The notes beneath the pieces are model-generated. The model saw only the letters and a program-made list of their open reading frames with translations, ran no database searches and was not told the DNA's origin. A stretch of 64,000 nucleotides of DNA from assembly GCF_000420385.1 (NCBI RefSeq), contig NZ_ATUV01000002.1, forward strand, positions 186,001 through 250,000, written 5' to 3'. Numbering within the stretch: position 1 is the first letter of the stretch; each line of letters opens with the position of its first letter. Shown here piece by piece: positions 1-64,000 of this stretch. Source of the DNA: Hippea alviniae EP5-r (GTDB lineage Bacteria; Campylobacterota_A; Desulfurellia; Desulfurellales; Hippeaceae). Both the position numbers and the translations under genes were made by a program.

Positions 1-1753
1 CGCTGTCCTGTTCTTTATCAAGCACGGTAAGGACAGGTCTTATACCAGCTGGATAGTTGTAGGTTTCACCTATAATCATAGAATCGGCGTCTCCGCTTTT
101 CACCATCATAGCAGCAAAATAATTTGGTCTATGCTCCATAATGTAAGATGCTTCTCTGCGTGTTAGCCCTTTTCTTTTTCTCTCTTGATAGAGCATTTCG
201 GCATATTTTTCTGTCTTCTCATAATACAATGGATCTATAAACTCAATCTTATCAAGCAAACTCTCTTTTAGTCCAAGCTCTTTTATTTTCTTTGCAACAT
301 CGTCTTTTGTAAAACTTCGAGCACCTATAAATATTGGCTTTACGATACCTTCTTCCAAAGCATCCTGAACTGCTCGTAAAATATTTGCATCTGTTGTTTC
401 TGTAAATACAACCCTTTTTGGATCTGATTTTGCTTTATTGTAAATGTATCTTGTTACAGCCTTTGTTTTATCCAGTCTCTCTTTTAGGCTTTCTTTGTAC
501 TTTTCTATATCGAACTCATCTTCATCAATTTGAGCAACACCAGACTTTATAGCTGCTTCTGCAACAGCTGGTGCAACATAGAACAAGACTCTTGGGTCAA
601 AAGGTTTCGGTAGGATATACTCAGGTCCAAACTTAAGATTTTCAACACCGTATGCCTTCAAAACACTCTCTGGCACATCTTCCTTTGCAAGCTGAGCCAG
701 AGCTTTAGCTGCCGCCATCATCATCTCATCGTTAATCTGCGTTGCAAATGTATCGAGAGCACCTCTAAACAAAAATGGGAACGCTAAAACATTGTTTATC
801 TGGTTAGGGTAATCACTTCTTCCTGTTCCCATTATAACATTTGGATTAGCCCTTTTTGCAGCTTCGTATGTTATTTCTGGGTCTGGATTTGCCATAGCAA
901 AAATAATTGGCGGGTCAGCCATCTTTTTAACCATCTCTTCCGTAAGGATATTAGCTTTCGAAACCCCAACGAATATATCGGCACCTTCTATCGCTTCTTC
1001 AAGTGTTCTGGCCGATGTATCAGCAGCAAAAAACTCTTTATATTTATTCATCCTTTCAGTTCTGCCTTTATAAATAACACCTAAGGAGTCAAGCATTATA
1101 ATGTTCTCTCTTTTCAGTCCAAGAGTCATGTAAAACTTTGCACAAGCAATACCAGCAGCACCCGCTCCAACAACAACGAGCTTGCATTTAGATATATCTT
1201 TACCCGTTATCTCCAATGCATTAAGTAAAGCTGCACCGCTTATAACGGCTGTTCCGTGTTGGTCGTCGTGAAACACAGGTATCTTCATGCGCTTCTTTAA
1301 CTCATCTTCTATATAAAAACATTCAGGAGCTTTTATATCTTCCAAATTTATACCGCCAAAGGTTGGCTCTAAAGCAGCAACTATTTCTATAACCTTATCA
1401 GGGTCTGTCTCGTTTATTTCTATATCAAACACATCAATATCGGCAAAGTTTTTAAACAGATTGCCCTTACCTTCCATAACAGGTTTACTTGCAAGGGCAC
1501 CTATATTACCCAAACCCAAAACAGCCGTTCCATTGGATACAACAGCAACAAGATTGCTCTTTGATGTGTATCTGTAGGCAGCCTTTGGGTTTTCTGCTAT
1601 AACTTCACACACTTCAGCAACACCGGGTGTATAAGCTAAAGATAAGTCGTTCTGAGTCTGAAGTGGCTTTGTGGGCTTTACCTCTATTTTTCCGGGCCTT
1701 CCGCCCCTTGAATGATACTCCAAAGCCAACTCTCTAAGCTTGGAATGCTCCAT
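1..1753 (-). CDS. maeB: NADP-dependent malic enzyme, MaeB type (3' end outside window)
   Basis: Oxidative decarboxylation of malate to pyruvate and CO2 in the cytoplasm. The visible 584 codons start [21 protein letters not shown] and continue with the malic-enzyme stretch [14 protein letters not shown]. Conserved blocks for the NAD(P)-binding domain follow toward the left edge, and the last part in view reads as the phosphotransacetylase-like C-terminal domain seen in about 750-residue bacterial MaeB proteins. The ATG at 1753 is preceded by a strong AAGGAGGG ribosome site. The gene is cut by the window start, so its C-terminus is not visible. With PEP synthase at 19655 it fits an anaplerotic and gluconeogenic C3/C4 node. 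The phosphotransacetylase domain is probably structural or regulatory (family knowledge). Confidence 0.93.
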
Positions 1754-1816
1754 TCACTAACCCTCCTTTACGCATTTCTAACTATTTTTTATATTCTAAA
1801 AACAATAAAGTGTCAA

Positions 1817-2566
1817 TTAAATTTTTTGCCATTTTTTCGTTAATGTTTTTACCATAAAGTAGTTAGATAAACAAACGGTTGTTGTTATGGCAGCAACTAT
1901 GCTTATTTGATAAAAAACGGCTTGATTCGGATTAACACCTGATAGTATCTGCCCTGTCATCATACCAGGCAGAAAAACAATACCCATTCCGCTTGCAGAA
2001 GCAAGAGACGGCAGTATAGAAGCCTTAAGAGCTGACCTTCCTATAAACTTTAAAGCTTCTTCTTCTGTTGCACCAAGACAGAGCAAATCTTCTATTCTGC
2101 CTTTACTATCCTTGTATGAAGAGAAGAATCTCTCTATGCCTATGGTTGTCGAATTCATAGAATTGCCAACTATCATACCCGCAAGCACGATAAAATAACG
2201 GGCATTTAAAGACTCAAGACCAACAACACCAAACAGCATAACAACAAGCACAGCAAAACTCGACAGAAGAATGGACAAAAATATATACCAACTCAAGCCT
2301 GAAAAGTTAACTCCGGCACGCTTAACAACAATCCTTGAAGCAAAGTATATCATCAAAAGGTAAATCAACATATTTAAGATGGTTTTATCCCAAACAAATA
2401 CATAAGATAAAACAAACCCTGCAGCAAAAAGCTGAAGGGACATTCTAATAAAAGAAACCAAAATATCCTTCTCAAGTCTGAGCCTTTCAAAATACGAGAT
2501 ACCCAAAACAATTAAAAGTAATAAATAAGATATTAGTAAACCTTCAAAGGTTATCTGTTTTATCAT
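1817..2566 (-). CDS. fetB: FetB-like (UPF0014) ABC transporter permease
   Basis: Inner-membrane permease of about 249 residues with several hydrophobic helices, of the UPF0014/YbbM family. The E. coli member FetB works with FetA in iron export and peroxide resistance (family knowledge). The conserved GNSMNS stretch and a C-terminal SGVNPNQAVFYQ segment are visible. I prefer the ATG at 2566 because GGAGAG lies just before it; a four-codon-longer start at 2578 has a poorer ribosome site. It overlaps the end of the ATPase gene by 23 bases, so the two are translationally coupled. The substrate cannot be read from sequence. Confidence 0.85.
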   Translation of the reverse strand: MIKQITFEGLLISYLLLLIVLGISYFERLRLEKDILVSFIRMSLQLFAAGFVLSYVFVWDKTILNMLIYLLMIYFASRIVVKRAGVNFSGLSWYIFLSILLSSFAVLVVMLFGVVGLESLNARYFIVLAGMIVGNSMNSTTIGIERFFSSYKDSKGRIEDLLCLGATEEEALKFIGRSALKASILPSLASASGMGIVFLPGMMTGQILSGVNPNQAVFYQISIVAAITTTVCLSNYFMVKTLTKKWQKI

Positions 2567-3191
2567 GAAGCTCTCCATTCTCTATTGTTATAATCCTGTT
2601 GGCAAACTTAACAGCCGATGTTTCATGTGAAACAGTGATACACACCCTATCCTTACAATAGCTTTTCAAAAATTCAAAAACCGTCTCGATAAGCTCGCTA
2701 TCCAATCCCGTTGTTGGCTCATCTAAAAGCAAAACAGATGGTTTGAGTATCAAAGCCCTTATCAATGCAACCCTTTGTTTTTCTCCACCTGAAAGCTCAT
2801 CAACCTTCAAACTTAAAAATTTCTCGCTCATTCCAAACAACTCAAAAAGCTTTATAACTTCAGCTTTATCAAAAAGTTTGCCTTTATTGGGTTCGAACTC
2901 AAACGGCATAAGCAGTGTATCAAGAACCGTATCGATAAAGAAAAAATCACCCTGCTTGAGCATTATACACTCTCTTCGCCAGAATCTATCTCTCTTTTCT
3001 ATCTTTTTATCGTTAAAAATTACAAAACCAGAGATAGGTTTAATAAGAAGAGCTATTGTCTTTAGCAGTGTTGATTTACCAGAGCCAGAATGAGCCATAA
3101 GCAGAGTTAAACCATTCCCTATATCCATATCCGCATAAACTATACCCTTTCTATTGTATCCTGCTGTCAAATGGTTTAACTTCAAAACCAT
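2544..3191 (-). CDS. fetA: FetA-like ABC transporter ATP-binding protein
   Basis: ATPase of 215 residues that should energise the FetB-like permease encoded downstream. It shows Walker A HSGSGKST near residue 35, a Q-loop region, the signature LSGGEKQR near 133, Walker B VLLLDEPTTGLD near 153 and the switch histidine in VSHE near 188. It is a small single-domain ATPase, as in FetA/YbbL. Its start lies only 34 bp from the divergent radical SAM gene, so the two promoters must overlap. A 16-bp parS-like palindrome lies within the coding sequence at codons for SHETS (2619-2634). Confidence 0.88.
   Translation of the reverse strand: MVLKLNHLTAGYNRKGIVYADMDIGNGLTLLMAHSGSGKSTLLKTIALLIKPISGFVIFNDKKIEKRDRFWRRECIMLKQGDFFFIDTVLDTLLMPFEFEPNKGKLFDKAEVIKLFELFGMSEKFLSLKVDELSGGEKQRVALIRALILKPSVLLLDEPTTGLDSELIETVFEFLKSYCKDRVCITVSHETSAVKFANRIITIENGELHDKTDNL
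2619..2634. promoter_or_regulatory. parS-like centromere site 1 (inside fetA)
   Basis: TGTTTCATGTGAAACA, a near-perfect palindrome differing by one central base from the widespread ParB site TGTTTCACGTGAAACA. An identical 16-mer occurs at 9868. ParB binding sites commonly lie in or between genes close to oriC. No parA/parB gene is in this window, so function is inferred from the motif only. Confidence 0.72.
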
Positions 3192-3218
3192 TGCTTTTTC
3201 CTTTCCTTTAATTATACT
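3191..3218 (+). promoter_or_regulatory. Candidate promoter of the KamA-like gene
   Basis: TTGCTT (3191-3196), 16-bp spacer, TATACT (3213-3218). Expected transcription start is about 3225, directly at the ATG at 3226, so the message may be leaderless. There is no Shine-Dalgarno sequence in the 34-bp divergent gap. Confidence 0.5.
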
Positions 3219-3225
3219 TTGAAAG

Positions 3226-4143
3226 ATGGGTAATGTAAAACTAAACGGATATTTAACTTCTATAATTCATAAGGAAGGAGTAAAAAAGCAGTTTAAGTTT
3301 GAAGCAAAACTCCTAAAACAGAACGGCACAAAAGACCCACTAAATGAAAAAAGGTTTACCAAAGCAAAGGGCTTAATACACAGATACCCAGATAGGGTGG
3401 TATTGACAATAACAAACCAATGCTTTGTATACTGCAATTTCTGCTTTAGAAAGCACAACTGGGAAGAGTTTGAAGGTTTCGATTTAAACGAAGCAGAAAA
3501 TTACATAAGAAACCATCCAAGCATAAGAGAAGTGCTTATAAGCGGCGGTGACCCTTTAACGCTCTCAAACAGGGAACTTGAAAATATACTAAAAAGAATC
3601 AAGGACATACCCAATATAAAAATCATACGAATAGGAAGCAGGGTATTAACAGCGTTTCCACAGCGTATAGATGAAAAATTAATAAACATTCTAAGAAAAT
3701 ACCTGCCACTCTGGTTTGCAATCCACATAAATCACCCTGATGAGATAACAGAACTATTTAAGACAAAAGCAAGAATGCTAATAGAAACAGGCATAACAAT
3801 CGTTTCACAAACTGTTCTGCTCAAGGAGATAAACGACAACTCTCACACACTTGAAGAGTTATTCTGCAAACTCGTTGAAATAGGCATAAAACCCTATTAC
3901 TTATTTGGATGCGACCAAGCAGAAGCAAATGAAGATTATAGAGTTTCAATTGATAAAGCATTAAGAATTATGGAAGACTTAAGGTTTAGAATTAGTGGCT
4001 TATGTATGCCGGTTTTTGCATTTGACTTACCAGAAGGTGGCGGTAAAGTAGTTTTAGAACCAGACAGGATAATAAAAAGAGTCAAAAACAGATACATTTT
4101 TAGAAACTTTGAAGGGAGAAAGATACCCTATGAAGATGTTTGA
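3226..4143 (+). CDS. KamA/EpmB-family radical SAM aminomutase-like protein
   Basis: Radical S-adenosylmethionine, PLP-dependent enzyme of the lysine 2,3-aminomutase family. The CxxxCxxC iron-sulfur motif is CFVYCNFC near residue 66, followed by FRKHNW. The SAM-binding stretch SGGDPLTLS is near 106. The PLP lysine is in LPEGGGK near residue 272. At 305 residues it is shorter than classical KamA (about 416) and closer to EpmB (about 340), so the product may be free beta-lysine or a modified protein lysine such as that on EF-P. The sequence does not decide. It is the first gene of an apparent unit with the MoaE-like and deacetylase genes. Confidence 0.75.
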   Translation: MGNVKLNGYLTSIIHKEGVKKQFKFEAKLLKQNGTKDPLNEKRFTKAKGLIHRYPDRVVLTITNQCFVYCNFCFRKHNWEEFEGFDLNEAENYIRNHPSIREVLISGGDPLTLSNRELENILKRIKDIPNIKIIRIGSRVLTAFPQRIDEKLINILRKYLPLWFAIHINHPDEITELFKTKARMLIETGITIVSQTVLLKEINDNSHTLEELFCKLVEIGIKPYYLFGCDQAEANEDYRVSIDKALRIMEDLRFRISGLCMPVFAFDLPEGGGKVVLEPDRIIKRVKNRYIFRNFEGRKIPYEDV

Positions 4144-4489
4144 TATAAACAGAACAATAGAAGAGATAAAAAATAGCTCAAACATTGACAATCTTGGCAT
4201 GATACTTATGCACAACGGTATTGTAAGGGCAACATCAAAAGATGGAAGAAAGATTAGCTTTATGGAGCTTGATTACGATGAGAAAAAATTAAAAGAGCTC
4301 GTTGAGTATGCAAATAAACAGAGCTTTGTAGAGAAGTGCGTTGTTTGGATAAACAAGGGAAAGTTAAATATTGGTGATGACATAATGTTTGTTGTGCTTG
4401 CAGGAACAGACAGAAAAAGGCTCTTGCCACTGTTTGAAGAGATAATTGAAAAACTCAAAAAAGAGATAGTCAAGGAGATAGAAAGATGA
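4130..4489 (+). CDS. MoaE-like molybdopterin synthase large-subunit-fold protein
   Basis: Protein of 119 residues with the general pattern of MoaE: an N-terminal G-x-I-x-x-x-G-x-VR strand (GMILMHNGIVRATSKDGRKIS), a central helix, and a C-terminal helix after VVLAGTDRKRLLPLFEEIIEKLKK. The usual MoaE catalytic ending containing IWKKE is absent, so activity in molybdopterin synthesis is doubtful. The start at 4130 follows GAAGGGAG and overlaps the upstream gene by 14 bases; an ATG at 4136 is also possible. Its stop overlaps the next start by four bases. No moaD is nearby. Confidence 0.55.
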   Translation: MKMFDINRTIEEIKNSSNIDNLGMILMHNGIVRATSKDGRKISFMELDYDEKKLKELVEYANKQSFVEKCVVWINKGKLNIGDDIMFVVLAGTDRKRLLPLFEEIIEKLKKEIVKEIER

Positions 4490-5502
4490 GAAAAGCGGCA
4501 ACGGTGATGCTAATTATATTTATCTTTACAATACTCAAAGCAAACGCTTGCACAATCCTAATCTATCACAAGGTCGGAGACAACAGAACACCAAGCACAA
4601 ATGTATCAATAGAAAGATTCAAAGAACAGATGCAGTACCTAATAGAAAACAATTACAGAATAATGCCCTTAAAGGAACTCGTTAACTTAATAGAAAAGAG
4701 AAAGAATTTGCCCAAAAAGTGCGTAGTTATAACATTTGACGATGGATATAGAAGCGTATTTAAAAATGCCTTTCCTATTATAAAAAGATACAAGATACCA
4801 GCCACTGTATTTCTTCCAACAGAAGCGATAGAGAAACACTATCCAGACTATTTAACAATGAAACAGATAAAGATAATGCAACAGTATAATATCGATTTTC
4901 AATCACACAGTTATTCGCACCCACACTTTACAAATCCACCCAAAGGATTAACAAAAGAAAAGTATAAAGCTTGGATAAAAAATGACCTTAAAAAAAGTAT
5001 CGAGTTTTTTGAAAAGTATTTGGGATACAAGCCTTACGCCTTTGCTATACCGTATGGCGATTACAACAAAACCGTCATAGAGAGTGCTAAAGAGCTGGGC
5101 TTTAAAGCAATACTAACTCAAGATGCAACAGCTTTAAACAAAAATACACCACTCTGGCTTCTTCCAAGACAACCAATCTTAGGCAAATACTGGTCAACAA
5201 TGAAACACTTCAAAGAGATACTAAACGAAACATATCTTGATGTTAAAAAAAGAATACCCGACATAGGAGATACCGCTCAGCCTTCAATTATCGGCGGCAT
5301 TGTGAATGGTATAGACAGATACAAACCAAACTCTTTTAAGGTTTATTGCTCCCAATACGGCTGGATAAAGGCGAATACAAAGGGTAATCTTGTATTCATA
5401 AAAGCACCAAAATTGACAAAGAGAGTCCAACGGGTGGGCATCATGGCTTTAAAGAAAAACGGCAAAGTAGCAAAAACGCTTTGGATGATTGTGGTAGAAT
5501 AA
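4486..5502 (+). CDS. Secreted polysaccharide deacetylase
   Basis: Carbohydrate esterase family 4-type enzyme of 338 residues with an N-terminal signal peptide (MRKAATVMLIIFIFTILKANA). The metal-site motif TFDDGYRS is near residue 85 and the paired histidines are in SHSYSHPHF near 142. IPYGDYN near 187 is the barrel-closing motif. About 80 C-terminal residues (from about 255) after the esterase domain look like a small beta domain, perhaps SH3-like for wall binding (inference). It probably removes acetyl groups from peptidoglycan or an exopolysaccharide in the periplasm. Its ATG overlaps the MoaE-like stop (ATGA). Confidence 0.85.
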   Translation: MRKAATVMLIIFIFTILKANACTILIYHKVGDNRTPSTNVSIERFKEQMQYLIENNYRIMPLKELVNLIEKRKNLPKKCVVITFDDGYRSVFKNAFPIIKRYKIPATVFLPTEAIEKHYPDYLTMKQIKIMQQYNIDFQSHSYSHPHFTNPPKGLTKEKYKAWIKNDLKKSIEFFEKYLGYKPYAFAIPYGDYNKTVIESAKELGFKAILTQDATALNKNTPLWLLPRQPILGKYWSTMKHFKEILNETYLDVKKRIPDIGDTAQPSIIGGIVNGIDRYKPNSFKVYCSQYGWIKANTKGNLVFIKAPKLTKRVQRVGIMALKKNGKVAKTLWMIVVE

Positions 5503-5559
5503 AGTATTACACAATTGATTTTCCAAAAAAAGTATTCTTGTAAAAGTAAAGGTAATGCT

Positions 5560-5955
5560 ATGAATATAGTAATAGATACTTCGGCCATTATAGCTGTTAT
5601 ATTAGGAGAGCCAGAGAGAAATAGCATTATAGAAATAACAACAGGAGCAACATTGATAGCTCCAGAATCTGTATATTGGGAAATCGGTAATGCTTTTTCA
5701 GCTATGTTCAAAAAGAAAAAAGCTGATTTAGAAAAGACAAAAATAGCACTCTCTATCTTCGAAAAAATTCCAATAAAATATATAAAAGAGATCGAATTAG
5801 ATAAATCTTTGGAAATTTCTTACCAAGCAAACATATATTGCTACGATGCTTATCTTTTAAGACGTTGCTTAAAATATCACGCTCCCTTGATAACCTTAGA
5901 TAAAAAGTTAATACAAATTGCCAAAAGCATCTCAGTAAAAGTACTGGAGGTATAA
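5560..5955 (+). CDS. PIN-domain toxin (VapC-like ribonuclease)
   Basis: PIN-domain protein of 131 residues. Acidic residues expected for metal-dependent RNA cleavage are visible: the D in VIDTSAI near residue 5, the E in VYWEIGNA near 42, the D in YCYDAYLL near 95, and LDKK near 114. The ATG at 5560 follows AAAGG; an in-frame start at 5515 would add 15 residues without PIN character. A small antitoxin frame follows at once, with GGAGG between the two genes. This toxin-first order is found in some PIN pairs. Confidence 0.82.
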   Translation: MNIVIDTSAIIAVILGEPERNSIIEITTGATLIAPESVYWEIGNAFSAMFKKKKADLEKTKIALSIFEKIPIKYIKEIELDKSLEISYQANIYCYDAYLLRRCLKYHAPLITLDKKLIQIAKSISVKVLEV

Positions 5956-5957
5956 AA

Positions 5958-6187
5958 ATGACACTTATATATACATATTCAAATGATAAAGACAAATTCA
6001 CAGAAATTTTAGACAAAGCTGAGAAAGAAGGTGAAGTTTTAATAAAAAGAGATAATGGAAAGTTATTTATTTTGAAACCTATCAAAGAAAAAACATCTCC
6101 TTTAAAAATGTTGAAAGCATTAATTTAGACATATCTACAGAAGAAATTGTTTCTATTATAAGAGAAAGCAGAGAAACTCACAAATAA
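5958..6187 (+). pseudogene. Small antitoxin with a -1 frame break at a slippery heptamer
   Basis: Antitoxin partner of the PIN gene, with a strong GGAGG before the ATG at 5958. The first frame gives MTLIYTYSNDKDKFTEILDK...VLIKRDNGKLFILKPIKEKTSPLK and then runs out at 6128 after KMLKALI. In the -1 frame the expected C-terminal toxin-binding tail continues (NVESINLDISTEEIVSII RESRETHK) to a stop at 6187. The switch point is TTTAAAA at 6101-6107, phased T TTA AAA, which is the X XXY YYZ pattern of programmed -1 frameshifting. It may be a recoded gene, a recent one-base deletion or a sequencing error. Confidence 0.65.
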
Positions 6188-6219
6188 ACCTTACAATCTT
6201 CTCAAACAGCCTAAAAATG

Positions 6220-6248
6220 TTGAATTCTTAATCGTTTATGGTTATACT
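6220..6248 (+). promoter_or_regulatory. Promoter of the rpmH operon
   Basis: TTGAAT (6220-6225), 17-bp spacer, TATACT (6243-6248). Predicted start of transcription is about 6255, giving a leader of about 26 bases that holds AAGGAGG before rpmH. It lies downstream of the antitoxin stop and upstream of the first gene of the ribosomal protein/YidC operon. Confidence 0.7.
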
Positions 6249-6280
6249 TCTCATCGCCAAAAAGAAAAGGAGGTTTGACA

Positions 6281-6415
6281 ATGAAAAGGACATTTCAACC
6301 ACACAATAAACCAAGAAAGAGAACTCACGGTTTTAGGGCAAGAATGAAAACGGCTGGTGGAAGAAAGGTTCTATCCAGAAGGAGAGCAAAGGGCAGAAAG
6401 AGATTGACAGTCTAA
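6281..6415 (+). CDS. rpmH: 50S ribosomal protein bL34
   Basis: Complete 44-residue L34: starts [19 protein letters not shown] and ends GRKRLTV, with the usual very basic C-terminus. AAAAGGAGG precedes the ATG by eight bases. It heads the conserved block rpmH-rnpA-yidD-yidC-mnmE-mnmG-rsmG. Confidence 0.98.
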
Positions 6416-6744
6416 AGAAGCAGTTTAAATCTCTAAAGTCTAACGAGTTTAAGGAAGTATATACAAAAGGGAAAAAGATAGTAACGTCGTTTTATGTATT
6501 ATTCATTTTAAAGGGCAAAGAAGAGCTTAAAGTTGGCGTCGTTGCAAGTAAAAAAATAGGTAAAGCCGTTAAAAGAAACAGAGCAAAACGAAGATTGAGA
6601 GAGATTGTAAGGTTGTCTCAACCGTTTTTGAGTAAAAATATGTGGCTTGTGCTTGTGGCACGAAAGGGCATACTGAAGGCTGACTTTTGGCAAGCTCAAA
6701 AGCTGTTTCTAAATAAGATAAAAAATGAGACAGATAGTGTCTAA
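6403..6744 (+). CDS. rnpA: Ribonuclease P protein component, apparent ATT start
   Basis: Protein subunit of RNase P, which assists the catalytic RNA in trimming tRNA 5' ends. The signature [14 protein letters not shown] is near residue 50, with [13 protein letters not shown] just before it. The reading frame is open from 6337 but contains no ATG, GTG or TTG before the conserved N-terminal part. The best start is ATT at 6403, preceded by AAAGGG at proper distance and giving (M)[15 protein letters not shown], 113 residues. It overlaps rpmH by 13 bases. A rare AUU start suggests IF3-sensitive, low-level expression (inference). Confidence 0.9.
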
Positions 6745-6988
6745 TATTTTAATAGGTGCAATAAAGTTCTATCAAAGATTCATATCGCCATTACACAGAC
6801 CGTCGTGCAGATTTTATCCAACATGCTCTAATTATTCGATAGAAGCAATAAGAAAATTTGGACCATTTCAAGGCTCGTTAATGGCAATATGGCGTATCTT
6901 AAGATGTGGGCCGTGGAGTGCAGGCGGATACGACCCGCCAGAAAAACCACTATTTGAATTTAAAAGGAGAGAAAATGGGAAGCTATGA
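6725..6988 (+). CDS. yidD: Membrane protein insertion efficiency factor YidD
   Basis: Complete 87-residue YidD. It has an N-terminal amphipathic helix followed by [27 protein letters not shown], the conserved cysteine-rich signature, and the C-terminal [13 protein letters not shown]. It acts at the inner membrane beside YidC. It overlaps rnpA by 20 bases and yidC by 14, so the three genes are tightly coupled. Confidence 0.96.
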
Positions 6989-8519
6989 AAAAAGGGCTCT
7001 GATAGCGATTTTGATAGTAACTCTCTTAATTACAGCATACACATACTTCTTTTTACCAAAAACAACTCCAAAGCAGCCACAACAAGAACCAAACAAACAG
7101 ACAACCGTATCCCAACAAGCTACCAAAGAAACAAAAACTACAAAGAAAAACGAGAAACTCATAACCATAAACACAGACAATTACATAATGAAAATATCGA
7201 GCATAAACGGAGCTATAAAAGAGCTGATTCTTAAAAAATACAGTGTGCAGGAGAGAAAGGTTACGCTTGTAAAAAGCACAGGATATTACAATACACTTGA
7301 AACCGTATTTGCCGACAAGTCAATAGAAAATATGGAAGAGACAAAACCATATAAGGTTGACTCCTACAACATAGACTTAACCAAGCCAAACCAAACATAC
7401 ACACTCAAACTCGTAAAAGAAGACAACGCAACAAAGATAGTAAAAACCTATTACTTCAAAAACGGCCAATATGACTTTAAATTAAGCGTGAAAGTCTTTA
7501 AAAATGACAAGCCTGAACATGTGGCATTCTCAATCTATGCAGGACCAGACTTAGGAGATTTGCAAAAGAGCAAGTACTCACATCTCGGTGCTGTGGCTTT
7601 AGTTAATAACGACAAAATAAGAACAGACAAAAAGATAAAACCAGACGAAGATATCCACTGGATAGCACTTGAGAGCAAATACTTCTGCTTAGCATTTATC
7701 CCCGAACATTCAAACTCTATAGAAGCAGGATATACGAAATTAAACGATGGCAACTACATTTATGCCAACTTTAAAACGCCAGCGGAGATAACCATATACA
7801 GCGGGCCAAAAAGCAAAGAGACAATAGCATCCGTTGACCACAAGCTTGAAAAAATCATACGCTTTGGCATGTTTGGTTTCATAGGAAAACCGCTTCTTTA
7901 TGTCCTAAATTGGCTTTACTCCATCTTTGGCAACTACGGTGTCGCAATCATTATACTAACACTAATCATAAGGCTCATATTCTATCCCTTAAGTTTCAAA
8001 TCATACAAATCAATGAAAGAGATGGCAAAGCTTCAACCAAAATTGAAAGAATTGCAGGCAAAATACAAGGGCAAACCCGAACAGTTGAACAAAGCCACGA
8101 TGGAGCTATACAAAAAACACAAAGTCAACCCATTCGGCGGCTGTCTACCTATTCTCATTCAGATACCTGTCTTCTTTGCTCTTTACAATGTTCTGCTTAA
8201 CGCCATCGAGTTAAGAGGAGCACCATTCATCCTTTGGATAACAGACTTGAGCTCCAAAGACCCATATTATGTTTTGCCAATCATAATGGGCCTGACTATG
8301 TACATACAACAGAAACTGACACCTGCAACAATGGACCCAACACAGCAAAAAATAATGATGTTTATGCCCATTATATTCACAATTATGTTTATGAGTTTTC
8401 CAAGCGGTTTGGTGCTCTACTGGACAACAAACAACCTACTAACAATCCTGCAGCAGTTTATTGATTCAAAAATTCTGCAGGCTCAAGAGAAGAAACTGAA
8501 GCTAAAAAATGCAGGCTGA
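6975..8519 (+). CDS. yidC: Membrane protein insertase YidC
   Basis: Inner-membrane insertase of 514 residues. It has an N-terminal membrane helix ([20 protein letters not shown]), a low-complexity T/K/Q linker and a large periplasmic beta domain to about residue 320. The conserved five-helix core follows, including [19 protein letters not shown] and [20 protein letters not shown]. The start at 6975 is chosen for the AAAGGAG directly upstream. The long periplasmic domain is typical of Gram-negative YidC. No jag/khpB gene follows, unlike in many relatives. Confidence 0.96.
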
Positions 8520-9867
8520 AAATGATGTAATAGCAGCTATAGCAACAGGTTATTCAGAAGCAGCAATAGGCATAATCAGGTTATCTGGAAAAGATACATT
8601 TAAAGTTTTAGAGAGTATTTTTTCAAAAAAACCACCTTATGAGCACAGAAGGGTATATTACGGCTTTATAAAGGATAAGAGTGGTGAAATTATAGATGAA
8701 GTTCTGGTTAGCATATTCAAAGAACCACACTCATACACAGGCGAAAATTCAGCAGAGATAAGCTGTCATGGTGGCCTTGTCGTTTTGAATGCTGTTTTAG
8801 AGCGTGTTTTAGAAGTTGGTGCAAGATTAGCTCAACCCGGTGAATTCACAAAAAGGGCATTCTTAAATGGGAAATTAGACCTATCTCAAGCAGAAGCCGT
8901 TGCAAAGGTAATATCAGCAAAAAGCAAAAGAGCCTTAAAGGTTGCACAAAACCAACTTCAAGGCAAGTTTTCAAGCAGACTTGACAAAATAAGGGAGAAC
9001 ATTCTCTATCTTATGGCAGAAAATGAAGTGATAATAGACCACCCAGAAGAAGAGCTAAGCAATCTAACAAAAAAAGATAGATTAAATATCATAGAAAAAA
9101 TCCAAAACGACTTAAAAAGGATTCTAAGAGCTGCAGAGTACGGAGACAACCTATTTGATGGGATTCAGCTTGCCATAGTAGGTAGACCCAATGTGGGAAA
9201 ATCAAGTCTACTTAATTTAATAGTCGGCTCAAATAGAGCAATAGTAACAGACATTCCGGGCACAACAAGAGATGTTATCAAAGAGACATTCAATATAAAT
9301 GGCATCCCATTCTCTATAATGGATACAGCTGGCATAAGGAAAACAGACGATATTGTAGAGAAGATTGGCGTTGAGAGAAGTCTTGAAGCAATAAGCAGGG
9401 CAGATATCGTCTTGGCTGTATTCGACGGTTCATCTGAACTGACAGATGAAGATTTAGAGATTATCGAAAATCTGGAAAACTCAGATAAAGAGATAGTCGC
9501 CGTAATAAACAAGAGTGATTTAAAACAGAAAATAGAGTTAAATAAAATACCATTTGAAAACAAAGTCTATGTATCATGTAAAGATGAGACTGGACTTGAA
9601 GAACTTGAGAAAAAATTATCAAACTTAGCACTAAAAGGGTTTGATGACAGCGAGCTTGTTTCGTTGAATGCTTCTCAAAAACAGAACCTAAAACAGGCAA
9701 TAGAGATGTGTGAACAGTTAAAAAAAGATATAGAAAACGAGATAGACCCAGCTTTAATTGGTGTTGACTTTCTATCTCTTACAGACTATTTAGACGAAGT
9801 GATAGGCAGAATCACAAACGAAGATATGCTGGATGTGATGTTTAAAAACTTCTGTATAGGAAAGTAA
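8509..9867 (+). CDS. mnmE: tRNA modification GTPase MnmE
   Basis: GTPase of 452 residues acting with MnmG on wobble uridine 34 (5-carboxymethylaminomethyl modification). The N-terminal tetrahydrofolate-binding domain is followed by the G domain, with GRPNVGKSSLLN near 224, the G2/G3 region IPGTTRD...DTAG near 245-270, and NKSD near 332. It ends in the family signature CIGK. It begins inside the last codons of yidC (11-base overlap). Confidence 0.97.
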   Translation: MQAENDVIAAIATGYSEAAIGIIRLSGKDTFKVLESIFSKKPPYEHRRVYYGFIKDKSGEIIDEVLVSIFKEPHSYTGENSAEISCHGGLVVLNAVLERVLEVGARLAQPGEFTKRAFLNGKLDLSQAEAVAKVISAKSKRALKVAQNQLQGKFSSRLDKIRENILYLMAENEVIIDHPEEELSNLTKKDRLNIIEKIQNDLKRILRAAEYGDNLFDGIQLAIVGRPNVGKSSLLNLIVGSNRAIVTDIPGTTRDVIKETFNINGIPFSIMDTAGIRKTDDIVEKIGVERSLEAISRADIVLAVFDGSSELTDEDLEIIENLENSDKEIVAVINKSDLKQKIELNKIPFENKVYVSCKDETGLEELEKKLSNLALKGFDDSELVSLNASQKQNLKQAIEMCEQLKKDIENEIDPALIGVDFLSLTDYLDEVIGRITNEDMLDVMFKNFCIGK

Positions 9868-9883
9868 TGTTTCATGTGAAACA
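9868..9883. promoter_or_regulatory. parS-like centromere site 2 (mnmE-mnmG gap)
   Basis: TGTTTCATGTGAAACA, identical to the copy at 2619 and one base from the consensus ParB palindrome. It starts immediately after the mnmE stop and fills half of the 32-bp gap before mnmG. A degenerate relative (14 of 16 bases) lies in gatC at 17369-17384. Confidence 0.78.
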
Positions 9884-9899
9884 TTGAAGGAGAAGAGAG

Positions 9900-11786
9900 A
9901 TGATTTACCCTAAGAATTACGATGTGATAGTTGTCGGTGGTGGGCATGCAGGTATAGAAGCGGCTTTGATTAATGCAAGATTAGGACTCAATACCCTACT
10001 TTTAACCATATATCTTGACTCAATTGGACAGATGAGCTGCAACCCTGCTATCGGCGGTTTGGCAAAGGGACATCTTGTTAAAGAAGTGGATATCTTTGGC
10101 GGTGAGATGGCAAGAAATATAGACGAGACAGGTTTGCAGTTTAAGATACTCAACAAAAGCAAAGGTCCTGCCGTCTGGTCAAGCAGAGCTCAAGCTGACA
10201 TGACTGCATACAGACTTAGAATGAAATATACTCTTGAAAGACAAAAAAATTTAGACATAAAGCAAGAGATGGCAGATGAAGTGCTTGTTGATGGCGACAG
10301 GGTTAAAGGTATAAGAACAAACTTAGGCAACGAGTATTATGCAAATGCCGTTGTCATAACAACAGGTACATTTATGAAGGGTAAAATCTTTATAGGTTTA
10401 AACACATACTCAGCAGGAAGAGCATGGGAACCGCCAAGCGAACATCTATCAGACAGCTTAAGAAAGCTGGGTTTAAGGGTTGGAAGATTAAAAACAGGCA
10501 CAACTCCAAGACTCGATGCAAGAACAATAGATTTTGATGCCTTAATTCCGCAACCGGGCGACGATGAGCCTGTGCCATTTTCATTCAGAACCAAAGAGTT
10601 AAACAGGCCAAACATTCCCTGTTATTTAACATACACAAACGAAAAGACACACGAGATAATTTTAAAAAATTTAGACCAATCGCCACTATACAGCGGCATA
10701 GTTGAATCCGTTGGCCCAAGATACTGCCCATCCATTGAAGACAAAGTCGTTAAATTTTTCGAAAAAAAACAGCACCAGATATTCTTAGAGCCACAAGACG
10801 AAAAATCAACTGAAATATATGCAGACGGCCTTCACACATCTATGAGCTATGAAGTCCAGCTAAACTTCTTACGCACAATCAAAGGGCTTGAGAAAGTTGA
10901 GATAATGAGACCGGGTTATGCAATTGAATACGACTTCGTTGACCCAACGCAACTAAAACACACACTCGAGACAAAAAAGATAAAAGGACTCTTTTTAGCT
11001 GGTCAAATCAACGGCACAAGTGGATACGAAGAAGCAGCAGCTCAAGGTATCGTTGCAGGCATAAATGCAGCATTCTTCTTACTTGAGAAAGAACCGTTCA
11101 TACTAAGAAGAGATGAAGCATACACGGGTGTTTTGATTGATGACCTTGTAACAAAAGGCACAAAAGAGCCCTATAGAATGTTCACATCCCGTGCAGAATA
11201 TAGGCTCATCTTAAGAGAAGACAACACACATCTAAGGTTGGCAGAAAAATCCTTCAAAGCGGGCCTTTTGTCAAAAGACGAATACGAGATGATAGCAGAA
11301 CAGAAGAGAAAAATAGAAGAGACAATTAAAAAACTGAAAACAACATTCATATTCCCAACTGACGAGACAAACAAGAAACTAAAGGAACTTGGAACAGAAA
11401 TCATAAAAACCAAAACAGATTTAGCAAAGCTCCTGCGCAGAACAGAGCTTAATTACGACAAATTGAGAGAGCTAAAACCAGAACTTGAAGAACTCGACAG
11501 TTATATAAAGCAGGAAGTTGAGATAGACATAAAATACGAAGGATATCTGACACTTCAAAAACAACAGATAGAAAAGTTTAAAAAATACGAGAACATGAAG
11601 ATACCAGAAGATTTCGACTATACAAAAGTTGGTGGTCTTTCAAACGAAGTGCGCGGCAAATTAATGGAAGTAAGACCAACTTCTATAGGGCAGGCAATGA
11701 GAATATCTGGCGTAACACCTGCTGCTATATCCATATTAATGGTCTATCTAAAGAAGCAGAATGAGAGATTTAAAGACTCGGCTTGA
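9900..11786 (+). CDS. mnmG: tRNA uridine-5-carboxymethylaminomethyl modification enzyme MnmG
   Basis: FAD protein of 628 residues, partner of MnmE. FAD-binding [12 protein letters not shown] is near residue 12, with [16 protein letters not shown] near 47 and [10 protein letters not shown] near 197. [16 protein letters not shown] near 368 and the C-terminal helical domain with [22 protein letters not shown] are as expected. GAAGGAGAAG precedes the ATG. Confidence 0.97.
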
Positions 11787-12333
11787 GAAGGCTTTTAAAA
11801 GGGTTGATATACCAAAACCAGAAAGCCTACAGCCCTTCGAAGAATACATAAACACTCTAACTCAGTGGAACAGAAGTATAGCCCTTATCTCAAAAAGGGA
11901 AGAGAACATCGTCAATCATCTCGTTGCACCATCTCTTCTATTTTTTAAAGTATTTAAAAAAGATAACTTAAAAATCATAGACATAGGTTCTGGTGCTGGT
12001 TTTCCAGCTGTAATTCTTAAAATTTACAAGCCAACATTAAGTATAACGATGATTGAACCAAACCACAAAAAAACGGCGTTTTTAAGATATATCTGCTCAA
12101 AACTCAATCTAAAATGCAGCATAATAGATAAACGATTAGAAGAGATAGATGAAGAGTTAATATGTGATGTTATCACTGCTCGTGCTATCAATCTAAGAAA
12201 TATGATTGATGAGATAAAAAAGATAAGAGCTGGTCATCTCTTTTATCTTACATCGAAGGATAACCAGCTCGATTTTGACCTAAAACAGGAGATTCTCTTT
12301 AAAAACCACTGTGCTAAGATTTACACCCTATAA
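11761..12333 (+). CDS. rsmG: 16S rRNA m7G527 methyltransferase RsmG
   Basis: Methyltransferase of 190 residues with SAM-binding [13 protein letters not shown] near residue 77 and [15 protein letters not shown] near 103, both typical of RsmG/GidB. Its start lies 26 bases inside mnmG. It converges on the XRE-cupin gene, overlapping its end by six bases. In many genomes parA/parB follow rsmG, but they do not here. Confidence 0.93.
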
Positions 12334-12870
12334 AACTGGCGGGCTTACAACCCAGATTGTCTCAACATCAACATCACCAACATTTCTATATGAGTGCGGC
12401 TGAGTAGATGAGAAGTAAAAGCTATCACCAGGACCCAACACCCTAACCTGGTCTCCAACTTTAAGTTCGAGTTTACCCTTCAGAATGTATCCGAACTCTT
12501 CGCCTGCGTGCCTGTGTTCACCTTTGGAATCACAACCCACTGGAACAACCTTATAGAGTGGCTCCATGGCTTTGTTGGAAATCTTAGCAACAAGTAATTC
12601 CGCATATACATGGCTACCTGGATATATAATTTGGGTTCTTTCTTCCTTCGTTAAGAATATCTTGTCATTTGACTGCTCATCACTCAACAAATCTCTAACC
12701 TGAACATCCAAGGCCTGAGCAATCTTTTGCAAAACGCTTATAGACGGAACAGCTTTGCCCGTCTCTATCTGAGAAATATAGGCATCAGTACAACCTACCT
12801 TTTCAGCCAAAGCTTTCAATGTTAACCCTTGCTTTTTTCTGTAAGATTTTATTTTCTCAGCCATGTTCAT
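12328..12870 (-). CDS. XRE-family regulator with C-terminal cupin domain
   Basis: Transcription factor of 180 residues. The N-terminal helix-turn-helix is at residues 7-60 (LTLKALAEKVGCTDAYISQIETGKAVPSI). The cupin_2 sensor domain is at about 105-175, with HRHAGEEFGYILKGKLEL and the later histidine in PHSYRN. The gene lies just downstream of the acetate carrier in the same orientation and has its own promoter, so control of acetate or organic-acid metabolism is a reasonable guess, not shown by sequence. Confidence 0.9.
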   Translation of the reverse strand: MNMAEKIKSYRKKQGLTLKALAEKVGCTDAYISQIETGKAVPSISVLQKIAQALDVQVRDLLSDEQSNDKIFLTKEERTQIIYPGSHVYAELLVAKISNKAMEPLYKVVPVGCDSKGEHRHAGEEFGYILKGKLELKVGDQVRVLGPGDSFYFSSTQPHSYRNVGDVDVETIWVVSPPVL

Positions 12871-12889
12871 CAGCCTAAATCCTCCCTAA

Positions 12890-12905
12890 AAAATTAATTA
12901 ATTTT
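12890..12905. promoter_or_regulatory. 16-bp perfect palindrome, candidate operator
   Basis: AAAATTAATTAATTTT, a perfect palindrome 20 bp upstream of the XRE-cupin start and downstream of its candidate promoter. Its position suits autoregulation, but AT-rich palindromes arise easily in this genome. Confidence 0.4.
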
Positions 12906-12915
12906 CACGGGCATA

Positions 12916-12944
12916 AGCATAAAAAAACAGGGGCTTTTTGTCAA
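12916..12944 (-). promoter_or_regulatory. Candidate promoter of the XRE-cupin gene
   Basis: On the minus strand: TTGACA (12944-12939), 17-bp spacer, TATGCT (12921-12916). The -35 hexamer lies inside the terminator hairpin loop of the upstream acetate-carrier gene, so termination and initiation share the same DNA. Confidence 0.55.
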
Positions 12945-12951
12945 GCCCCTG
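12921..12951 (-). terminator. Rho-independent terminator of the acetate carrier gene
   Basis: Nine-base-pair stem (CAGGGGCTT at 12928-12936 with AAGCCCCTG at 12943-12951) followed on the minus strand by seven T residues (12927-12921). It lies 22 bp after the carrier stop codon. Confidence 0.85.
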
Positions 12952-12972
12952 CTATCTCATGCTCATGCTTTT

Positions 12973-13530
12973 TTAGTCTGTGCTCATTACATCAAACTGA
13001 GCCTTTAGGCCTTCCCACATACCATACCAAGCAACTAAAGCAGTCAGAATACCTTCATAACCTGCAAATGTTGTAATAGCTTTGCTACCAGTGTAATGAC
13101 CTATAACGAGTAGGATAAAGAGAATATCCAACAGAACGAAGATGGCAATCAATGTTCCATGTCCAGACTTAAATGTAACAACTGTCATGATAGTAGTAAA
13201 GATGGTCCAACCTATCAGTGTGATTCCCAATGCTGGGCCCAAAGCATCGGCAGGAATAAGATGCAATCTCGTGAAATAAATTAAAGATGCTAAAGCAATC
13301 CAGAATGCACCGTAAGAACCAAATGCTGTCATACCGAATGTGTTGCCGGTCCTCATTTCAAGGAATCCAGCAATCAACTGAGCTAAACCACCGTAAAACA
13401 GACCCAATGGCAATGCAGCTTCCAATGCTGCTGGAACCAATCCAGCGTTGTGAACATTGAGAATAAAGGTTGTCAGAGCAAATCCACCAAGTCCCAATGG
13501 TCCCGGGTTAGCAAGTTTCCCTTCAGCCAT
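12973..13530 (-). CDS. GPR1/FUN34/YaaH-family acetate/succinate transporter (SatP-like)
   Basis: Inner-membrane carrier of 185 residues with six hydrophobic helices. The family motif appears as [18 protein letters not shown] near residue 8, and the [21 protein letters not shown] segment is typical of YaaH/SatP. It should move acetate or succinate with protons. The GGAGGTG ribosome site is strong and the gene has its own promoter and terminator. Together with malic enzyme and PEP synthase in this window it suggests growth on acetate-type acids (inference). Confidence 0.9.
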
Positions 13531-13589
13531 AAAACACCTCCACTAAAATAAAATTACCACCTTAACTCAACCTTAGCTTTGTAAGTATA

Positions 13590-13617
13590 TTTATATTGAT
13601 TTTTTTCAAAAAGTCAA
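13590..13617 (-). promoter_or_regulatory. Candidate promoter of the acetate carrier gene
   Basis: On the minus strand: TTGACT (13617-13612), 16-bp spacer, TATAAA (13595-13590). It predicts a leader of about 50 bases before the ATG at 13530. Confidence 0.6.
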
Positions 13618-13636
13618 GAGAAAAATTAAATGAAAG

Positions 13637-14395
13637 TTAAAACTTGCTGCGTCCTCGTGTAATTATTAAGTAAAAATCTATTTTGTTTGTATCTTTTCTT
13701 ACTATTGCTCTGGGAATTTTAAATATTGATTCATTTTCTGGGTCAAAGATTCTCTGACCTATAATGTATGCTCGTTTAATTCTTAAATCTTTCAACACTT
13801 CTACTACACTCTCGTTATAATTTCCAAAGGGATAGGCAAAATCTTCTATTTTCTGAATTTTATTTAGTATATCAAGAGAAACTTTAATCTCTTTCTTTGC
13901 TGTATCTAAATCCATCTCTGTAAGTTTTTTATGATTGTGAGAGTGAGAACCCAAAACCATTCCCATCTTTTTGAGCTCTTTAAGCTCATCAAAACTCATC
14001 ATATCAACACCGTCAAGTTTCTTGCCAATCGAAGCAGTGGAGATAAAAAACAGACCCTTAAATCCATACTTTTTTAATACCCTTGCAGCATCAAGGTTAT
14101 CTTTATATCCATCATCAAAGGTTATAAGGACATACTTTTTCCTTAAGTAAAGTTTATTAGACTTAATTTTTTCAATATCATAAGGTGTGATAGACTCAAA
14201 ACCCTTGCTTTTTAGATACTTTATCTGCTCTTCAAACCTACTTAGAGAGATAGAAAACTTATCAATAGACTTACCCGTAGGCTTATCGTCAATTCTATGA
14301 TAAAGCAGAACAAGAATACCCTTCTTGGGAATCCTAAAAAAGTTAAAACGGGCAAGGAAAACAGCCAAAAACAAAAAAGCAAAAAGATAAATCAC
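13637..14395 (-). CDS. Membrane-anchored polysaccharide deacetylase
   Basis: Protein of 252 residues with a hydrophobic N-terminal segment (MIYLFAFLFLAVFLARF), an LLYHRI start of the esterase barrel, TFDDGYKD near residue 92, GSHSHNHKKL near 148 and FAYPFGNYN near 188. It belongs to carbohydrate esterase family 4, like the secreted enzyme at 4486 but without the C-terminal domain. Its start overlaps the glycosyltransferase stop by four bases. Likely acts on a cell-envelope glycan. Confidence 0.85.
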   Translation of the reverse strand: MIYLFAFLFLAVFLARFNFFRIPKKGILVLLYHRIDDKPTGKSIDKFSISLSRFEEQIKYLKSKGFESITPYDIEKIKSNKLYLRKKYVLITFDDGYKDNLDAARVLKKYGFKGLFFISTASIGKKLDGVDMMSFDELKELKKMGMVLGSHSHNHKKLTEMDLDTAKKEIKVSLDILNKIQKIEDFAYPFGNYNESVVEVLKDLRIKRAYIIGQRIFDPENESIFKIPRAIVRKDTNKIDFYLIITRGRSKF

Positions 14396-15123
14396 TTCTG
14401 CAACTCTAACAACTTAGCGTATTTAACAAAAGCATAAAACGAAGAGACAAAAGCATACAGAGAGCCTTCATACCCATCCAAAAAAGCACCTTTCAAAACA
14501 AAGCGTTTAAACAACTCAAATCCAAATCTTAAATAAGGCGAAAACTTTGTTATCCTTCTGCCTTTTTCGTAATTCTTCTCAGCAAGCAGCGAAGTGTATC
14601 TATTAAACTTCTCAAAGTATTCGCTTAAACTATCATAACTGTAATGCAGCATAACTCCTTTAAGCCTTTTTGCTTCAGCCCTTACTCCTTCGTGGATATC
14701 CGTCTCTTCAAACCAGTATTTACCTTTTTTAAATAACCTAACATGATAATCCGGAAATGTTCCACCAAACCTTAACGGTCTGCCCAAAAAGACAAGCTGA
14801 ATATTGACGGCATAGGCATCAGCTGAAGGGTTTTTAAGCTCTTTTAAGATCTCATCTTTCAGTTCATCAGAAACCACTTCATCAGCGTCAACACTTAATA
14901 CCCAATCCGTTGAAAGCTTTGAAATAGCAAAGTTCTTCTGCTTACCATAACCAAGCCACTTTTGAAAAAACACCTTATCCGTAAATCTCTTTGCTATCTC
15001 AACTGTTTTATCACTGCTTCCTGAATCAACAACTACAATCTCATCACAAAAGGAGAGACTTTTCAGTGTTCTTTCTAATTTCTTCTCTTCATTTAGCGTG
15101 ATTATAGCACAGCCAAGACTCAT
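14392..15123 (-). CDS. Family 2 glycosyltransferase, WaaE/KdtX-like
   Basis: Protein of 243 residues. GT-A fold motifs are LGCAIITLNEEKKLERTLKS at the start, VVVDSGSSDKT near 32, GKQKNFAI near 62 and the catalytic-metal stretch VLSVDADEVVS near 76. Downstream RFGGTFPDYHVRLFKKG resembles the lipopolysaccharide-core beta-glucosyltransferase WaaE group. I place the start at 15123, where the ATG overlaps the upstream stop as TAATG. An in-frame start 66 bases earlier would add a non-family N-terminus. Acts at the cytoplasmic face of the inner membrane. Confidence 0.82.
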   Translation of the reverse strand: MSLGCAIITLNEEKKLERTLKSLSFCDEIVVVDSGSSDKTVEIAKRFTDKVFFQKWLGYGKQKNFAISKLSTDWVLSVDADEVVSDELKDEILKELKNPSADAYAVNIQLVFLGRPLRFGGTFPDYHVRLFKKGKYWFEETDIHEGVRAEAKRLKGVMLHYSYDSLSEYFEKFNRYTSLLAEKNYEKGRRITKFSPYLRFGFELFKRFVLKGAFLDGYEGSLYAFVSSFYAFVKYAKLLELQK

Positions 15124-15431
15124 TACTCGCCAAGCAGTTTCTTTCTGGCTTCTTCGCTCATCATTGAAGGATTCCAGGGTGGGTCCCAAACTATATCAAC
15201 AATCACATCATTAGCACCAATCTCTTTAACCCTATTTACAACATCTTCCTGAAGTGGAGCAATCAAAGGACACCCAGGTGTCGTCAGAGTCATAACAACC
15301 TTAACATTGTTGTTTTCATCAATGTCAATTCCGTAAACAAACCCAAGATTCACAATATCAAGACCTATCTCCATATCGATTACATTGTAAAGAGCATCAA
15401 TAACATCTTTTTTTGTTAGCTTTTTACCCAT
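15123..15431 (-). CDS. MIP18/DUF59-family metal-sulfur cluster assembly protein (SufT/PaaD-like)
   Basis: Single-domain protein of 102 residues. VNLGFVYGIDIDENNNVKVVMTLTTPGCPL is the core DUF59 motif with its conserved cysteine, and VWDPPWNPSMMSEEARKKLG is the typical C-terminal stretch. Family members help mature iron-sulfur proteins. It sits in the gatA-to-glycosyltransferase run with one base between it and the hypothetical gene upstream. Confidence 0.88.
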   Translation of the reverse strand: MGKKLTKKDVIDALYNVIDMEIGLDIVNLGFVYGIDIDENNNVKVVMTLTTPGCPLIAPLQEDVVNRVKEIGANDVIVDIVWDPPWNPSMMSEEARKKLLGE

Positions 15432-15432
15432 A

Positions 15433-15816
15433 TCAAATCTTCTCCTTTTTTATTTGTCTAAACTTAAGCACATTTTTGGCGTTTTTTGGTATGGACTGAG
15501 ATTCTCTTTTTAACCTTTTCTCCATCTCTTTAACAACATCTGAATCTTCCTTTAGAAGCTTTATCGTCAAAATATTGTCTGTATTCATTATGATTATGCT
15601 GTCTTTGTATTCCGACTTCTCATTATCTATCGGCTCAACAACCATCTTACCATCGACATCTTTGCATCTGTGCACATTGTCAATCTTCAAACCCAAATAA
15701 GCCTGCTCTTCCAAAACTAAAAGCAGATCATCATCTTCATTTTCGTAAAATGTCTCTATGTATCCAGCATAACACTCTTTGTCAACCATATCCACTCTAA
15801 CCCAAATCTTAGCCAT
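15433..15816 (-). CDS. Conserved-looking hypothetical protein, 127 residues
   Basis: Not recognised. It begins MAKIWVRVDMVDKECYAGYIETFYENEDDD, is acidic in the first 40 residues and ends in a basic helix (MEKRLKRESQSIPKNAKNVLKFRQIKKEKI). The alternating beta-strand pattern suggests a small barrel. No membrane segment or signal peptide. It lies 10 bp after gatA and two bases before the DUF59 gene, so it is co-transcribed with tRNA-amidation and iron-sulfur genes. Confidence 0.8.
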   Translation of the reverse strand: MAKIWVRVDMVDKECYAGYIETFYENEDDDLLLVLEEQAYLGLKIDNVHRCKDVDGKMVVEPIDNEKSEYKDSIIIMNTDNILTIKLLKEDSDVVKEMEKRLKRESQSIPKNAKNVLKFRQIKKEKI

Positions 15817-15826
15817 CGTTTATCTC

Positions 15827-17242
15827 CTAATCAAGTGGGAGCCTATCCCACAAATTAAACTCCTTCTCAAAGGCACTTGCAAGTTTAAATATCAAATCTT
15901 CCCTAAAGGCATTAGCCATTATCTGCAGTCCCAAAGGCAGACCATTTTTGGATAAACCGTTTGGAATGCTCACAGCAGGAATTGCCGTCAAGTTAGCAGG
16001 AATTGTAAAAATATCAGAAAGATACATCTGCAGTGGATTATTTACCTTCTCGCCAATTCCAAAGGCTTCAGTTGGTGTTGTTGGTGAGATTATGCAATCA
16101 AACTTTTCAAACGCTCTGTCAAAATCCTGTTTTATCAATCCTCTGAGCTTTTGAGCCTTTAGGTAATACGCATCGTAATAGCCGCTTGAGAGTACATAAG
16201 TGCCAAGCATTATTCTTCTTTTCACTTCATCGCCAAAGCCTTCAGACCTTGTTTTTATATACATATCCTTCAAATCTTCATACTCTTCAGCTCTAAAGCC
16301 GTATTTGACACCATCGTATCTTGCAAGATTGCTGCTTGCTTCTGCTGGTGCAATGATATAGTAATCAGAAACGGCATACTTCGCATTGGGTAAATCGACG
16401 CTTTCTATTTCACATCCCAAATTCTTGAGTATTTTAACCGTCTCATCCATAGCCTTCTGCACATCTTCGTCGCAGTCTTCAAGCGTTTTATCGTAAAAAC
16501 CTATTTTCATTCCCTTCACACTTTTATCCAAAAACTCAGTAAAATCAGGCACATCAACATTAGCAGAAGTCGAGTCGTTCTCATCATGACCGCATATCAG
16601 ATTCATCAAAATAGCAGCATCTCTAACATCTCTTGTTATAGGGCCAATCTGGTCAAGGCTCGATGCAAAAGCCACCAGCCCAAACCTTGAGACCCTGCCG
16701 TATGTCGGTTTAAATCCGACAACTCCACAGAGCGATGCAGGCTGTCTGATTGAGCCACCCGTATCAGAACCCAAAGCGGCAATCGCTTCGCCACTTGCAA
16801 CGGCAGCAGCAGAACCACCAGAAGAACCACCAGGAATTCTTGTCGTATCCCACGGGTTTTTGGTTGTCCCGAAATAGGATGTCTCAGTCGATGAGCCCAT
16901 AGCAAACTCATCAAGGTTTGTTTTGCCAATAAATGTAGCACCTGCTTTTTTGAGATGCTTTATCACTGTCGCATCAAATATAGCTATAAAGTTTGAGAGA
17001 ATCTTTGATGAGCATGTTGTCTTTTTGCCTTCTATGTGAATATTATCCTTTATTGCTATAGGCAAACCCTTAAGCAAGCCTTCATCATACTTCTCAAACT
17101 CTTCAAACACACTCACATAAGCATTTATCTTCCCATCCTTCTCCTTAATTCTATTTAAAACAGACTCATAAACATCTTTTGCTTTTATCTCGCCTTTTTC
17201 TATCAACCCTAAAAGTTCGTGTAATGTCTTTTTATAAAGCAT
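15827..17242 (-). CDS. gatA: Aspartyl/glutamyl-tRNA amidotransferase subunit A
   Basis: Amidase of 471 residues. The Ser-cisSer-Lys triad region is visible: [20 protein letters not shown] near residue 65 (Lys), and [14 protein letters not shown] near 138 with [16 protein letters not shown] near 155 (Ser pair). It releases ammonia from glutamine for GatB, which is not in this window. gatC lies immediately upstream. Confidence 0.97.
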
Positions 17243-17247
17243 TTTTA

Positions 17248-17535
17248 TTACCTCTCTATAACCTTTGGCACTCTAAAAGCACCATCTGCAGCATCAGGAG
17301 CATTCTCAAGCGCCCTTCCGTTATCGATAGACTCTTTAACCTTATCTTCTCTAAATACATTCTGAAGCTCTATCACATGAAACACCGCTTCATGTTTATC
17401 CAAATCAAGCTCGTCTATCTCCTTCATATAATCTAAAATCTCGTTAAACTGAGAACAGAATTTATCAACATCTTCATCTTTTAGCTCAAGCATCGACAGT
17501 TTTGCTATTCTTCTGACTTCTTCCTTATCTATCAT
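17248..17535 (-). CDS. gatC: Aspartyl/glutamyl-tRNA amidotransferase subunit C
   Basis: Small subunit of 95 residues: [25 protein letters not shown] at the N-terminus and the closing [18 protein letters not shown] are GatC hallmarks. The ATG at 17535 follows AAGGAGAG. A TTG at 17550 overlapping the truA stop would be less likely. A degenerate parS-like 16-mer is embedded at 17369-17384. Confidence 0.95.
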
Positions 17536-17546
17536 CTCTCTCTCCT

Positions 17547-18263
17547 TCAATAGATAACCCTTCTTAAAAATAGCCCGTTAGCTGGTGCCTTAAAATACGG
17601 CACATCTTCAAAAATTATATTACCAGCACTATCCTTTTGCAAGTCGTTTGAAGAGAAAAATACACTCAAACCGACCATATTCCTAACCATTCCGCGCAAA
17701 AATGCATTAGCTCTAACATGAAAAACAACAAAATTCCTAATCCTTTTTACCCTAAAAAAATGCACTTCTCTTACACAATTCTTATCATTTGGTTCATTTG
17801 CAACAAACCTAAAATCCCTTCTGCCAACAAACAGGTGGGTCATCTGCCTAATCTTTTCAACATTTACATCCCTTCTATGCCAAACATAATTTCTCAAAAA
17901 GGGCGGCAAAACTTCACCCGTAAAGATAAAATAGAGATACTCTCGTGCTTTAGCTAAGTATCTTGAATGAAAATCATCAGAAACAGAAAATACTTTCAAT
18001 ATGCGTATGTCTTTATCAAGCAGGGAATTCAAGGCTTTTTTTAGCGACTCGTTATCTATAAAAAACGGCAGGCTAAAGTCTATAACTTGGCCAAAGGCAT
18101 GGACTCTGCTGTCTGTCCTGCCAGCATAGTTTATTCTTATCTCCTGTTTAAAGATAACAGAAAGGGCTCTCTCTATTTCGCCCTGAACGGTTCTATCGTT
18201 TGGCTGAATTTGAAAACCTGCATAATTTGTGCCGTCGTATGCAACAATGGCTGCTGCTTTTAT
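17547..18263 (-). CDS. truA: tRNA pseudouridine synthase TruA, apparent ATA start
   Basis: Enzyme of 238 residues forming pseudouridine at tRNA positions 38-40. VAYDGTNYAGFQIQ near residue 7 and the catalytic aspartate in YAGRTDSRVHAFGQV near 47 are visible. Conserved C-terminal blocks include RANAFLRGMVRNMVG near 180. No ATG, GTG or TTG precedes these motifs in frame. The only well-placed start is ATA at 18263, seven bases after a perfect GGGAGGGAG, and it overlaps the tldD stop as ATAA. An N-terminally truncated start at a TTG (18032) would lose the active site. Rare AUA initiation is inferred. Confidence 0.9.
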   Translation of the reverse strand: MKAAAIVAYDGTNYAGFQIQPNDRTVQGEIERALSVIFKQEIRINYAGRTDSRVHAFGQVIDFSLPFFIDNESLKKALNSLLDKDIRILKVFSVSDDFHSRYLAKAREYLYFIFTGEVLPPFLRNYVWHRRDVNVEKIRQMTHLFVGRRDFRFVANEPNDKNCVREVHFFRVKRIRNFVVFHVRANAFLRGMVRNMVGLSVFFSSNDLQKDSAGNIIFEDVPYFKAPANGLFLRRVIY

Positions 18264-19624
18264 AGGCTGCTCCCTCCCACCATTATGGATGGGATTCTGA
18301 CTGTAGGCTCACCGTCTGTCACAGGCACGCCCTGACCGGATTTGCCACATGTTCCAACTTCAACGCCAAAATCGTTGCCAACCATATCTATCTCTTCAAG
18401 CACCTTAGGGCCATTGCCAATGAGCGTTGCCCCTCTGACCATGTGCTTGATTTTACCCTTTTCTATCAGGTATCCTTCGGCAACTTCAAAGACAAAATCG
18501 CCCGTTATCGGATTAACCTGCCCACCACCCATCCTTTTAACAAGCAAGCCTTTATCAACAGATGCAACTATATCGTCTGGGTTGTCTTCGCCGGGCAGAA
18601 TATAGGTATTCGACATTCTAACTATCGGTGGATAGCGATAGGATTCTCTTCTTGAATTACCTGTTGATGATTTATCTGCAACCTTTGCATACATCTTATC
18701 AAACATATAGTTCTTCAAAATTCCATTTTCTATCAAAACTGTGTTTTCAGACTTTGTGCCTTCGTCATCGTAATAGAACGAACCGCGCATTTTTGGTTTT
18801 GTCGCATCATCAACAACGGTAATCTTTTCGTTTGCCACCTTCTGATTCAACCTATCTTTATAAACACTCATCGACTCATAAACCAGGTCGGCTTCAAGTC
18901 CATGACCCACAGCTTCATGAATCATCGTCCCGCCAGCTTCAGAAGACAGAACAACCGTCATCTTTTCTGGTTTCAGCGCTGGAGAGTCAAGCAACTCAAC
19001 GAGCTTTTCTGTCAACTCTTCGGCAATCTTTGAAAAATCAAATTTTTCAAAGTATTCAAACCCACCAAGCACACCGTAAGGCTTTCTTATTGTCTGAACT
19101 ATATCATTTTTTTTAGCTGTAATCTCAAAAAACAGAACTGTGTATATACGTTTTTCCTTCAAAAGATTACCCGTTTCGTTTAAAATCTGAATCTCTTTAA
19201 GTCTATCGGAAAATGTCATACTGACCTGTTTTACCTCTTCTTTTTTATACGCAACTTGGCATACTGTATCGTAAATCTCTTTAATCTTTTCAATCGGCGG
19301 CTTGTAATCGTTATAAGAATCAATCATCTGTAAACCTGTTTCGGATACAACAAAACTACCTTCTTTTAGATTTGCAACATCGACAAGGAATTTTGCCATA
19401 TTATAGATATTCTCTTCTGTCGTATCGTTGGATGATGAGTAAAGCGTGCTCAAGCCCTTAACGAGCCTTACGCCAACACCACTATCTCTGCCAACCTTAA
19501 TATTCTCTATCTTTTTGTTTTTGGCTTCTATTAAGCGAACAAAAGAGTCTTCAATATATATGTCAAAAAAGTCAGAATTGCTATTTTTCAGCAAACCAAA
19601 AGCATCTTCATACATTTCTATCAC
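18260..19624 (-). CDS. tldD: TldD-family metalloprotease
   Basis: Protein of 454 residues with the TldD zinc motif HEAVGHGLEAD near residue 240. The later RESYRYPPIVRMSNTYILPGEDNPDDI, EVGTCGKSGQGVPVTDGEPTVRI and terminal MVGGSSL are family typical. TldD/TldE pairs process peptides and antitoxins; no tldE is seen here. It starts directly after the ppsA terminator hairpin and ends at the truA start. Confidence 0.95.
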   Translation of the reverse strand: MIEMYEDAFGLLKNSNSDFFDIYIEDSFVRLIEAKNKKIENIKVGRDSGVGVRLVKGLSTLYSSSNDTTEENIYNMAKFLVDVANLKEGSFVVSETGLQMIDSYNDYKPPIEKIKEIYDTVCQVAYKKEEVKQVSMTFSDRLKEIQILNETGNLLKEKRIYTVLFFEITAKKNDIVQTIRKPYGVLGGFEYFEKFDFSKIAEELTEKLVELLDSPALKPEKMTVVLSSEAGGTMIHEAVGHGLEADLVYESMSVYKDRLNQKVANEKITVVDDATKPKMRGSFYYDDEGTKSENTVLIENGILKNYMFDKMYAKVADKSSTGNSRRESYRYPPIVRMSNTYILPGEDNPDDIVASVDKGLLVKRMGGGQVNPITGDFVFEVAEGYLIEKGKIKHMVRGATLIGNGPKVLEEIDMVGNDFGVEVGTCGKSGQGVPVTDGEPTVRIPSIMVGGSSL

Positions 19625-19626
19625 CC

Positions 19627-19649
19627 AAAATAAGGGGGCTAAAGCCCCC
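19627..19649 (-). terminator. Hairpin terminator after ppsA
   Basis: Seven-base-pair GC stem (GGGGGCT at 19634-19640, AGCCCCC at 19643-19649) with a tight loop, followed on the minus strand by TTATTTTG. It ends three bases before the tldD start, so it may act as an attenuator between ppsA and the tldD-truA-gatCA genes. Confidence 0.75.
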
Positions 19650-19654
19650 GATTC

Positions 19655-22048
19655 TTACCTTCCCAGCTTCTCTTCAAGCTTTTTAATATTCACGATTGTC
19701 TGCATGACGCTGTCAGGGTTTAAGCTCATAGAGTCAATACCCTGCTCAACCAAGAATTCGGCAAAATCAGGAAAATCAGATGGACCCTGTCCGCAGATAC
19801 CGACAGGCTTGCCGTGTTTATGAGCTTTTTCTATCAACATGGATATCATTCTTTTAACCGCTATATGGCGTTCATCAAACAGGTGAGCTACAAGTCCTGA
19901 GTCTCTGTCTATTCCAAGTGTCAACTGCGTTAAGTCATTTGAACCTATCGAGAAACCGTCAAAAATCTCAGCAAACTCATCTGCACATATTACATTGCTT
20001 GGAATTTCAGCCATCACATATATCTCAAGGCCATTCTCACCCTGAACAAGGCCGTTTTTCTTCATCTCTTCGATTACTTTAACGCCTTCTTCCGGAGTCC
20101 TGCAGAACGGAATCATTAAAGCGACATTAGTTAGGCCGAATTCGTCTCTAACCTTCTTCATAGCCTTACACTCAAGAGCAAAACCTTCTCTGTAAGCGTC
20201 TGAATAGTATCTGGAAGCCCCTCTAAATCCTATCATTGGGTTTTCTTCTTCTGGTTCAAACTCCTGCCCACCTATAAGGTTAGCATACTCATTTGTCTTA
20301 AAATCGCTCATTCTGACGAGTATCTGGTTTGGATAAACGCTTGCAGCAAGCATGGCAACACCGTATGCGAGTTTATCTATGAAATACTGCGGTTTGTCGT
20401 CGTATCCTTTTGTAAGCTCTGCAATTATCTCTTTTGCTTTTTTATCTTCAAGCTCGTCAAAATGAATTAAAGCCAAAGGATGCACCTGAATGAAAGAGCT
20501 TATTATAAACTCCATTCTTGCCAGGCCTATACCGTCATTTGGAATACCCGCCATCTGAAATGCTATTGCGGGATTACCAAGATTCATCTTTATCTGAGTT
20601 TTTGGCTTTTCAAGCTTTGATAAATCGATTCTTTCAACTTCATAGTCGAGTTTTCCTTCGTAAACATACCCTATCTCACCTTCCGCACAGGAAATGGTAA
20701 TCTCTTGTCCTGTCTGTAATTTTTCCGTCGCATCGCCACAGCCAACAATAGCAGGAACACCAAGCTCTCTTGATATAATCGCAGCATGACAGGTTCTTCC
20801 GCCTCTATTCGTGATTATTGCTGCGGCTTTTTTCATTATTGGTTCCCAATCAGGGTCTGTCATATCCGTAACAAGAATTTCACCATCCTTAAATCTATCC
20901 ATCTCTTCTGGTGTATCTATAACATGAACCTTGCCCGTTGCTATCTTGCTTCCAACGGCTATACCTTCGACAAGAACTTTGCTTCTCTCTTTAAGTTTGT
21001 AAGTTTCAAGGACGCTTAAGTTTCTTCTTGATTGGACGGTTTCTGGTCTCGCTTGAACGACAAAAAGTTGACCTGTTTTGCCGTCCTTTGCCCATTCTAT
21101 ATCCATTGGCGTATATCTGCCGTTTCTTTTGGTATAGTGATTCTCTATCTTCACAGCCCACCTTGCAAGCGTAAGAACATCATCATCGCTCAAAGAGTAT
21201 TTAAAGCGCTCTTCTTCTGTTGTTTCAACATCCTTTATGCCGCCGTTTTCGTCATATACGGCTTTTGTTAGCTTCGAACCCAATTTTTTGTTTATAATCG
21301 CTTTATAGCCTTTCTCAAGCGTAGGTTTGAATACAATAAACTCATCAGGATTCACTTTGCCTGCAACAATATTCTCACCCAATCCGTAACTTGCATTTAT
21401 AACAACAACTTTGTCAAAACCACTCTCTGTATCTATTGAGAACATAACGCCACTTGCGGCTAAATCACTTCTTGCCATCTTCTGCACACAAATAGACAAG
21501 CCAACCTTGAAATGGTCAAAACCTTTATCATGCCTGTAGGATGTGGCTCTATCTGTAAAGATTGATGCATAACAGCTTTTCACATAGTGAACGACATTAT
21601 CAATGCCTTTGACATTTAGATAAGTATCTTGCTGGCCTGCAAACGAAGCGTCAGGTAAATCTTCCGCCGTTGCTGAGCTTCTTACAGCAACATCACTTTC
21701 ATCTTCGCCATAATACTCACTCAACTTTTTGTAGGCTTCCTTTATCTCTTCGTACAAATCAGCTGGCAATTCTGCATTAAAAATAAGGTCTCTTGCGGCT
21801 TTTGTTTTCTCTCTCAAACTGTTAATATCATGAGTATCTAAATCTCTTAAAACTTCGCCAATCTTCTCTCTTAAGTTGTTATAGTCAAGTAAGTACCAAT
21901 AAGAGTCAGCAGTCAAAGCAAAGCCGTATGGAACATTGACGCCTTCATCCTTAAGCTCTTTAATCATCTCACCCAAAGATGCATTTTTACCGCCAACAAT
22001 GTGCACATCGTCTGCACCAATCTCGTCAAGCCACTTGACATACTTCAT
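19655..22048 (-). CDS. ppsA: Phosphoenolpyruvate synthase
   Basis: Enzyme of 797 residues converting pyruvate and ATP to PEP, AMP and phosphate. The N-terminal ATP-binding domain starts LDEIGADDVHIVGGKNASLGEM. The phosphorylated histidine is in GGRTCHAAIISRELGVPAIVG near residue 420, and the C-terminal PEP barrel ends with GICGQGPSDFPDFAEFLVEQGIDSMSLNPD. It probably drives gluconeogenesis from acetate-derived pyruvate. Own promoter and terminator are visible. Confidence 0.97.
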   Translation of the reverse strand: MKYVKWLDEIGADDVHIVGGKNASLGEMIKELKDEGVNVPYGFALTADSYWYLLDYNNLREKIGEVLRDLDTHDINSLREKTKAARDLIFNAELPADLYEEIKEAYKKLSEYYGEDESDVAVRSSATAEDLPDASFAGQQDTYLNVKGIDNVVHYVKSCYASIFTDRATSYRHDKGFDHFKVGLSICVQKMARSDLAASGVMFSIDTESGFDKVVVINASYGLGENIVAGKVNPDEFIVFKPTLEKGYKAIINKKLGSKLTKAVYDENGGIKDVETTEEERFKYSLSDDDVLTLARWAVKIENHYTKRNGRYTPMDIEWAKDGKTGQLFVVQARPETVQSRRNLSVLETYKLKERSKVLVEGIAVGSKIATGKVHVIDTPEEMDRFKDGEILVTDMTDPDWEPIMKKAAAIITNRGGRTCHAAIISRELGVPAIVGCGDATEKLQTGQEITISCAEGEIGYVYEGKLDYEVERIDLSKLEKPKTQIKMNLGNPAIAFQMAGIPNDGIGLARMEFIISSFIQVHPLALIHFDELEDKKAKEIIAELTKGYDDKPQYFIDKLAYGVAMLAASVYPNQILVRMSDFKTNEYANLIGGQEFEPEEENPMIGFRGASRYYSDAYREGFALECKAMKKVRDEFGLTNVALMIPFCRTPEEGVKVIEEMKKNGLVQGENGLEIYVMAEIPSNVICADEFAEIFDGFSIGSNDLTQLTLGIDRDSGLVAHLFDERHIAVKRMISMLIEKAHKHGKPVGICGQGPSDFPDFAEFLVEQGIDSMSLNPDSVMQTIVNIKKLEEKLGR

Positions 22049-22115
22049 TTACACACCCCCGAAAAAAATAGATAGTTTGGTTTGATTTACCCCCTTAGTG
22101 CCGTGTTGCGCTGGC

Positions 22116-22144
22116 ATTCTAACAAAAAAGATATTGCTTTTCAA
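22116..22144 (-). promoter_or_regulatory. Promoter of ppsA
   Basis: On the minus strand: TTGAAA (22144-22139), 17-bp spacer, TAGAAT (22121-22116). Predicted leader is about 60 bases and contains GGGGGTG before the ATG at 22048. The divergent MNT gene begins only about 40 bp away. Confidence 0.7.
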
Positions 22145-22180
22145 ATGGTATTGGTAAATTTATAGACTTATAAAGCCAAA

Positions 22181-22510
22181 ATGTTTATATTATGGAAGAT
22201 GGAAGGCATAAGGTTATCCAAAAAAGAGATTGAAGCGATAGTTAAAACAGCTAAAGAGATATTCGGCAAAAATGTAAAGGTTTATCTCTTTGGCAGTAGA
22301 ACAGACCCAAACAAAAAAGGTGGCGATATAGACATATTTTTAGAAACAGATATGGCGGAGTCGTTAGCGCTTCAGAAAAAGATACAGTTTAAAATCAAAC
22401 TCCAAGAGATAATAGGCGAGCAGAGTATTGACGTCATCATACCTTCTTTAAGCAACAAAAACATAGTAAACGAAGCAAAAAGAACAGGTGTATTACTAAA
22501 TGAACAGTAG
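22181..22510 (+). CDS. MNT-type nucleotidyltransferase antitoxin (pair 1)
   Basis: Small polymerase-beta-fold protein of 109 residues. The active-site signature GSRTDPNKKGGDIDIFLE is near residue 38 and IDVIIP near 86 supplies the third acidic position. MNT proteins paired with HEPN toxins neutralise them, in known cases by adenylylation (family knowledge). Start 22181 lacks a clear ribosome site; ATG 22199 is an alternative. It overlaps the HEPN gene by 11 bases. A 49-bp segment (22287-22335) is identical to the second MNT gene. Confidence 0.85.
   Translation: MFILWKMEGIRLSKKEIEAIVKTAKEIFGKNVKVYLFGSRTDPNKKGGDIDIFLETDMAESLALQKKIQFKIKLQEIIGEQSIDVIIPSLSNKNIVNEAKRTGVLLNEQ
22287..22335 (+). repeat. 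49-bp perfect direct repeat, copy 1
   Basis: Identical at every base to 24511-24559. It encodes the FGSRTDPNKKGGDIDI active-site stretch of the first MNT gene. Flanking sequence of the two MNT genes is clearly different, so identity is confined to this segment. Confidence 0.95.
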
Positions 22511-23003
22511 AGTTCTAATAGAAAAGACAGAAAGAGTTCTAAAAGAGTGCGATAAGCATGCTTATAGAATAGAAAAAGCAAAAACCAAAATGCAAACTTT
22601 TATGCCGCTTGATTCTAAAAAGTATGAAAAGTTGAGCGACGATGAGATTGGCGTGATAGACCAGTTTCTGTTTAGATTTGGAAAATTGCAAGATGCAATG
22701 GGTCAAAAACTGTTTAGAATTACCTTAGAGCTTTTGGAAGAAAACATTGAAGGCAAACCATTTATTGATATTCTAAATCTCATGGAAAAACTCAAGTTAA
22801 TAGAAAGTGCCGACTCATGGAAAGAGCTAAGGGAATACAGAAACGAAATTGCGCATAATTATGAAGACAACCCTGCTATAGGTTCACAAATGATAAATGC
22901 TCTATATGAAAAATCTGATTTTTTGATATCAACATATTCACATATAAAAAACTTCTTAAAAGAAAAATTTAATCTTTATAGGGAGGAAACCATTGACAAA
23001 TAA
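22500..23003 (+). CDS. HEPN-domain toxin (pair 1)
   Basis: All-helical HEPN protein of 167 residues with the RNase motif R-x4-6-H in REYRNEIAHNYE near residue 116. Partner of the MNT gene that overlaps its start. Order here is MNT then HEPN. It overlaps the TTG start of galE by 11 bases, so the toxin module is transcriptionally built into the sugar operon. Confidence 0.85.
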   Translation: MNSRVLIEKTERVLKECDKHAYRIEKAKTKMQTFMPLDSKKYEKLSDDEIGVIDQFLFRFGKLQDAMGQKLFRITLELLEENIEGKPFIDILNLMEKLKLIESADSWKELREYRNEIAHNYEDNPAIGSQMINALYEKSDFLISTYSHIKNFLKEKFNLYREETIDK

Positions 23004-24021
23004 CCAATCTATCCTAATCACAGGCGGTGCTGGTTATATCGGCAGCCATGTTGTTAAGCTTTTACTTGAGAACAGCAACAGTGATATCACCGTTATTGAC
23101 AACCTATCGACTGGATTTAAGTCAACAATTGACGAGCTAAAAAAGATTAGAGATTTTGATTTTATTTATGCCGATTTAAGCAACTGGGATGAGATAAAAG
23201 GTGTTTTTAAAGCAAAGCAGTTTGATGCGATAATTCACTTTGCAGCAAGTATAATAGTGCCAGAAAGCGTCAAAGAACCGCTGAAATATTACCTAAACAA
23301 CACGGCAAATACAACAAATCTTGTCAAACTGGCAGTAGAATACAAAGTAAAAAAGTTTATCTTCTCATCAACAGCTGCAGTGTATGGTGAACCAACTATT
23401 AAGGAAATAGGTGATGGAATAGATGAGAATTTTAAAACAGAGCCAATAAATCCCTATGGACAAAGCAAGCTGTTTAGTGAAAGGATTATTCAAGATACAG
23501 CCAAAGCAAACCCAGATTTTAAATATGTAATTTTTAGATACTTCAATGTTGCAGGAGCAAGTCCTGATTTAACAATAGGGCAAAAAACAAAAAATGCGAC
23601 GCATTTGATTAAGGTTGCAGCAGAGACAACCGTTGGTAAAAGAGATAAAATGTTCATTTTCGGTGATGATTATCCGACAAAAGATGGAACGGGTGTAAGG
23701 GATTACATTCATGTAATGGACTTGGCGGATGCTCACATCAAAGGGCTTGAGTATTTAGAGAAAAACGAAAGCGACATATTCAATGTGGGATACGGCAAGG
23801 GTGCAAGTGTAAAGGAAGTAATCGAGACAATGAAAAAAGTAACGGGCATAGATTTCAAAGTCGAAACAGCACAAAGAAGATTGGGAGACCCAGCAATACT
23901 AATTGCAAAAAACGATAAAATAATAAACAAGATGGGATGGAAGCCTAAATATGACAGCCTTGAGACAATCTGCAAAACTGCGTATGAGTGGGAGAAAAGG
24001 TTTAATGAACAGGCTGAGTAA
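22993..24021 (+). CDS. galE: UDP-glucose 4-epimerase
   Basis: SDR enzyme of 342 residues interconverting UDP-glucose and UDP-galactose. NAD motif GGAGYIGSH near residue 10, FSSTAAVYG near 118, catalytic YGQSK near 155 and RYFNVAGASPD near 184 are visible. Start is TTG at 22993, seven bases after GGGAGG; no in-frame ATG fits. UDP-galactose made here could feed the UDP-galactopyranose mutase at 46626. HEPN genes overlap both ends. Confidence 0.95.
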   Translation: MTNNQSILITGGAGYIGSHVVKLLLENSNSDITVIDNLSTGFKSTIDELKKIRDFDFIYADLSNWDEIKGVFKAKQFDAIIHFAASIIVPESVKEPLKYYLNNTANTTNLVKLAVEYKVKKFIFSSTAAVYGEPTIKEIGDGIDENFKTEPINPYGQSKLFSERIIQDTAKANPDFKYVIFRYFNVAGASPDLTIGQKTKNATHLIKVAAETTVGKRDKMFIFGDDYPTKDGTGVRDYIHVMDLADAHIKGLEYLEKNESDIFNVGYGKGASVKEVIETMKKVTGIDFKVETAQRRLGDPAILIAKNDKIINKMGWKPKYDSLETICKTAYEWEKRFNEQAE

Positions 24022-24451
24022 ATACCTAAAAGAAGCCAACATACACATACAGCGTATAGATGAAGTCTTAAAAACTCTGAGAAATATCTATCCCATAACT
24101 ATAGAAAAGCTCAACAACTTAGATATAGAGAAAAAGAACGCATTAGATGTTTTAGCTTTCAGGTTCTCAAAACTTCAAGACCTTTTAGGAAATAAAATCT
24201 TTAGAGAGTATTTAAGCGAAACCGGTTTTATAACAGAAGGCAAAAGCTTTTATGAAATCCTAAGGGAACTTGATAAAGAAAGCATTATTGACATAGATAA
24301 ATGGGCTGAGTTTAGGGCAATAAGAAACCAAATAGCTCACGACTATCCTTACACCGATAGAGAAAAAGCAGAAGCCATAAATTACCTGATAGACAATGTA
24401 AATTGTTTAAAAGAGATATTAGACAGAATAAATGTTAAGGCTAAGAGATAG
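24005..24451 (+). CDS. HEPN-domain toxin (pair 2)
   Basis: HEPN protein of 148 residues with RNase motif RAIRNQIAHDYPY near residue 105. The start at 24005 follows GGGAGAAAAGG and overlaps galE by 17 bases; a start at 23951 would add 18 residues encoded inside galE. Its MNT partner follows with a 20-base overlap. Gene order is reversed relative to pair 1. Confidence 0.83.
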   Translation: MNRLSKYLKEANIHIQRIDEVLKTLRNIYPITIEKLNNLDIEKKNALDVLAFRFSKLQDLLGNKIFREYLSETGFITEGKSFYEILRELDKESIIDIDKWAEFRAIRNQIAHDYPYTDREKAEAINYLIDNVNCLKEILDRINVKAKR

Positions 24452-24713
24452 AGAAATAGAAATAATAAAGAAAAAAACAAAAGAGATAATCGGAGAGAGT
24501 GAAATAATAATCTTTGGCAGTAGAACAGACCCAAACAAAAAAGGTGGCGATATAGACATCTACATAAAGCCGAAGGGTAAAGTAAGCTTCAGTCAAAAAC
24601 TAAGACTAAAAACAATCCTTGAAGATTTACTTTACAAACCTGTAGATATATTGGTAGCATCAGATAGCAAAAGAGAAATAGAGAAGGAAGCCGAGAAAGG
24701 AATAAGAATTTAA
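24432..24713 (+). CDS. MNT-type nucleotidyltransferase antitoxin (pair 2)
   Basis: Protein of 93 residues with FGSRTDPNKKGGDIDIYIK near residue 28 and VDILVAS near 75. Shares a 49-bp identical DNA segment with the first MNT gene but differs elsewhere, including a shorter N-terminus. Lies 12 bp before manC. Confidence 0.84.
   Translation: MLRLRDREIEIIKKKTKEIIGESEIIIFGSRTDPNKKGGDIDIYIKPKGKVSFSQKLRLKTILEDLLYKPVDILVASDSKREIEKEAEKGIRI
24511..24559 (+). repeat. 49-bp perfect direct repeat, copy 2
   Basis: Second copy of the MNT active-site segment found at 22287-22335. The copies flank galE and both HEPN genes; recombination between them would delete galE and both toxins and leave one hybrid MNT gene. 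Confidence 0.95.
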
Positions 24714-24725
24714 AAGGTGTTTAAA

Positions 24726-26189
24726 ATGAAAAACCTAATATTATGTGGCGGCTCTGGCACCCGTCTTTGGCCGTTAAGCAGAAAATTGATGCCAAAACAG
24801 TTCTTAAAGCTTTTTAATGGAAAGTCTCTATTCCAATTAACCATAGAGAGAAATATAGAACTATGTGATAGTTTTATTATATCTGTTAATGAAGAGCAGT
24901 ATTTCTTGGTTCTTGACCAGATAGAAGAACTCACTATTCACGACTCACAAATCACCGCTTACGATTCACTACTCACTACCCACAGCTTACAATTTCTTCT
25001 TGAAACAGAAGCTAAAAACACAGCACCAGCTATAGCATTTGCATCACTCTCTGTAGATGAAGATGAGATACTCTTTATAACACCTGCAGACCATCTGATA
25101 AAAAACTCGGACAAATACAAAGAAGCGGTATTAAAAGCCAAAGAGCTTGCTTTGAAAGGTTATCTTGTTACATTTGGCATAACTCCAACAGAACCAAATA
25201 CAGGATACGGATATATTGAAACTGAAGATTCTGGTAATGGGAATCATGTGTTAAGTGTTGAGAAATTCCATGAGAAACCTGATTTAAAAACAGCTAAACA
25301 ATATCTCGAACTTAACGCTTCGCACTCGACACCTATCACTTATCTTTGGAACTCTGGCATGTTTATGTTCAAAGCAGGCGTCTATCTTGAAGAGTTAAAA
25401 AGATATGCTCCTGAAGTTTACGAAGAGTCTCTGAAGAGCTTTGAGAACAGACAGAAGATAAACGATAATCAGATAAGAATTAAGGATATGAAAAACATTC
25501 CGTCTATAAGCATAGACTATGCCGTAATGGAAAAGAGCAAAAAGATAAAAGTTATAAAAAGTGAGTTTTATTGGAGTGACGTGGGAAGTTTTGACAGTCT
25601 TGTCAGAGAGATGGCAGTAAGCAATGATAATGAGAATAACAAAGCAGAAGAGATAGAGATAGACAGTAAAAACAACTTCTACTTCAGCGACAGAGATAAA
25701 CTGATAGCAACCATAGGACTTGAAGATTTTATCGTTATAGACACAAACGATGCTTTGCTGATAGCAAAGAAGGGTCAGACTCAACAGGTTAAAGAGATAG
25801 TAAACCAGCTAAAAGAAACTCACAACTCACTACTTACCACTCACTCAATCGTTCATCGCCCTTGGGGAACATACGAAGTCTTGGTTGAAGACAAAGGATA
25901 CAAGATAAAAAGAATAATTGTAAAACCGGGCAAAAGACTCTCTTTGCAAAAACACTTCCACAGAAACGAGCACTGGATAGTAGTTTCAGGAACAGCAGAA
26001 GTAACAGTAGGAAATAAAACATTCCTTTTAAGACCGAACGAGTCTACATACATAAAGATGGGTGAACTACACAGGCTTGCAAATCCCGGTAAAATCCCTG
26101 TTATTCTGATAGAAGCCCAGGTAGGTGAGTATGTGGAAGAGAATGATATAGAGAGAGTGGAGGATGATTATAGGAGGAATCAGCAATGA
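24726..26189 (+). CDS. manC: Mannose-1-phosphate guanylyltransferase / mannose-6-phosphate isomerase
   Basis: Bifunctional enzyme of 487 residues making GDP-mannose. Nucleotidyltransferase signature [21 protein letters not shown] is at residue 5, FITPADH near 117 and EKPD near 182. The C-terminal cupin isomerase domain has RPWGTYEVL near 380 and [20 protein letters not shown] near 415. AAAGG precedes the ATG at 24726. Three low-complexity in-frame inserts rich in T, H, S and L (codons about 68-88, 195-206 and 364-378) arise from degenerate ACTCACTACTCAC-like DNA. They lie in loops or the interdomain linker, so the enzyme may still work. Confidence 0.93.
24929..24990 (+). repeat. Degenerate ACTCACTA-type repeat inside manC
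   Basis: About 60 bp of imperfect 7-10 bp units (ACTCACTATTC, ACTCACAAATC, ATTCACTACTCACTACC), read in frame as [18 protein letters not shown]. Related arrays lie at 25311-25343 and 25818-25858 in the same gene. The pattern is unlike flanking codon use. Confidence 0.7.
25818..25858 (+). repeat. Degenerate ACTCACTA-type repeat in the ManC interdomain linker
   Basis: Units such as CACAACTCACTACTTACCACTC encode [13 protein letters not shown], directly before the cupin domain RPWGTYEV. Same family as 24929-24990; near-identical peptide LLTTHS appears in both. Confidence 0.7.
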
Positions 26190-27067
26190 AAGGCCTAATC
26201 CTTGCTGGTGGTTCAGGCACAAGACTTTATCCCATAACGCTTGGCATATCAAAGCAACTTTTACCTATCTACGACAAGCCAATGATTTACTATCCTTTGT
26301 CTGTTCTAATGCTTTCTGGCATCAGAGAAGTTTTAATAATCTCAAAACCAGAGTATATTGATAATTACAAGCATATATTTTCAGATGGTTCTCAATTGGG
26401 CATGAGAATAGAGTATGCAATCCAAGAAAAACCAAAGGGTTTAGCTGATGCGTTTTTGGTTGGTGAAGATTTTATAGACAAAGACAACGCCTGTTTAGTT
26501 TTAGGCGATAACATATTCTATGGTCACGGTTTCACAGACCTTTTAAAGCAGTCAAAAAAGACAGTAGAAGAGGAGAGCAAAGCTGTTGTCTTTGGTTATT
26601 ATGTCAGCAACCCAAGAGAGTATGGAATAGTCGAATTTGATGATAAAGGCAACGCAGTAAGTATAGAAGAAAAACCAGAAAAACCAAAAAGCAACTATGC
26701 TGTTGTTGGTTTATACTTCTATCCCAACGATGTCGTCAAAAAAGCAAAAGAAGTAAAACCCAGCAGAAGAGGGGAGCTTGAGATAACAAGTATAAACCAG
26801 ATGTATTTAGAAGAAAATAGACTTAAAGTTGAACTAATGGGTAGAGGATACGCCTGGCTTGATACAGGAACTCATGAGAACTTAATAGATGCATCAAGAT
26901 TTATCCAGACGATTGAAAAAAGACAAGGGCTAAAGATAGGTTGTATTGAAGAGATAGCTTACTTAAACGGCTGGATAAATAAAGAACAGCTAAGAAAGCT
27001 TGCTGAGCCACTATTAAAGAGCGGGTATGGGGAATATTTACTAAAAGTTATAAATGGTGAATTTTGA
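26186..27067 (+). CDS. rmlA: Glucose-1-phosphate thymidylyltransferase
   Basis: Enzyme of 293 residues making dTDP-glucose. [34 protein letters not shown] at residue 5, [12 protein letters not shown] near 85 and [10 protein letters not shown] near 107 are diagnostic. It overlaps manC by four bases and follows GGAGGAATC. First step of the dTDP-4-keto-6-deoxyglucose branch. Confidence 0.97.
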
Positions 27068-27119
27068 ATTGCAAATTATGAGTTGCGAGTTTTGAGTTAT
27101 GAATGTTAGTGTTTAGTTG
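27061..27119 (+). repeat. Degenerate GAATTATGAGTT-type repeat between rmlA and rmlC
   Basis: Imperfect units TTTTGAATTGC, AAATTATGAGTTGC, GAGTTTTGAGTTATGAATG fill most of the 72-bp gap. Same family as arrays at 27688, 27775 and 28354. Confidence 0.7.
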
Positions 27120-27139
27120 AAAAAAAGGAGACAAAGACA

Positions 27140-27688
27140 ATGAGATTTATAAAAACTGAGATAGAAGGTGTTGTTATAATAGAACCCAAGGTGTTTGGCG
27201 ATGATAGAGGCTATTTCATGGAAACCTTTAGACAAGATTTATTTGAAAAAAATGTTGCAAAGATAAACTTTGTGCAAGACAATGAATCAAAAAGCAAAAA
27301 GGGTGTTTTGAGAGGTCTCCACTATCAACTTCCACCTTATGCCCAAAGTAAACTTATAAGAGTAATCAAAGGCAAAATACTTGATGTTGCTGTGGATATA
27401 AGGAGAAACTCTCAGACTTTTAAAAAATATATGGCTGTTGAGTTGAGTGATGAAAACAAAAGACAGCTCTTTATTCCACAAGGTTTTGCCCATGGTTTTT
27501 TAGTTTTAAGCGACGAAGCAATCGTTGTCTATAAGGTTGATAACTATTACTCTCCAAAACACGATAAAAGCATCAGATTCGATGACCCAGAGATAAACAT
27601 AGATTGGCAGTTTCCAAAGGATAAAATTATAGTATCAGACAAAGACAGAAATGCTCCATATTTGAAGGATGCAGAGATATTTGAATAG
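27140..27688 (+). CDS. rmlC: dTDP-4-dehydrorhamnose 3,5-epimerase
   Basis: Cupin epimerase of 182 residues. DDRGYFMETFRQD near residue 20, the catalytic histidine in KGVLRGLHYQLPPYAQSKL near 60 and FIPQGFAHGFLVLSD near 116 are typical. AAAGGAG precedes the start. Its stop runs straight into a degenerate repeat. Confidence 0.96.
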   Translation: MRFIKTEIEGVVIIEPKVFGDDRGYFMETFRQDLFEKNVAKINFVQDNESKSKKGVLRGLHYQLPPYAQSKLIRVIKGKILDVAVDIRRNSQTFKKYMAVELSDENKRQLFIPQGFAHGFLVLSDEAIVVYKVDNYYSPKHDKSIRFDDPEINIDWQFPKDKIIVSDKDRNAPYLKDAEIFE

Positions 27689-27718
27689 TTATGAATTATG
27701 AGTTTTGAATTATGAATG
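27688..27718 (+). repeat. Degenerate GAATTATGA-type repeat between rmlC and rmlD
   Basis: TTATGAATTATGAGTTTTGAATTATGAATGAA: the last unit supplies the rmlD start codon and second codon. No Shine-Dalgarno sequence remains in front of rmlD. Confidence 0.7.
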
Positions 27719-28692
27719 AAGCAAGGATTTTGGTCACTGGCAGCAGTGGGCAACTTGGGGGAGAATTGCATAGGTTAATTATGAATCATGAGATAGGAGT
27801 TATAAATGGAGAAAAGAGTAATTCAACACTCAAAACTCAAAATTCAAAATTCTACTTCACTGACATTGACGAGTTAGATATCACAAAAGAAGACAAAATC
27901 AAGGAATTTATAGATAAGAGCAATGTAAACGTGATAATAAACTGTGCTGCATATACGGCTGTTGATAAGGCTGAAGAAGAGAAAGAGTTAGCAGACTTAA
28001 TAAATCATAAAGCTGTTGAATACCTTGCAAAAGTCTCAAAGGAGTATGGTATATTTCTTATTCACATCTCAACAGACTATGTGTTTGATGGCAAAAACTA
28101 TAGACCATACACAGAAGATGACAAAACCAACCCACAGAGTGTTTATGGATTGACAAAACTAAAAGGTGAAGAAGCATTAATTAACTCAGAAGCAAAAGGA
28201 GTCATAATAAGAACATCTTGGTTATGCTCTTCGTTTGGCCATAACTTTGTCAAAACGATGCTAAAGCTTGCACAAACAAGAAAGGAGCTAAATGTTGTCT
28301 ATGACCAGGTAGGAACACCAACTTATGCAAGAGACCTTGCATCAGCCCTGCTGACAATTATGAATTATGAATTGGGAATTATGAACGAAAAGGATGGTAA
28401 TGTAATTCAAAACTCAACACCTAACCTTCATAACTCTGTAAGGGTTTACCATTACAGCAACGAAGGTGTTTGTAGTTGGTATGATTTTGCAAAAGCAATA
28501 TTTGAAATAAAAGGTATAGACATAAGAGTTAATCCAATAGAAACAAAGGATTATCCCACACCAGCAAAAAGGCCACACTATAGTGTGCTAAATAAAGCAA
28601 AAATAAAGAGAGATTTTGGTATTGAGATACCCTATTGGAGAGACAGTTTGAAGAGAATGCTAAGTGAAACAAAAGGAGACAGCAATGAATAA
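27712..28692 (+). CDS. rmlD: dTDP-4-dehydrorhamnose reductase with two in-frame inserts
   Basis: SDR reductase of 326 residues, longer than the usual 285-300. LVTGSSGQLGGEL at residue 7, NCAAYTAVDKAEEE near 82, STDYVFDG near 122, YGLTKLKGE near 145 and RTSWLCSSFGHNFVKTML near 165 are conserved. The extra length comes from two low-complexity inserts (about residues 22-47 and 215-242) encoded by degenerate repeats. The first replaces the loop after the first helix; the second precedes HYSNEGVCSWYDFA. Both keep frame. Overlaps rmlB by eight bases. Confidence 0.93.
   Translation: MNEARILVTGSSGQLGGELHRLIMNHEIGVINGEKSNSTLKTQNSKFYFTDIDELDITKEDKIKEFIDKSNVNVIINCAAYTAVDKAEEEKELADLINHKAVEYLAKVSKEYGIFLIHISTDYVFDGKNYRPYTEDDKTNPQSVYGLTKLKGEEALINSEAKGVIIRTSWLCSSFGHNFVKTMLKLAQTRKELNVVYDQVGTPTYARDLASALLTIMNYELGIMNEKDGNVIQNSTPNLHNSVRVYHYSNEGVCSWYDFAKAIFEIKGIDIRVNPIETKDYPTPAKRPHYSVLNKAKIKRDFGIEIPYWRDSLKRMLSETKGDSNE
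27775..27852 (+). repeat. Inverted-arm degenerate repeat element 1 inside rmlD
   Basis: Left arm 27775-27810 of TTATGAATCATGAG type, short spacer, right arm 27821-27852 of CAAAACTCAAAATTCAAAATTC type. The right arm reverse-complements to GAATTTTGAATTTTGAG, so the arms are imperfect inverted repeats. In frame with rmlD. Confidence 0.68.
28354..28438 (+). repeat. Inverted-arm degenerate repeat element 2 inside rmlD
   Basis: Left arm 28354-28387 (ATTATGAATTATGAATTGGG type), spacer, right arm 28404-28438 (AATTCAAAACTCAACACC type). Same layout and size as element 1 in the same gene, also in frame. Confidence 0.7.
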
Positions 28693-29756
28693 TTTAATTT
28701 CTATCCTAATAACTGGCGGTGCAGGATTTATAGGCAGCAACTTTATTCCTTATTTCTTAGAGAAACATCCTGAGTATAATGTAATAAATTTAGACTTACT
28801 TACTTACTTATGCAGGAAATCTTGAGAATTTAAAAGAGGTAGAAAGCAATCCAAGATATAAATTTATAAGAGGTGATATCTGTAATCGAGAGCTTGTCGA
28901 GTACATATTTAAAGAGTTTGATATTCAGGGCGTAATTCACTTTGCAGCAGAGTCTCATGTTGACAACTCAATTAAAAATCCTGATGTATTTATAAAGACA
29001 AATGTTCATGGCACATTTACACTGTTGGATGTGGCTTATAAACATTGGATGAAAGAGCCCTTTGAATATAAAGACAGATACAAAGAGTGCAGATTTCACC
29101 ACATATCAACGGATGAAGTCTATGGCTCACTCCCTAACGACCCAAGTAAACTGTTTACGGAAAAAACTCCTTATGCCCCAAATTCTCCTTATTCTGCAAG
29201 CAAAGCAGCAAGCGATATGATTGCAAGAAGTTATTTTAAGACCTATGGTTTAAATGTTGTAGTAACGAACTGCTCAAACAATTATGGCCCAAAACAGCAT
29301 GATGAAAAACTAATCCCGAACATAATAAGAAATGCACTTCAAGGAAAACCTATTCCCATATACGGAGACGGTAAGAATATAAGAGACTGGCTCTATGTTC
29401 TTGACCATTGCAAGGGCATAGACCTTGTATTCCACAAAGGAGAAGCAGGTGAAACCTACAACATAGGCGGAAGAAACGAGAGAGAAAATATATACATAGC
29501 AGAAAAGATATGTGAAATTTTGGATGAACTATATCCACCTTCTGTCAATTCAGAGCTCAAAACTAAAAATCCAAGACTAAAAAGTTATAAAGAGCTTATA
29601 ACTTTCGTAAAAGACAGACCCGGTCATGACAGAAGATATGCCATAGATGCAAGCAAAATTGAGAATGAGCTTGGGTGGAAGGCAGAAGAAACTTTCGAAA
29701 CCGGAATAAAGAAGACAGTGGAGTGGTATTTGGATAGATATGTTAGGAGAATATAA
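28685..29756 (+). pseudogene. rmlB: dTDP-glucose 4,6-dehydratase, frame broken in a (TTAC)3 tract
   Basis: Reads MNNLISILITGGAGFIGSNF, then NLDLLTYLC and a stop. Removing one TTAC unit from 28796-28807 restores DLLTYAGNLENLKEV and a 355-residue RmlB with NAD motif, SHVDNSI, HISTDEVYG and catalytic YSASK. The whole span is 1072 bases, exactly one four-base unit too long, and no other break is seen. RmlB is needed for every dTDP-6-deoxysugar. A degenerate repeat at 29541-29575 gives the C-terminal low-complexity SVNSELKTKNPRL. Likely phase-variable or recently inactivated. Confidence 0.92.
28796..28807 (+). repeat. (TTAC)3 tetranucleotide tract in rmlB
   Basis: Three TTAC units followed by TTAT. 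Two units would keep the gene in frame; three put it out of frame. Tetranucleotide tracts are classical phase-variation elements, though three units is short. Confidence 0.85.
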
Positions 29757-29757
29757 T

Positions 29758-30056
29758 GATCAATGTTGCAAGACCATATTTGCCACAATTTGATAAATAT
29801 ATCAACAAAATAAAAGAATTGTGGGACAATCACTGGATTACAAATAATGGAAAGTTTGTCCAGGAATTAGAAGAGAAGTTAAAAGATTATTTAAAATAGA
29901 TTACATAGTTTTAACTGCGAATGGAACATTAGCTTTACAAGTTACACATAAGTTGTTCTGTTTGAGATAAGAAGTGGTTGTGATGTTTTTTGGGGAGTAT
30001 TGGCAAATAACGCAAGTGATCTTTATAGGTTACATCTTCACGGAAAAATATACTAT
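29758..30056 (+). pseudogene. DegT/DnrJ/EryC1/StrS aminotransferase N-terminal remnant
   Basis: Starts MINVARPYLPQFDKYINKIKELWDNHWITNNGKFVQELEEKLKDYLK, the usual N-terminus of a sugar aminotransferase. A frameshift and IDYIVLTANGTLALQV follow, then it ends. The rest up to 30056 has short open stretches (EIRSGCDVFWGVLANN) I cannot place. It suggests a second lost amino-sugar pathway or a recombination scar. Confidence 0.7.
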
Positions 30057-31064
30057 ATGATTTTGCATATTTGTGGTTTAGATAAATTTATTCCGCCATT
30101 TATTATTGAGTTTGTAAATAAAAATTTTGATATTTCAGAACGCGAATTTATATTGCTTGAAAAGAAAGATACGAATATGGTCTGAATAAAGATTATCCTT
30201 TAAGATGGGTAAAAGCAAGAAGAGATGTTTTTAAATTTTTTTAAACTATATTTAGTATATGTATACTGCAAAAAAATAGTAATTCATGGGTTAGAAATGA
30301 AAAATTGACTTATGCTTTGTTAGCGCAACCTTGGCTATTAAAGAAATGTTATCATGTTCTATGGGAAGGTGATTTCTACTTTACTAAAAGGCAAAGCAGA
30401 GCAAAGAAAAAAGCAACAAAACAGATGGGACATTTTATCACATATATTAAAGGTGACTACGAATTGGCTAAGAAATGGTATGGAGCAAAGGGAAAGTAGC
30501 ACGAATGCATTATGTATCCAAACAATTTGTTTAAAGAATATAATATTGATAACATTCTCCAAAAAGATTATGTGACAATCCAAATTGGTAATTCTGCCAC
30601 CGAAACAAATAACAATTTTGAAGTCTTTGAAAAATTAAAAAATATAAAAATGAAAATATAGTTTTATATGTTCCGCTTTCTTACGGGAACAAAGAATATG
30701 TAAAAAAAGTTATTAAAAAAGGATATGAAATACTTGGAGAAAAAAATTTAAACCTATTTTGAAATTTATGCCTTTTGATAAGCATCTTGAATTTTTATCC
30801 AAAATTAATATAATTATTTTTAACCATAATAGACAACAAGGGATGGGAAATATAATAACTTTATTAGGGTTTGGTAAAAAGGTTTATGTTAGAAGTGATG
30901 TTACTTGTTGGAAAATGTTTGAGGAAAAGGGGATTAAATTGTTTGATATTAAGAAAGAGATAGATTTAAGATCTATTGATAAAAGAGTAATAGAAATGAA
31001 CAAAAAAACATTAAAAAATTTTTTCTCAGGAGACATTATTAAGTCAATGGAAGATGATTTTTGA
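30057..31064 (+). pseudogene. wecF: WecF-like TDP-Fuc4NAc:lipid II transferase, frameshifted
   Basis: Across three frames the protein reads MILHICGLDKFIPPFIIEFVNKNFDISEREF, then ALLAQPWLLKKCYHVLWEGDFYF and MGHFITYIKGDYELAKKWYG. It continues VTIQIGNSATETNNNFEVFEKL, VPLSYGNKEYVKKVIKKG and FNHNRQQGMGNIITLLGFGKKVYVRSD. These match the WecF (glycosyltransferase family 56) pattern QIGNSAxxTNNH and RQQGMGNI. At least three to four frame breaks are needed, so it is dead. Family role: transfer of N-acetylfucosamine onto a polyprenyl-linked disaccharide. Confidence 0.85.
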
Positions 31065-31086
31065 ATGTTGATTTTAAGGGACAGTT

Positions 31087-31815
31087 ATGTTTCATATAAA
31101 GTATTTAGAGTGGGATAGTAATTTTTTTGGATTATCTATATACGATTTGGAAGCAAATAACATTTGTAAAAAAGATATTTTAAATTTAAAAAAAGAGATA
31201 AACTCAATAAATTTTGATGTAATACAAACTAAAATAAACTAAAATCAATGCGAGTAATAGAAAATCTATAAAAATCATTGAATCTATGGGGTTTTCTTTT
31301 GTAGATTTTCATATTGTTTATGAAAAAAAATTAACTAAAAAACACAAGCCAAATATAATTCCCAAAAGCATAAGCAATGTTAATATTGATTGTTTTGAGG
31401 ATATTAAAAAAATAATTAAGTCTCTTTATAAACATAGTAGATTTTTATCCATAGGCATTTCTCAGGAGTATGTAGACAGGTTTTATAGTGAATGGGCAAA
31501 GAAAGCTATATTGGGAACATTTGACGATTTTTGTTTAGGTTTTTTCGAAAGGAATAAGTTAGCAGTAACTTGTAAAATACTAACTCAAATAGGATTAATA
31601 GGCGTTGGTAATGAATATCAAGGCAAAAAATAGGGACATTATTGATGCGATTTTTAGAGAATTATCTTATAGATAAGAATATAAGTATTCTCAAAGTAAT
31701 TACAGAAGGGAGCAATATATCAGCCCAAATTTTTTATATCAAAAACGGTTTTTTTGTTAGAGATATAAAGTATATTTCTTATTTGTTTAAAGATGATAAA
31801 AATGATTCCATTTAA
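31087..31815 (+). pseudogene. wecD: WecD-like dTDP-fucosamine N-acetyltransferase, frameshifted
   Basis: GNAT-type remnant: MFHIKYLEWDSNFFGLSIYDL at the start, SMGFSFVDFHIVYEKKL, LIGVGNEYQGKK (acetyl-CoA loop) and the C-terminal NISAQIFYIKNGFFVRDIKYISYLF. Each block lies in a different frame with stops between. Placed between wecF and wecE remnants, as expected for a Fuc4NAc pathway. Confidence 0.8.
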
Positions 31816-32977
31816 CAAACCACCATATACTGGAAACGAAGAAAAATATATACTTGAAGCTATAAAAAGCGATAAAATTTCAGGAAATGACTACTTTGGT
31901 AAAAGATGCGAGAAATGTTTTGAAGAAAAAAAGCATTATTAACACCATCTCACACTGCTGCTCTTGAGATGTGTGTAATGTTAATTAACATAAAGAAAAA
32001 CGATGAAGTTATTATACCGAGCCATACATTTGTATCCACCGCAAATGCATTTGTGTTAAGAGGGACAAGAATAACTTTTGTAAATATTCGTCCTGACACA
32101 ATGAATATTGACGAAAATAAAATTGAAGACGCTATCACTGAGAAGACAAAAGCGATAGTTGTTGTTCATTATGCTGGAGTTGCTTGTGAAATGGATAAAA
32201 TTATGAAGGTTGCAAATAAATATAATCTGTATGTGATTGAAGATGCTGCTCAAGGGATGATAAGTTATTACAAAGAAAAACCTTTGGGAACTAAACTATT
32301 GGACATTTTGGAGCTTATAGTTTTCACGAAACCAAAAATTACACCAGTGGTGGTGGAAGTGGACTTTTAATAGTGAACGACGAAAGATTCATTGACAGAG
32401 CAGAAATTATTAGAGAGAAAGGAACAAACAGAAGCCAATTTTTAGAGGAATGACTGATAAATGCACCCGAGTAGATATTGGAAGTAGCTATTTAATGAAT
32501 GAAATAAGTGCTGCTTATTTATGGAGGCAACTTGAAAAGGCTGAAAACATAAACCTAAAAAGATTAAAGATGTGGGAATATTATTATAAAGAATTTCTGA
32601 ATTTAGCAAATAAAGGGTTTATTGAATTACTAATTATTCCAAAAGGGTGCAAACATAATGCCCACATGTTTTATATATTTTATATAAAAGTAAAAGATTT
32701 AAAAACAAGAACAAAACTTATAAATTTTTTGAAAGAAAACGGTATCTTAGTAGTTTTTCATTATATCCCACTTCACAGCAGCCCAGCGGGAATAAAGTTT
32801 GGAAATTTCGTAGGAAAAGACGAATTTACAACAAAAGAAAGTGAGAGACTTATAAGATTGCCTTTATATTATTCTATCACTAAAGATGAAGTCGAATTTG
32901 CTATTAATAAAGTGAAAGAATTTTTTAACAACAAAACGAAACAAATGAAACTAAAAAAAGTAAAAGATTATTTTTAG
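31802..32977 (+). pseudogene. wecE: WecE-like dTDP-4-keto-6-deoxyglucose aminotransferase, frameshifted
   Basis: Reads MIPFNKPPYTGNEEKYILEAIKS, then TPSHTAALEMC, PSHTFVSTANAFVLRG, RPDTMNIDE, VVHYAGVACEMDKIM and EDAAQG. FGAYSFHETKNYTSGGGSG carries the PLP lysine, and REKGTNRSQF, DIGSSYLMNEISAAYLWRQLE, NAHMFYIF and TTKESERLIRLPLYY follow. The likeness to E. coli WecE is strong. Three frame breaks are visible (about 31930, near 32290 where ACTA is duplicated, and about 32443 where one T is missing). Would have produced dTDP-Fuc4N from the RmlA/RmlB product. Confidence 0.9.
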
Positions 32978-33003
32978 ACAAAAACCAATGTTTAAAATAT
33001 ACA
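32975..33003 (+). promoter_or_regulatory. Candidate promoter driving the left end of the invertible segment
   Basis: TAGACA (32975-32980), 17-bp spacer, TATACA (32998-33003). Predicted start is about 33010, giving a 16-base leader that contains AGGGGGAG. It lies outside the inverted repeat and would stay fixed during inversion. Confidence 0.6.
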
Positions 33004-33017
33004 AAAAAGCAGGGGGA

Positions 33018-33052
33018 GATAATCAATGGTTAACATTAGTGAGTTTAGGGAA
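33018..33052 (+). repeat. 35-bp inverted repeat, left copy (IR-L)
   Basis: Perfect 35-bp match to the reverse complement of 35676-35710. Contains GATAATCA, the start codon and the codons for MVNISEFRE, ending exactly at codon 9. The core around the start codon (AATGGTTAACATT, 33025-33037) is itself partly palindromic, as recombinase core sites often are. The Shine-Dalgarno sequence GGGGGAG lies just outside, sharing one G. Confidence 0.95.
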
Positions 33053-34258
33053 TACATCATAGATGAAATTATTAATAGAACAATTTTTTTAGCGAAAAGC
33101 ATAGATGAAATAGAAAGTCTTTTAAAATATTGGAATTTAAAACAAGAAAACGTGATAGCCGTTAGAACATCAACTAAAATGAGAGAAAGATATAGGAATA
33201 TATATGTTTATGAGCTTAAAACTAAAGTAAGAGAATTTTCAACTCAAAACTTTTTTAGAAACTACTTGTTTACATCAGGATTATTCGAAAAACTAAGAAG
33301 TTCAATATTTTCAAAAGGTATAAATTTATGGATGTTTAGAACTTACGAATGGTGTAAGGACCTAGAAAGAATAGGAAACAATAAGGTTTTGCTAATTGAT
33401 TATGATTTGTACATAAAACTAAATAATAAGATTTGGGCTCTGAATCTTCTTGAAGGAAACGATTATCTTCGTAGCCACTTAGAGATAAGAACAAAAAAGC
33501 TAAAAACAAGATATGAATTTAATACGAATTCAACATTCTATAAACTAATCAACGATGATTATTCGTTGCCATGGGTTATCTCTTCCCAAATTTCGAACGG
33601 TGGTGACGGTGTATTTAAAATAGCGAATCATGATGATTTTAAAAGAGCTATTTCAAAAATAAAAACCCCTGTAGTTAAAATTGAAAAATTCATTGAAAAT
33701 TGCATACCAGTGAACCAGTTTGCCATAATCTTCTTTGATAAAATTATAAAATATCAACCATCTCGCCAAATCATTGAAGAACACGAAGGAGAAATGAGAT
33801 TTAAAGGTTCTGATTTTAAGCTTAAAATAGATGAAAAAATAGAAAGAAAAATAACCAAACTAACTCATTTTATAGGGCTCGAGTTGCAGAAATTGGGTTA
33901 CCGCGGAATATTTGGATGTGACTATATTATATCAGATAATGAAGTTTACTTTATTGAAATAAATCCAAGATTTCAAGGTTCTACTTTTTTACTTACTTAT
34001 AACGACGACCTTTTTAATCCTTATATTTTGCACATGTTATCATTTTATTATGGTAATTATATAGTTGAGTTCAAGAATAATATGGATATATGTGAAAATC
34101 AATATGTAGAGTTAAAAAGCGATTACAGTAAGTACAAGTATTTTTCTAATATTAAAGAAATAGAACAACAATATAAAAATGAGAGTTTAGATATTAGGTC
34201 TGCATTTGACCATATAAGATTAGAACCTAATGTTCCACAGGGGTTCTATCTTGAGTAA
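33026..34258 (+). CDS. ATP-grasp enzyme, expressed cassette of the invertible switch
   Basis: Protein of 410 residues. The C-terminal half has ATP-grasp character: SSQISNGGDGVFKI (glycine-rich loop) near residue 190, VVKIEKFIE near 215, and the metal-binding block GIFGCDYIISDNEVYFIEINPRFQGST near 295-320. The first 170 residues lack a recognised domain. ATP-grasp enzymes join a carboxylate to an amine or thiol, so amino-acid decoration of the polysaccharide is possible (inference). The start has a strong AGGGGGAG. The first nine codons are shared with the convergent gene. The 3' end overlaps that gene by 32 bases. Confidence 0.85.
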   Translation: MVNISEFREYIIDEIINRTIFLAKSIDEIESLLKYWNLKQENVIAVRTSTKMRERYRNIYVYELKTKVREFSTQNFFRNYLFTSGLFEKLRSSIFSKGINLWMFRTYEWCKDLERIGNNKVLLIDYDLYIKLNNKIWALNLLEGNDYLRSHLEIRTKKLKTRYEFNTNSTFYKLINDDYSLPWVISSQISNGGDGVFKIANHDDFKRAISKIKTPVVKIEKFIENCIPVNQFAIIFFDKIIKYQPSRQIIEEHEGEMRFKGSDFKLKIDEKIERKITKLTHFIGLELQKLGYRGIFGCDYIISDNEVYFIEINPRFQGSTFLLTYNDDLFNPYILHMLSFYYGNYIVEFKNNMDICENQYVELKSDYSKYKYFSNIKEIEQQYKNESLDIRSAFDHIRLEPNVPQGFYLE

Positions 34259-35702
34259 ATCCTATAATTCTTTTAATTTCATTTGTCAGAGTTTTTATTG
34301 CAACAGACCCATTATACTCAAGTTTAAACTCTTCTTTTTTCTCATTCATTAAAGTAATTTTGCTATATTTTATATTCAATCCACTTATTAATGCAGCAAT
34401 AACAAAAACTAATGCTTCAAGCACTATTTCGATTGAACCTGATGAAACATAAGATAATTGATAGTGATATGTTTCATATAGTCCTTTTTTAGATAACTCT
34501 TCTTTAATCTGTTTTAAGGTTGCTATAACATTGTCAATATGAGCTTTTTCGTCTATTGTTATTCTTGCTTTCAGTTTTGATGTTTTATATATATGTTTAT
34601 AATAGTTGTATATAGATTTTTCTATTATATTTGTTTCTGCATTTGCTTCAATAGTACGATTTTGGTGTTTTGTTAATAGCATATCGTAAGCATATATCAA
34701 ATTGGTTTCCTGAAAAAACAGCAATTTTAGCATCATGTTTATATCTTGCAAGTCTATAAAAATACTTTCATCCTCTGTGATAGTATCAATATAGGCTAAA
34801 ACCAGCTTTTCTATGTTTGAAATATTTGGGTATAGGTTGTTAATCTGAATTAACCTATTTTTAATGGTGTCATATTGTAGGCTTCGGGCACTCTTAATTT
34901 TGTCTAAAATATACAATAGGTTTAAAGTCTCAAAGTGACTCTTTTTTAATTTCATCAGATTTTTCAGAGATTCTAATATATCAATTTTTTTATCATTATC
35001 ATTTTTCTCTTTACTAGACTTGGAAAATATTAATAAAAGTTGACTTTTAGTACTGTTGGGATCATTTTTGAGATAATAATTAAATTCTTTATATATTTTA
35101 TCTATTCCTATTATTTGTATACTCTTTTCAAATCTACACACAATTTTCTCAAAACGACTATTCTCAATGGTAAGTCCATAAACTGCAGATGATCTGATAT
35201 CGAAAATATCGAAGTCACAATTTTTTATAATAGCGTTTTCAAAAGACACCGAATAATTCATGACTCTTCTAAATTTACACTTATCAAATAAAGAATATCT
35301 AAAGCCCACCCCCTTTATGTAGCAATTTTCAAACTTGCAGTTCTTAAATACTGTTCCAAACATCCCTGATTTTTCGAATAGGGATTCAAATTTGGAATAA
35401 TTCCTTATATTTATCCCACTGTGGTCTTTTGTGTGAATAAACTGACAATCTTCAAAAACAGCATCAGCAAAATTTGAGTGTTTAAAACTGCAATCTATAA
35501 ATTTGCAACCTTTAAAATAAGCACCTTTTGCGTCGATATGAGACATGTCACAATTAATAAAATCATAATTAGCAATTTTTGCTCTGACAAAGTCGGCCCT
35601 AAAAAAGCAATATTCTCTTAATGCTTTTTCTTTAAAACTTACAACACTGTAGCTAAAAACTCTTCCTTGAAAATTTTCCCTAAACTCACTAATGTTAACC
35701 AT
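34227..35702 (-). CDS. Pentapeptide-repeat protein, apparently silent cassette of the invertible switch
   Basis: Protein of 491 residues. Residues about 10-180 contain pentapeptide-type A/C-x-F repeats (YCFFRADFVRAKIANYDFINCDM, AYFKGCKFIDCSFKHSNFADAVFEDCQF, TVFKNCKFENC, SLFDKCKF). A helical middle (about 200-390) follows, then a hydrophobic segment IEIVLEALVFVIAALISGL near 437. It begins with the same nine codons as the ATP-grasp gene but has no Shine-Dalgarno sequence (only AT-rich sequence) before its ATG. In the present orientation it is probably poorly expressed. Function unknown; the repeat domain usually forms a beta-helix for protein contacts. Confidence 0.85.
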   Translation of the reverse strand: MVNISEFRENFQGRVFSYSVVSFKEKALREYCFFRADFVRAKIANYDFINCDMSHIDAKGAYFKGCKFIDCSFKHSNFADAVFEDCQFIHTKDHSGINIRNYSKFESLFEKSGMFGTVFKNCKFENCYIKGVGFRYSLFDKCKFRRVMNYSVSFENAIIKNCDFDIFDIRSSAVYGLTIENSRFEKIVCRFEKSIQIIGIDKIYKEFNYYLKNDPNSTKSQLLLIFSKSSKEKNDNDKKIDILESLKNLMKLKKSHFETLNLLYILDKIKSARSLQYDTIKNRLIQINNLYPNISNIEKLVLAYIDTITEDESIFIDLQDINMMLKLLFFQETNLIYAYDMLLTKHQNRTIEANAETNIIEKSIYNYYKHIYKTSKLKARITIDEKAHIDNVIATLKQIKEELSKKGLYETYHYQLSYVSSGSIEIVLEALVFVIAALISGLNIKYSKITLMNEKKEEFKLEYNGSVAIKTLTNEIKRIIGFTQDRTPVEH

Positions 35703-35710
35703 TGATTATC
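35676..35710 (-). repeat. 35-bp inverted repeat, right copy (IR-R)
   Basis: Exact inverted copy of 33018-33052, containing the start codon and first nine codons of the pentapeptide-repeat gene. It also contains TTGATT (35702-35707), the likely -35 of the recombinase promoter. Distance between outer repeat ends is about 2.7 kb. Confidence 0.95.
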
Positions 35711-35731
35711 AAAATAAAAATTTAGTATAAT
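35702..35731 (+). promoter_or_regulatory. Candidate promoter of the tyrosine recombinase
   Basis: TTGATT (35702-35707), 18-bp spacer, TATAAT (35726-35731). The -35 is inside IR-R and the -10 outside. A GAGGAG ribosome site follows. Because the repeat sequence is the same after inversion, the promoter survives, but recombinase binding would compete with polymerase. Confidence 0.6.
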
Positions 35732-35752
35732 TTTTCTCTATAGAGGAGTCTT

Positions 35753-36646
35753 ATGAATTTAGAAAAGTCTATCGACGCATTTCTAAAATATTGCAAAATT
35801 CAGAAAAATTTAAGCAATAACACCATAAGAATGTATAAAATAGATTTGGGCAATTTTAAATCCTTTTTGGGAAATATCAACATAAAAGAAATCAATAAAG
35901 ATAAAATCAAAGAATACTTAGAATATTTAAGCAAAAAATACAACAAATCTAAAACAATAAAAAGAAAAATAATAACAATTAAAGCATTCATTAATTATTT
36001 AGAGTACGAAGAGTACATTTTTAATAATCCCTTTAGAAAAATAAGAATAAGCCTAAAAGAAAATAGGAAATTACCAGTTGTCTTATCTTTAGATGAAGTT
36101 AAAAAACTCCTAAAGTGCGCGTATAATTTTAAAAGTAAATTTTATCAAAGAAATTTGCTAATTATAGAAATTCTTTTAATTAGCGGCATTAGAGTTTCTG
36201 AGCTGTGCAATATAAAAAAAGAAGATATAAACTTCTCAAATAAATTTATAATGATAAAAGGAAAAGGAAACAAGGAAAGAAAAATATACATACCTAACAA
36301 TAAAATTTTAAATTTATTGAAACAAACTATTGATAAATTCAACATTCAAAACGGGTATATTTTTCTAAACAAATATAATGAACCCTTATCTGACCAAAGT
36401 ATAAGAAAGATTTTAGAAAAATACTCAAAAAAATGTCTCAACAAAAAAATAACCCCACACACTTTGAGGCACACCTTTGCAACCATTTTGCTAAACTCAG
36501 GAGTAGATATAAGGCAAATTCAAGTCCTGTTAGGACACAGTTCCATATTAACTACGCAAATATATACTCATTTTGATGAAAGTATGTATAAAAATGTATT
36601 AGATAAGCACCCTTTGAATGAATTTTTAGATAATGACAACAATTAA
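35753..36646 (+). CDS. XerC/XerD-like tyrosine recombinase, probable invertase
   Basis: Protein of 297 residues. The N-terminal SAM-like DNA-binding domain ([28 protein letters not shown]) is followed by the catalytic domain. Arg is in [11 protein letters not shown] near 145, Lys in KGKGNKERK near 170, His-x-x-Arg in HTLRHTFAT near 240, His in LLGHSS near 265 and Tyr in TTQIYTHF near 273. All catalytic residues are present. It is closest in build to short XerC/D-type invertases. It begins 43 bp beyond IR-R, pointing away, which is the usual layout for a switch-linked recombinase. Very AT-rich codon use. Confidence 0.93.
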
Positions 36647-36875
36647 CGATATCTTACTTTTTCAATTTCATTTTTTATCCATCCAGACTAAAAGATTTGG
36701 TATTGGGCATAGACATACTTACCACTCTTTGAAATGATATACAGGTTTAGATACTTTCTCAACCACTTCATAGGATAAGAAACAACACTCAAGAAATACT
36801 CAAGCAGTAGTGTTGGGAGTCTTGCAATGTTGTCTGATATCACGGTATTACACCTTTTGAGTTTCTCTTACATGT
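36647..36875. other. Decayed coding remnant
   Basis: No intact gene. On the minus strand short open stretches (TLLLEYFLSVVSYPMKWLRKYL and a tail with WIKNEIEKV) look like the end of a degraded gene, but I cannot assign it. It may belong to the adjacent transposase relic. Confidence 0.35.
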
Positions 36876-37560
36876 ATTAATCATTCATATCTATTCCAAA
36901 GTGTGGTCTTGCAAGATTCCAGGTATCCTGCCAACTTTGGGCTTTTCTTATGAATTCTTCATCATCTCTACATCTTTCAGGATAGATAGAGAAGAAATAC
37001 TTAATCATCCTTTCTATGTGAGTTCTCAATAATAGCCTGAAGATATTTTGCACCAGGTGGAATAGGTTTTATTTCTGTATTCAGGATTGAGAATAGTTCG
37101 TTGTATTCTTTTAGTTTTTCTTTTGCTTCCTTCAGCAGAATTCAGCACCATTGTCTAATCTTATATTTATCTTCTCTTTGACACTATGAGCCCTTAACCA
37201 GAGTACAACAAGCATAAGAAAGGCTAAATCGTATATTGCAGCAGATAAACTATGTGAATAAGCAGTAAATCTAATTCTGGTTTTTACATCTATGGCATTA
37301 TACTCATAAACTGGCAGATTGTATTTTACTATGTGGTCATACACATCCTTTGGTAAAGCGGATTTATCCAGTATATGCTTTGTGTCAACCTGAAGATAGG
37401 TAAATGGCGTAAGGTGTTCATAGTCATACAGCCTTCTTCTGTTGCCATTTATCGTTCTTATCTTCTTTGGCTTTAATCTGTTTCTTTTTAGGATTGCCTT
37501 TATTGTGTTTTCACTGATTTCTTATGTCAAAGCTACAATAAACTCCCCACCCTTTTGGTA
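36876..37560 (-). pseudogene. Integrase-core (DDE) transposase relic
   Basis: Minus-strand frames read KAILKRNRLKPKKIRTINGNRRR, TPFTYLQVDTKHILDKSALPKD (first D), YEYNAIDVKTRIRFTAYSHSLS and INIRLDNGAEFC (second D). After a frameshift they continue KLKEYNELFSILNTEIKPIPPGAKYLQAIIENSH (E) and ARPHFGIDMND. This is an rve-type transposase of the IS481/ISNCY kind, lacking its N-terminal helix-turn-helix and broken at least twice. Confidence 0.75.
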
Positions 37561-37619
37561 GCATGCCCTCATCTTTTTAAATAGATGGAGGGTAAATAAA
37601 ATTGTTGGGGGTTTGTATG

Positions 37620-37738
37620 TACTATTCGGTAAAAGTGTCCCCCGCACTTCTAAAATACACCACTAACGCAGACCAAAAGTGCACCACTTGATGTATAATC
37701 CTCTTTGATTCCAAATAAGGACAAAGGGAATTATCTTG
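37620..37738. mobile_element. Left end of an IS21-like element
   Basis: Contains short related motifs (GTGTCCCCCGCACTT, AAAAGTGCACCACTTGA) directly before an IstA gene. This resembles the repeated terminal sites of IS21 elements. The exact outer end is not resolved. Confidence 0.5.
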
Positions 37739-38541
37739 ATGCTGAGTTATGAGGAGTTTGTTATGATACATACACTGCATAAACAAGGACATTCCATAAG
37801 GGCAATTTCAAGGATTAGAGGAATAAACAGAAGAACTATAGCAAAAAGGCTAAAGGAGGATGAACCCAAGCCATATAAAGCAAGGGTTTGTCCAAGTAAA
37901 CTCGACCCTTTTAAAGAGTATATCGGAAAAAGGCTTCTCTCGGCTTTACCCCATAGGATACCATCAACTGTTGTATTAGATGAGATAGTAGAAAAAGGCT
38001 ATGAAGGTAAAATAAGAATATTGCAGGTGTATATGCACAAATGGTATGAAGAGAATCAAGCATCAAAGAGAAAAGAAGAAAGCATAATAAGGTTTGAAAC
38101 TAAGCCCGGCTTTCAGGCTCAGGTTGATTGGACTACCATAAGAGGAGGAAAATCACCTATCTATGGTTTTGTTATGATTCTAAGCTACTCAAGGGCTCCA
38201 TTTGTATACTTCACAGACTCAATGAAACAGGATGTATGGCAAGACTGCCACATAAGAGCATTTTCATACTTTGGAGGAGTTCCAAAAACCATACTTTATG
38301 ATAATCTAAAGAGTGCAATTATAGAGAGAAATAAATACGGACAAAACAGACACGGATTTAATCAGAAGTTTTTAGATTTCTCCAAAGGCTGGTTTATACA
38401 AAAATATGCAAACCATATAGGCCTCAGACCAAGGAAAAGGTTGAAAGATTTAACAGATACCTAAAGGAAAACTTCTACAGACCCCTTGTTGCATCTTTAA
38501 AAGGCAGTGGTATAGAGATAACTGCAAATTTGTTAAACTCG
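37739..38541 (+). pseudogene. istA: IS21-family transposase IstA, frameshifted and truncated
   Basis: Helix-turn-helix MLSYEEFVMIHTLHKQGHSIRAISRIRGINRRTIAKRL, then the rve domain with FQAQVDWTTI (first D), YFGGVPKTILYDNLKSAI (second D) and, after a frameshift near 38395, RPQTKEKVERFNRYLKENFYRPL (E). The frame stops where the IS256-like element begins. No istB remains. Confidence 0.85.
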
Positions 38542-38542
38542 A

Positions 38543-39744
38543 GACTTCCACCGTTTCTTGTGTCTTTCCCTTATCATAATACTTCACTATCCCTGGAATC
38601 GCAATCTTCAAATTTAGAAACAAATATTTGATTCAACTCGTATCTTTTTGACTTAATCAGAGGATTGACGCTCCATCTCCTATCCAGCTTATCTATTGCA
38701 ACAAACAAAGCAACATTTAAAACATCCATAGATTGGAAGAAACCTTCTTTTCTCAGTCTCTGTTTTTCAAAGGTAGAGTGAACCGATTCAACGGTGTTTG
38801 TCGAATTGATGAATTTTCTTATGGTCTCTGGATATTTTAAGAAAGACAAGAACTCCTCTTTCTTTGATTCTAAATATTGAGTGTAGGTTTTATATCGTTT
38901 CTTTAATTTATCGATAATATCGGTTTGAAATATAACCAACCCTTTATCAAATGTATCGCAGTAATTTTTAATCTCTTTTAGTTTTTTATTAATATAAGAA
39001 GCGTCTGAACATCAATACCCTTTTCATTCCCCTGTTTATCAAATCCTGCAAAACCTCCATCCATGTGGATTTATTCTCTTTTCCAAAGAAAGAATAATAT
39101 CCAAGAAGGGATTTATTCGCGTTTATATCTATACCAGCAACAGTATAGACAACACTCTTTTTAACCCTTTTATCCTTTAAATCTTTTACCATGCAATGGT
39201 AAGCATCGATATAGATGAAATAATAGCTTTCCTGTAATTCTTTTGACTTGAATTCAAGCATTTGGTTTTTATGTATTTCATCATAAGCTTTTTCGCTAAA
39301 GTCTAAACCTCTTAATTTCATCTTGTATACAATTTCCTGTTTTGAATCTCAGTTGATTAAAAAAGAAAAGATTAAATCTTCAAAACTTTCGTCGTATCTT
39401 TGATATTTAGGAGGTAGGAGATTTAAACGAAAGTTTGAGCTCCTTGTTCTTGGAGCCTCAAGTTCCAGTTTACCAAGCCCTGTATTTAGGGTTCTTCTGT
39501 ATACTCCATTGCCTTTATCCTTTGGGTTTTCAAGAAGATATTCATATCTCTCCTTTCCCATTATTTCAATTAACAACCCTTCCATTAAAGAGGCTAATTT
39601 ATTCTTACCATATTCATCCAGTTCTCTTACTACATCCATATTATTTGACATTATTTCTTTTAACATATCTCTGTTCATGTAAGCCACCCTCCTTTAAAAA
39701 TCATTTTACTTATTTTGAGGATAGACACAAAATTGTTTTAAGTC
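38543..39744 (-). mobile_element. IS256-like insertion sequence relic nested in the IS21 element
   Basis: Imperfect terminal inverted repeats: left GACTT...TTGTGTCTTTCC (38543-38569) and right, read inverted, GACTT...TTGTGTCTATCC (39744-39719). It interrupts istA. I see no clear target-site duplication, suggesting further deletion. Confidence 0.65.
38574..39687 (-). pseudogene. IS256-family (Mutator) transposase in three broken frames
   Basis: N-terminal piece 39349-39687 (MLKEIMSNN...IMGKERYEYLLENPKDKGNGVYRRTL, LELEAPRTR). Middle piece 38989-39321 with YYFIYIDAYHCMVKD and VVYTVAGIDINANKSLLGYY. C-terminal piece 38574-38939 with FLKYPETIRKFINSTNTVESVHSTFEKQRLRKEGFF and NVALFVAIDKLDRRW. The family order is complete but broken twice by frame loss. 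Confidence 0.85.
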
Positions 39745-39745
39745 C

Positions 39746-39923
39746 CGGGATATTATCCGACATTGTAAGGAATGGGTATGTTGAGAATAGAAAAGACAAG
39801 AAGTTTAACGAGTTAGTGAAAAAGGCTATAGAGCACGATATACTATTTCTTTTAGCAGATAAGGATAAGATAGTTTTTAACTCCCAAATAATGAAAAAGG
39901 GTGCTGAAGTTTATTTAGGATAA
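39746..39923 (+). pseudogene. C-terminal fragment of an unknown gene
   Basis: Open frame entering from the insertion sequence end: GILSDIVRNGYVENRKDKKFNELVKKAIEHD and ILFLLADKDKIVFNSQIMKKGAEVYLG before a stop. It has no start of its own and probably is the tail of a gene cut by the mobile elements. Not recognised. Confidence 0.4.
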
Positions 39924-40102
39924 AAACTGTGAAGATGGAAAGGGCTAAAGAGATACCATTTTTACAATATGATTGCCTTTTTATTTTACAAAAAGTGTTT
40001 TACAATAATTAGATTTGCAAAATAAATTAACTTGCAAAAACATAAATTATATTGTATGTATGACTTTGAGAAATGGTTATAATAAAGATTGGAAAGTAAG
40101 GC

Positions 40103-40834
40103 ATGTTTATTGAAACCAAAACCCGCTCTCTTTTGAAAGCCGTCTCTTGGCGTGTTTTTGCCACAAGTATAACGATTCTTATTGTTTTTATATTTTTTGG
40201 AAAGTTAGAGCTTGCTATAGCTGCTGGCATTTTGGAAAGTATAAGTAAAATTATAATGTATTTTGTCCATGAGAGAATCTGGAATAAAATAAACTTTGGC
40301 AGGAAAAGAGTTGAGCCATTTGTTTTATGGTTTACTGGACTTCCGCTATCTGGAAAGACAACCATAGCCAATGCGGTGTATGAGAAATTGAAGGGAATAA
40401 AGAATCTTCCTATCCAGAGAATTGATAGTAAGGACATAAGGGAGATGATACCAGAGATAGGATACGATAGAGAAGATAGAGTTCGCCATTTAAAGAGAGT
40501 TGGTTTTTTGATAAAAGTTTTGCAGTCCAATTCTATTTCTGTTGTTGCTTCCTTTGTTTCGCCTTATAAGGATATTAGAGAGTTTTTAAGGAAAAATACC
40601 AAAAATTTCATTGAGATTTATGTAAAAGCAAGTATAGATGAGTGCAAAAGAAGAGACTATAAGGGCGTTTATAAGAAGGCTGAGATTGGGGAAATAAAAA
40701 ACCTAACCGGTATTCATGAACCTTATGAAGAGCCTGATTCTGCCGAGATAGTTTTAGATACAGAAAAATACTCGATTGAAGAGATGACAGAAATAGTTTA
40801 TAAGTATGTGATGAAAAATATTGTAAAACTTTAA
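40103..40834 (+). CDS. DUF2061 membrane domain fused to an adenylylsulfate-kinase-like domain
   Basis: Protein of 243 residues. Residues 1-65 form a DUF2061 domain with two membrane helices ([22 protein letters not shown]...[21 protein letters not shown]). Residues 72-240 resemble APS kinase: P-loop GLPLSGKTT near 79, [16 protein letters not shown] near 115, [10 protein letters not shown] near 150 and [24 protein letters not shown] near 190. The usual LDGDN is replaced by RIDSKDI, so activity may differ. The fusion would tether PAPS synthesis to the membrane, beside the sulfotransferase pathway (inference). Followed at 10 bp by cysD. Confidence 0.85.
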
Positions 40835-40844
40835 AGGTGTGGTT

Positions 40845-41753
40845 ATGGATAACGATAAAATAACGCATTTAAAGTTGCTTGAGTACGAGAGCATTCACAT
40901 AATAAGAGAAGCGATAGCAGAAGCAGAAAATCCAGTGCTTTTATACTCCATAGGCAAGGACTCATCCGTCTTGCTTCATCTTGCATTGAAGGCATTTTAT
41001 CCGGCAAAATTACCGTTTCCTGTAATGCATATAGATACAACATGGAAGTTTAGAGAGATGATAGAGTTTAGGGACAAAAGGGCAAAAGAGTTAGGGCTTG
41101 ATTTAATAGTTTATATAAATGAAGAAGGACTAAAGAAAGGGATAAATCCGTTTACTCACGGTAGCAAGGTTCATACAGACATAATGAAGACTGAAGCTCT
41201 AAAAAAAGCGTTGGATAAGTATAAGTTTGATGTGATTTTGGGTGGTGCAAGGAGAGACGAAGAAAAGTCAAGGGCAAAAGAGAGGATTTTCTCATTCAGA
41301 GACAAACATCACAGATGGGATCCAAAGAATCAGAGACCAGAGTTGTGGAATTTGTATAATTTGAAAAAGAACAAGGGTGAGAGTATAAGGGTTTTTCCGT
41401 TGTCTAATTGGACAGAATTAGATATATGGTTGTATATTTACCTTGAAAATATTCCTGTTGTTCCACTTTATTTTGCAAAAGAGAGACCGGTTGTTGAATA
41501 CGATGGCACTTTGATTCTTGTGGATGATGATAGAATGCCATTAGAGTTAAGAAAAAAGGCTCAAATGAAATGGGTTAGATTTAGAACGCTTGGCTGTTAT
41601 CCACTTACAGGTGCAATAGAGTCGAAAGCAAAAACTTTACCTGAAGTTATACAGGAAACCCTGTTAGCGAAGTACTCAGAGAGACAGGGAAGATTAATAG
41701 ATTTTGACCAGGTTGGAAGTATGGAGAAGAAGAAGATAGAAGGGTATTTCTGA
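40845..41753 (+). CDS. cysD: Sulfate adenylyltransferase subunit 2
   Basis: ATP sulfurylase catalytic subunit of 302 residues. [17 protein letters not shown] near residue 36 is the PP-loop, [14 protein letters not shown] near 65, [21 protein letters not shown] near 130 and [14 protein letters not shown] near 248. AAAGGTG precedes the ATG. With CysNC it makes APS and PAPS from sulfate. In a polysaccharide locus the product most likely serves sulfation, not cysteine synthesis (inference). Confidence 0.96.
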
Positions 41754-41756
41754 AAA

Positions 41757-41815
41757 TGTAGGTGTTGGGTATTAGGTAATTGGGTATTGGGTGTTGGGTA
41801 GTGGGTACTGGGGTT
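41757..41815 (+). repeat. Degenerate TTGGGTATTGGG-type repeat, left arm of the four-helix gene element
   Basis: About eight imperfect 7-8 bp units (GGTGTTGGGTATTAGG, TAATTGGGTATTGGGTG, TTGGGTAGTGGGTACTGGGG) starting three bases after the cysD stop. A complementary-type array lies at 42217-42265, so the gene between them has inverted degenerate flanks. Confidence 0.75.
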
Positions 41816-41828
41816 GAAGGGAGTAGGG

Positions 41829-42194
41829 ATGGGTAATTTTAAGGAATTGGATGTGTGGAAAAAGGCTAAAAATTTAGCAGTTGAGATATATAAAATGACA
41901 GAGAGTGATTCTTTTAAAAAAGATTTTTCTTTGAGAGACCAAATTAGGAGAGCTGCTGTATCGATTCCAAGTAATATAGCTGAAGGAGATGAGAGATTTA
42001 GCAATAAAGAAGCTATTAGATGTTTCTACATAGCAAATGGTTCCATTGCAGAGTTGATTACACAACTTTTAATATGTAGGGATATAGGATATTTACATGA
42101 ATCAGAAGTCAATACATTTCTTTCTGAATTAGAAAGACTTTCAAAAATGATAAAAACACTAATTAAATATAGGGTGAGCAATGAAGGAAAATAA
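41829..42194 (+). CDS. Four-helix-bundle protein (23S rRNA intervening-sequence/S23 family)
   Basis: Protein of 121 residues with the family pattern FKELDVWKKAKNLAVEIYKMTESDSFKKDFSLRDQIRRAAVSIPSNIAEG, then FYIANGSIAELITQLL and a final leucine-rich helix. Homologues occur in 23S rRNA intervening sequences and as Avd-like proteins beside reverse transcriptases; neither is present here. It splits cysD from cysNC and overlaps cysNC by 14 bases. Flanking degenerate inverted repeats suggest it arrived as a unit. Confidence 0.88.
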   Translation: MGNFKELDVWKKAKNLAVEIYKMTESDSFKKDFSLRDQIRRAAVSIPSNIAEGDERFSNKEAIRCFYIANGSIAELITQLLICRDIGYLHESEVNTFLSELERLSKMIKTLIKYRVSNEGK

Positions 42195-44217
42195 TAAAAA
42201 CCAAATATCTGCTATCCAAAACCCAGAACCCAAAACCGAATACCCAGAACCAAATACCCAAAACCTTATAAAAAGCAACATACTCGAATATCTCCGTCAG
42301 CATGAACAGAAAGAGCTATTGCGTTTTATAACTTGTGGCAGTGTTGATGATGGCAAAAGTACTCTTATAGGAAGGCTGCTTTATGAAACAAAGGCTGTGT
42401 TTAAGGACCAGCTTATGGCTCTAAAGGCAGAAGCAAAGTATAAGAGAACGGAAGATGAGATAGATTTTTCTTTGCTTGTTGATGGGCTTCAGGCGGAGAG
42501 AGAACAGGGTATAACTATAGATGTTGCCTATAGGTATTTTTCAAGTGAAAAGAGAAAATTTATCATAGCAGACACACCAGGGCATGAACAATACACAAGG
42601 AATACAGTCACAGGAGCATCAAATGCTGATTTGGCTGTTATTTTAATAGATGCGAGAAATGGAGTTTTAACTCAAACCAAAAGGCACTCTTTTATAATGG
42701 TTTTGCTTGGAATAAGACATATTGTCGTTGCTATAAACAAAATGGACCTTGTGGAATACAGAGAAGAAGTTTTTGAAAAGATAAAAAGCGACTATGTGAA
42801 AATAATAGAAGAGATTAGAGAGAGAGTGAGTGAAGTTGTTGGTGATTCAGAGAAGTTGAATGTAGATTTAGAGTTTATACCAATCTCTGCCTTAAAAGGC
42901 GATAATGTTGTAAAGAAGAGCAGTAATATGCCCTGGTATAAGGGTAAAACTCTGCTTGAGTATCTGAATAGCGTGAAAGTTCAAAGTTCAGTGTTCAATA
43001 CTGGGCAGTTTCGTTTTCCTGTTCAGTATGTGAATCGTCCAAATCTTGATTACAGAGGGTATTGTGGCACTATTATCTCCGGAGAGATAAAAAAAGGTGA
43101 TGAGATAGCTGTTTTACCATCAAGGATAAAAACAAAGGTAAAGGCTATAGTGCCACCTGCTTATAGGGAAGCTCAAAGTTCAGACGATGGAAAATTTGAA
43201 CAAACAGACTCTGCTCGTGCACCAATGGCAGTTACTGTTCTTACGGAAGACGAAGTTGACATAAGCAGAGGCGATTTGATTGTAAAGCCGTCCGAGATGC
43301 CAAAATTAAGCGACACTGTTGATGTGTTTATTATCTGGATGGGGGATGAGCCCTTAGTTGTAGGAAAAACTTACGATATTAAAAAAGGAACAGGGTACTT
43401 ATCAGGTTATGTAGATGAGATATATTTTAAAATAAATATAAATACGCTCGAAAAAGAGACTGACAACAGGCTAAATATGAATGAAATCGCATACTGCCGT
43501 GTTGTTTTTACAAACGAAATACCGTTTGATTCATATTGGTCTAACAGATATACAGGCAGTTTCATTTTTATAGATAGAATAACCAATAATACCGTAGGTG
43601 CAGGTCTGATTGTAAAAGGAGGCCAATCAAAATACATATCCTGGCATCAACATAAGGTAAGCAAGCAGGATAGAAGTAAAATAAAGGGTCATAAACCATG
43701 CATTATTTGGTTTACGGGTTTGAGTGGTTCGGGTAAATCGACTATAGCTAACGCCTTGGAAGATACTTTAAATAGAAAAAGTTATCATACATATCTGCTT
43801 GACGGAGACAATATAAGACATGGTTTAAACAAAGATTTAGGCTTTTCTGATGAAGACAGGAAAGAAAATATAAGGAGAATAGCTGAAGTTGCGAAGTTGT
43901 TTGTTGATGCTGGACTAATCGTAATAACGGCTTTTATATCTCCATTTAAAGAAGAAAGGGAATTTGCAAGAAGTCTTGTCGATAAAGATGAGTTTGTTGA
44001 AGTATTTGTTGATACGCCGCTTGAAGTATGTGAGCAGAGAGACCCTAAGGGTCTTTATAAAAAAGCAAGGGAAGGAAAAATAAAGAATTTTACAGGAATA
44101 GATTCACTTTACGAACCACCCGATGCTCCAGAGATTCATATAAGGACAGAGAGATTAACTGTTCAGGAAAGCGTTGAAAGGATTATAAACTACCTTAGAA
44201 AAACAGGGATACTATGA
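42181..44217 (+). CDS. cysNC: Bifunctional sulfate adenylyltransferase subunit 1 / adenylylsulfate kinase
   Basis: NodQ-type fusion of 678 residues. The CysN GTPase begins near residue 48 with FITCGSVDDGKSTLIGRLLYE, then ADTPGHEQYTRNTVTGAS near 135 and NKMD near 187. The CysC kinase starts near 505 with PCIIWFTGLSGSGKSTIANALE, LLDGDNIRHGL near 540 and FTGIDSLYEPPDAPEIHI near 640. The first 35 residues (QNPEPKTEYPEPNTQNL) are foreign to the family and are encoded by a degenerate repeat. A further insert (KVQSSVFNTGQF, 42974-43010) lies between domains. Confidence 0.95.
   Translation: MKENNKNQISAIQNPEPKTEYPEPNTQNLIKSNILEYLRQHEQKELLRFITCGSVDDGKSTLIGRLLYETKAVFKDQLMALKAEAKYKRTEDEIDFSLLVDGLQAEREQGITIDVAYRYFSSEKRKFIIADTPGHEQYTRNTVTGASNADLAVILIDARNGVLTQTKRHSFIMVLLGIRHIVVAINKMDLVEYREEVFEKIKSDYVKIIEEIRERVSEVVGDSEKLNVDLEFIPISALKGDNVVKKSSNMPWYKGKTLLEYLNSVKVQSSVFNTGQFRFPVQYVNRPNLDYRGYCGTIISGEIKKGDEIAVLPSRIKTKVKAIVPPAYREAQSSDDGKFEQTDSARAPMAVTVLTEDEVDISRGDLIVKPSEMPKLSDTVDVFIIWMGDEPLVVGKTYDIKKGTGYLSGYVDEIYFKININTLEKETDNRLNMNEIAYCRVVFTNEIPFDSYWSNRYTGSFIFIDRITNNTVGAGLIVKGGQSKYISWHQHKVSKQDRSKIKGHKPCIIWFTGLSGSGKSTIANALEDTLNRKSYHTYLLDGDNIRHGLNKDLGFSDEDRKENIRRIAEVAKLFVDAGLIVITAFISPFKEEREFARSLVDKDEFVEVFVDTPLEVCEQRDPKGLYKKAREGKIKNFTGIDSLYEPPDAPEIHIRTERLTVQESVERIINYLRKTGIL
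42217..42265 (-). repeat. Degenerate repeat in the 5' coding end of cysNC, right arm of the four-helix gene element
   Basis: AACCCAGAACCCAAAACC, AATACCCAGAACC, AAATACCCAAAACC units; the reverse complement is the TTGGGTATTTGG type found at 41757-41815. It supplies most of the atypical N-terminal extension of CysNC. Confidence 0.72.
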
Positions 44218-44402
44218 ATTACATAAAAATATGACTTTCTTTAAAAAACCTTTGTTAAAAAAGAAAGATGAAAAGGTTCAGTATATTATTTATGATAATA
44301 ACTGCTCTCGTTTTCTCTTTTGAAAAGTTTAAAAACTATTTGGATCTATTATTGCGTTCGAGAGTGAGATAAGAAAAACAATGAAGTGGCAAAAGCACTT
44401 GA
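44218..44402 (+). other. Non-coding gap with a decayed fragment resembling part of wzx
   Basis: No intact gene. A stretch (44292-44337) reads MITALVFSFEKFKNY, close to MTVIVFSFEKFRKD of the following flippase at both DNA and protein level. It suggests a partial duplication or remnant of an earlier flippase gene. Confidence 0.4.
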
Positions 44403-45707
44403 ATGAAAAATAGATTGATAAACAATTTAAAGTTGTTTACAAACTCCGAAGATAAAAAACGGCTTTTGGAAAACTTTTTTTCACTTTCGGTCTTGCAGGG
44501 TGCAAATTATATACTGCCGTTGATAACTCTGCCTTATTTAGTAAGAGTATTAGGCCCTGAGAAATTTGGTTTAATAGCATTTGCTCAAGCGTTTATTCAA
44601 TATTTCAATATATTAACTGACTATGGTTTTCAGCTTTCAGCAACAAGGGAAATATCCATACACAGGGAAAACAAAGAGAAAGTTTCAGAAATCTTTAGCT
44701 CCGTTATGATAATAAAGTTTGCGTTATTAATTTTATCTTTTATAATAATGACTGTCATTGTTTTTTCTTTTGAAAAGTTTAGAAAAGATTGGCTGATTTA
44801 TTATTCAACATTTGGCATGGTTGTTGGTCAGGTTTTGTTCCCTGTTTGGTTCTTTCAAGGAATGGAGAGAATGAAATATATTACTTTTTTAAACATAATA
44901 GCTAAGTTAATATTTACCGTTTGCATTTTTATTTTTATCCGCAAGGTTTCAGATTATATATATGTGCCGCTTATCAACTCAGTTGGGTTTATTGTAGCAG
45001 GAATATCTGCTTTGACTATAATATGGAAAGACTTTAATTTGAGACTAAAGTTTCCCTCTTGGAAAAGTATAAAACATCAGCTAAAAGAAGGAGGATATAT
45101 ATTTATATCGAGAGTTAGTATAAGTTTCTATACCATTTCAAACACTTTTGTTTTAGGGTTGTTAACAAACAATGTCGTTGTGGGGTATTATTCCGCAGCA
45201 GAAAGATTGGTTAATGCCGTAAAGAGTCTTAATAATGTAATACTTCAGGTTATGTTTCCCTATGTATCGAGTCTTTCGAAGAAAAATTTTGATAGAGCAG
45301 TAAGAGTGGTAAGAACTGAACTAAAGTCACTGCTTGGTTCAGAGATAATTTTATGTGCGGCCGTTTTTATTGTTGCTCCTCAAATTGTGCTTCTGCTATT
45401 TGGTAAGCCATTTATAGAATCGGTGGGCATAATAAGGATTCTAATTTTTACTGCTCCTGTGATAATATTATCTGCTGTAATAGGTCAACAAATACTGCTG
45501 AATTTTGGAATGAAAAGACTGTTTACAGTAAGTATAGTATATATGTCTATTGCACATCTTATAATACTACCTCTATTAGTATTACTGAAAAGAGCGACGG
45601 GGGCTGCAATAGCAGTATTAATCACGGAAAGCCTGATACTTTCTTTCAGAATAGCCGGACTATACAGGGAAAGAAAAGACATAGCTTTATCATTATTGGG
45701 AGGATAA
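44403..45707 (+). CDS. wzx: Wzx-type polysaccharide flippase
   Basis: Integral membrane protein of 434 residues with about 12 hydrophobic helices, of the MATE/MOP flippase type. The N-terminus QGANYILPLITLPYLVRVLGPEKFGLIAFAQAFIQYFNILTDYGF is the classical Wzx signature. It should move lipid-linked repeat units across the inner membrane, paired with the Wzy at 53181. No other flippase is seen in the locus. Confidence 0.92.
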   Translation: MKNRLINNLKLFTNSEDKKRLLENFFSLSVLQGANYILPLITLPYLVRVLGPEKFGLIAFAQAFIQYFNILTDYGFQLSATREISIHRENKEKVSEIFSSVMIIKFALLILSFIIMTVIVFSFEKFRKDWLIYYSTFGMVVGQVLFPVWFFQGMERMKYITFLNIIAKLIFTVCIFIFIRKVSDYIYVPLINSVGFIVAGISALTIIWKDFNLRLKFPSWKSIKHQLKEGGYIFISRVSISFYTISNTFVLGLLTNNVVVGYYSAAERLVNAVKSLNNVILQVMFPYVSSLSKKNFDRAVRVVRTELKSLLGSEIILCAAVFIVAPQIVLLLFGKPFIESVGIIRILIFTAPVIILSAVIGQQILLNFGMKRLFTVSIVYMSIAHLIILPLLVLLKRATGAAIAVLITESLILSFRIAGLYRERKDIALSLLGG

Positions 45708-45708
45708 A

Positions 45709-46620
45709 GTGAATACAAGATTGCCAAATTTTCTAATAGTAGGAGCTGCTAAAGCGGGCACAACATCATTGTATTACTATTTGAGAGAGCATCCTGAGAT
45801 ATATTTAAGTGATATCAAAGAGTTAAGATTTTTTTCTAACATGGAAGGAAATTTTCAAGGGCCTGGTGATGAAAATGTGAATAAAAGTGTGTCGAAAAGT
45901 ATAGATGAATACGAAAGTTTCTTTGAGAAAATAAATGGAGAAAAGGCAATAGGAGACATTTCTCCCGACTATTTATATTATTTTAAAAATTCAATAGATA
46001 ATATAAAAAATTTTTTATTGAATCCAAAAATAATCATAGTATTAAGAAACCCTATAGATAGAGCTTTTTCACAGTATCTTCATTTTACAAGAGATGGAAG
46101 AGAAACATTGTCTTTTGAGAAGGCATTAAAACTGGAAAACAGAAGAAAGGAACTTAATTGGGAATGGGCTTGGTTTTACAAAGATGTAGGTCTGTACTAC
46201 AATCAAGTAAAGGCATACCTTGAAAATTTTGAAAATGTAAAGATATATCTATATGATGATTTAATGAACAATAGATTAGGTGTAGTTCAGGACATTTACA
46301 GATTTTTAGAAGTGGATGATAACTTTGTCCCGGAAAGTTTGAATGAAAAATTCAATGTATCTGGTATACCTAAAAACAGATTTCTGCATGAATTTCTATC
46401 AAAAGACAGCTTAGTTAAAAAGTTAATAAGACCAGTGGTTAGAACAGTTATGCCTGATAGAGAAAAAAGACAGAAACTTATAAATAAAATTATGCAGAAG
46501 AATTTAAAAAAGCCAAAAATGAAACCAGAAACGCGAGAGTATTTGAAGCAATTTTATAAAGAAGATATTTTAAAGTTACAAGATTTAATAAATAGAGACT
46601 TATCACACTGGCTGGAGTGA
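45709..46620 (+). CDS. Sulfotransferase (PAPS-dependent, Sulfotransfer_1 family)
   Basis: Enzyme of 303 residues. The 5'-phosphosulfate loop is IVGAAKAGTTSLYYYLREHPEIYL near residue 9 and the 3'-phosphate loop is IIVLRNPIDRAFSQYLHFTRDG near 108. The form resembles heparan-type N- or O-sulfotransferases used on bacterial glycans. Start is GTG at 45709 after GGGAGG. It would use PAPS from CysD/CysNC upstream to sulfate the polysaccharide. Confidence 0.9.
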   Translation: MNTRLPNFLIVGAAKAGTTSLYYYLREHPEIYLSDIKELRFFSNMEGNFQGPGDENVNKSVSKSIDEYESFFEKINGEKAIGDISPDYLYYFKNSIDNIKNFLLNPKIIIVLRNPIDRAFSQYLHFTRDGRETLSFEKALKLENRRKELNWEWAWFYKDVGLYYNQVKAYLENFENVKIYLYDDLMNNRLGVVQDIYRFLEVDDNFVPESLNEKFNVSGIPKNRFLHEFLSKDSLVKKLIRPVVRTVMPDREKRQKLINKIMQKNLKKPKMKPETREYLKQFYKEDILKLQDLINRDLSHWLE

Positions 46621-46625
46621 AAATT

Positions 46626-47774
46626 ATGTTTGACTACCTGATTATTGGCTCCGGCTTTGCCGGTTCTGTTATAGCGGAAAGAATAGCGAATAAATTAAAT
46701 AAGAAAATTCTCATAATTGAAAAAAGAAACCATATAGGCGGAAACTGTTATGACTTTAAAGACGAAAGTGGCATAATCGTTCACAAATATGGCCCACATC
46801 TCTTTCATACAGATTATAAAGATGTATGGGATTATCTATCAAACTTTACAGAATGGGAGATATATCATCACAAAGTATTAGCATTTATAGATGGCAAAAA
46901 AGTTCCAATTCCTTTTAATTTCAATACCTTACATAAGATTTTTCCAAGTGAGCTTGCCAAAAGATTAGAAAACAAGCTTCTTGAGAATTACCAATATAAC
47001 TCAAAAGTGCCCATACTTGAACTTAAAAAGTCAAGCGACAAAGACTTAAAATTCTTAGCCGATTACATATACGAAAAAATCTTTGCTAACTACACAGCCA
47101 AACAGTGGGGAATGAAACCAGAAGAGATAGATAGTGAAGTTACAGCGAGAGTTCCTGTTTTTATTGGGAAAGACGATAGATACTTCAACGACAAGTATCA
47201 AGGTGTGCCTAAATATGGATATACTAAACTCTTTGAAAAAATGCTCAACAACAAGAACATTAAAATTATGTTAAACACAGACTTTAGAGAAGTAATAAAA
47301 GTTGATTTAGATAGCAAAAAGATATATTTCTTCAATCAAGAATTTAAGGGCAAACTCATTTTTACAGGGATGATAGATGAGTTTTTTGATTATAAATTTG
47401 GCAGGCTACCATATCGCTCACTTGACTTACAGTTCAATGTGATTGAAAAAGAATACTTCCAGGAAGCAGCAGTGGTTAATTATCCAAACAATTACGATTT
47501 TACTCGTATAACAGAGTTTAAACACATTCATCTGACAAATACAGAAAAGACTATTATTTTAAAGGAATATCCAAAAGCCTACAATCCAGAGACAGATATA
47601 CCCTATTATCCTATCTTTACAAAAGAGAATCAAGAAAGCTACTCAAAATACAAAGATCTTGCGAACAATTTTGGCAATGTGATATTCTTAGGCAGGCTTG
47701 CGGAGTATCGTTATTATGACATGGATGATGTGGTAAAAAAAGCTTTGGAAGTGTTTGAGGAAAAAGTAAGATGA
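46626..47774 (+). CDS. glf: UDP-galactopyranose mutase
   Basis: FAD enzyme of 382 residues. DYLIIGSGFAGSVIAERIA at residue 3, EKRNHIGGNCYDF near 35, KYGPHLFHT near 58, YTAKQWG near 160 and the closing GRLAEYRYYDMDDVV are diagnostic. Converts UDP-galactose from GalE to the furanose form. The ATG at 46626 follows GGAG; an in-frame GTG at 46617 is less likely. Confidence 0.97.
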   Translation: MFDYLIIGSGFAGSVIAERIANKLNKKILIIEKRNHIGGNCYDFKDESGIIVHKYGPHLFHTDYKDVWDYLSNFTEWEIYHHKVLAFIDGKKVPIPFNFNTLHKIFPSELAKRLENKLLENYQYNSKVPILELKKSSDKDLKFLADYIYEKIFANYTAKQWGMKPEEIDSEVTARVPVFIGKDDRYFNDKYQGVPKYGYTKLFEKMLNNKNIKIMLNTDFREVIKVDLDSKKIYFFNQEFKGKLIFTGMIDEFFDYKFGRLPYRSLDLQFNVIEKEYFQEAAVVNYPNNYDFTRITEFKHIHLTNTEKTIILKEYPKAYNPETDIPYYPIFTKENQESYSKYKDLANNFGNVIFLGRLAEYRYYDMDDVVKKALEVFEEKVR

Positions 47775-47814
47775 TTAAAAAAGTTTGTGTAATTGATAAT
47801 TTCCGGAGGAAAAG

Positions 47815-48294
47815 ATGAACAAAAAGGTAGAGAAATTTTTGAAAAATTTGGATTTACTATTTGGACAAATAGAAGAATTTGCTAAAAAATATAATTTGAG
47901 TTGGAAGTATGAGAATATAGAAATATATGAAGAATATGCAGGTAAATACGAAACAAAAGAGCTCTATGTTTTAAAAAATGATGATTTTGTTTTTAAAGTA
48001 AAACCAATTGGAGCTTATATAATAGGAGCAGAAGGTAGAGCAGATTTGATTGGCATATTAGATGCAGTAGTATTAGTTTATTTAGAAAAAAATCATTTTC
48101 TGGAGACAAAAATATCAGCAGGAAATGAAAAGAATGTAATTTCACATTCTAAGGAACCGCTTTATGTTGGCTTTGAAAATCCTGGATGGTATATATCTCT
48201 CGAAAGAAAAAAGATTGCACCTATAAATGAAAACAATATTTGTAACATCTTGGAGAATATAAGTGAATTTAAATGCCCTGGAAAGAATTTATAA
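47815..48294 (+). CDS. Hypothetical protein, possible partner of a HEPN protein
   Basis: Not recognised; 159 residues, no signal or membrane segment. GAYIIGAEGRADLIGILDAVVL near residue 70 is a conserved-looking core, and ISLERKKIAPINENNICNILENISEF closes it. CCGGAGGAAAAG gives a strong start. The HEPN gene downstream begins inside its last codons (32-base overlap), so the pair may be a toxin-antitoxin unit (inference). Confidence 0.7.
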   Translation: MNKKVEKFLKNLDLLFGQIEEFAKKYNLSWKYENIEIYEEYAGKYETKELYVLKNDDFVFKVKPIGAYIIGAEGRADLIGILDAVVLVYLEKNHFLETKISAGNEKNVISHSKEPLYVGFENPGWYISLERKKIAPINENNICNILENISEFKCPGKNL

Positions 48295-48718
48295 TAGTTA
48301 TAAAATTTTTAAAGAAACTTACAGGTTTGTCAAAAAAACAAACTTATACGAAAGGATTGATGTTTTAAATGAAAGTAAAGATACAGTGGAAGATTTGTTT
48401 ATAGTAGAAATCTTTGCATGTTTAGAAAGATTTTTAAGAAATAGTTTAATTTATTGTATAGAATTGGAAAAATGCAATTTTGAGAAAGAAAGAATTTTAA
48501 ACCATCTGGAATACATAAGAATAGAAGACCTTCTGGATAGCTTAAAAAAGATAATTGACAGCAATACTGTTGGGTTTATCAAACAGATTAAGAGTTATAG
48601 AGATTGGATTGCTCATGGAAGAAACCCCAAAAAACCGCCATCTGTTAGAAAAGTGGATTTTGAAAAATCTTTTGAAGCAATAAAGAGCATTATGCAAGTT
48701 TTAGAAAGTGGATTGTAA
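48263..48718 (+). CDS. HEPN-domain protein, putative RNase toxin
   Basis: Helical protein of 151 residues. The motif KSYRDWIAHGRNPKKPPSVRKVDF near residue 112 fits the HEPN R-x4-6-H RNase site followed by the characteristic RNP. Start is GTG at 48263, inside the previous gene. Different subfamily from the two HEPN proteins around galE. Confidence 0.72.
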   Translation: MNLNALERIYNSYKIFKETYRFVKKTNLYERIDVLNESKDTVEDLFIVEIFACLERFLRNSLIYCIELEKCNFEKERILNHLEYIRIEDLLDSLKKIIDSNTVGFIKQIKSYRDWIAHGRNPKKPPSVRKVDFEKSFEAIKSIMQVLESGL

Positions 48719-48733
48719 AGAGGTAAAAAACAG

Positions 48734-49738
48734 ATGAAAAGTGCAAAAACAGAAACCGTATGTGCGGTTGTCGTTACATACAATAGAAAAGAGCTTCTAA
48801 TTGAGTGTCTTGAAGCATTGCTAAAGCAAACAAGGCCATTAGATGGGATTTATATAATCGACAATGCTTCAGCAGATGGCACACCTGAGTTGTTAAAAGA
48901 GAAAAGATTTATTCAAGAACTGCCGCCGAAAGAATTGAGTGAGCCGTGGGAAAAAGAATTTATACTTACCAACCAATTATCACCAAGTGGCAATCATCAA
49001 CTACCAATTCACTATGTAAGAATGCACGAAAATACAGGCGGAGCAGGTGGCTTCCATGAAGGAGTTAAAAGGGCTTATGAAAAAGGATATGATTGGTTGT
49101 GGTTGATGGATGATGATGTTGAAGCGATTGAAGATTGTCTTTATTATCTTTTATCTTATGGTAAAAAGAGTATGATATTAACTCCATTAAGAATAAATAA
49201 ATTTTCAAGAATTGAGGAGTATAACGGAATTAGACTTGATCTATCCAACCCTTTTTTAAGGTTTAATCGTTTAAAGATTCCAATTTATGAATTGTATGAA
49301 AATTTGGAGGAAGCGCAGCAACTTGAATTTATAGAAGTTAAGGACTTTTCTTTTGAAGGTCCTCTCATAAATAGGAAAGTCGTTGAAGTTGTTGGTTTTC
49401 CTATGAAGGAGTTTTTCATAGGAGGTGATGATTTAGAATATTCATTGAGAATAAAGAGTAAACTAAGCAATGTTAAGTTTTTGTGTATAACTCGTGCAGT
49501 TTTAGTAAGAAAATTAAGTAAGCTTTCATCTGTCAGTAAAAGAAGAAAAGGTCTTAGTTGGAGAGATTTTTATAACTTTAGAAACTATACTTTCATTCAT
49601 AAAAAATACGGGAATAACTTTCTTGTAAAATTAAAGCCATTTTTTCTATTTATTTTAATATCTTTAAAAAATTTTTATAATTTTAAAAAAGTTAAACTTT
49701 TTTCAAAAGCTTTATGGGAAGGGTACTTTAAATTATGA
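48734..49738 (+). CDS. Family 2 glycosyltransferase, galactofuranosyltransferase-like
   Basis: Protein of 334 residues: VVVTYNRKELLIECLEALLKQTRPLDGIYIIDNASADGT at residue 12, LWLMDDDVEAIED (DxD) near 123 and FIGGDDLEYSLRI near 232. This pattern matches GlfT2/rhamnosyltransferase-type enzymes. A low-complexity insert (LTNQLSPSGNHQLP, 48960-49013) of the degenerate-repeat kind precedes HYVRMHENTGGAGG. With glf nearby a Galf-transferring role is plausible. Confidence 0.85.
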   Translation: MKSAKTETVCAVVVTYNRKELLIECLEALLKQTRPLDGIYIIDNASADGTPELLKEKRFIQELPPKELSEPWEKEFILTNQLSPSGNHQLPIHYVRMHENTGGAGGFHEGVKRAYEKGYDWLWLMDDDVEAIEDCLYYLLSYGKKSMILTPLRINKFSRIEEYNGIRLDLSNPFLRFNRLKIPIYELYENLEEAQQLEFIEVKDFSFEGPLINRKVVEVVGFPMKEFFIGGDDLEYSLRIKSKLSNVKFLCITRAVLVRKLSKLSSVSKRRKGLSWRDFYNFRNYTFIHKKYGNNFLVKLKPFFLFILISLKNFYNFKKVKLFSKALWEGYFKL

Positions 49739-50910
49739 GAGTACTTACGCTATGTATGGATTATTTACCAAGATTGGGAGGAATTTCTAACCATATACAC
49801 TTTCTAAATAAGACATTGAGAAAATTGGGAATAGATGCAAGAATTCTTCAAATAATAGAAAATGCAAAAGATAAACATTTAAAGTTAGAAGAAACAGAGA
49901 TTGATGGAAATATTGTTTACAGGTTCTTTTTAAAAGATCCTTTAAAAAAACTAAATAAATTTAGGTATAGACCATACATAAATGAAATAATTGATAAGTT
50001 TGGAAAGTTCGATGTCATCCATACTCATGAGTTTAAAACTACGGAGTTTTTGGTTCCTTCCTGTTATTACGATAGGTTTGTTTGGACTAATCATACTAGT
50101 TACTTTTTTAAATTTTTCTCAGAAAAAACTCTTAAGAATTTACTTTTAAAGCCTTTGATTCTAAATCAACTAAAAAAAGCCAAGTTTATTATCACTGTGA
50201 GTAAACTTTATGAAGAGAAGACTCGTAAGATTTTGCGAAATTCGAACATTGTAACCATACCTAATGGTATAGATATTGAAAGATTTACAAAATTTGAAAA
50301 GAAAAAGCTTTTTGGTTTACCTACCAGTAAGATAAAAATATTAATACCTGCAAGGTGGTCAAGAGTAAAGGGAATTCACATTGCAGTTAGTTTGTTGAAA
50401 GAAATGTTAAAAACAAAATATGCTTCAAAGCTACTTTTTATGTTTGCTGGAAGTGACATTTATGACGATGAAAAATACAGATCCAAGATTCTTAAAGATC
50501 TTCAAGGGTTAGAAAACAATTACATACTATTAGGAAAAATAGAGTTTTCTAAAATGCCTTATTTGTATCAAGAGAGTGATATTGTTTTGTTGCCTTCATT
50601 GTTTGAAAATGCCTCGATAACTGTTCTTGAAGCGATGGCTTCAAAAAAAATACTTATAGCTTCGAATGTTGGGGCAGTTCCAGAGTTTGTTAAGGATGGT
50701 ATAACAGGTTTTCTGTTTCAGAAAGAAAATGTGGCTGAACTAAAAAAAATTTTGGAGTTTTGCATAGAAAATTTAAGAACCTCTAAAATGGAAGAAATTA
50801 AAGAGAATGCTTTTAATTACTGTATCAATAACTTCAGCTGGAATCAAATTGCAAAAAAAACGCTAAAAGTGTACGAAAAGGTAAGTAAAAATGAGAGTCT
50901 TAATATTTAA
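49735..50910 (+). CDS. Family 4 glycosyltransferase
   Basis: GT-B protein of 391 residues. N-terminal MDYLPRLGGISNHIHFLNKTLRKLG and DVIHTHEF near 92. C-terminal NDP-sugar site includes ILIPARWSRVKGIHIA near 200 and SLFENASITVLEAMASKKILIASNVGAVPEFV near 288 (E-x7-E motif). Overlaps the GT2 stop by four bases. Sugar specificity cannot be told. Confidence 0.87.
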   Translation: MRVLTLCMDYLPRLGGISNHIHFLNKTLRKLGIDARILQIIENAKDKHLKLEETEIDGNIVYRFFLKDPLKKLNKFRYRPYINEIIDKFGKFDVIHTHEFKTTEFLVPSCYYDRFVWTNHTSYFFKFFSEKTLKNLLLKPLILNQLKKAKFIITVSKLYEEKTRKILRNSNIVTIPNGIDIERFTKFEKKKLFGLPTSKIKILIPARWSRVKGIHIAVSLLKEMLKTKYASKLLFMFAGSDIYDDEKYRSKILKDLQGLENNYILLGKIEFSKMPYLYQESDIVLLPSLFENASITVLEAMASKKILIASNVGAVPEFVKDGITGFLFQKENVAELKKILEFCIENLRTSKMEEIKENAFNYCINNFSWNQIAKKTLKVYEKVSKNESLNI

Positions 50911-51454
50911 CTCTCTCTATTATCCTAATATTGTTGGTGGTGCTGAAAGGTCTGTACAGATTCTTGCAGAGGGATTGGTAAGGAGAAATATTACTTCTGT
51001 TGTGGTGTCAACGAGTGACAAAGAATATGTTGATTACGTTAACGGGGTGAAAGTCTACTATATAAAAACTCCAAATTTATATTGGATGAAGGAAACCAAA
51101 GAACAACCGAAATGGAAAAAACCTTTTTGGCATCTAATAGATGCATATAACGTATTAACTAAAAGAAAAATAAAGAAAATTTTAAAGGCTGAAAAACCGG
51201 ATATCATCCACACTAATAATCTTGCCGGGTTTTCGGTAATAGTTTGGAAAATAGCAAAGGAACTTAATCTTCCAGTTATGCATACTATAAGAGATTACTA
51301 TCTTCTTTGTCCTTCGTCTACTATGTTCAAAAATGGAAAAAATTGTGAAGAACAGTGTGGCTTGTGTAAGTTATACTCGTTTACTAAGAAATTATTTTCG
51401 AATAGATATGTTGATGGTGTAATATCCAAAAGAAGAGTTTTTTGTTTATTCTGA
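50891..51454 (+). pseudogene. Family 4 glycosyltransferase, N-terminal half only
   Basis: Starts MRVLIFNSLYYPNIVGGAERSVQILAEGLVRR and keeps IIHTNNLAGFSVIVWKIA and HTIRDYYLLCPS, all acceptor-domain features. It ends abruptly at residue 187 without the nucleotide-sugar domain. The break at about 51430 joins it to an unrelated glycosyltransferase fragment. The relative at 51788 shows what the full gene looked like. Confidence 0.85.
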
Positions 51455-51791
51455 TGATCATGAATGGAGTTATAGGATTACTAAAAATGGTGGAGATATT
51501 TATTTAGTTTTGGACAGTATGTTAAAGGATATTGATACTTCTTGGAATATCTCAAAAAAAGAATCTTCTTTTAAAGTTTTAGCAAATGGAGACAACTTTA
51601 GAGTATATTATGCTATCAGAAACAGAGTCTTTTTTGAAAAGGAAAATCTAATAAATAGTAAATTTTTTTATTGGTTGAATGTAAAAGTATATATGTTGAT
51701 ATTAAAATTTTTTGCAAAAAAGAAAAAAATGAAATTGTTAAATCAAGCGATTCAAGATGGTTTAAACAATAGACTAGGAAGAACATTATGA
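51432..51791 (+). pseudogene. Family 2 glycosyltransferase, C-terminal fragment
   Basis: Frame EEFFVYSDDHEWSYRITKNGG, then VYYAIRNRVFFEKEN and a basic hydrophobic tail ending NRLGRTL. This is the end of a GlfT2/rhamnosyltransferase-like protein (FxxxDDxEWSxRI). It lacks its N-terminal catalytic part. Overlaps the next start by four bases. Confidence 0.8.
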
Positions 51792-53008
51792 AAATATTAT
51801 ATATAAATGTATTTTATGAACCTTATATAGCCGGTGGTGCAGAGATTACGTTAAAAAATATTGTAGAAGGAATGAAGAAAAAAGGACATATTGTAAAAGT
51901 AGTATCGTTGTGGGATAAAAATCATGTGAAAGAAGAAAAGATTAATGATATTGATGTTATAAGAGTTCCAATTAAAAATTTATATCTTCCTTTTTTTGAT
52001 AACAAAACAAGACCTAATAGTTTGAAAAGAACCATATGGCATTTTATTGAAAGTTATAATCCTTTTATATTGAGAGAAACTGCAAATATAATAAAAGGTT
52101 TTAACCCTGATGTTGTGTCAATACACAACACTCAGGGATGGTCTGCTCCGGTATTGTGGAAATTTTTATATGAAAATAAATATCCTTTTATTCAAGTTTT
52201 ACATGACCAGTATTTATTATGCCCTACTAATATGTTTAGAAATAATAAAATATGCCAAACACAGTGTTCAAAATGCAAAGTATTGAGAACTTTTTATAAA
52301 AAAAACTCTAAATATGTTCCAACTGTTGTGGGAGTTAGTAATTTTATTTTAAATAAGTTGTTAAATTATGGATATTTCAAAAATGCTAAATTTAAAGAAG
52401 TAATATATAATGCCAGAAATATTAAAAAATATAATTATAATATAAATTTAAACAATAGAAAAACTATTTCTAATGATATCATATATGGATTTATAGGAAA
52501 ACTTGCTCCAAATAAAGGAATAGAACTATTATTGGATGTATTTATAAATAATAGTAAAAGAGAAAATTGGAAACTTTTGGTTGCCGGTAATGGGGATAAA
52601 GATTATGAAGATTTTTTAAAATCAAAATATAACCGTTCAAATGTAAAATTTTTAGGGAAAGTTCATCCTGATGAATTTTTTCCAAATGTTGATGTAACTG
52701 TTGTACCTAGTTTGTGGGAAGAAAATTTTCCTGGTGTAATTTTTGAATCACTTTTTTATGGCAAACCCGTTATCGGTTCTAAAATAGGAGGTATTCCTGA
52801 GATGATAAATGAAAATAATGGTTATATTTTTAAATATAATAATAAAGAAGATTTATATGAAAAAATGGTAGACTTTGAAAAAAAAATTTACTCTTGGAAA
52901 GAAAAAAGTGATTTAATTCAAAAAGAAGCTGTTGAGACATATAATTATGATAAATGGCTTGACAGATGGGAAAGTGTATATGGTGATGTTGTTTCTGCTA
53001 AGGATTAA
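51788..53008 (+). CDS. Family 4 glycosyltransferase
   Basis: Complete GT-B enzyme of 406 residues. MKILYINVFYEPYIAGGAEITLKNIVEGMKKKGH, HDQYLLCPTNMF near 138, YGFIGKLAPNKGIELLLDVF near 232 and PSLWEENFPGVIFESLFYGKPVIGSKIGGIPEMI near 305 (E-x7-E). Very AT-rich compared with neighbours, which suggests a separate origin. Confidence 0.87.
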   Translation: MKILYINVFYEPYIAGGAEITLKNIVEGMKKKGHIVKVVSLWDKNHVKEEKINDIDVIRVPIKNLYLPFFDNKTRPNSLKRTIWHFIESYNPFILRETANIIKGFNPDVVSIHNTQGWSAPVLWKFLYENKYPFIQVLHDQYLLCPTNMFRNNKICQTQCSKCKVLRTFYKKNSKYVPTVVGVSNFILNKLLNYGYFKNAKFKEVIYNARNIKKYNYNINLNNRKTISNDIIYGFIGKLAPNKGIELLLDVFINNSKRENWKLLVAGNGDKDYEDFLKSKYNRSNVKFLGKVHPDEFFPNVDVTVVPSLWEENFPGVIFESLFYGKPVIGSKIGGIPEMINENNGYIFKYNNKEDLYEKMVDFEKKIYSWKEKSDLIQKEAVETYNYDKWLDRWESVYGDVVSAKD

Positions 53009-53180
53009 AAGTGGTAAAAGAGGTTAATGGATTGTCAGTTATGATGGTTAAATATCTTATTAGAAGGTGTTTATTTGAGTTTTACTCCTAAGGCTTTTAA
53101 CAGAATAAAAAGAGGACAATTTGATAGGCTGAAGATGATGTTTCATATAATTACAGGCAAAGGAGAAAGAAAAAAAACTA
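53009..53180 (+). other. Gap with a glycosyltransferase tail remnant
   Basis: An open stretch reads EGVYLSFTPKAFNRIKRGQFDRLKMMFHIITGKG to a stop at about 53200. It resembles the C-terminal tail of family 2 rhamnosyltransferases but has no upstream part. Probably a scar of gene loss. Confidence 0.4.
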
Positions 53181-54581
53181 ATGGTAAACTTGCAGAGTAA
53201 AGAGAATAATAGCAATATTTTGAATAGTTTATTGTATTTTCTAATATTTACAACATTATTTTTTTCTGTATTCCAAGCATTTAGTTTTGTTGATATACAT
53301 ATAGGTCATGCGTCAAAAGGTGTATCTCCTTATTGGATGTCGATTATTTTAACTTTTACTGCTTTCATTCTCACTTTTAAATCTAATCTTAGAAAAGAAC
53401 TAAGTTTTATTTTCAAGAATAGTGAGAAAAATTTTAGATATGCTTTGATTTTTTTATCGCTTTTTTGCTTATACTCTGCACTTTCTGCTTTTGTTTTTTC
53501 AATTTTCTTTAAAGGTGTGTACATAATGAGCCCTACTAAAGGTATTGATTTACAATATCACGACCCATCTTCGCTAAAATTTTCCCTTAGCAATATTGGG
53601 CAGGCTGGCTATATGATACTAAATTTTATATTTCTTTCTATCATTATTGTTATTTCAAGGCGTAATAGCTCTTTTTTTGATTCGTTGACAAAGGTTTTAT
53701 TTTACACAGGTATTTTTGTTGTTATTTTTGGGCTATTTGAATATATATCCGTTTATTTTTATTCTAATACTACCTATCTATGGTTATACAAAGTTTTTCA
53801 TAATAACTATACATATTCCTTTTACCCATATAATAGCAAAAGAATTTTCTCTACACTTAGCGAACCATCGTTTTGTGGCGGATTTTTGGCTTCTTATTTA
53901 ATGTTTTTAATGACCAGGTATCTTTTTAACGCTAAAAAGATATATTTATTTGCTATACCATTTGCTTTTTTTACGCTATTAGCTACGCAATCTACTACTG
54001 CTTATTTCTCCTTTTTTGTATCATTGATTTTGTTATTTTTTGTGTTTACCTTTTTTGAAAAAAACTATAAAACTTTTGCTGCTATAATATTTGTTTTACT
54101 TTTAGGATTTTCCTTTTTTATTGTTAGCGGTAAAGCAAGAAGTGCTAAAATCAGCAATCAGATTGAACAAACAACCGTGAAAAAAGTTAATTCCGGCAGC
54201 TTTAAACACAGACTTTGGGCTGATTATTTCTCTTACACTGTTGTATTACCTAAGACATACTTTTTAGGTGCCGGATTAGGTTCAAATCGTCCTTCATCTT
54301 TTTTGGCTTATCTTGCATCTAACTTAGGTATTCCAGGATTATTTTTATTTTTTAGCTTTCTATACTTTCTTGCTATGATGTTTAAAAAGAACTTGACATT
54401 ATTGCGACATAATCATCAAAAGGCTGGTTTGTTATATGCTGTTTCTTTGTCTTTTATTGTTTATTTATTTGCTATGTTTGCAGCTTTGCCAGATATAAAT
54501 TGGCCGCCATTTCTATGGATATATATGTCACTTATATTCTCCGGATTTATTAGCTTAAAGAATAATAAGGAGAACATTTAG
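53181..54581 (+). CDS. wzy: O-antigen/polysaccharide polymerase, Wzy/ligase type
   Basis: Membrane protein of 466 residues with 10-12 predicted helices. A large extracytoplasmic loop after residue 330 contains KHRLWADYF and GAGLGSNRPSSFLAYLASNLGIPGLFLFF, the pattern of the Wzy_C/O-antigen ligase domain. Partners the Wzx flippase. The start has only a distant AAAGGAG, so 53181 is a best guess. Confidence 0.82.
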   Translation: MVNLQSKENNSNILNSLLYFLIFTTLFFSVFQAFSFVDIHIGHASKGVSPYWMSIILTFTAFILTFKSNLRKELSFIFKNSEKNFRYALIFLSLFCLYSALSAFVFSIFFKGVYIMSPTKGIDLQYHDPSSLKFSLSNIGQAGYMILNFIFLSIIIVISRRNSSFFDSLTKVLFYTGIFVVIFGLFEYISVYFYSNTTYLWLYKVFHNNYTYSFYPYNSKRIFSTLSEPSFCGGFLASYLMFLMTRYLFNAKKIYLFAIPFAFFTLLATQSTTAYFSFFVSLILLFFVFTFFEKNYKTFAAIIFVLLLGFSFFIVSGKARSAKISNQIEQTTVKKVNSGSFKHRLWADYFSYTVVLPKTYFLGAGLGSNRPSSFLAYLASNLGIPGLFLFFSFLYFLAMMFKKNLTLLRHNHQKAGLLYAVSLSFIVYLFAMFAALPDINWPPFLWIYMSLIFSGFISLKNNKENI

Positions 54582-55649
54582 ATGCTGTGTGTTATTAACT
54601 CACGTTTTCTAACTCAAAAGATAACAGGTTCTCAAAGGTTTGCAATTGAAATATCTAAACAATTAAAGAAAATGGATCATGATATTCTATTTGTTGCTCC
54701 AAAAAATATTTTACACAAAAATATAGCAGAAGAATTAGAAGTTAAAACCATAGGTATCAATAAGGGTCACTTATGGGAGCAGGTAGATTTACCTTTGTAC
54801 CTGAAAAGAATCGGAAGTCCTTTATTGGTAAATTTAGTAAATACTGCTCCGCTATTTTATAAAAACAAAGTAGTAACGATTCATGATATAAGTTGGAAAC
54901 ATTTTCCCTGTTCCGTTTCTAAAAAGTTTTATTCTTTTTATAACTTTTTGATACCTAAAATAGCAAAAAACTCCCTTCTTATCTTTACTGTAAGTGAGTT
55001 TTCTAAAAATGACATCTCCAAGAACTTAAATATCGATAAAGATAAGGTTGAAGTAATTTACAATGCTATTGCCTGCAAGTTTAAAAGAATAGACAGTATA
55101 AAAAAGAAAAATATAATTCTGTCTGTTGCTACTCTGCAACCATACAAAAATATGGAAGGATTAATCAAGTCCTTTATTTTACTGAAAAGTAAATATTCAG
55201 AATTCAAAAATTACAAACTTGTATTAGTTGGAGGAATTAACCAGAAGGTTTTTCGTAACACAGGCACATTAAACTTAATTGGCAATAAACAGAACATAGT
55301 ATTCACAGGTTACGTGTCTGACAATGAACTGGTAAAATGGTATAATAAAGCTAAACTTTTTGTATTGGTTTCAAAGTTTGAAGGTTTTGGCATTCCGCCG
55401 TTAGAAGCTATGGCTTGCGGAACGCCTGTTATTGTGTCCAATGTTGCAAGTTTGCCAGAAGTATGTGGAGATGCTGCATATTATGTTGATCCTTATAATG
55501 TTGAAAATATAGCTAAAGGTATGAAAACTGTTTTAGAAAATGAGTCTTTACAGAAGGAACTAATACAAAAGGGATTTAAAAGAGTCAAAATGTTTAGCTG
55601 GGAAAAATCGGCACAGAAAATTATAGGAATTTTGGAGAGATTTTCATGA
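54582..55649 (+). CDS. Family 4 glycosyltransferase, mannosyltransferase-like
   Basis: Protein of 355 residues. [23 protein letters not shown] near 97, [20 protein letters not shown] near 181, and [41 protein letters not shown] near 267 resemble WbdA/MtfB-type mannosyltransferases, in keeping with ManC. AAGGAG precedes the ATG. Confidence 0.86.
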
Positions 55650-56764
55650 AATTTGCCCTTATTCACGACTGGCTTGTAACTTTAGCTGGAGCAGAGAAAG
55701 TTTTAGAAGCCATTTACGATATCTATCCATCGGCCATATATACTCTTGTGAAAGATGATTTAGCTTTAAAGGAAACGGCACTTGAAAAAGCTAAAATTAG
55801 AGCATCATTTATTCAGAAGTTCCCAAAATCAAAAACCAAGTATAGAAATTACCTACCTTTTTTCCCTTTAGCTATAGAGCAGTTCGATTTATCAGAGTAC
55901 GATGTGATAATCTCATCTTCTCATGCTGTAGCAAAAGGTGTTTTAACCAACTCTAATCAACTTCATATCTGTTATTGTCATACTCCCATTAGATACGCTT
56001 GGGACTTGTATCATAAGTATTTAAACGAGTCGGGTTTGTCAAAAGGAGTAAAAGGCTTTATAGCGAAACTTATCTTACACTATATAAGAATCTGGGACTT
56101 TACAACGTCCAATAGAGTAGATTATTTTGTGGCGAACTCAAATTATGTAGCAAAAAGGATAAAGAAAATCTACGGTAAGGAATCGGTTGTAATCTACCCG
56201 CCGGTTGATGTTGATAAATTTGAATTGCATACAAAGAAGGAGAATTTTTATCTAACAGCATCAAGGATGGTTCCATATAAAAAGATTGACTTGATAGTTG
56301 AAGCGTTTTCTAAAATTCCAGAAAGAAAACTTGTAGTTATTGGTGATGGCCCTGATTTAGAAAAGATTAAGAAAAAGGCAGGTAAAAATATTGAAATTTT
56401 GGGATATCAACCATTTGAAATCTTAAAGGATTATATGCAAAGGGCAAAAGCGTTTGTTTTTGCCGCAGAAGAAGATTTTGGTATAGTTCCGGTTGAAGCT
56501 CAAGCCTGCGGAACACCTGTAATTGCTTATGGTAAGGGTGGAGCAACAGAAACTGTAATAGATGGTAAAACCGGGTTATTTTTTAAAGAACAGACAGTTG
56601 AAAGTTTAGTAGAGGCTATTAAAAAGTTTGAAAAAATTGAAGAAAAGTTTGATTGTGTTAAGATAAGAAAAAATGCAGAAAGGTTTTGTAAAAGTAGATT
56701 CCAACAGGAGTTTAAAGAGTTTGTTGATAAAAAAGTAAGAGAGTTTTTTAAACGGCAGGGTTGA
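55646..56764 (+). CDS. Family 4 glycosyltransferase, WbaZ-like
   Basis: Protein of 372 residues starting [28 protein letters not shown], with CYCHTPIRYAWDLYHKYL near 110, SNYVAKRIKKIYGKESVVIYPPVDVD near 170, and EDFGIVPVEAQACGTPVIAYGKGGATETVIDG near 275. This matches the WbaZ/mannosyl- or rhamnosyltransferase group. Overlaps neighbour by four bases. Confidence 0.87.
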   Translation: MKFALIHDWLVTLAGAEKVLEAIYDIYPSAIYTLVKDDLALKETALEKAKIRASFIQKFPKSKTKYRNYLPFFPLAIEQFDLSEYDVIISSSHAVAKGVLTNSNQLHICYCHTPIRYAWDLYHKYLNESGLSKGVKGFIAKLILHYIRIWDFTTSNRVDYFVANSNYVAKRIKKIYGKESVVIYPPVDVDKFELHTKKENFYLTASRMVPYKKIDLIVEAFSKIPERKLVVIGDGPDLEKIKKKAGKNIEILGYQPFEILKDYMQRAKAFVFAAEEDFGIVPVEAQACGTPVIAYGKGGATETVIDGKTGLFFKEQTVESLVEAIKKFEKIEEKFDCVKIRKNAERFCKSRFQQEFKEFVDKKVREFFKRQG

Positions 56765-56767
56765 GAT

Positions 56768-58198
56768 ATGCCAAGAGTCAAAGAAGACTTAGTAAAGATT
56801 CTTTTGTTGCTGTTTGATTTTGCCATAAGCAGTGCTATACTAATGCTTTCTATTTTTATAAAGGGCGAACTCGGAAAATACGGCTTATTATCGATAAAAC
56901 CCAACGAAGGTGACTATTTTCTAAAAATTTGGTGGGTTTCTGTAGTATTGGTTGCTATATTTTTTATAAAAGGACTTTACTCTAAAAGGTTGCCATTCTG
57001 GAGTGAATCAAAAGAGATTTTCTCTTCTGTTTTCTTTACTGTTTTGGTATCACTTTCGCTCATATATATGCAAAAGATGTGGAATTTTCCACGATCTATT
57101 TTTATTATTTACTTCTCTTTAGCAGTGATTGTTGTCCCTATTGTTAGACATTGGTTTAAACTATTTTTGCTTAAGATTGGTCTGTACGGAAGAAGTATGC
57201 TTGTTGTAGGAGCTGGAAGTTCTGCCAAAGGTGCCGTTAGTTCTATTTTAAAACAGAAAGAATTTGGAATGACTATAATAGGTTTTTTGGATGATTTCAA
57301 AAAGGGAAATATAGAAATAGACAATAAAGAATTTAAAATAATAGGTAAAGTGAGTGATCTGGAAAGTGTTATTGACAAACTCAATGTTGATAGTGTGATG
57401 ATAGCTATGCCTTCTGTAGGTTCTGAAAAGATAGCTGACTTGGTTTCAAAAGTTCAACTGCTTGTTAGAAGGGTTTATGTTATACCAGAGCTGAAAGGCG
57501 TGGCTGTCTCTAATGTTCAGATTTACCCTTTGTTTGATGAGCAAATGTTTGTGCTAAGAGTTAACAATAATTTGATGAATCTCAAAAACAAAATATTGAA
57601 AGGGGTTTTTGATTTCACTGTATCCTTGGCTATCTTGCCAGTTTTGGCGATTACTACATTTGTATTTGGTTTCTTAATAAAAATTGATTCTAAAGGACCT
57701 GTCTTTTTTATTCAGAACAGAGTGGGCAGAAAAGGTAAGCTATTTAGGTGCATAAAATTTAGAACCATGTTTGTAAATTCAGATGAAATACTGAACAGAT
57801 ATTTGGAAGAAAATCCTAAGGTTAGAGATGAATGGAAAAGGTACAAAAAAATTAAAGGATATGATCCGAGAATAACAAGAGTAGGTAAATTTTTAAGAAA
57901 AACTTCATTGGACGAACTTCCACAGATATTTAATGTTTTGCTGGGACAAATGAGCTTGGTTGGCCCAAGGCCTTATCTTCCCAAAGAGTTAGAAGAGATG
58001 GGTAAATACAAAGGAATCATTCTTGAGTCTAAACCTGGAATAACAGGATTGTGGCAAGTATCTGGAAGAAATAAATTGTCTTTTGAAAAAAGAGTAGAAC
58101 TTGACTCTTGGTATGTTCTTAACTGGTCTTTATGGCTCGATATAGTTATTCTTATAAAAACGGTTAAAGCCGTTTTAAAAAAAGAAGGCGCCTATTGA
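56768..58198 (+). CDS. Polyprenyl glycosylphosphotransferase (WbaP/WcaJ type)
   Basis: Initiating enzyme of 476 residues that loads hexose-1-phosphate on undecaprenyl phosphate. Four N-terminal helices, a CoA-binding-like Rossmann domain (SMLVVGAGSSAKGAVSSIL near 145) and the catalytic sugar-transferase domain follow. The latter has KGPVFFIQNRVGRKGKLFRCIKFRTM near 315, KTSLDELPQIFNVLLGQMSLVGPRPYLPKE near 378 and PGITGLWQVSGRN near 425. Last gene of the polysaccharide locus. Confidence 0.94.
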   Translation: MPRVKEDLVKILLLLFDFAISSAILMLSIFIKGELGKYGLLSIKPNEGDYFLKIWWVSVVLVAIFFIKGLYSKRLPFWSESKEIFSSVFFTVLVSLSLIYMQKMWNFPRSIFIIYFSLAVIVVPIVRHWFKLFLLKIGLYGRSMLVVGAGSSAKGAVSSILKQKEFGMTIIGFLDDFKKGNIEIDNKEFKIIGKVSDLESVIDKLNVDSVMIAMPSVGSEKIADLVSKVQLLVRRVYVIPELKGVAVSNVQIYPLFDEQMFVLRVNNNLMNLKNKILKGVFDFTVSLAILPVLAITTFVFGFLIKIDSKGPVFFIQNRVGRKGKLFRCIKFRTMFVNSDEILNRYLEENPKVRDEWKRYKKIKGYDPRITRVGKFLRKTSLDELPQIFNVLLGQMSLVGPRPYLPKELEEMGKYKGIILESKPGITGLWQVSGRNKLSFEKRVELDSWYVLNWSLWLDIVILIKTVKAVLKKEGAY

Positions 58199-58569
58199 AA
58201 TATAATGGGAGTAAACAATTCAGCTTTTTAAAGTTTAATTCTCCAATTCAAAATTTTATGCTTTGCCATTAAGCGTGTGCAAATAAAAACAAACAGATAA
58301 CTAAAGATAATTTTTGTCTGTTCAACAATAAATCCAAAACTTAAACTTGCAACAAAAACTTATAACTTTTAAGATTTTTACTAACTTTATTTTTACAAAT
58401 CCTAATAATTAATTAACAAAAAAATTACATAAGACAAAAACAAAAAGAAAAAGAAAGAGTATAACATAACTATCAAAAATTAAGAAAAAAGAAAGAAAGA
58501 AGAAAGAAATAGAAGCCCCCGCTTACTAAAAGGGGGCTAAATAACCTAAAAATCGCACTCTATGCCAAT
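58199..58569. other. 370-bp gene-free gap between convergent genes
   Basis: Strongly A-rich plus strand. It includes a purine tract (58436-58512) made almost only of A and G and the terminator at 58505-58538. I see no open frame, RNA gene or promoter that stands out. Confidence 0.7.
58505..58538 (-). terminator. Terminator of the CsgG-like gene
   Basis: Stem AGCCCCC (58514-58520) with GGGGGCT (58532-58538), loop of 11 bases, followed on the minus strand by TTCTATTTCTTTCTTTC. May also stop read-through from the polysaccharide operon. Confidence 0.7.
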
Positions 58570-59304
58570 TCACTTATATCTATAATAATTCTCTGGAACA
58601 AGCTTAGAAATAGCTTTAACGGCATTATCAAGCATAACCATTATAGCCTTTTCCATTGGTGTGTTTTTATACATTTTTAAACCAACACCAAGTGGAACAC
58701 TACCTATTAAACCACCACCAAGACCACCTATCTTGAAACTTGAAGCCTTACCTTCAACCCTTGTTGAGTTTATTATTCTGCCTGTTGCAACATCAACAAG
58801 CCTTATAGTCATAGCAATGTATGCATTCTTTGTCTTTGCACCAACACCAAAAAGTCCGCCAAACAGACCACCAACTGCTCCACCCATGCCTTCTGCGTTA
58901 GGCTCAAAAGCCGTAATAGCACCGGTTACAAGTATATCGGCCCTCTCAAGATGGCCACCTTTTGGGCCCTGCTTCTTATTGAAATACTTACCTTTAGCCA
59001 TAGCAAGCTCTTTCTGAACAGCGCTGAAGGTTTCCCCTCTTTCAAGGACTATAAACCTGTTGCTTCTAACTAATGAGTCAACGAGCATATCTTTAATACC
59101 CGACCCTATACTGCCGCCACACTTAGCTGCTTTACACTTAAAACTTGCAACAGCGATGCGTGCCTTAGGCCCATTGTAGCTTGCAATCTCGTTCAGATTC
59201 TGATTTGTCGTCGAGACCTGAGTAGAAGTTGTGGCACAGCTGTAGACAAAGAGAATTAAACTAAAACTTAACAATACCAATAATACTTTAAACTTAGCTT
59301 TCAT
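58570..59304 (-). CDS. CsgG-family lipoprotein
   Basis: Lipoprotein of 244 residues. Signal peptide MKAKFKVLLVLLSFSLILFVYSCATT has a lipobox cysteine near residue 20. CsgG features: KARIAVASFKCKAAKCGGSIGSGIKDMLVDSLVRSNRFIVLERGE, the GAITAFEPNA strand, a glycine-rich GGAVGGLFGGLFGVG stretch and AYIAMTIRLVDVATGRIINSTRVEG. The start at 59304 follows GGGGGGAGG. CsgG forms outer-membrane curli pores, but no csgA/csgF is here, so a general envelope role (as in LPS- or penicillin-binding-protein activators) is as likely. Confidence 0.87.
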   Translation of the reverse strand: MKAKFKVLLVLLSFSLILFVYSCATTSTQVSTTNQNLNEIASYNGPKARIAVASFKCKAAKCGGSIGSGIKDMLVDSLVRSNRFIVLERGETFSAVQKELAMAKGKYFNKKQGPKGGHLERADILVTGAITAFEPNAEGMGGAVGGLFGGLFGVGAKTKNAYIAMTIRLVDVATGRIINSTRVEGKASSFKIGGLGGGLIGSVPLGVGLKMYKNTPMEKAIMVMLDNAVKAISKLVPENYYRYK

Positions 59305-59374
59305 AAAACAACCTCCCCCCAAAACTTAATTTATAATAATTTATCAAATAATATATTCCAAAGTCAAATAGTTA

Positions 59375-60001
59375 TTACAACTCTTTAAGTTTTTGCTCAA
59401 AAAAGTCTCTGATATCTTTTAATGAGAGCTCTTTTTTGGGTTCAAGATGTAATATATCTTCATCTTCTATATCATCAACATACAAAAGAGCTGTTGCAAA
59501 TAGTTTAAAACTTATACCTTCAAGTACTTCTTTAGAAAGCTCATAGACCTTTTTCAAACCCAATTCACTAACCAAAAAATACATATCATAATAATCTCTA
59601 AATCTTGCCCTTAAAAAGAGAGTATGAGTTTTCATAATAGCTATCTGCTCAACTGTTGCAACATTAAACGAATCAACTCTATGCGGTTTTAAAAATTCCC
59701 ATTTTGCATCAAAAAATGTTGTTTTAACACCATCAAGTAGAAGGTCTATCTGCTCATCTGACAAATTCAATACTTCAAACTTTCTAAAATAATCAGATAA
59801 ACCCAAAATCTTCAATTTACTGAACAATCCACTTTTAAATGTAAAAAAATCTAAATCTTCACTCTTTCTATGGCATAAATGAAAGGCAAGCCCACTTCCA
59901 CTAACAAGTAAATAGTCTCTTAAAATTCCAACATCTATAAGCTTTAACAAAACCTGTTTAGTTCTATCTGTTAAACACTCTAATCCCTTTAAATCTCTCA
60001 C
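59375..60001 (-). CDS. AbiEii/AbiGii-type nucleotidyltransferase toxin
   Basis: Protein of 208 residues: LLVSGSGLAFHLCHRKSEDLDFFTF near residue 30 is the GS...DxD nucleotidyltransferase motif. VATVEQIAIMKTHTLFLRARFRDYYDMYFL near 113 contains the conserved K and RDxxD of this family. Members act as type IV or abortive-infection toxins. It overlaps the upstream gene by 38 bases. Confidence 0.85.
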   Translation of the reverse strand: MRDLKGLECLTDRTKQVLLKLIDVGILRDYLLVSGSGLAFHLCHRKSEDLDFFTFKSGLFSKLKILGLSDYFRKFEVLNLSDEQIDLLLDGVKTTFFDAKWEFLKPHRVDSFNVATVEQIAIMKTHTLFLRARFRDYYDMYFLVSELGLKKVYELSKEVLEGISFKLFATALLYVDDIEDEDILHLEPKKELSLKDIRDFFEQKLKEL

Positions 60002-60296
60002 TCTTCAAACCCTTAAAATAATCAGATTCAACATCCATATTAAAAAACACGCGGGCAATCATAAGGTTGACTTTTATAAATCTTCTATCAGTTTTCATAC
60101 TTTTCTCCCAAACAGCTTTAACTCTATCTACACCAAAAATCTCAATAATCTCCTTTATATCATCAAAATCGGCATATTTTAATACATACTCGATAAGCAA
60201 ATTATCACTAAGGTTCTCATAAGTGATATCTTTACTGTAACTATAAAACAATCCTTTTCTCTTTAGCTTTTCAAACAACGCTCTCTTATCACCCAT
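59964..60296 (-). CDS. DUF6922-like protein, probable partner of the AbiEii-type toxin
   Basis: Protein of 110 residues with IEYVLKYADFDDIKEIIEIFGVDRVKAVWEKS near residue 33, a pattern I associate with DUF6922 proteins found in front of AbiEii-type genes. The start at 60296 is used because sequence before it lies inside the divergent dnaA region. No Shine-Dalgarno sequence is seen. Divergent from dnaA with 58 bp between start codons. Confidence 0.7.
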   Translation of the reverse strand: MGDKRALFEKLKRKGLFYSYSKDITYENLSDNLLIEYVLKYADFDDIKEIIEIFGVDRVKAVWEKSMKTDRRFIKVNLMIARVFFNMDVESDYFKGLKSERFKGIRVFNR

Positions 60297-60317
60297 TGTT
60301 AAAATAATATCATCTAA

Positions 60318-60346
60318 TTGATAAAAAATCACGAATTTAATATAAT
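60318..60346 (+). promoter_or_regulatory. Promoter of dnaA
   Basis: TTGATA (60318-60323), 17-bp spacer, TATAAT (60341-60346). Transcription should begin at about 60353, two bases from the dnaA ATG at 60355, so the message is probably leaderless. No ribosome site is seen. Confidence 0.7.
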
Positions 60347-60354
60347 GAGCTGCT

Positions 60355-61608
60355 ATGTGGGAGAAGGTAATAGAGAATTTAAAAAGCAAAGTAGAAACAG
60401 AAGATATTGAAAAGATATCGCTCATTGAACCAGTTAGTGTTTCACCAGTAAAAATCACACTTGCAATACCAGAAGAGAGCTTTAAAGACCTAATAAAAGT
60501 CAAATACAAAGAGCAGTTTAAAGAGAGCTTAAAAGAGACATTTGGGAAATTACCCAAGGTAGAACTTTTACTTAAAAGTCAGTTTAAAGACAATCTAAAT
60601 CCAAAGTATGGTTTTGAGAATTTTGTTGTTGGGCCGAGTAATCAATTGGCTTATGCTGCAAGCGTAGCTGTCAGTGAAAACCCTGCCAAGGCTTACAATC
60701 CGTTATTTATCTATGGCGGCGTTGGTTTAGGTAAAACCCACCTGCTGCACGCAATAGGAAACAACATTAAAAAGAACAACCCATCAGCCAAAGTGCTTTA
60801 CATATCAAGCGAAGAGTTCACAAACGAGCTTGTAAACTCAATCCAGTATAAAAAGATGAGTCAGTTCAGGGATAAATACAGAAACTTAGATTGTCTGCTT
60901 ATTGATGACATCCAATTCATCTCAAAAAAAGAGAGAACTGAAGAAGAGTTCTTTCACACATTCAACTCGCTCTATGAAAACCAGAAACAGATTGTTATAA
61001 CGAGCGATAAACCGCCAAACGACATTCCAGATATTGAAAATAGATTAAAATCCCGCTTCAGCTGGGGCCTAATCGTCGATATTCAACCGCCAGAGCTCGA
61101 GACACGCATAGCAATAATTCAAAAAAAGGCCGAGTTGTTTAATCTGAAACTACCGCCAGAAATTGTCGAGTTTATAGCACAAAATATAAGTTCAAATGTT
61201 AGAGAGATTGAAGGTGCTCTAATCAAAATCTCAGCATACAAATCAATTATGAGAAGGCCAATAACATTAAATCTCGTTAAAATGACGCTTCAAGACATAG
61301 TAATGCGAAAAGAGAAGATGCTATCAGCAGAAAATATCCAAAGAACAGTCGCAAAACACTTTAATATATCTGTCGAAGAGCTATTGTCATCAACAAGAAA
61401 GAAAGAGATTCTCTTGCCGCGTGAAGTGGCAATGTATCTAACACGAAAGATAACAAAAAATTCACTTCCTGAAATCAAAGCAAAATTTGGCGTTAAGAGT
61501 CATGCAACAATCATAAACGCCTGCAAAAAAATAGAAAAAGAGATTCAAAACAATCCACTTCTAAAAGAAAAAATAGATGAGATAGAAAAAGAGATAACAA
61601 ATGTTTAA
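60355..61608 (+). CDS. dnaA: Chromosomal replication initiator DnaA
   Basis: Protein of 417 residues, on the short side. The N-terminal DnaB/DnaA-interaction domain starts MWEKVIENLKSKV. Linker is very short. AAA+ domain: NPLFIYGGVGLGKTHLLHAIGN near 118, LLIDDIQFI near 181 and the sensor region FSWGLIVDIQPPE near 235. DNA-binding domain: KEILLPREVAMYLTRKIT and the signature SHATIINACKKIE near 380. Followed by dnaN, recF and gyrB. Confidence 0.97.
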   Translation: MWEKVIENLKSKVETEDIEKISLIEPVSVSPVKITLAIPEESFKDLIKVKYKEQFKESLKETFGKLPKVELLLKSQFKDNLNPKYGFENFVVGPSNQLAYAASVAVSENPAKAYNPLFIYGGVGLGKTHLLHAIGNNIKKNNPSAKVLYISSEEFTNELVNSIQYKKMSQFRDKYRNLDCLLIDDIQFISKKERTEEEFFHTFNSLYENQKQIVITSDKPPNDIPDIENRLKSRFSWGLIVDIQPPELETRIAIIQKKAELFNLKLPPEIVEFIAQNISSNVREIEGALIKISAYKSIMRRPITLNLVKMTLQDIVMRKEKMLSAENIQRTVAKHFNISVEELLSSTRKKEILLPREVAMYLTRKITKNSLPEIKAKFGVKSHATIINACKKIEKEIQNNPLLKEKIDEIEKEITNV

Positions 61609-61632
61609 AAACCTTTCAAAAAATCTTCAACC

Positions 61633-61776
61633 ATGTCAATAAGTAAAGAAAGAGACAGAAGAAAAAAAGATAGAAGAATAAATATTGACACAGATAAAAA
61701 GAAAGAACTTTTCAAAAGAACAACAAAAGCGGGTGATTTTGACAGAATGACAAGGGTTATTATTACAACTATCTAA
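61633..61776 (+). CDS. Possible small basic protein between dnaA and dnaN
   Basis: Open frame of 47 codons, MSISKERDRRKKDRRINIDTDKKKELFKR and TTKAGDFDRMTRVIITTI. No clear ribosome site and no family recognised. It fills the 198-bp dnaA-dnaN gap but could be chance in AT-rich DNA. Confidence 0.35.
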   Translation: MSISKERDRRKKDRRINIDTDKKKELFKRTTKAGDFDRMTRVIITTI

Positions 61777-61806
61777 AAATAAAAAAAGAGAAGGAGGGAA
61801 AGAAAA

Positions 61807-62895
61807 ATGTTAATAAACACAGCCCAGTTGAAGGAGATAACAAACAACGCCACATTATCAACAGCAAAAGAGAAAGACAGCATCCTATACAACACACTAA
61901 TCAAGATAGAAAACAAGAAACTAACAGCCATCTCAATGAACAACATAACAACACTAACACAAACAGCAGAAACAGACACAGAAGAAAACATAAGTTTTGT
62001 AATAGATACACAAAAGCTATCAGGTATCCTAAAAGAGATAAACACAGAGAACATAGAACTAAACATAAACGAGAGAACACTAACAATAAAAGCAGAAAAC
62101 TTCAAAACCACAATAAAGATTCAAGATGGCCAGATGTTTCCACAACTCCCAAAGAAAGAGTACAAACCAATAACAAAAATAGAAGCAGAAGTACTAAAAA
62201 AGCTGATAAAGGAGACAATATACTGCCCAGATAAAAACGACATATCAAGAGAATATACAGGCATCTATATAGAGTTCGAACAAGAAAAAATCAAAGCAAC
62301 AGCGACAGACCACTATAGGCTTATAAACATATCAGCTTCAAAAAGCTCAAATACAGAAGAGAGCCTAATCATAGAAAATGCAGGTGCAACGCTCATAAAC
62401 CGAATCCCACTCAACGGCGAGATAGAGATACTAAAATCAGAAGACGAGATAATGATAAAATCAGAAAACTTAAACATAACATCGAAATTGATAAACAGCG
62501 CATTTCCTGATTACAATCAGATTCTTTTAAATAAAGAGACATCAAATACAGTAGAGTTAAACAGAAGCGAGTTTAAAGACGCTATAAGGAGAAGCTCTAT
62601 TTTAAGCTCAAACAGAGAGATAACCATAGAAGTAAATTTAAATGAGAAAAAAGCCACTATAAAAGCACAGAACCAGGAAGGCGAAACAGCAGAAGATATA
62701 ATTGAAATAAACCCAAAACAGGCAGAGTCTAATCTGATAATAAAGTTAGACTCAAAATTTATACTGGATTTTCTAAACCAGACAAACTCAGAAACGGTTG
62801 ATATGATTTACAAAACCGGCGAAGATCCAATAATGTTTAAAGCAGAAGAAGACATTTACTCATACAAATACATAATGACGCCAATAATCGAGTAA
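61807..62895 (+). CDS. dnaN: DNA polymerase III sliding clamp subunit beta
   Basis: Protein of 362 residues with three clamp-like domains. SREYTGIYIEFEQEKIKATATDHYRLI near 150, FPDYNQILL near 232, SSNREITIEVN near 270 and a C-terminal YKYIMTPI are recognisable. AAGGAGGG precedes the ATG. Confidence 0.95.
   Translation: MLINTAQLKEITNNATLSTAKEKDSILYNTLIKIENKKLTAISMNNITTLTQTAETDTEENISFVIDTQKLSGILKEINTENIELNINERTLTIKAENFKTTIKIQDGQMFPQLPKKEYKPITKIEAEVLKKLIKETIYCPDKNDISREYTGIYIEFEQEKIKATATDHYRLINISASKSSNTEESLIIENAGATLINRIPLNGEIEILKSEDEIMIKSENLNITSKLINSAFPDYNQILLNKETSNTVELNRSEFKDAIRRSSILSSNREITIEVNLNEKKATIKAQNQEGETAEDIIEINPKQAESNLIIKLDSKFILDFLNQTNSETVDMIYKTGEDPIMFKAEEDIYSYKYIMTPIIE

Positions 62896-64000
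<1,105 letters not shown>

Follow-up and report, generated by a model that had tools for sequence, protein, structure and literature searches.

The tldD-truA junction and its start codon

The window, i.e., the whole stretch of 64,000 nucleotides that was analyzed, carries tldD and truA on its minus strand, and the two genes overlap. The features at their junction are the following:

17547-18263, minus strand: truA, tRNA pseudouridine synthase, 238 codons plus stop; match to PF01416 (E 2.9e-28), single copy
18260-19624, minus strand: tldD, the upstream partner of truA; open frame with a GTG start, matches to PF19289, PF01523 and PF19290
18261-18263, minus strand: predicted truA start codon ATA, the only in-frame start candidate that is shared (15/15 family genomes with a match)
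18260-18262, minus strand: tldD stop codon TAA, overlapping the ATA as ATAA, read from the sequence (tldD stops in the family: TAA 14, TAG 1, TGA 0; n = 15)
18270-18278, minus strand: GGGAGGGAG, predicted Shine-Dalgarno (SD) sequence of truA inside glycine codons of tldD, based on duplex energy, GGA conservation and the anti-SD at the 16S end

The minus strand reads GTG GGA GGG AGC AGC CTA TAA at the end of tldD and ATA AAA GCA GCA GCC ATT GTT GCA TAC GAC GGC at the start of truA. The four-base overlap ATAA (18263-18260) is composed of the truA ATA (18263-18261) and the tldD TAA (18262-18260). The ATA shares its first base with the last tldD codon, in which this base occupies the third position, and the third base of the ATA is the second base of the tldD stop codon. 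The original prediction had placed the truA start at this ATA and had stated that no standard start exists ahead of the active-site region, and both claims held. In the truA frame, 15 open codons lie between the ATA and an upstream TGA, and none of them is ATG, GTG, TTG or CTG. The earliest in-frame ATG, GTG or TTG is the TTG at codon 78 (18032). The GRTD motif of TruA contains residue 51, an Asp that we take to be the catalytic one. It is located ahead of codon 78, and, thus, no standard start could yield an active TruA. A second truA copy was ruled out, because the Pfam model matched one gene alone in the genome, with two domains. A further contig scan yielded only distant TruA relatives, which were left out of the counts.

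GGGAGGGAG is located at 18278-18270, six bases ahead of the ATA, and its GGAGG core is nine bases ahead. Its presence was as predicted, but the spacing had been given as seven bases and was measured as six. For the duplex energies the anti-SD was taken from the 16S end of this genome. The duplex with GGGAGGGAG has an energy of -10.7 kcal/mol, which places it among the strongest 18.5% of 389 conserved starts, identified by comparison of this genome with its relative G008. The SD glycine codon of tldD is GGA in 12 of 15 family rows, the top value of the 29 invariant glycine columns. The four-base geometry is equal to that of the ATGA stop-start overlap known from translational coupling, which is present at 47 of the 389 conserved standard starts in this genome (counted when the upstream frame had 60 codons or more). 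In contrast to ATGA coupling, a TAA stop is paired with an AUA start at the truA junction.

Conservation of the truA start among relatives

The comparison was based on a phylum sample of 25 genomes, 24 of which had a truA match. They comprise the own family (f1, 16 genomes), its sister family (f2), which together make up the order (19 genomes), and two class outgroups (f3 and f4). In the own family truA was matched in 15 of 16 genomes, and ATA is present at the homologous codon in all 15; such retention is beyond chance, with the reservation that the 15 rows are related and do not count as independent events. In the family genomes as they were read, no standard start precedes the conserved motif. 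In the sister family truA starts with ATT (3/3), located three bases after the tldD stop without any overlap. In f3 truA starts with ATG (3/3), GGAGG is absent at the corresponding site, and the overlap of the two genes is exactly ATGA, so the earlier likening of ATAA to ATGA coupling was apt. In f4 truA also starts with ATG (3/3) and directly follows a gene other than tldD, and the class outgroups thus have ATG in six genomes overall. By this comparison AUA or AUU was shown to be the only shared candidate for the truA start, and it is kept across the order.

The gene order upstream of truA differs between f4 and this genome. In the f4 locus L029 truA is located directly after a PEP-synthase-like gene, and L024 and L025 are similar by DNA. 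In the window a PEP-synthase-like gene is found at 19655-22048, ahead of tldD, and, therefore, tldD was gained or lost between f4 and this genome.

Another non-standard start further downstream was also considered, i.e., the ATT at codon 6 in this genome, or the TTG (1/3) or CTG (2/3) four codons after the ATT in the sister family. Codon 6 is neither AUN nor NUG across the family, and it is too far from the SD sequence. In addition, the distance from the start to the YDG motif is equal for the AUA of the own family and the ATG of f4 in most rows. We regard such a start as very unlikely.

Upstream of the ATA, the truA frame has an in-frame stop only one or two codons before it in 12 of 15 genomes of the own family, so that no other upstream start is usable in these genomes. 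The same stops bear on the possibility that TruA is made as a fusion to TldD by frameshifting or stop readthrough, without a start of its own. In the sister family the truA frame indeed continues in frame after the tldD stop. However, the two frames differ in the own family, the 12 nearby stops leave hardly any space in which a slip could occur, and no slippery heptamer was seen at the tldD/truA junction of this family. No single fusion mechanism covers both families, whereas AUN initiation covers both, and a fusion is highly improbable.

That re-sequencing might turn the codon into ATG was an objection raised beforehand; it is answered by the ATA in 15 separately assembled genomes. Alternatively, a special initiator tRNA carrying a UAU anticodon might recognize the ATA, but this anticodon is absent among the tRNAs to which ARAGORN gave a name (all but one of the 47 Rfam tRNA matches). 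The tRNA set is ordinary, with three tRNAs that have a CAU anticodon, one of which has an anticodon stem rich in G-C pairs like that of an initiator. An explanation by sequencing error or by a special initiator is extremely improbable. The ATA is thus well supported as the real truA start, at the level of sequence comparison, and no other reading is compatible with all 15 genomes of the family.

The overlap also bears signs of selection. All 15 family rows have an A immediately ahead of the tldD stop, 14 of them in a Leu codon (CTA or TTA) and one in a Lys codon (AAA). Among the 105 invariant fourfold-type tldD columns of the same 15 rows none keeps one third base throughout, and the same is true for all 14 invariant leucine columns (0/14); the best comparable column has the same third base in 14 of 15 rows. 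Against this background of tldD codons, both the SD sequence and the first base of the ATA look selected. TGA, which would turn the truA start into ATG, is not used as tldD stop in any of the 15 family genes, although 31.6% of the genes in this genome (n = 532) and 31.1% of those in G008 (n = 566) have this stop. The missing TGA hints at a retained ATA, but it is only suggestive, because the 15 rows are related, and a stop preference could also explain it.

These observations are relevant for the possibility that the ATA is a relic that is tolerated. One G-to-A exchange in an ancestral ATGA would have changed TGA to TAA and ATG to ATA at once, little TruA would be needed, and regulation by IF3 would not be involved. 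The f3 genomes have ATGA at the same junction, just one base away from ATAA. However, one A-to-G exchange would suffice to bring back ATG and would at the same time give a TGA stop that is usable, and none of the 15 genomes has it; the sister family keeps the ATT in 3/3 without any overlap; and the SD sequence and the first base look selected. Together with two further points in its favor that are given below, this origin is conceivable, but on balance rather unlikely.

AUN starts of rnpA and infC and their rarity in the genome

A second gene of the window has an AUN start, as the original prediction had noted for rnpA:

6403-6744, plus strand: rnpA, RNase P protein, start codon ATT at 6403-6405; match to PF00825 (E 3.3e-24), ATT in 16/16
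6281-6415, plus strand: rpmH, overlapping the rnpA start by 13 bases; based on open frame, sequence and the measured overlap

rnpA was matched in 16 of the 19 genomes of the order, and the start is ATT in all 16, which corroborates rnpA as a second RNA-processing gene of the window with an AUN start. A further scan of rnpA starts gave no row from G060 and G026, and the row of G034 was left out. An in-frame stop is present two codons before the ATT in eight of the 16 genomes. In the outgroups the rnpA start is ATC in f4 (3/3) and ATG in f3 (3/3). The SD sequence of rnpA is ordinary (-4.8 kcal/mol), and the letters of the ATT are partly dictated by the overlapping rpmH. Both points speak against the reading favored below, and the second also speaks for the truA ATA being a relic.

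The third gene is infC, which encodes IF3 and is located outside of the window. It starts with ATA behind GGAGGTGA at G000:C1:277301 (locus L168; L223:17301). infC was matched in 17 of the 19 genomes of the order, and the start is ATA in 17/17. In f4 it is ATA in the two of three genomes with a match, and in f3 it is ATG (3/3). infC was not found in G004 and G002, where thrS also gave only weak, paralogue-like matches. The thrS-infC stretch is taken to be missing from the available sequences of both genomes, one of which is a single contig, and this is probably a gap in the sequence data.

Taken together, the own and the sister family have AUN starts in truA, rnpA and infC, f3 has ATG in all three genes, and f4 is mixed, a pattern that represents few independent changes. 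f4 has AUN starts in infC and rnpA beside the ATG of truA, and, thus, the truA start is not strictly tied to the infC start. That f4 has ATG in truA although its infC starts with ATA is the second further point that a tolerated relic would explain.

The rarity of AUN starts was analyzed in two surveys. In the first, 440 kb of this genome were compared with three relatives, each represented by 400 kb, and 346 genes had a homologue. The genes flagged against at least two relatives were truA, rnpA and one frameshifted gene. The second survey compared about 840 of the 1749 kb of this genome (G000) with 800 of the 1694 kb of G008 and yielded 507 orthologous pairs. The proposed search for genes with ATA or ATT as the only possible start was thus performed on these 507 pairs, and an AUN start was needed by truA, rnpA and infC alone. 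As parts of the genomes were sampled, this number is a minimum, and the survey detects only genes that lack a standard start near the conserved N-terminus. A genome-wide relaxed start choice was ruled out, as three of 507 pairs need AUN.

In about 30 pairs, at least eight aligned residues preceded the first standard start in both genomes, and in eight of these pairs there were at least 18 in both; truA, rnpA and infC are among these eight. Various other candidates were rejected. The second part of prfB and the second half of a ydbH-like gene had been flagged because of frameshifts, the frames C2:2-310 and C1:1606-2010 look non-genic, and for C1:29674-30663 ATG codons align further in. The remaining pairs were judged by eye to be overlaps with the preceding gene.

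Three frameshifted genes were observed in the course of this analysis. The main frame of prfB (G000:C1:356406-357452) starts without a standard codon, as expected of a +1 frameshift, which we take to be the known programmed one. The gene that we named ydbH-like (L091, about 11602-12942; G000:C2:170709-172942) consists of two frames that meet at an A9 run, which is present in all three genomes (G000, G004 and G008), and its second half is in the -1 frame and has no start. The A9 run is a candidate for programmed slippage. In the window, a broken gene at 28640-29756, named rmlB-like by us, has a frameshift at a TTAC repeat run, and its N-terminal GGAGFIGS part is in a different frame. Phase variation through the repeat, decay of the gene and an assembly error are conceivable causes.

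Proposed control of TruA synthesis by IF3

The reading that we favor, and consider probable, is that a weak AUA start within tldD, disfavored by IF3, keeps TruA at a low level. tldD and truA would share an mRNA, on which the ordinary initiator tRNA would start TruA synthesis at the AUA (18263-18261). The SD sequence in the last glycine codons of tldD, together with the overlap with the tldD stop, would put ribosomes onto the AUA. Because the third base of the codon would be unpaired with the CAU anticodon, IF3 would discriminate against the complex. TruA would, as a result, be made at a low rate, which would fall as IF3 rises, and infC (AUA) and rnpA (AUU) would form one small set with truA.

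Several known systems resemble the proposed one. Start codons without a 3' G are discriminated against by IF3 (PMC4611024), and infC and sigR are repressed by IF3 via non-canonical starts (PMC5472188). In Staphylococcus aureus, AUA starts of infC, ccpN and citZ are reported from ribosome profiling (PMC13009471). The same study gives reporter levels of about 10% of AUG for ccpN and citZ (AUA) and cvfC1 (AUU) in poor medium, and of up to 30% for ccpN in rich medium (PMC13009471). By analogy, a reduced translation rate from the truA AUA is likely, and from the precedents in Escherichia coli, Streptomyces and S. aureus we infer that truA may be sensitive to IF3. Reportedly, the AUU start of E. coli pcnB limits the synthesis of an RNA-processing enzyme. 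As proposed for truA, an RNA enzyme is kept low by an AUN start, but enzyme and codon are different, and we know of no stop-start overlap at pcnB.

The autoregulation of infC, with AUU in E. coli, AUC in Streptomyces and AUA in S. aureus, combines a conserved AUN start with a strong SD sequence, as is the case for truA, and the infC of the order has AUA like these systems. However, truA is not the IF3 gene, and the proposed control would be that of a target and not a feedback loop. Streptomyces sigR is similar to truA in that it is a non-infC gene with a conserved non-canonical start, an extended SD sequence and an overlooked annotation (PMC5472188). In contrast to truA, which starts with ATA and is known from sequence, sigR starts with GTC and has a demonstrated dependence on IF3. 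The S. aureus genes ccpN and citZ (AUA) and cvfC1 (AUU) share AUA starts and an extended SD sequence with truA, with conservation in ccpN, but they are not tRNA genes, and the accessible text reports no overlap with an upstream stop (PMC13009471).

An extended version, that the IF3 of the order governs an AUN regulon of infC, rnpA and truA and that its supply sets the rate of tRNA processing and of anticodon-arm pseudouridylation, is put forward tentatively, as an unlikely though possible further step. That the weak start serves to make tRNA maturation dependent on the amount of IF3 is a guess.

AUA starts as such are already known, while truA as an AUN case and an infC-rnpA-truA set that is kept across an order appear to be new. 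No precedent for a non-canonical start of truA or rnpA was found in the open-access literature, most subscription papers being outside the scope of the search. Gene callers generally accept just ATG, GTG and TTG, and, therefore, the annotation of truA, rnpA and infC of the order is probably truncated or missing.

The conserved AUN set, which consists of infC and two tRNA-maturation genes, offers a natural case for studying how far IF3 discrimination reaches beyond infC. The ATAA overlap is a site at which a single base can alter a stop and a start together. The set spans an order of sulfur-metabolizing bacteria, and it suggests that a deliberately weak start may place a few RNA genes of these organisms under IF3 control.
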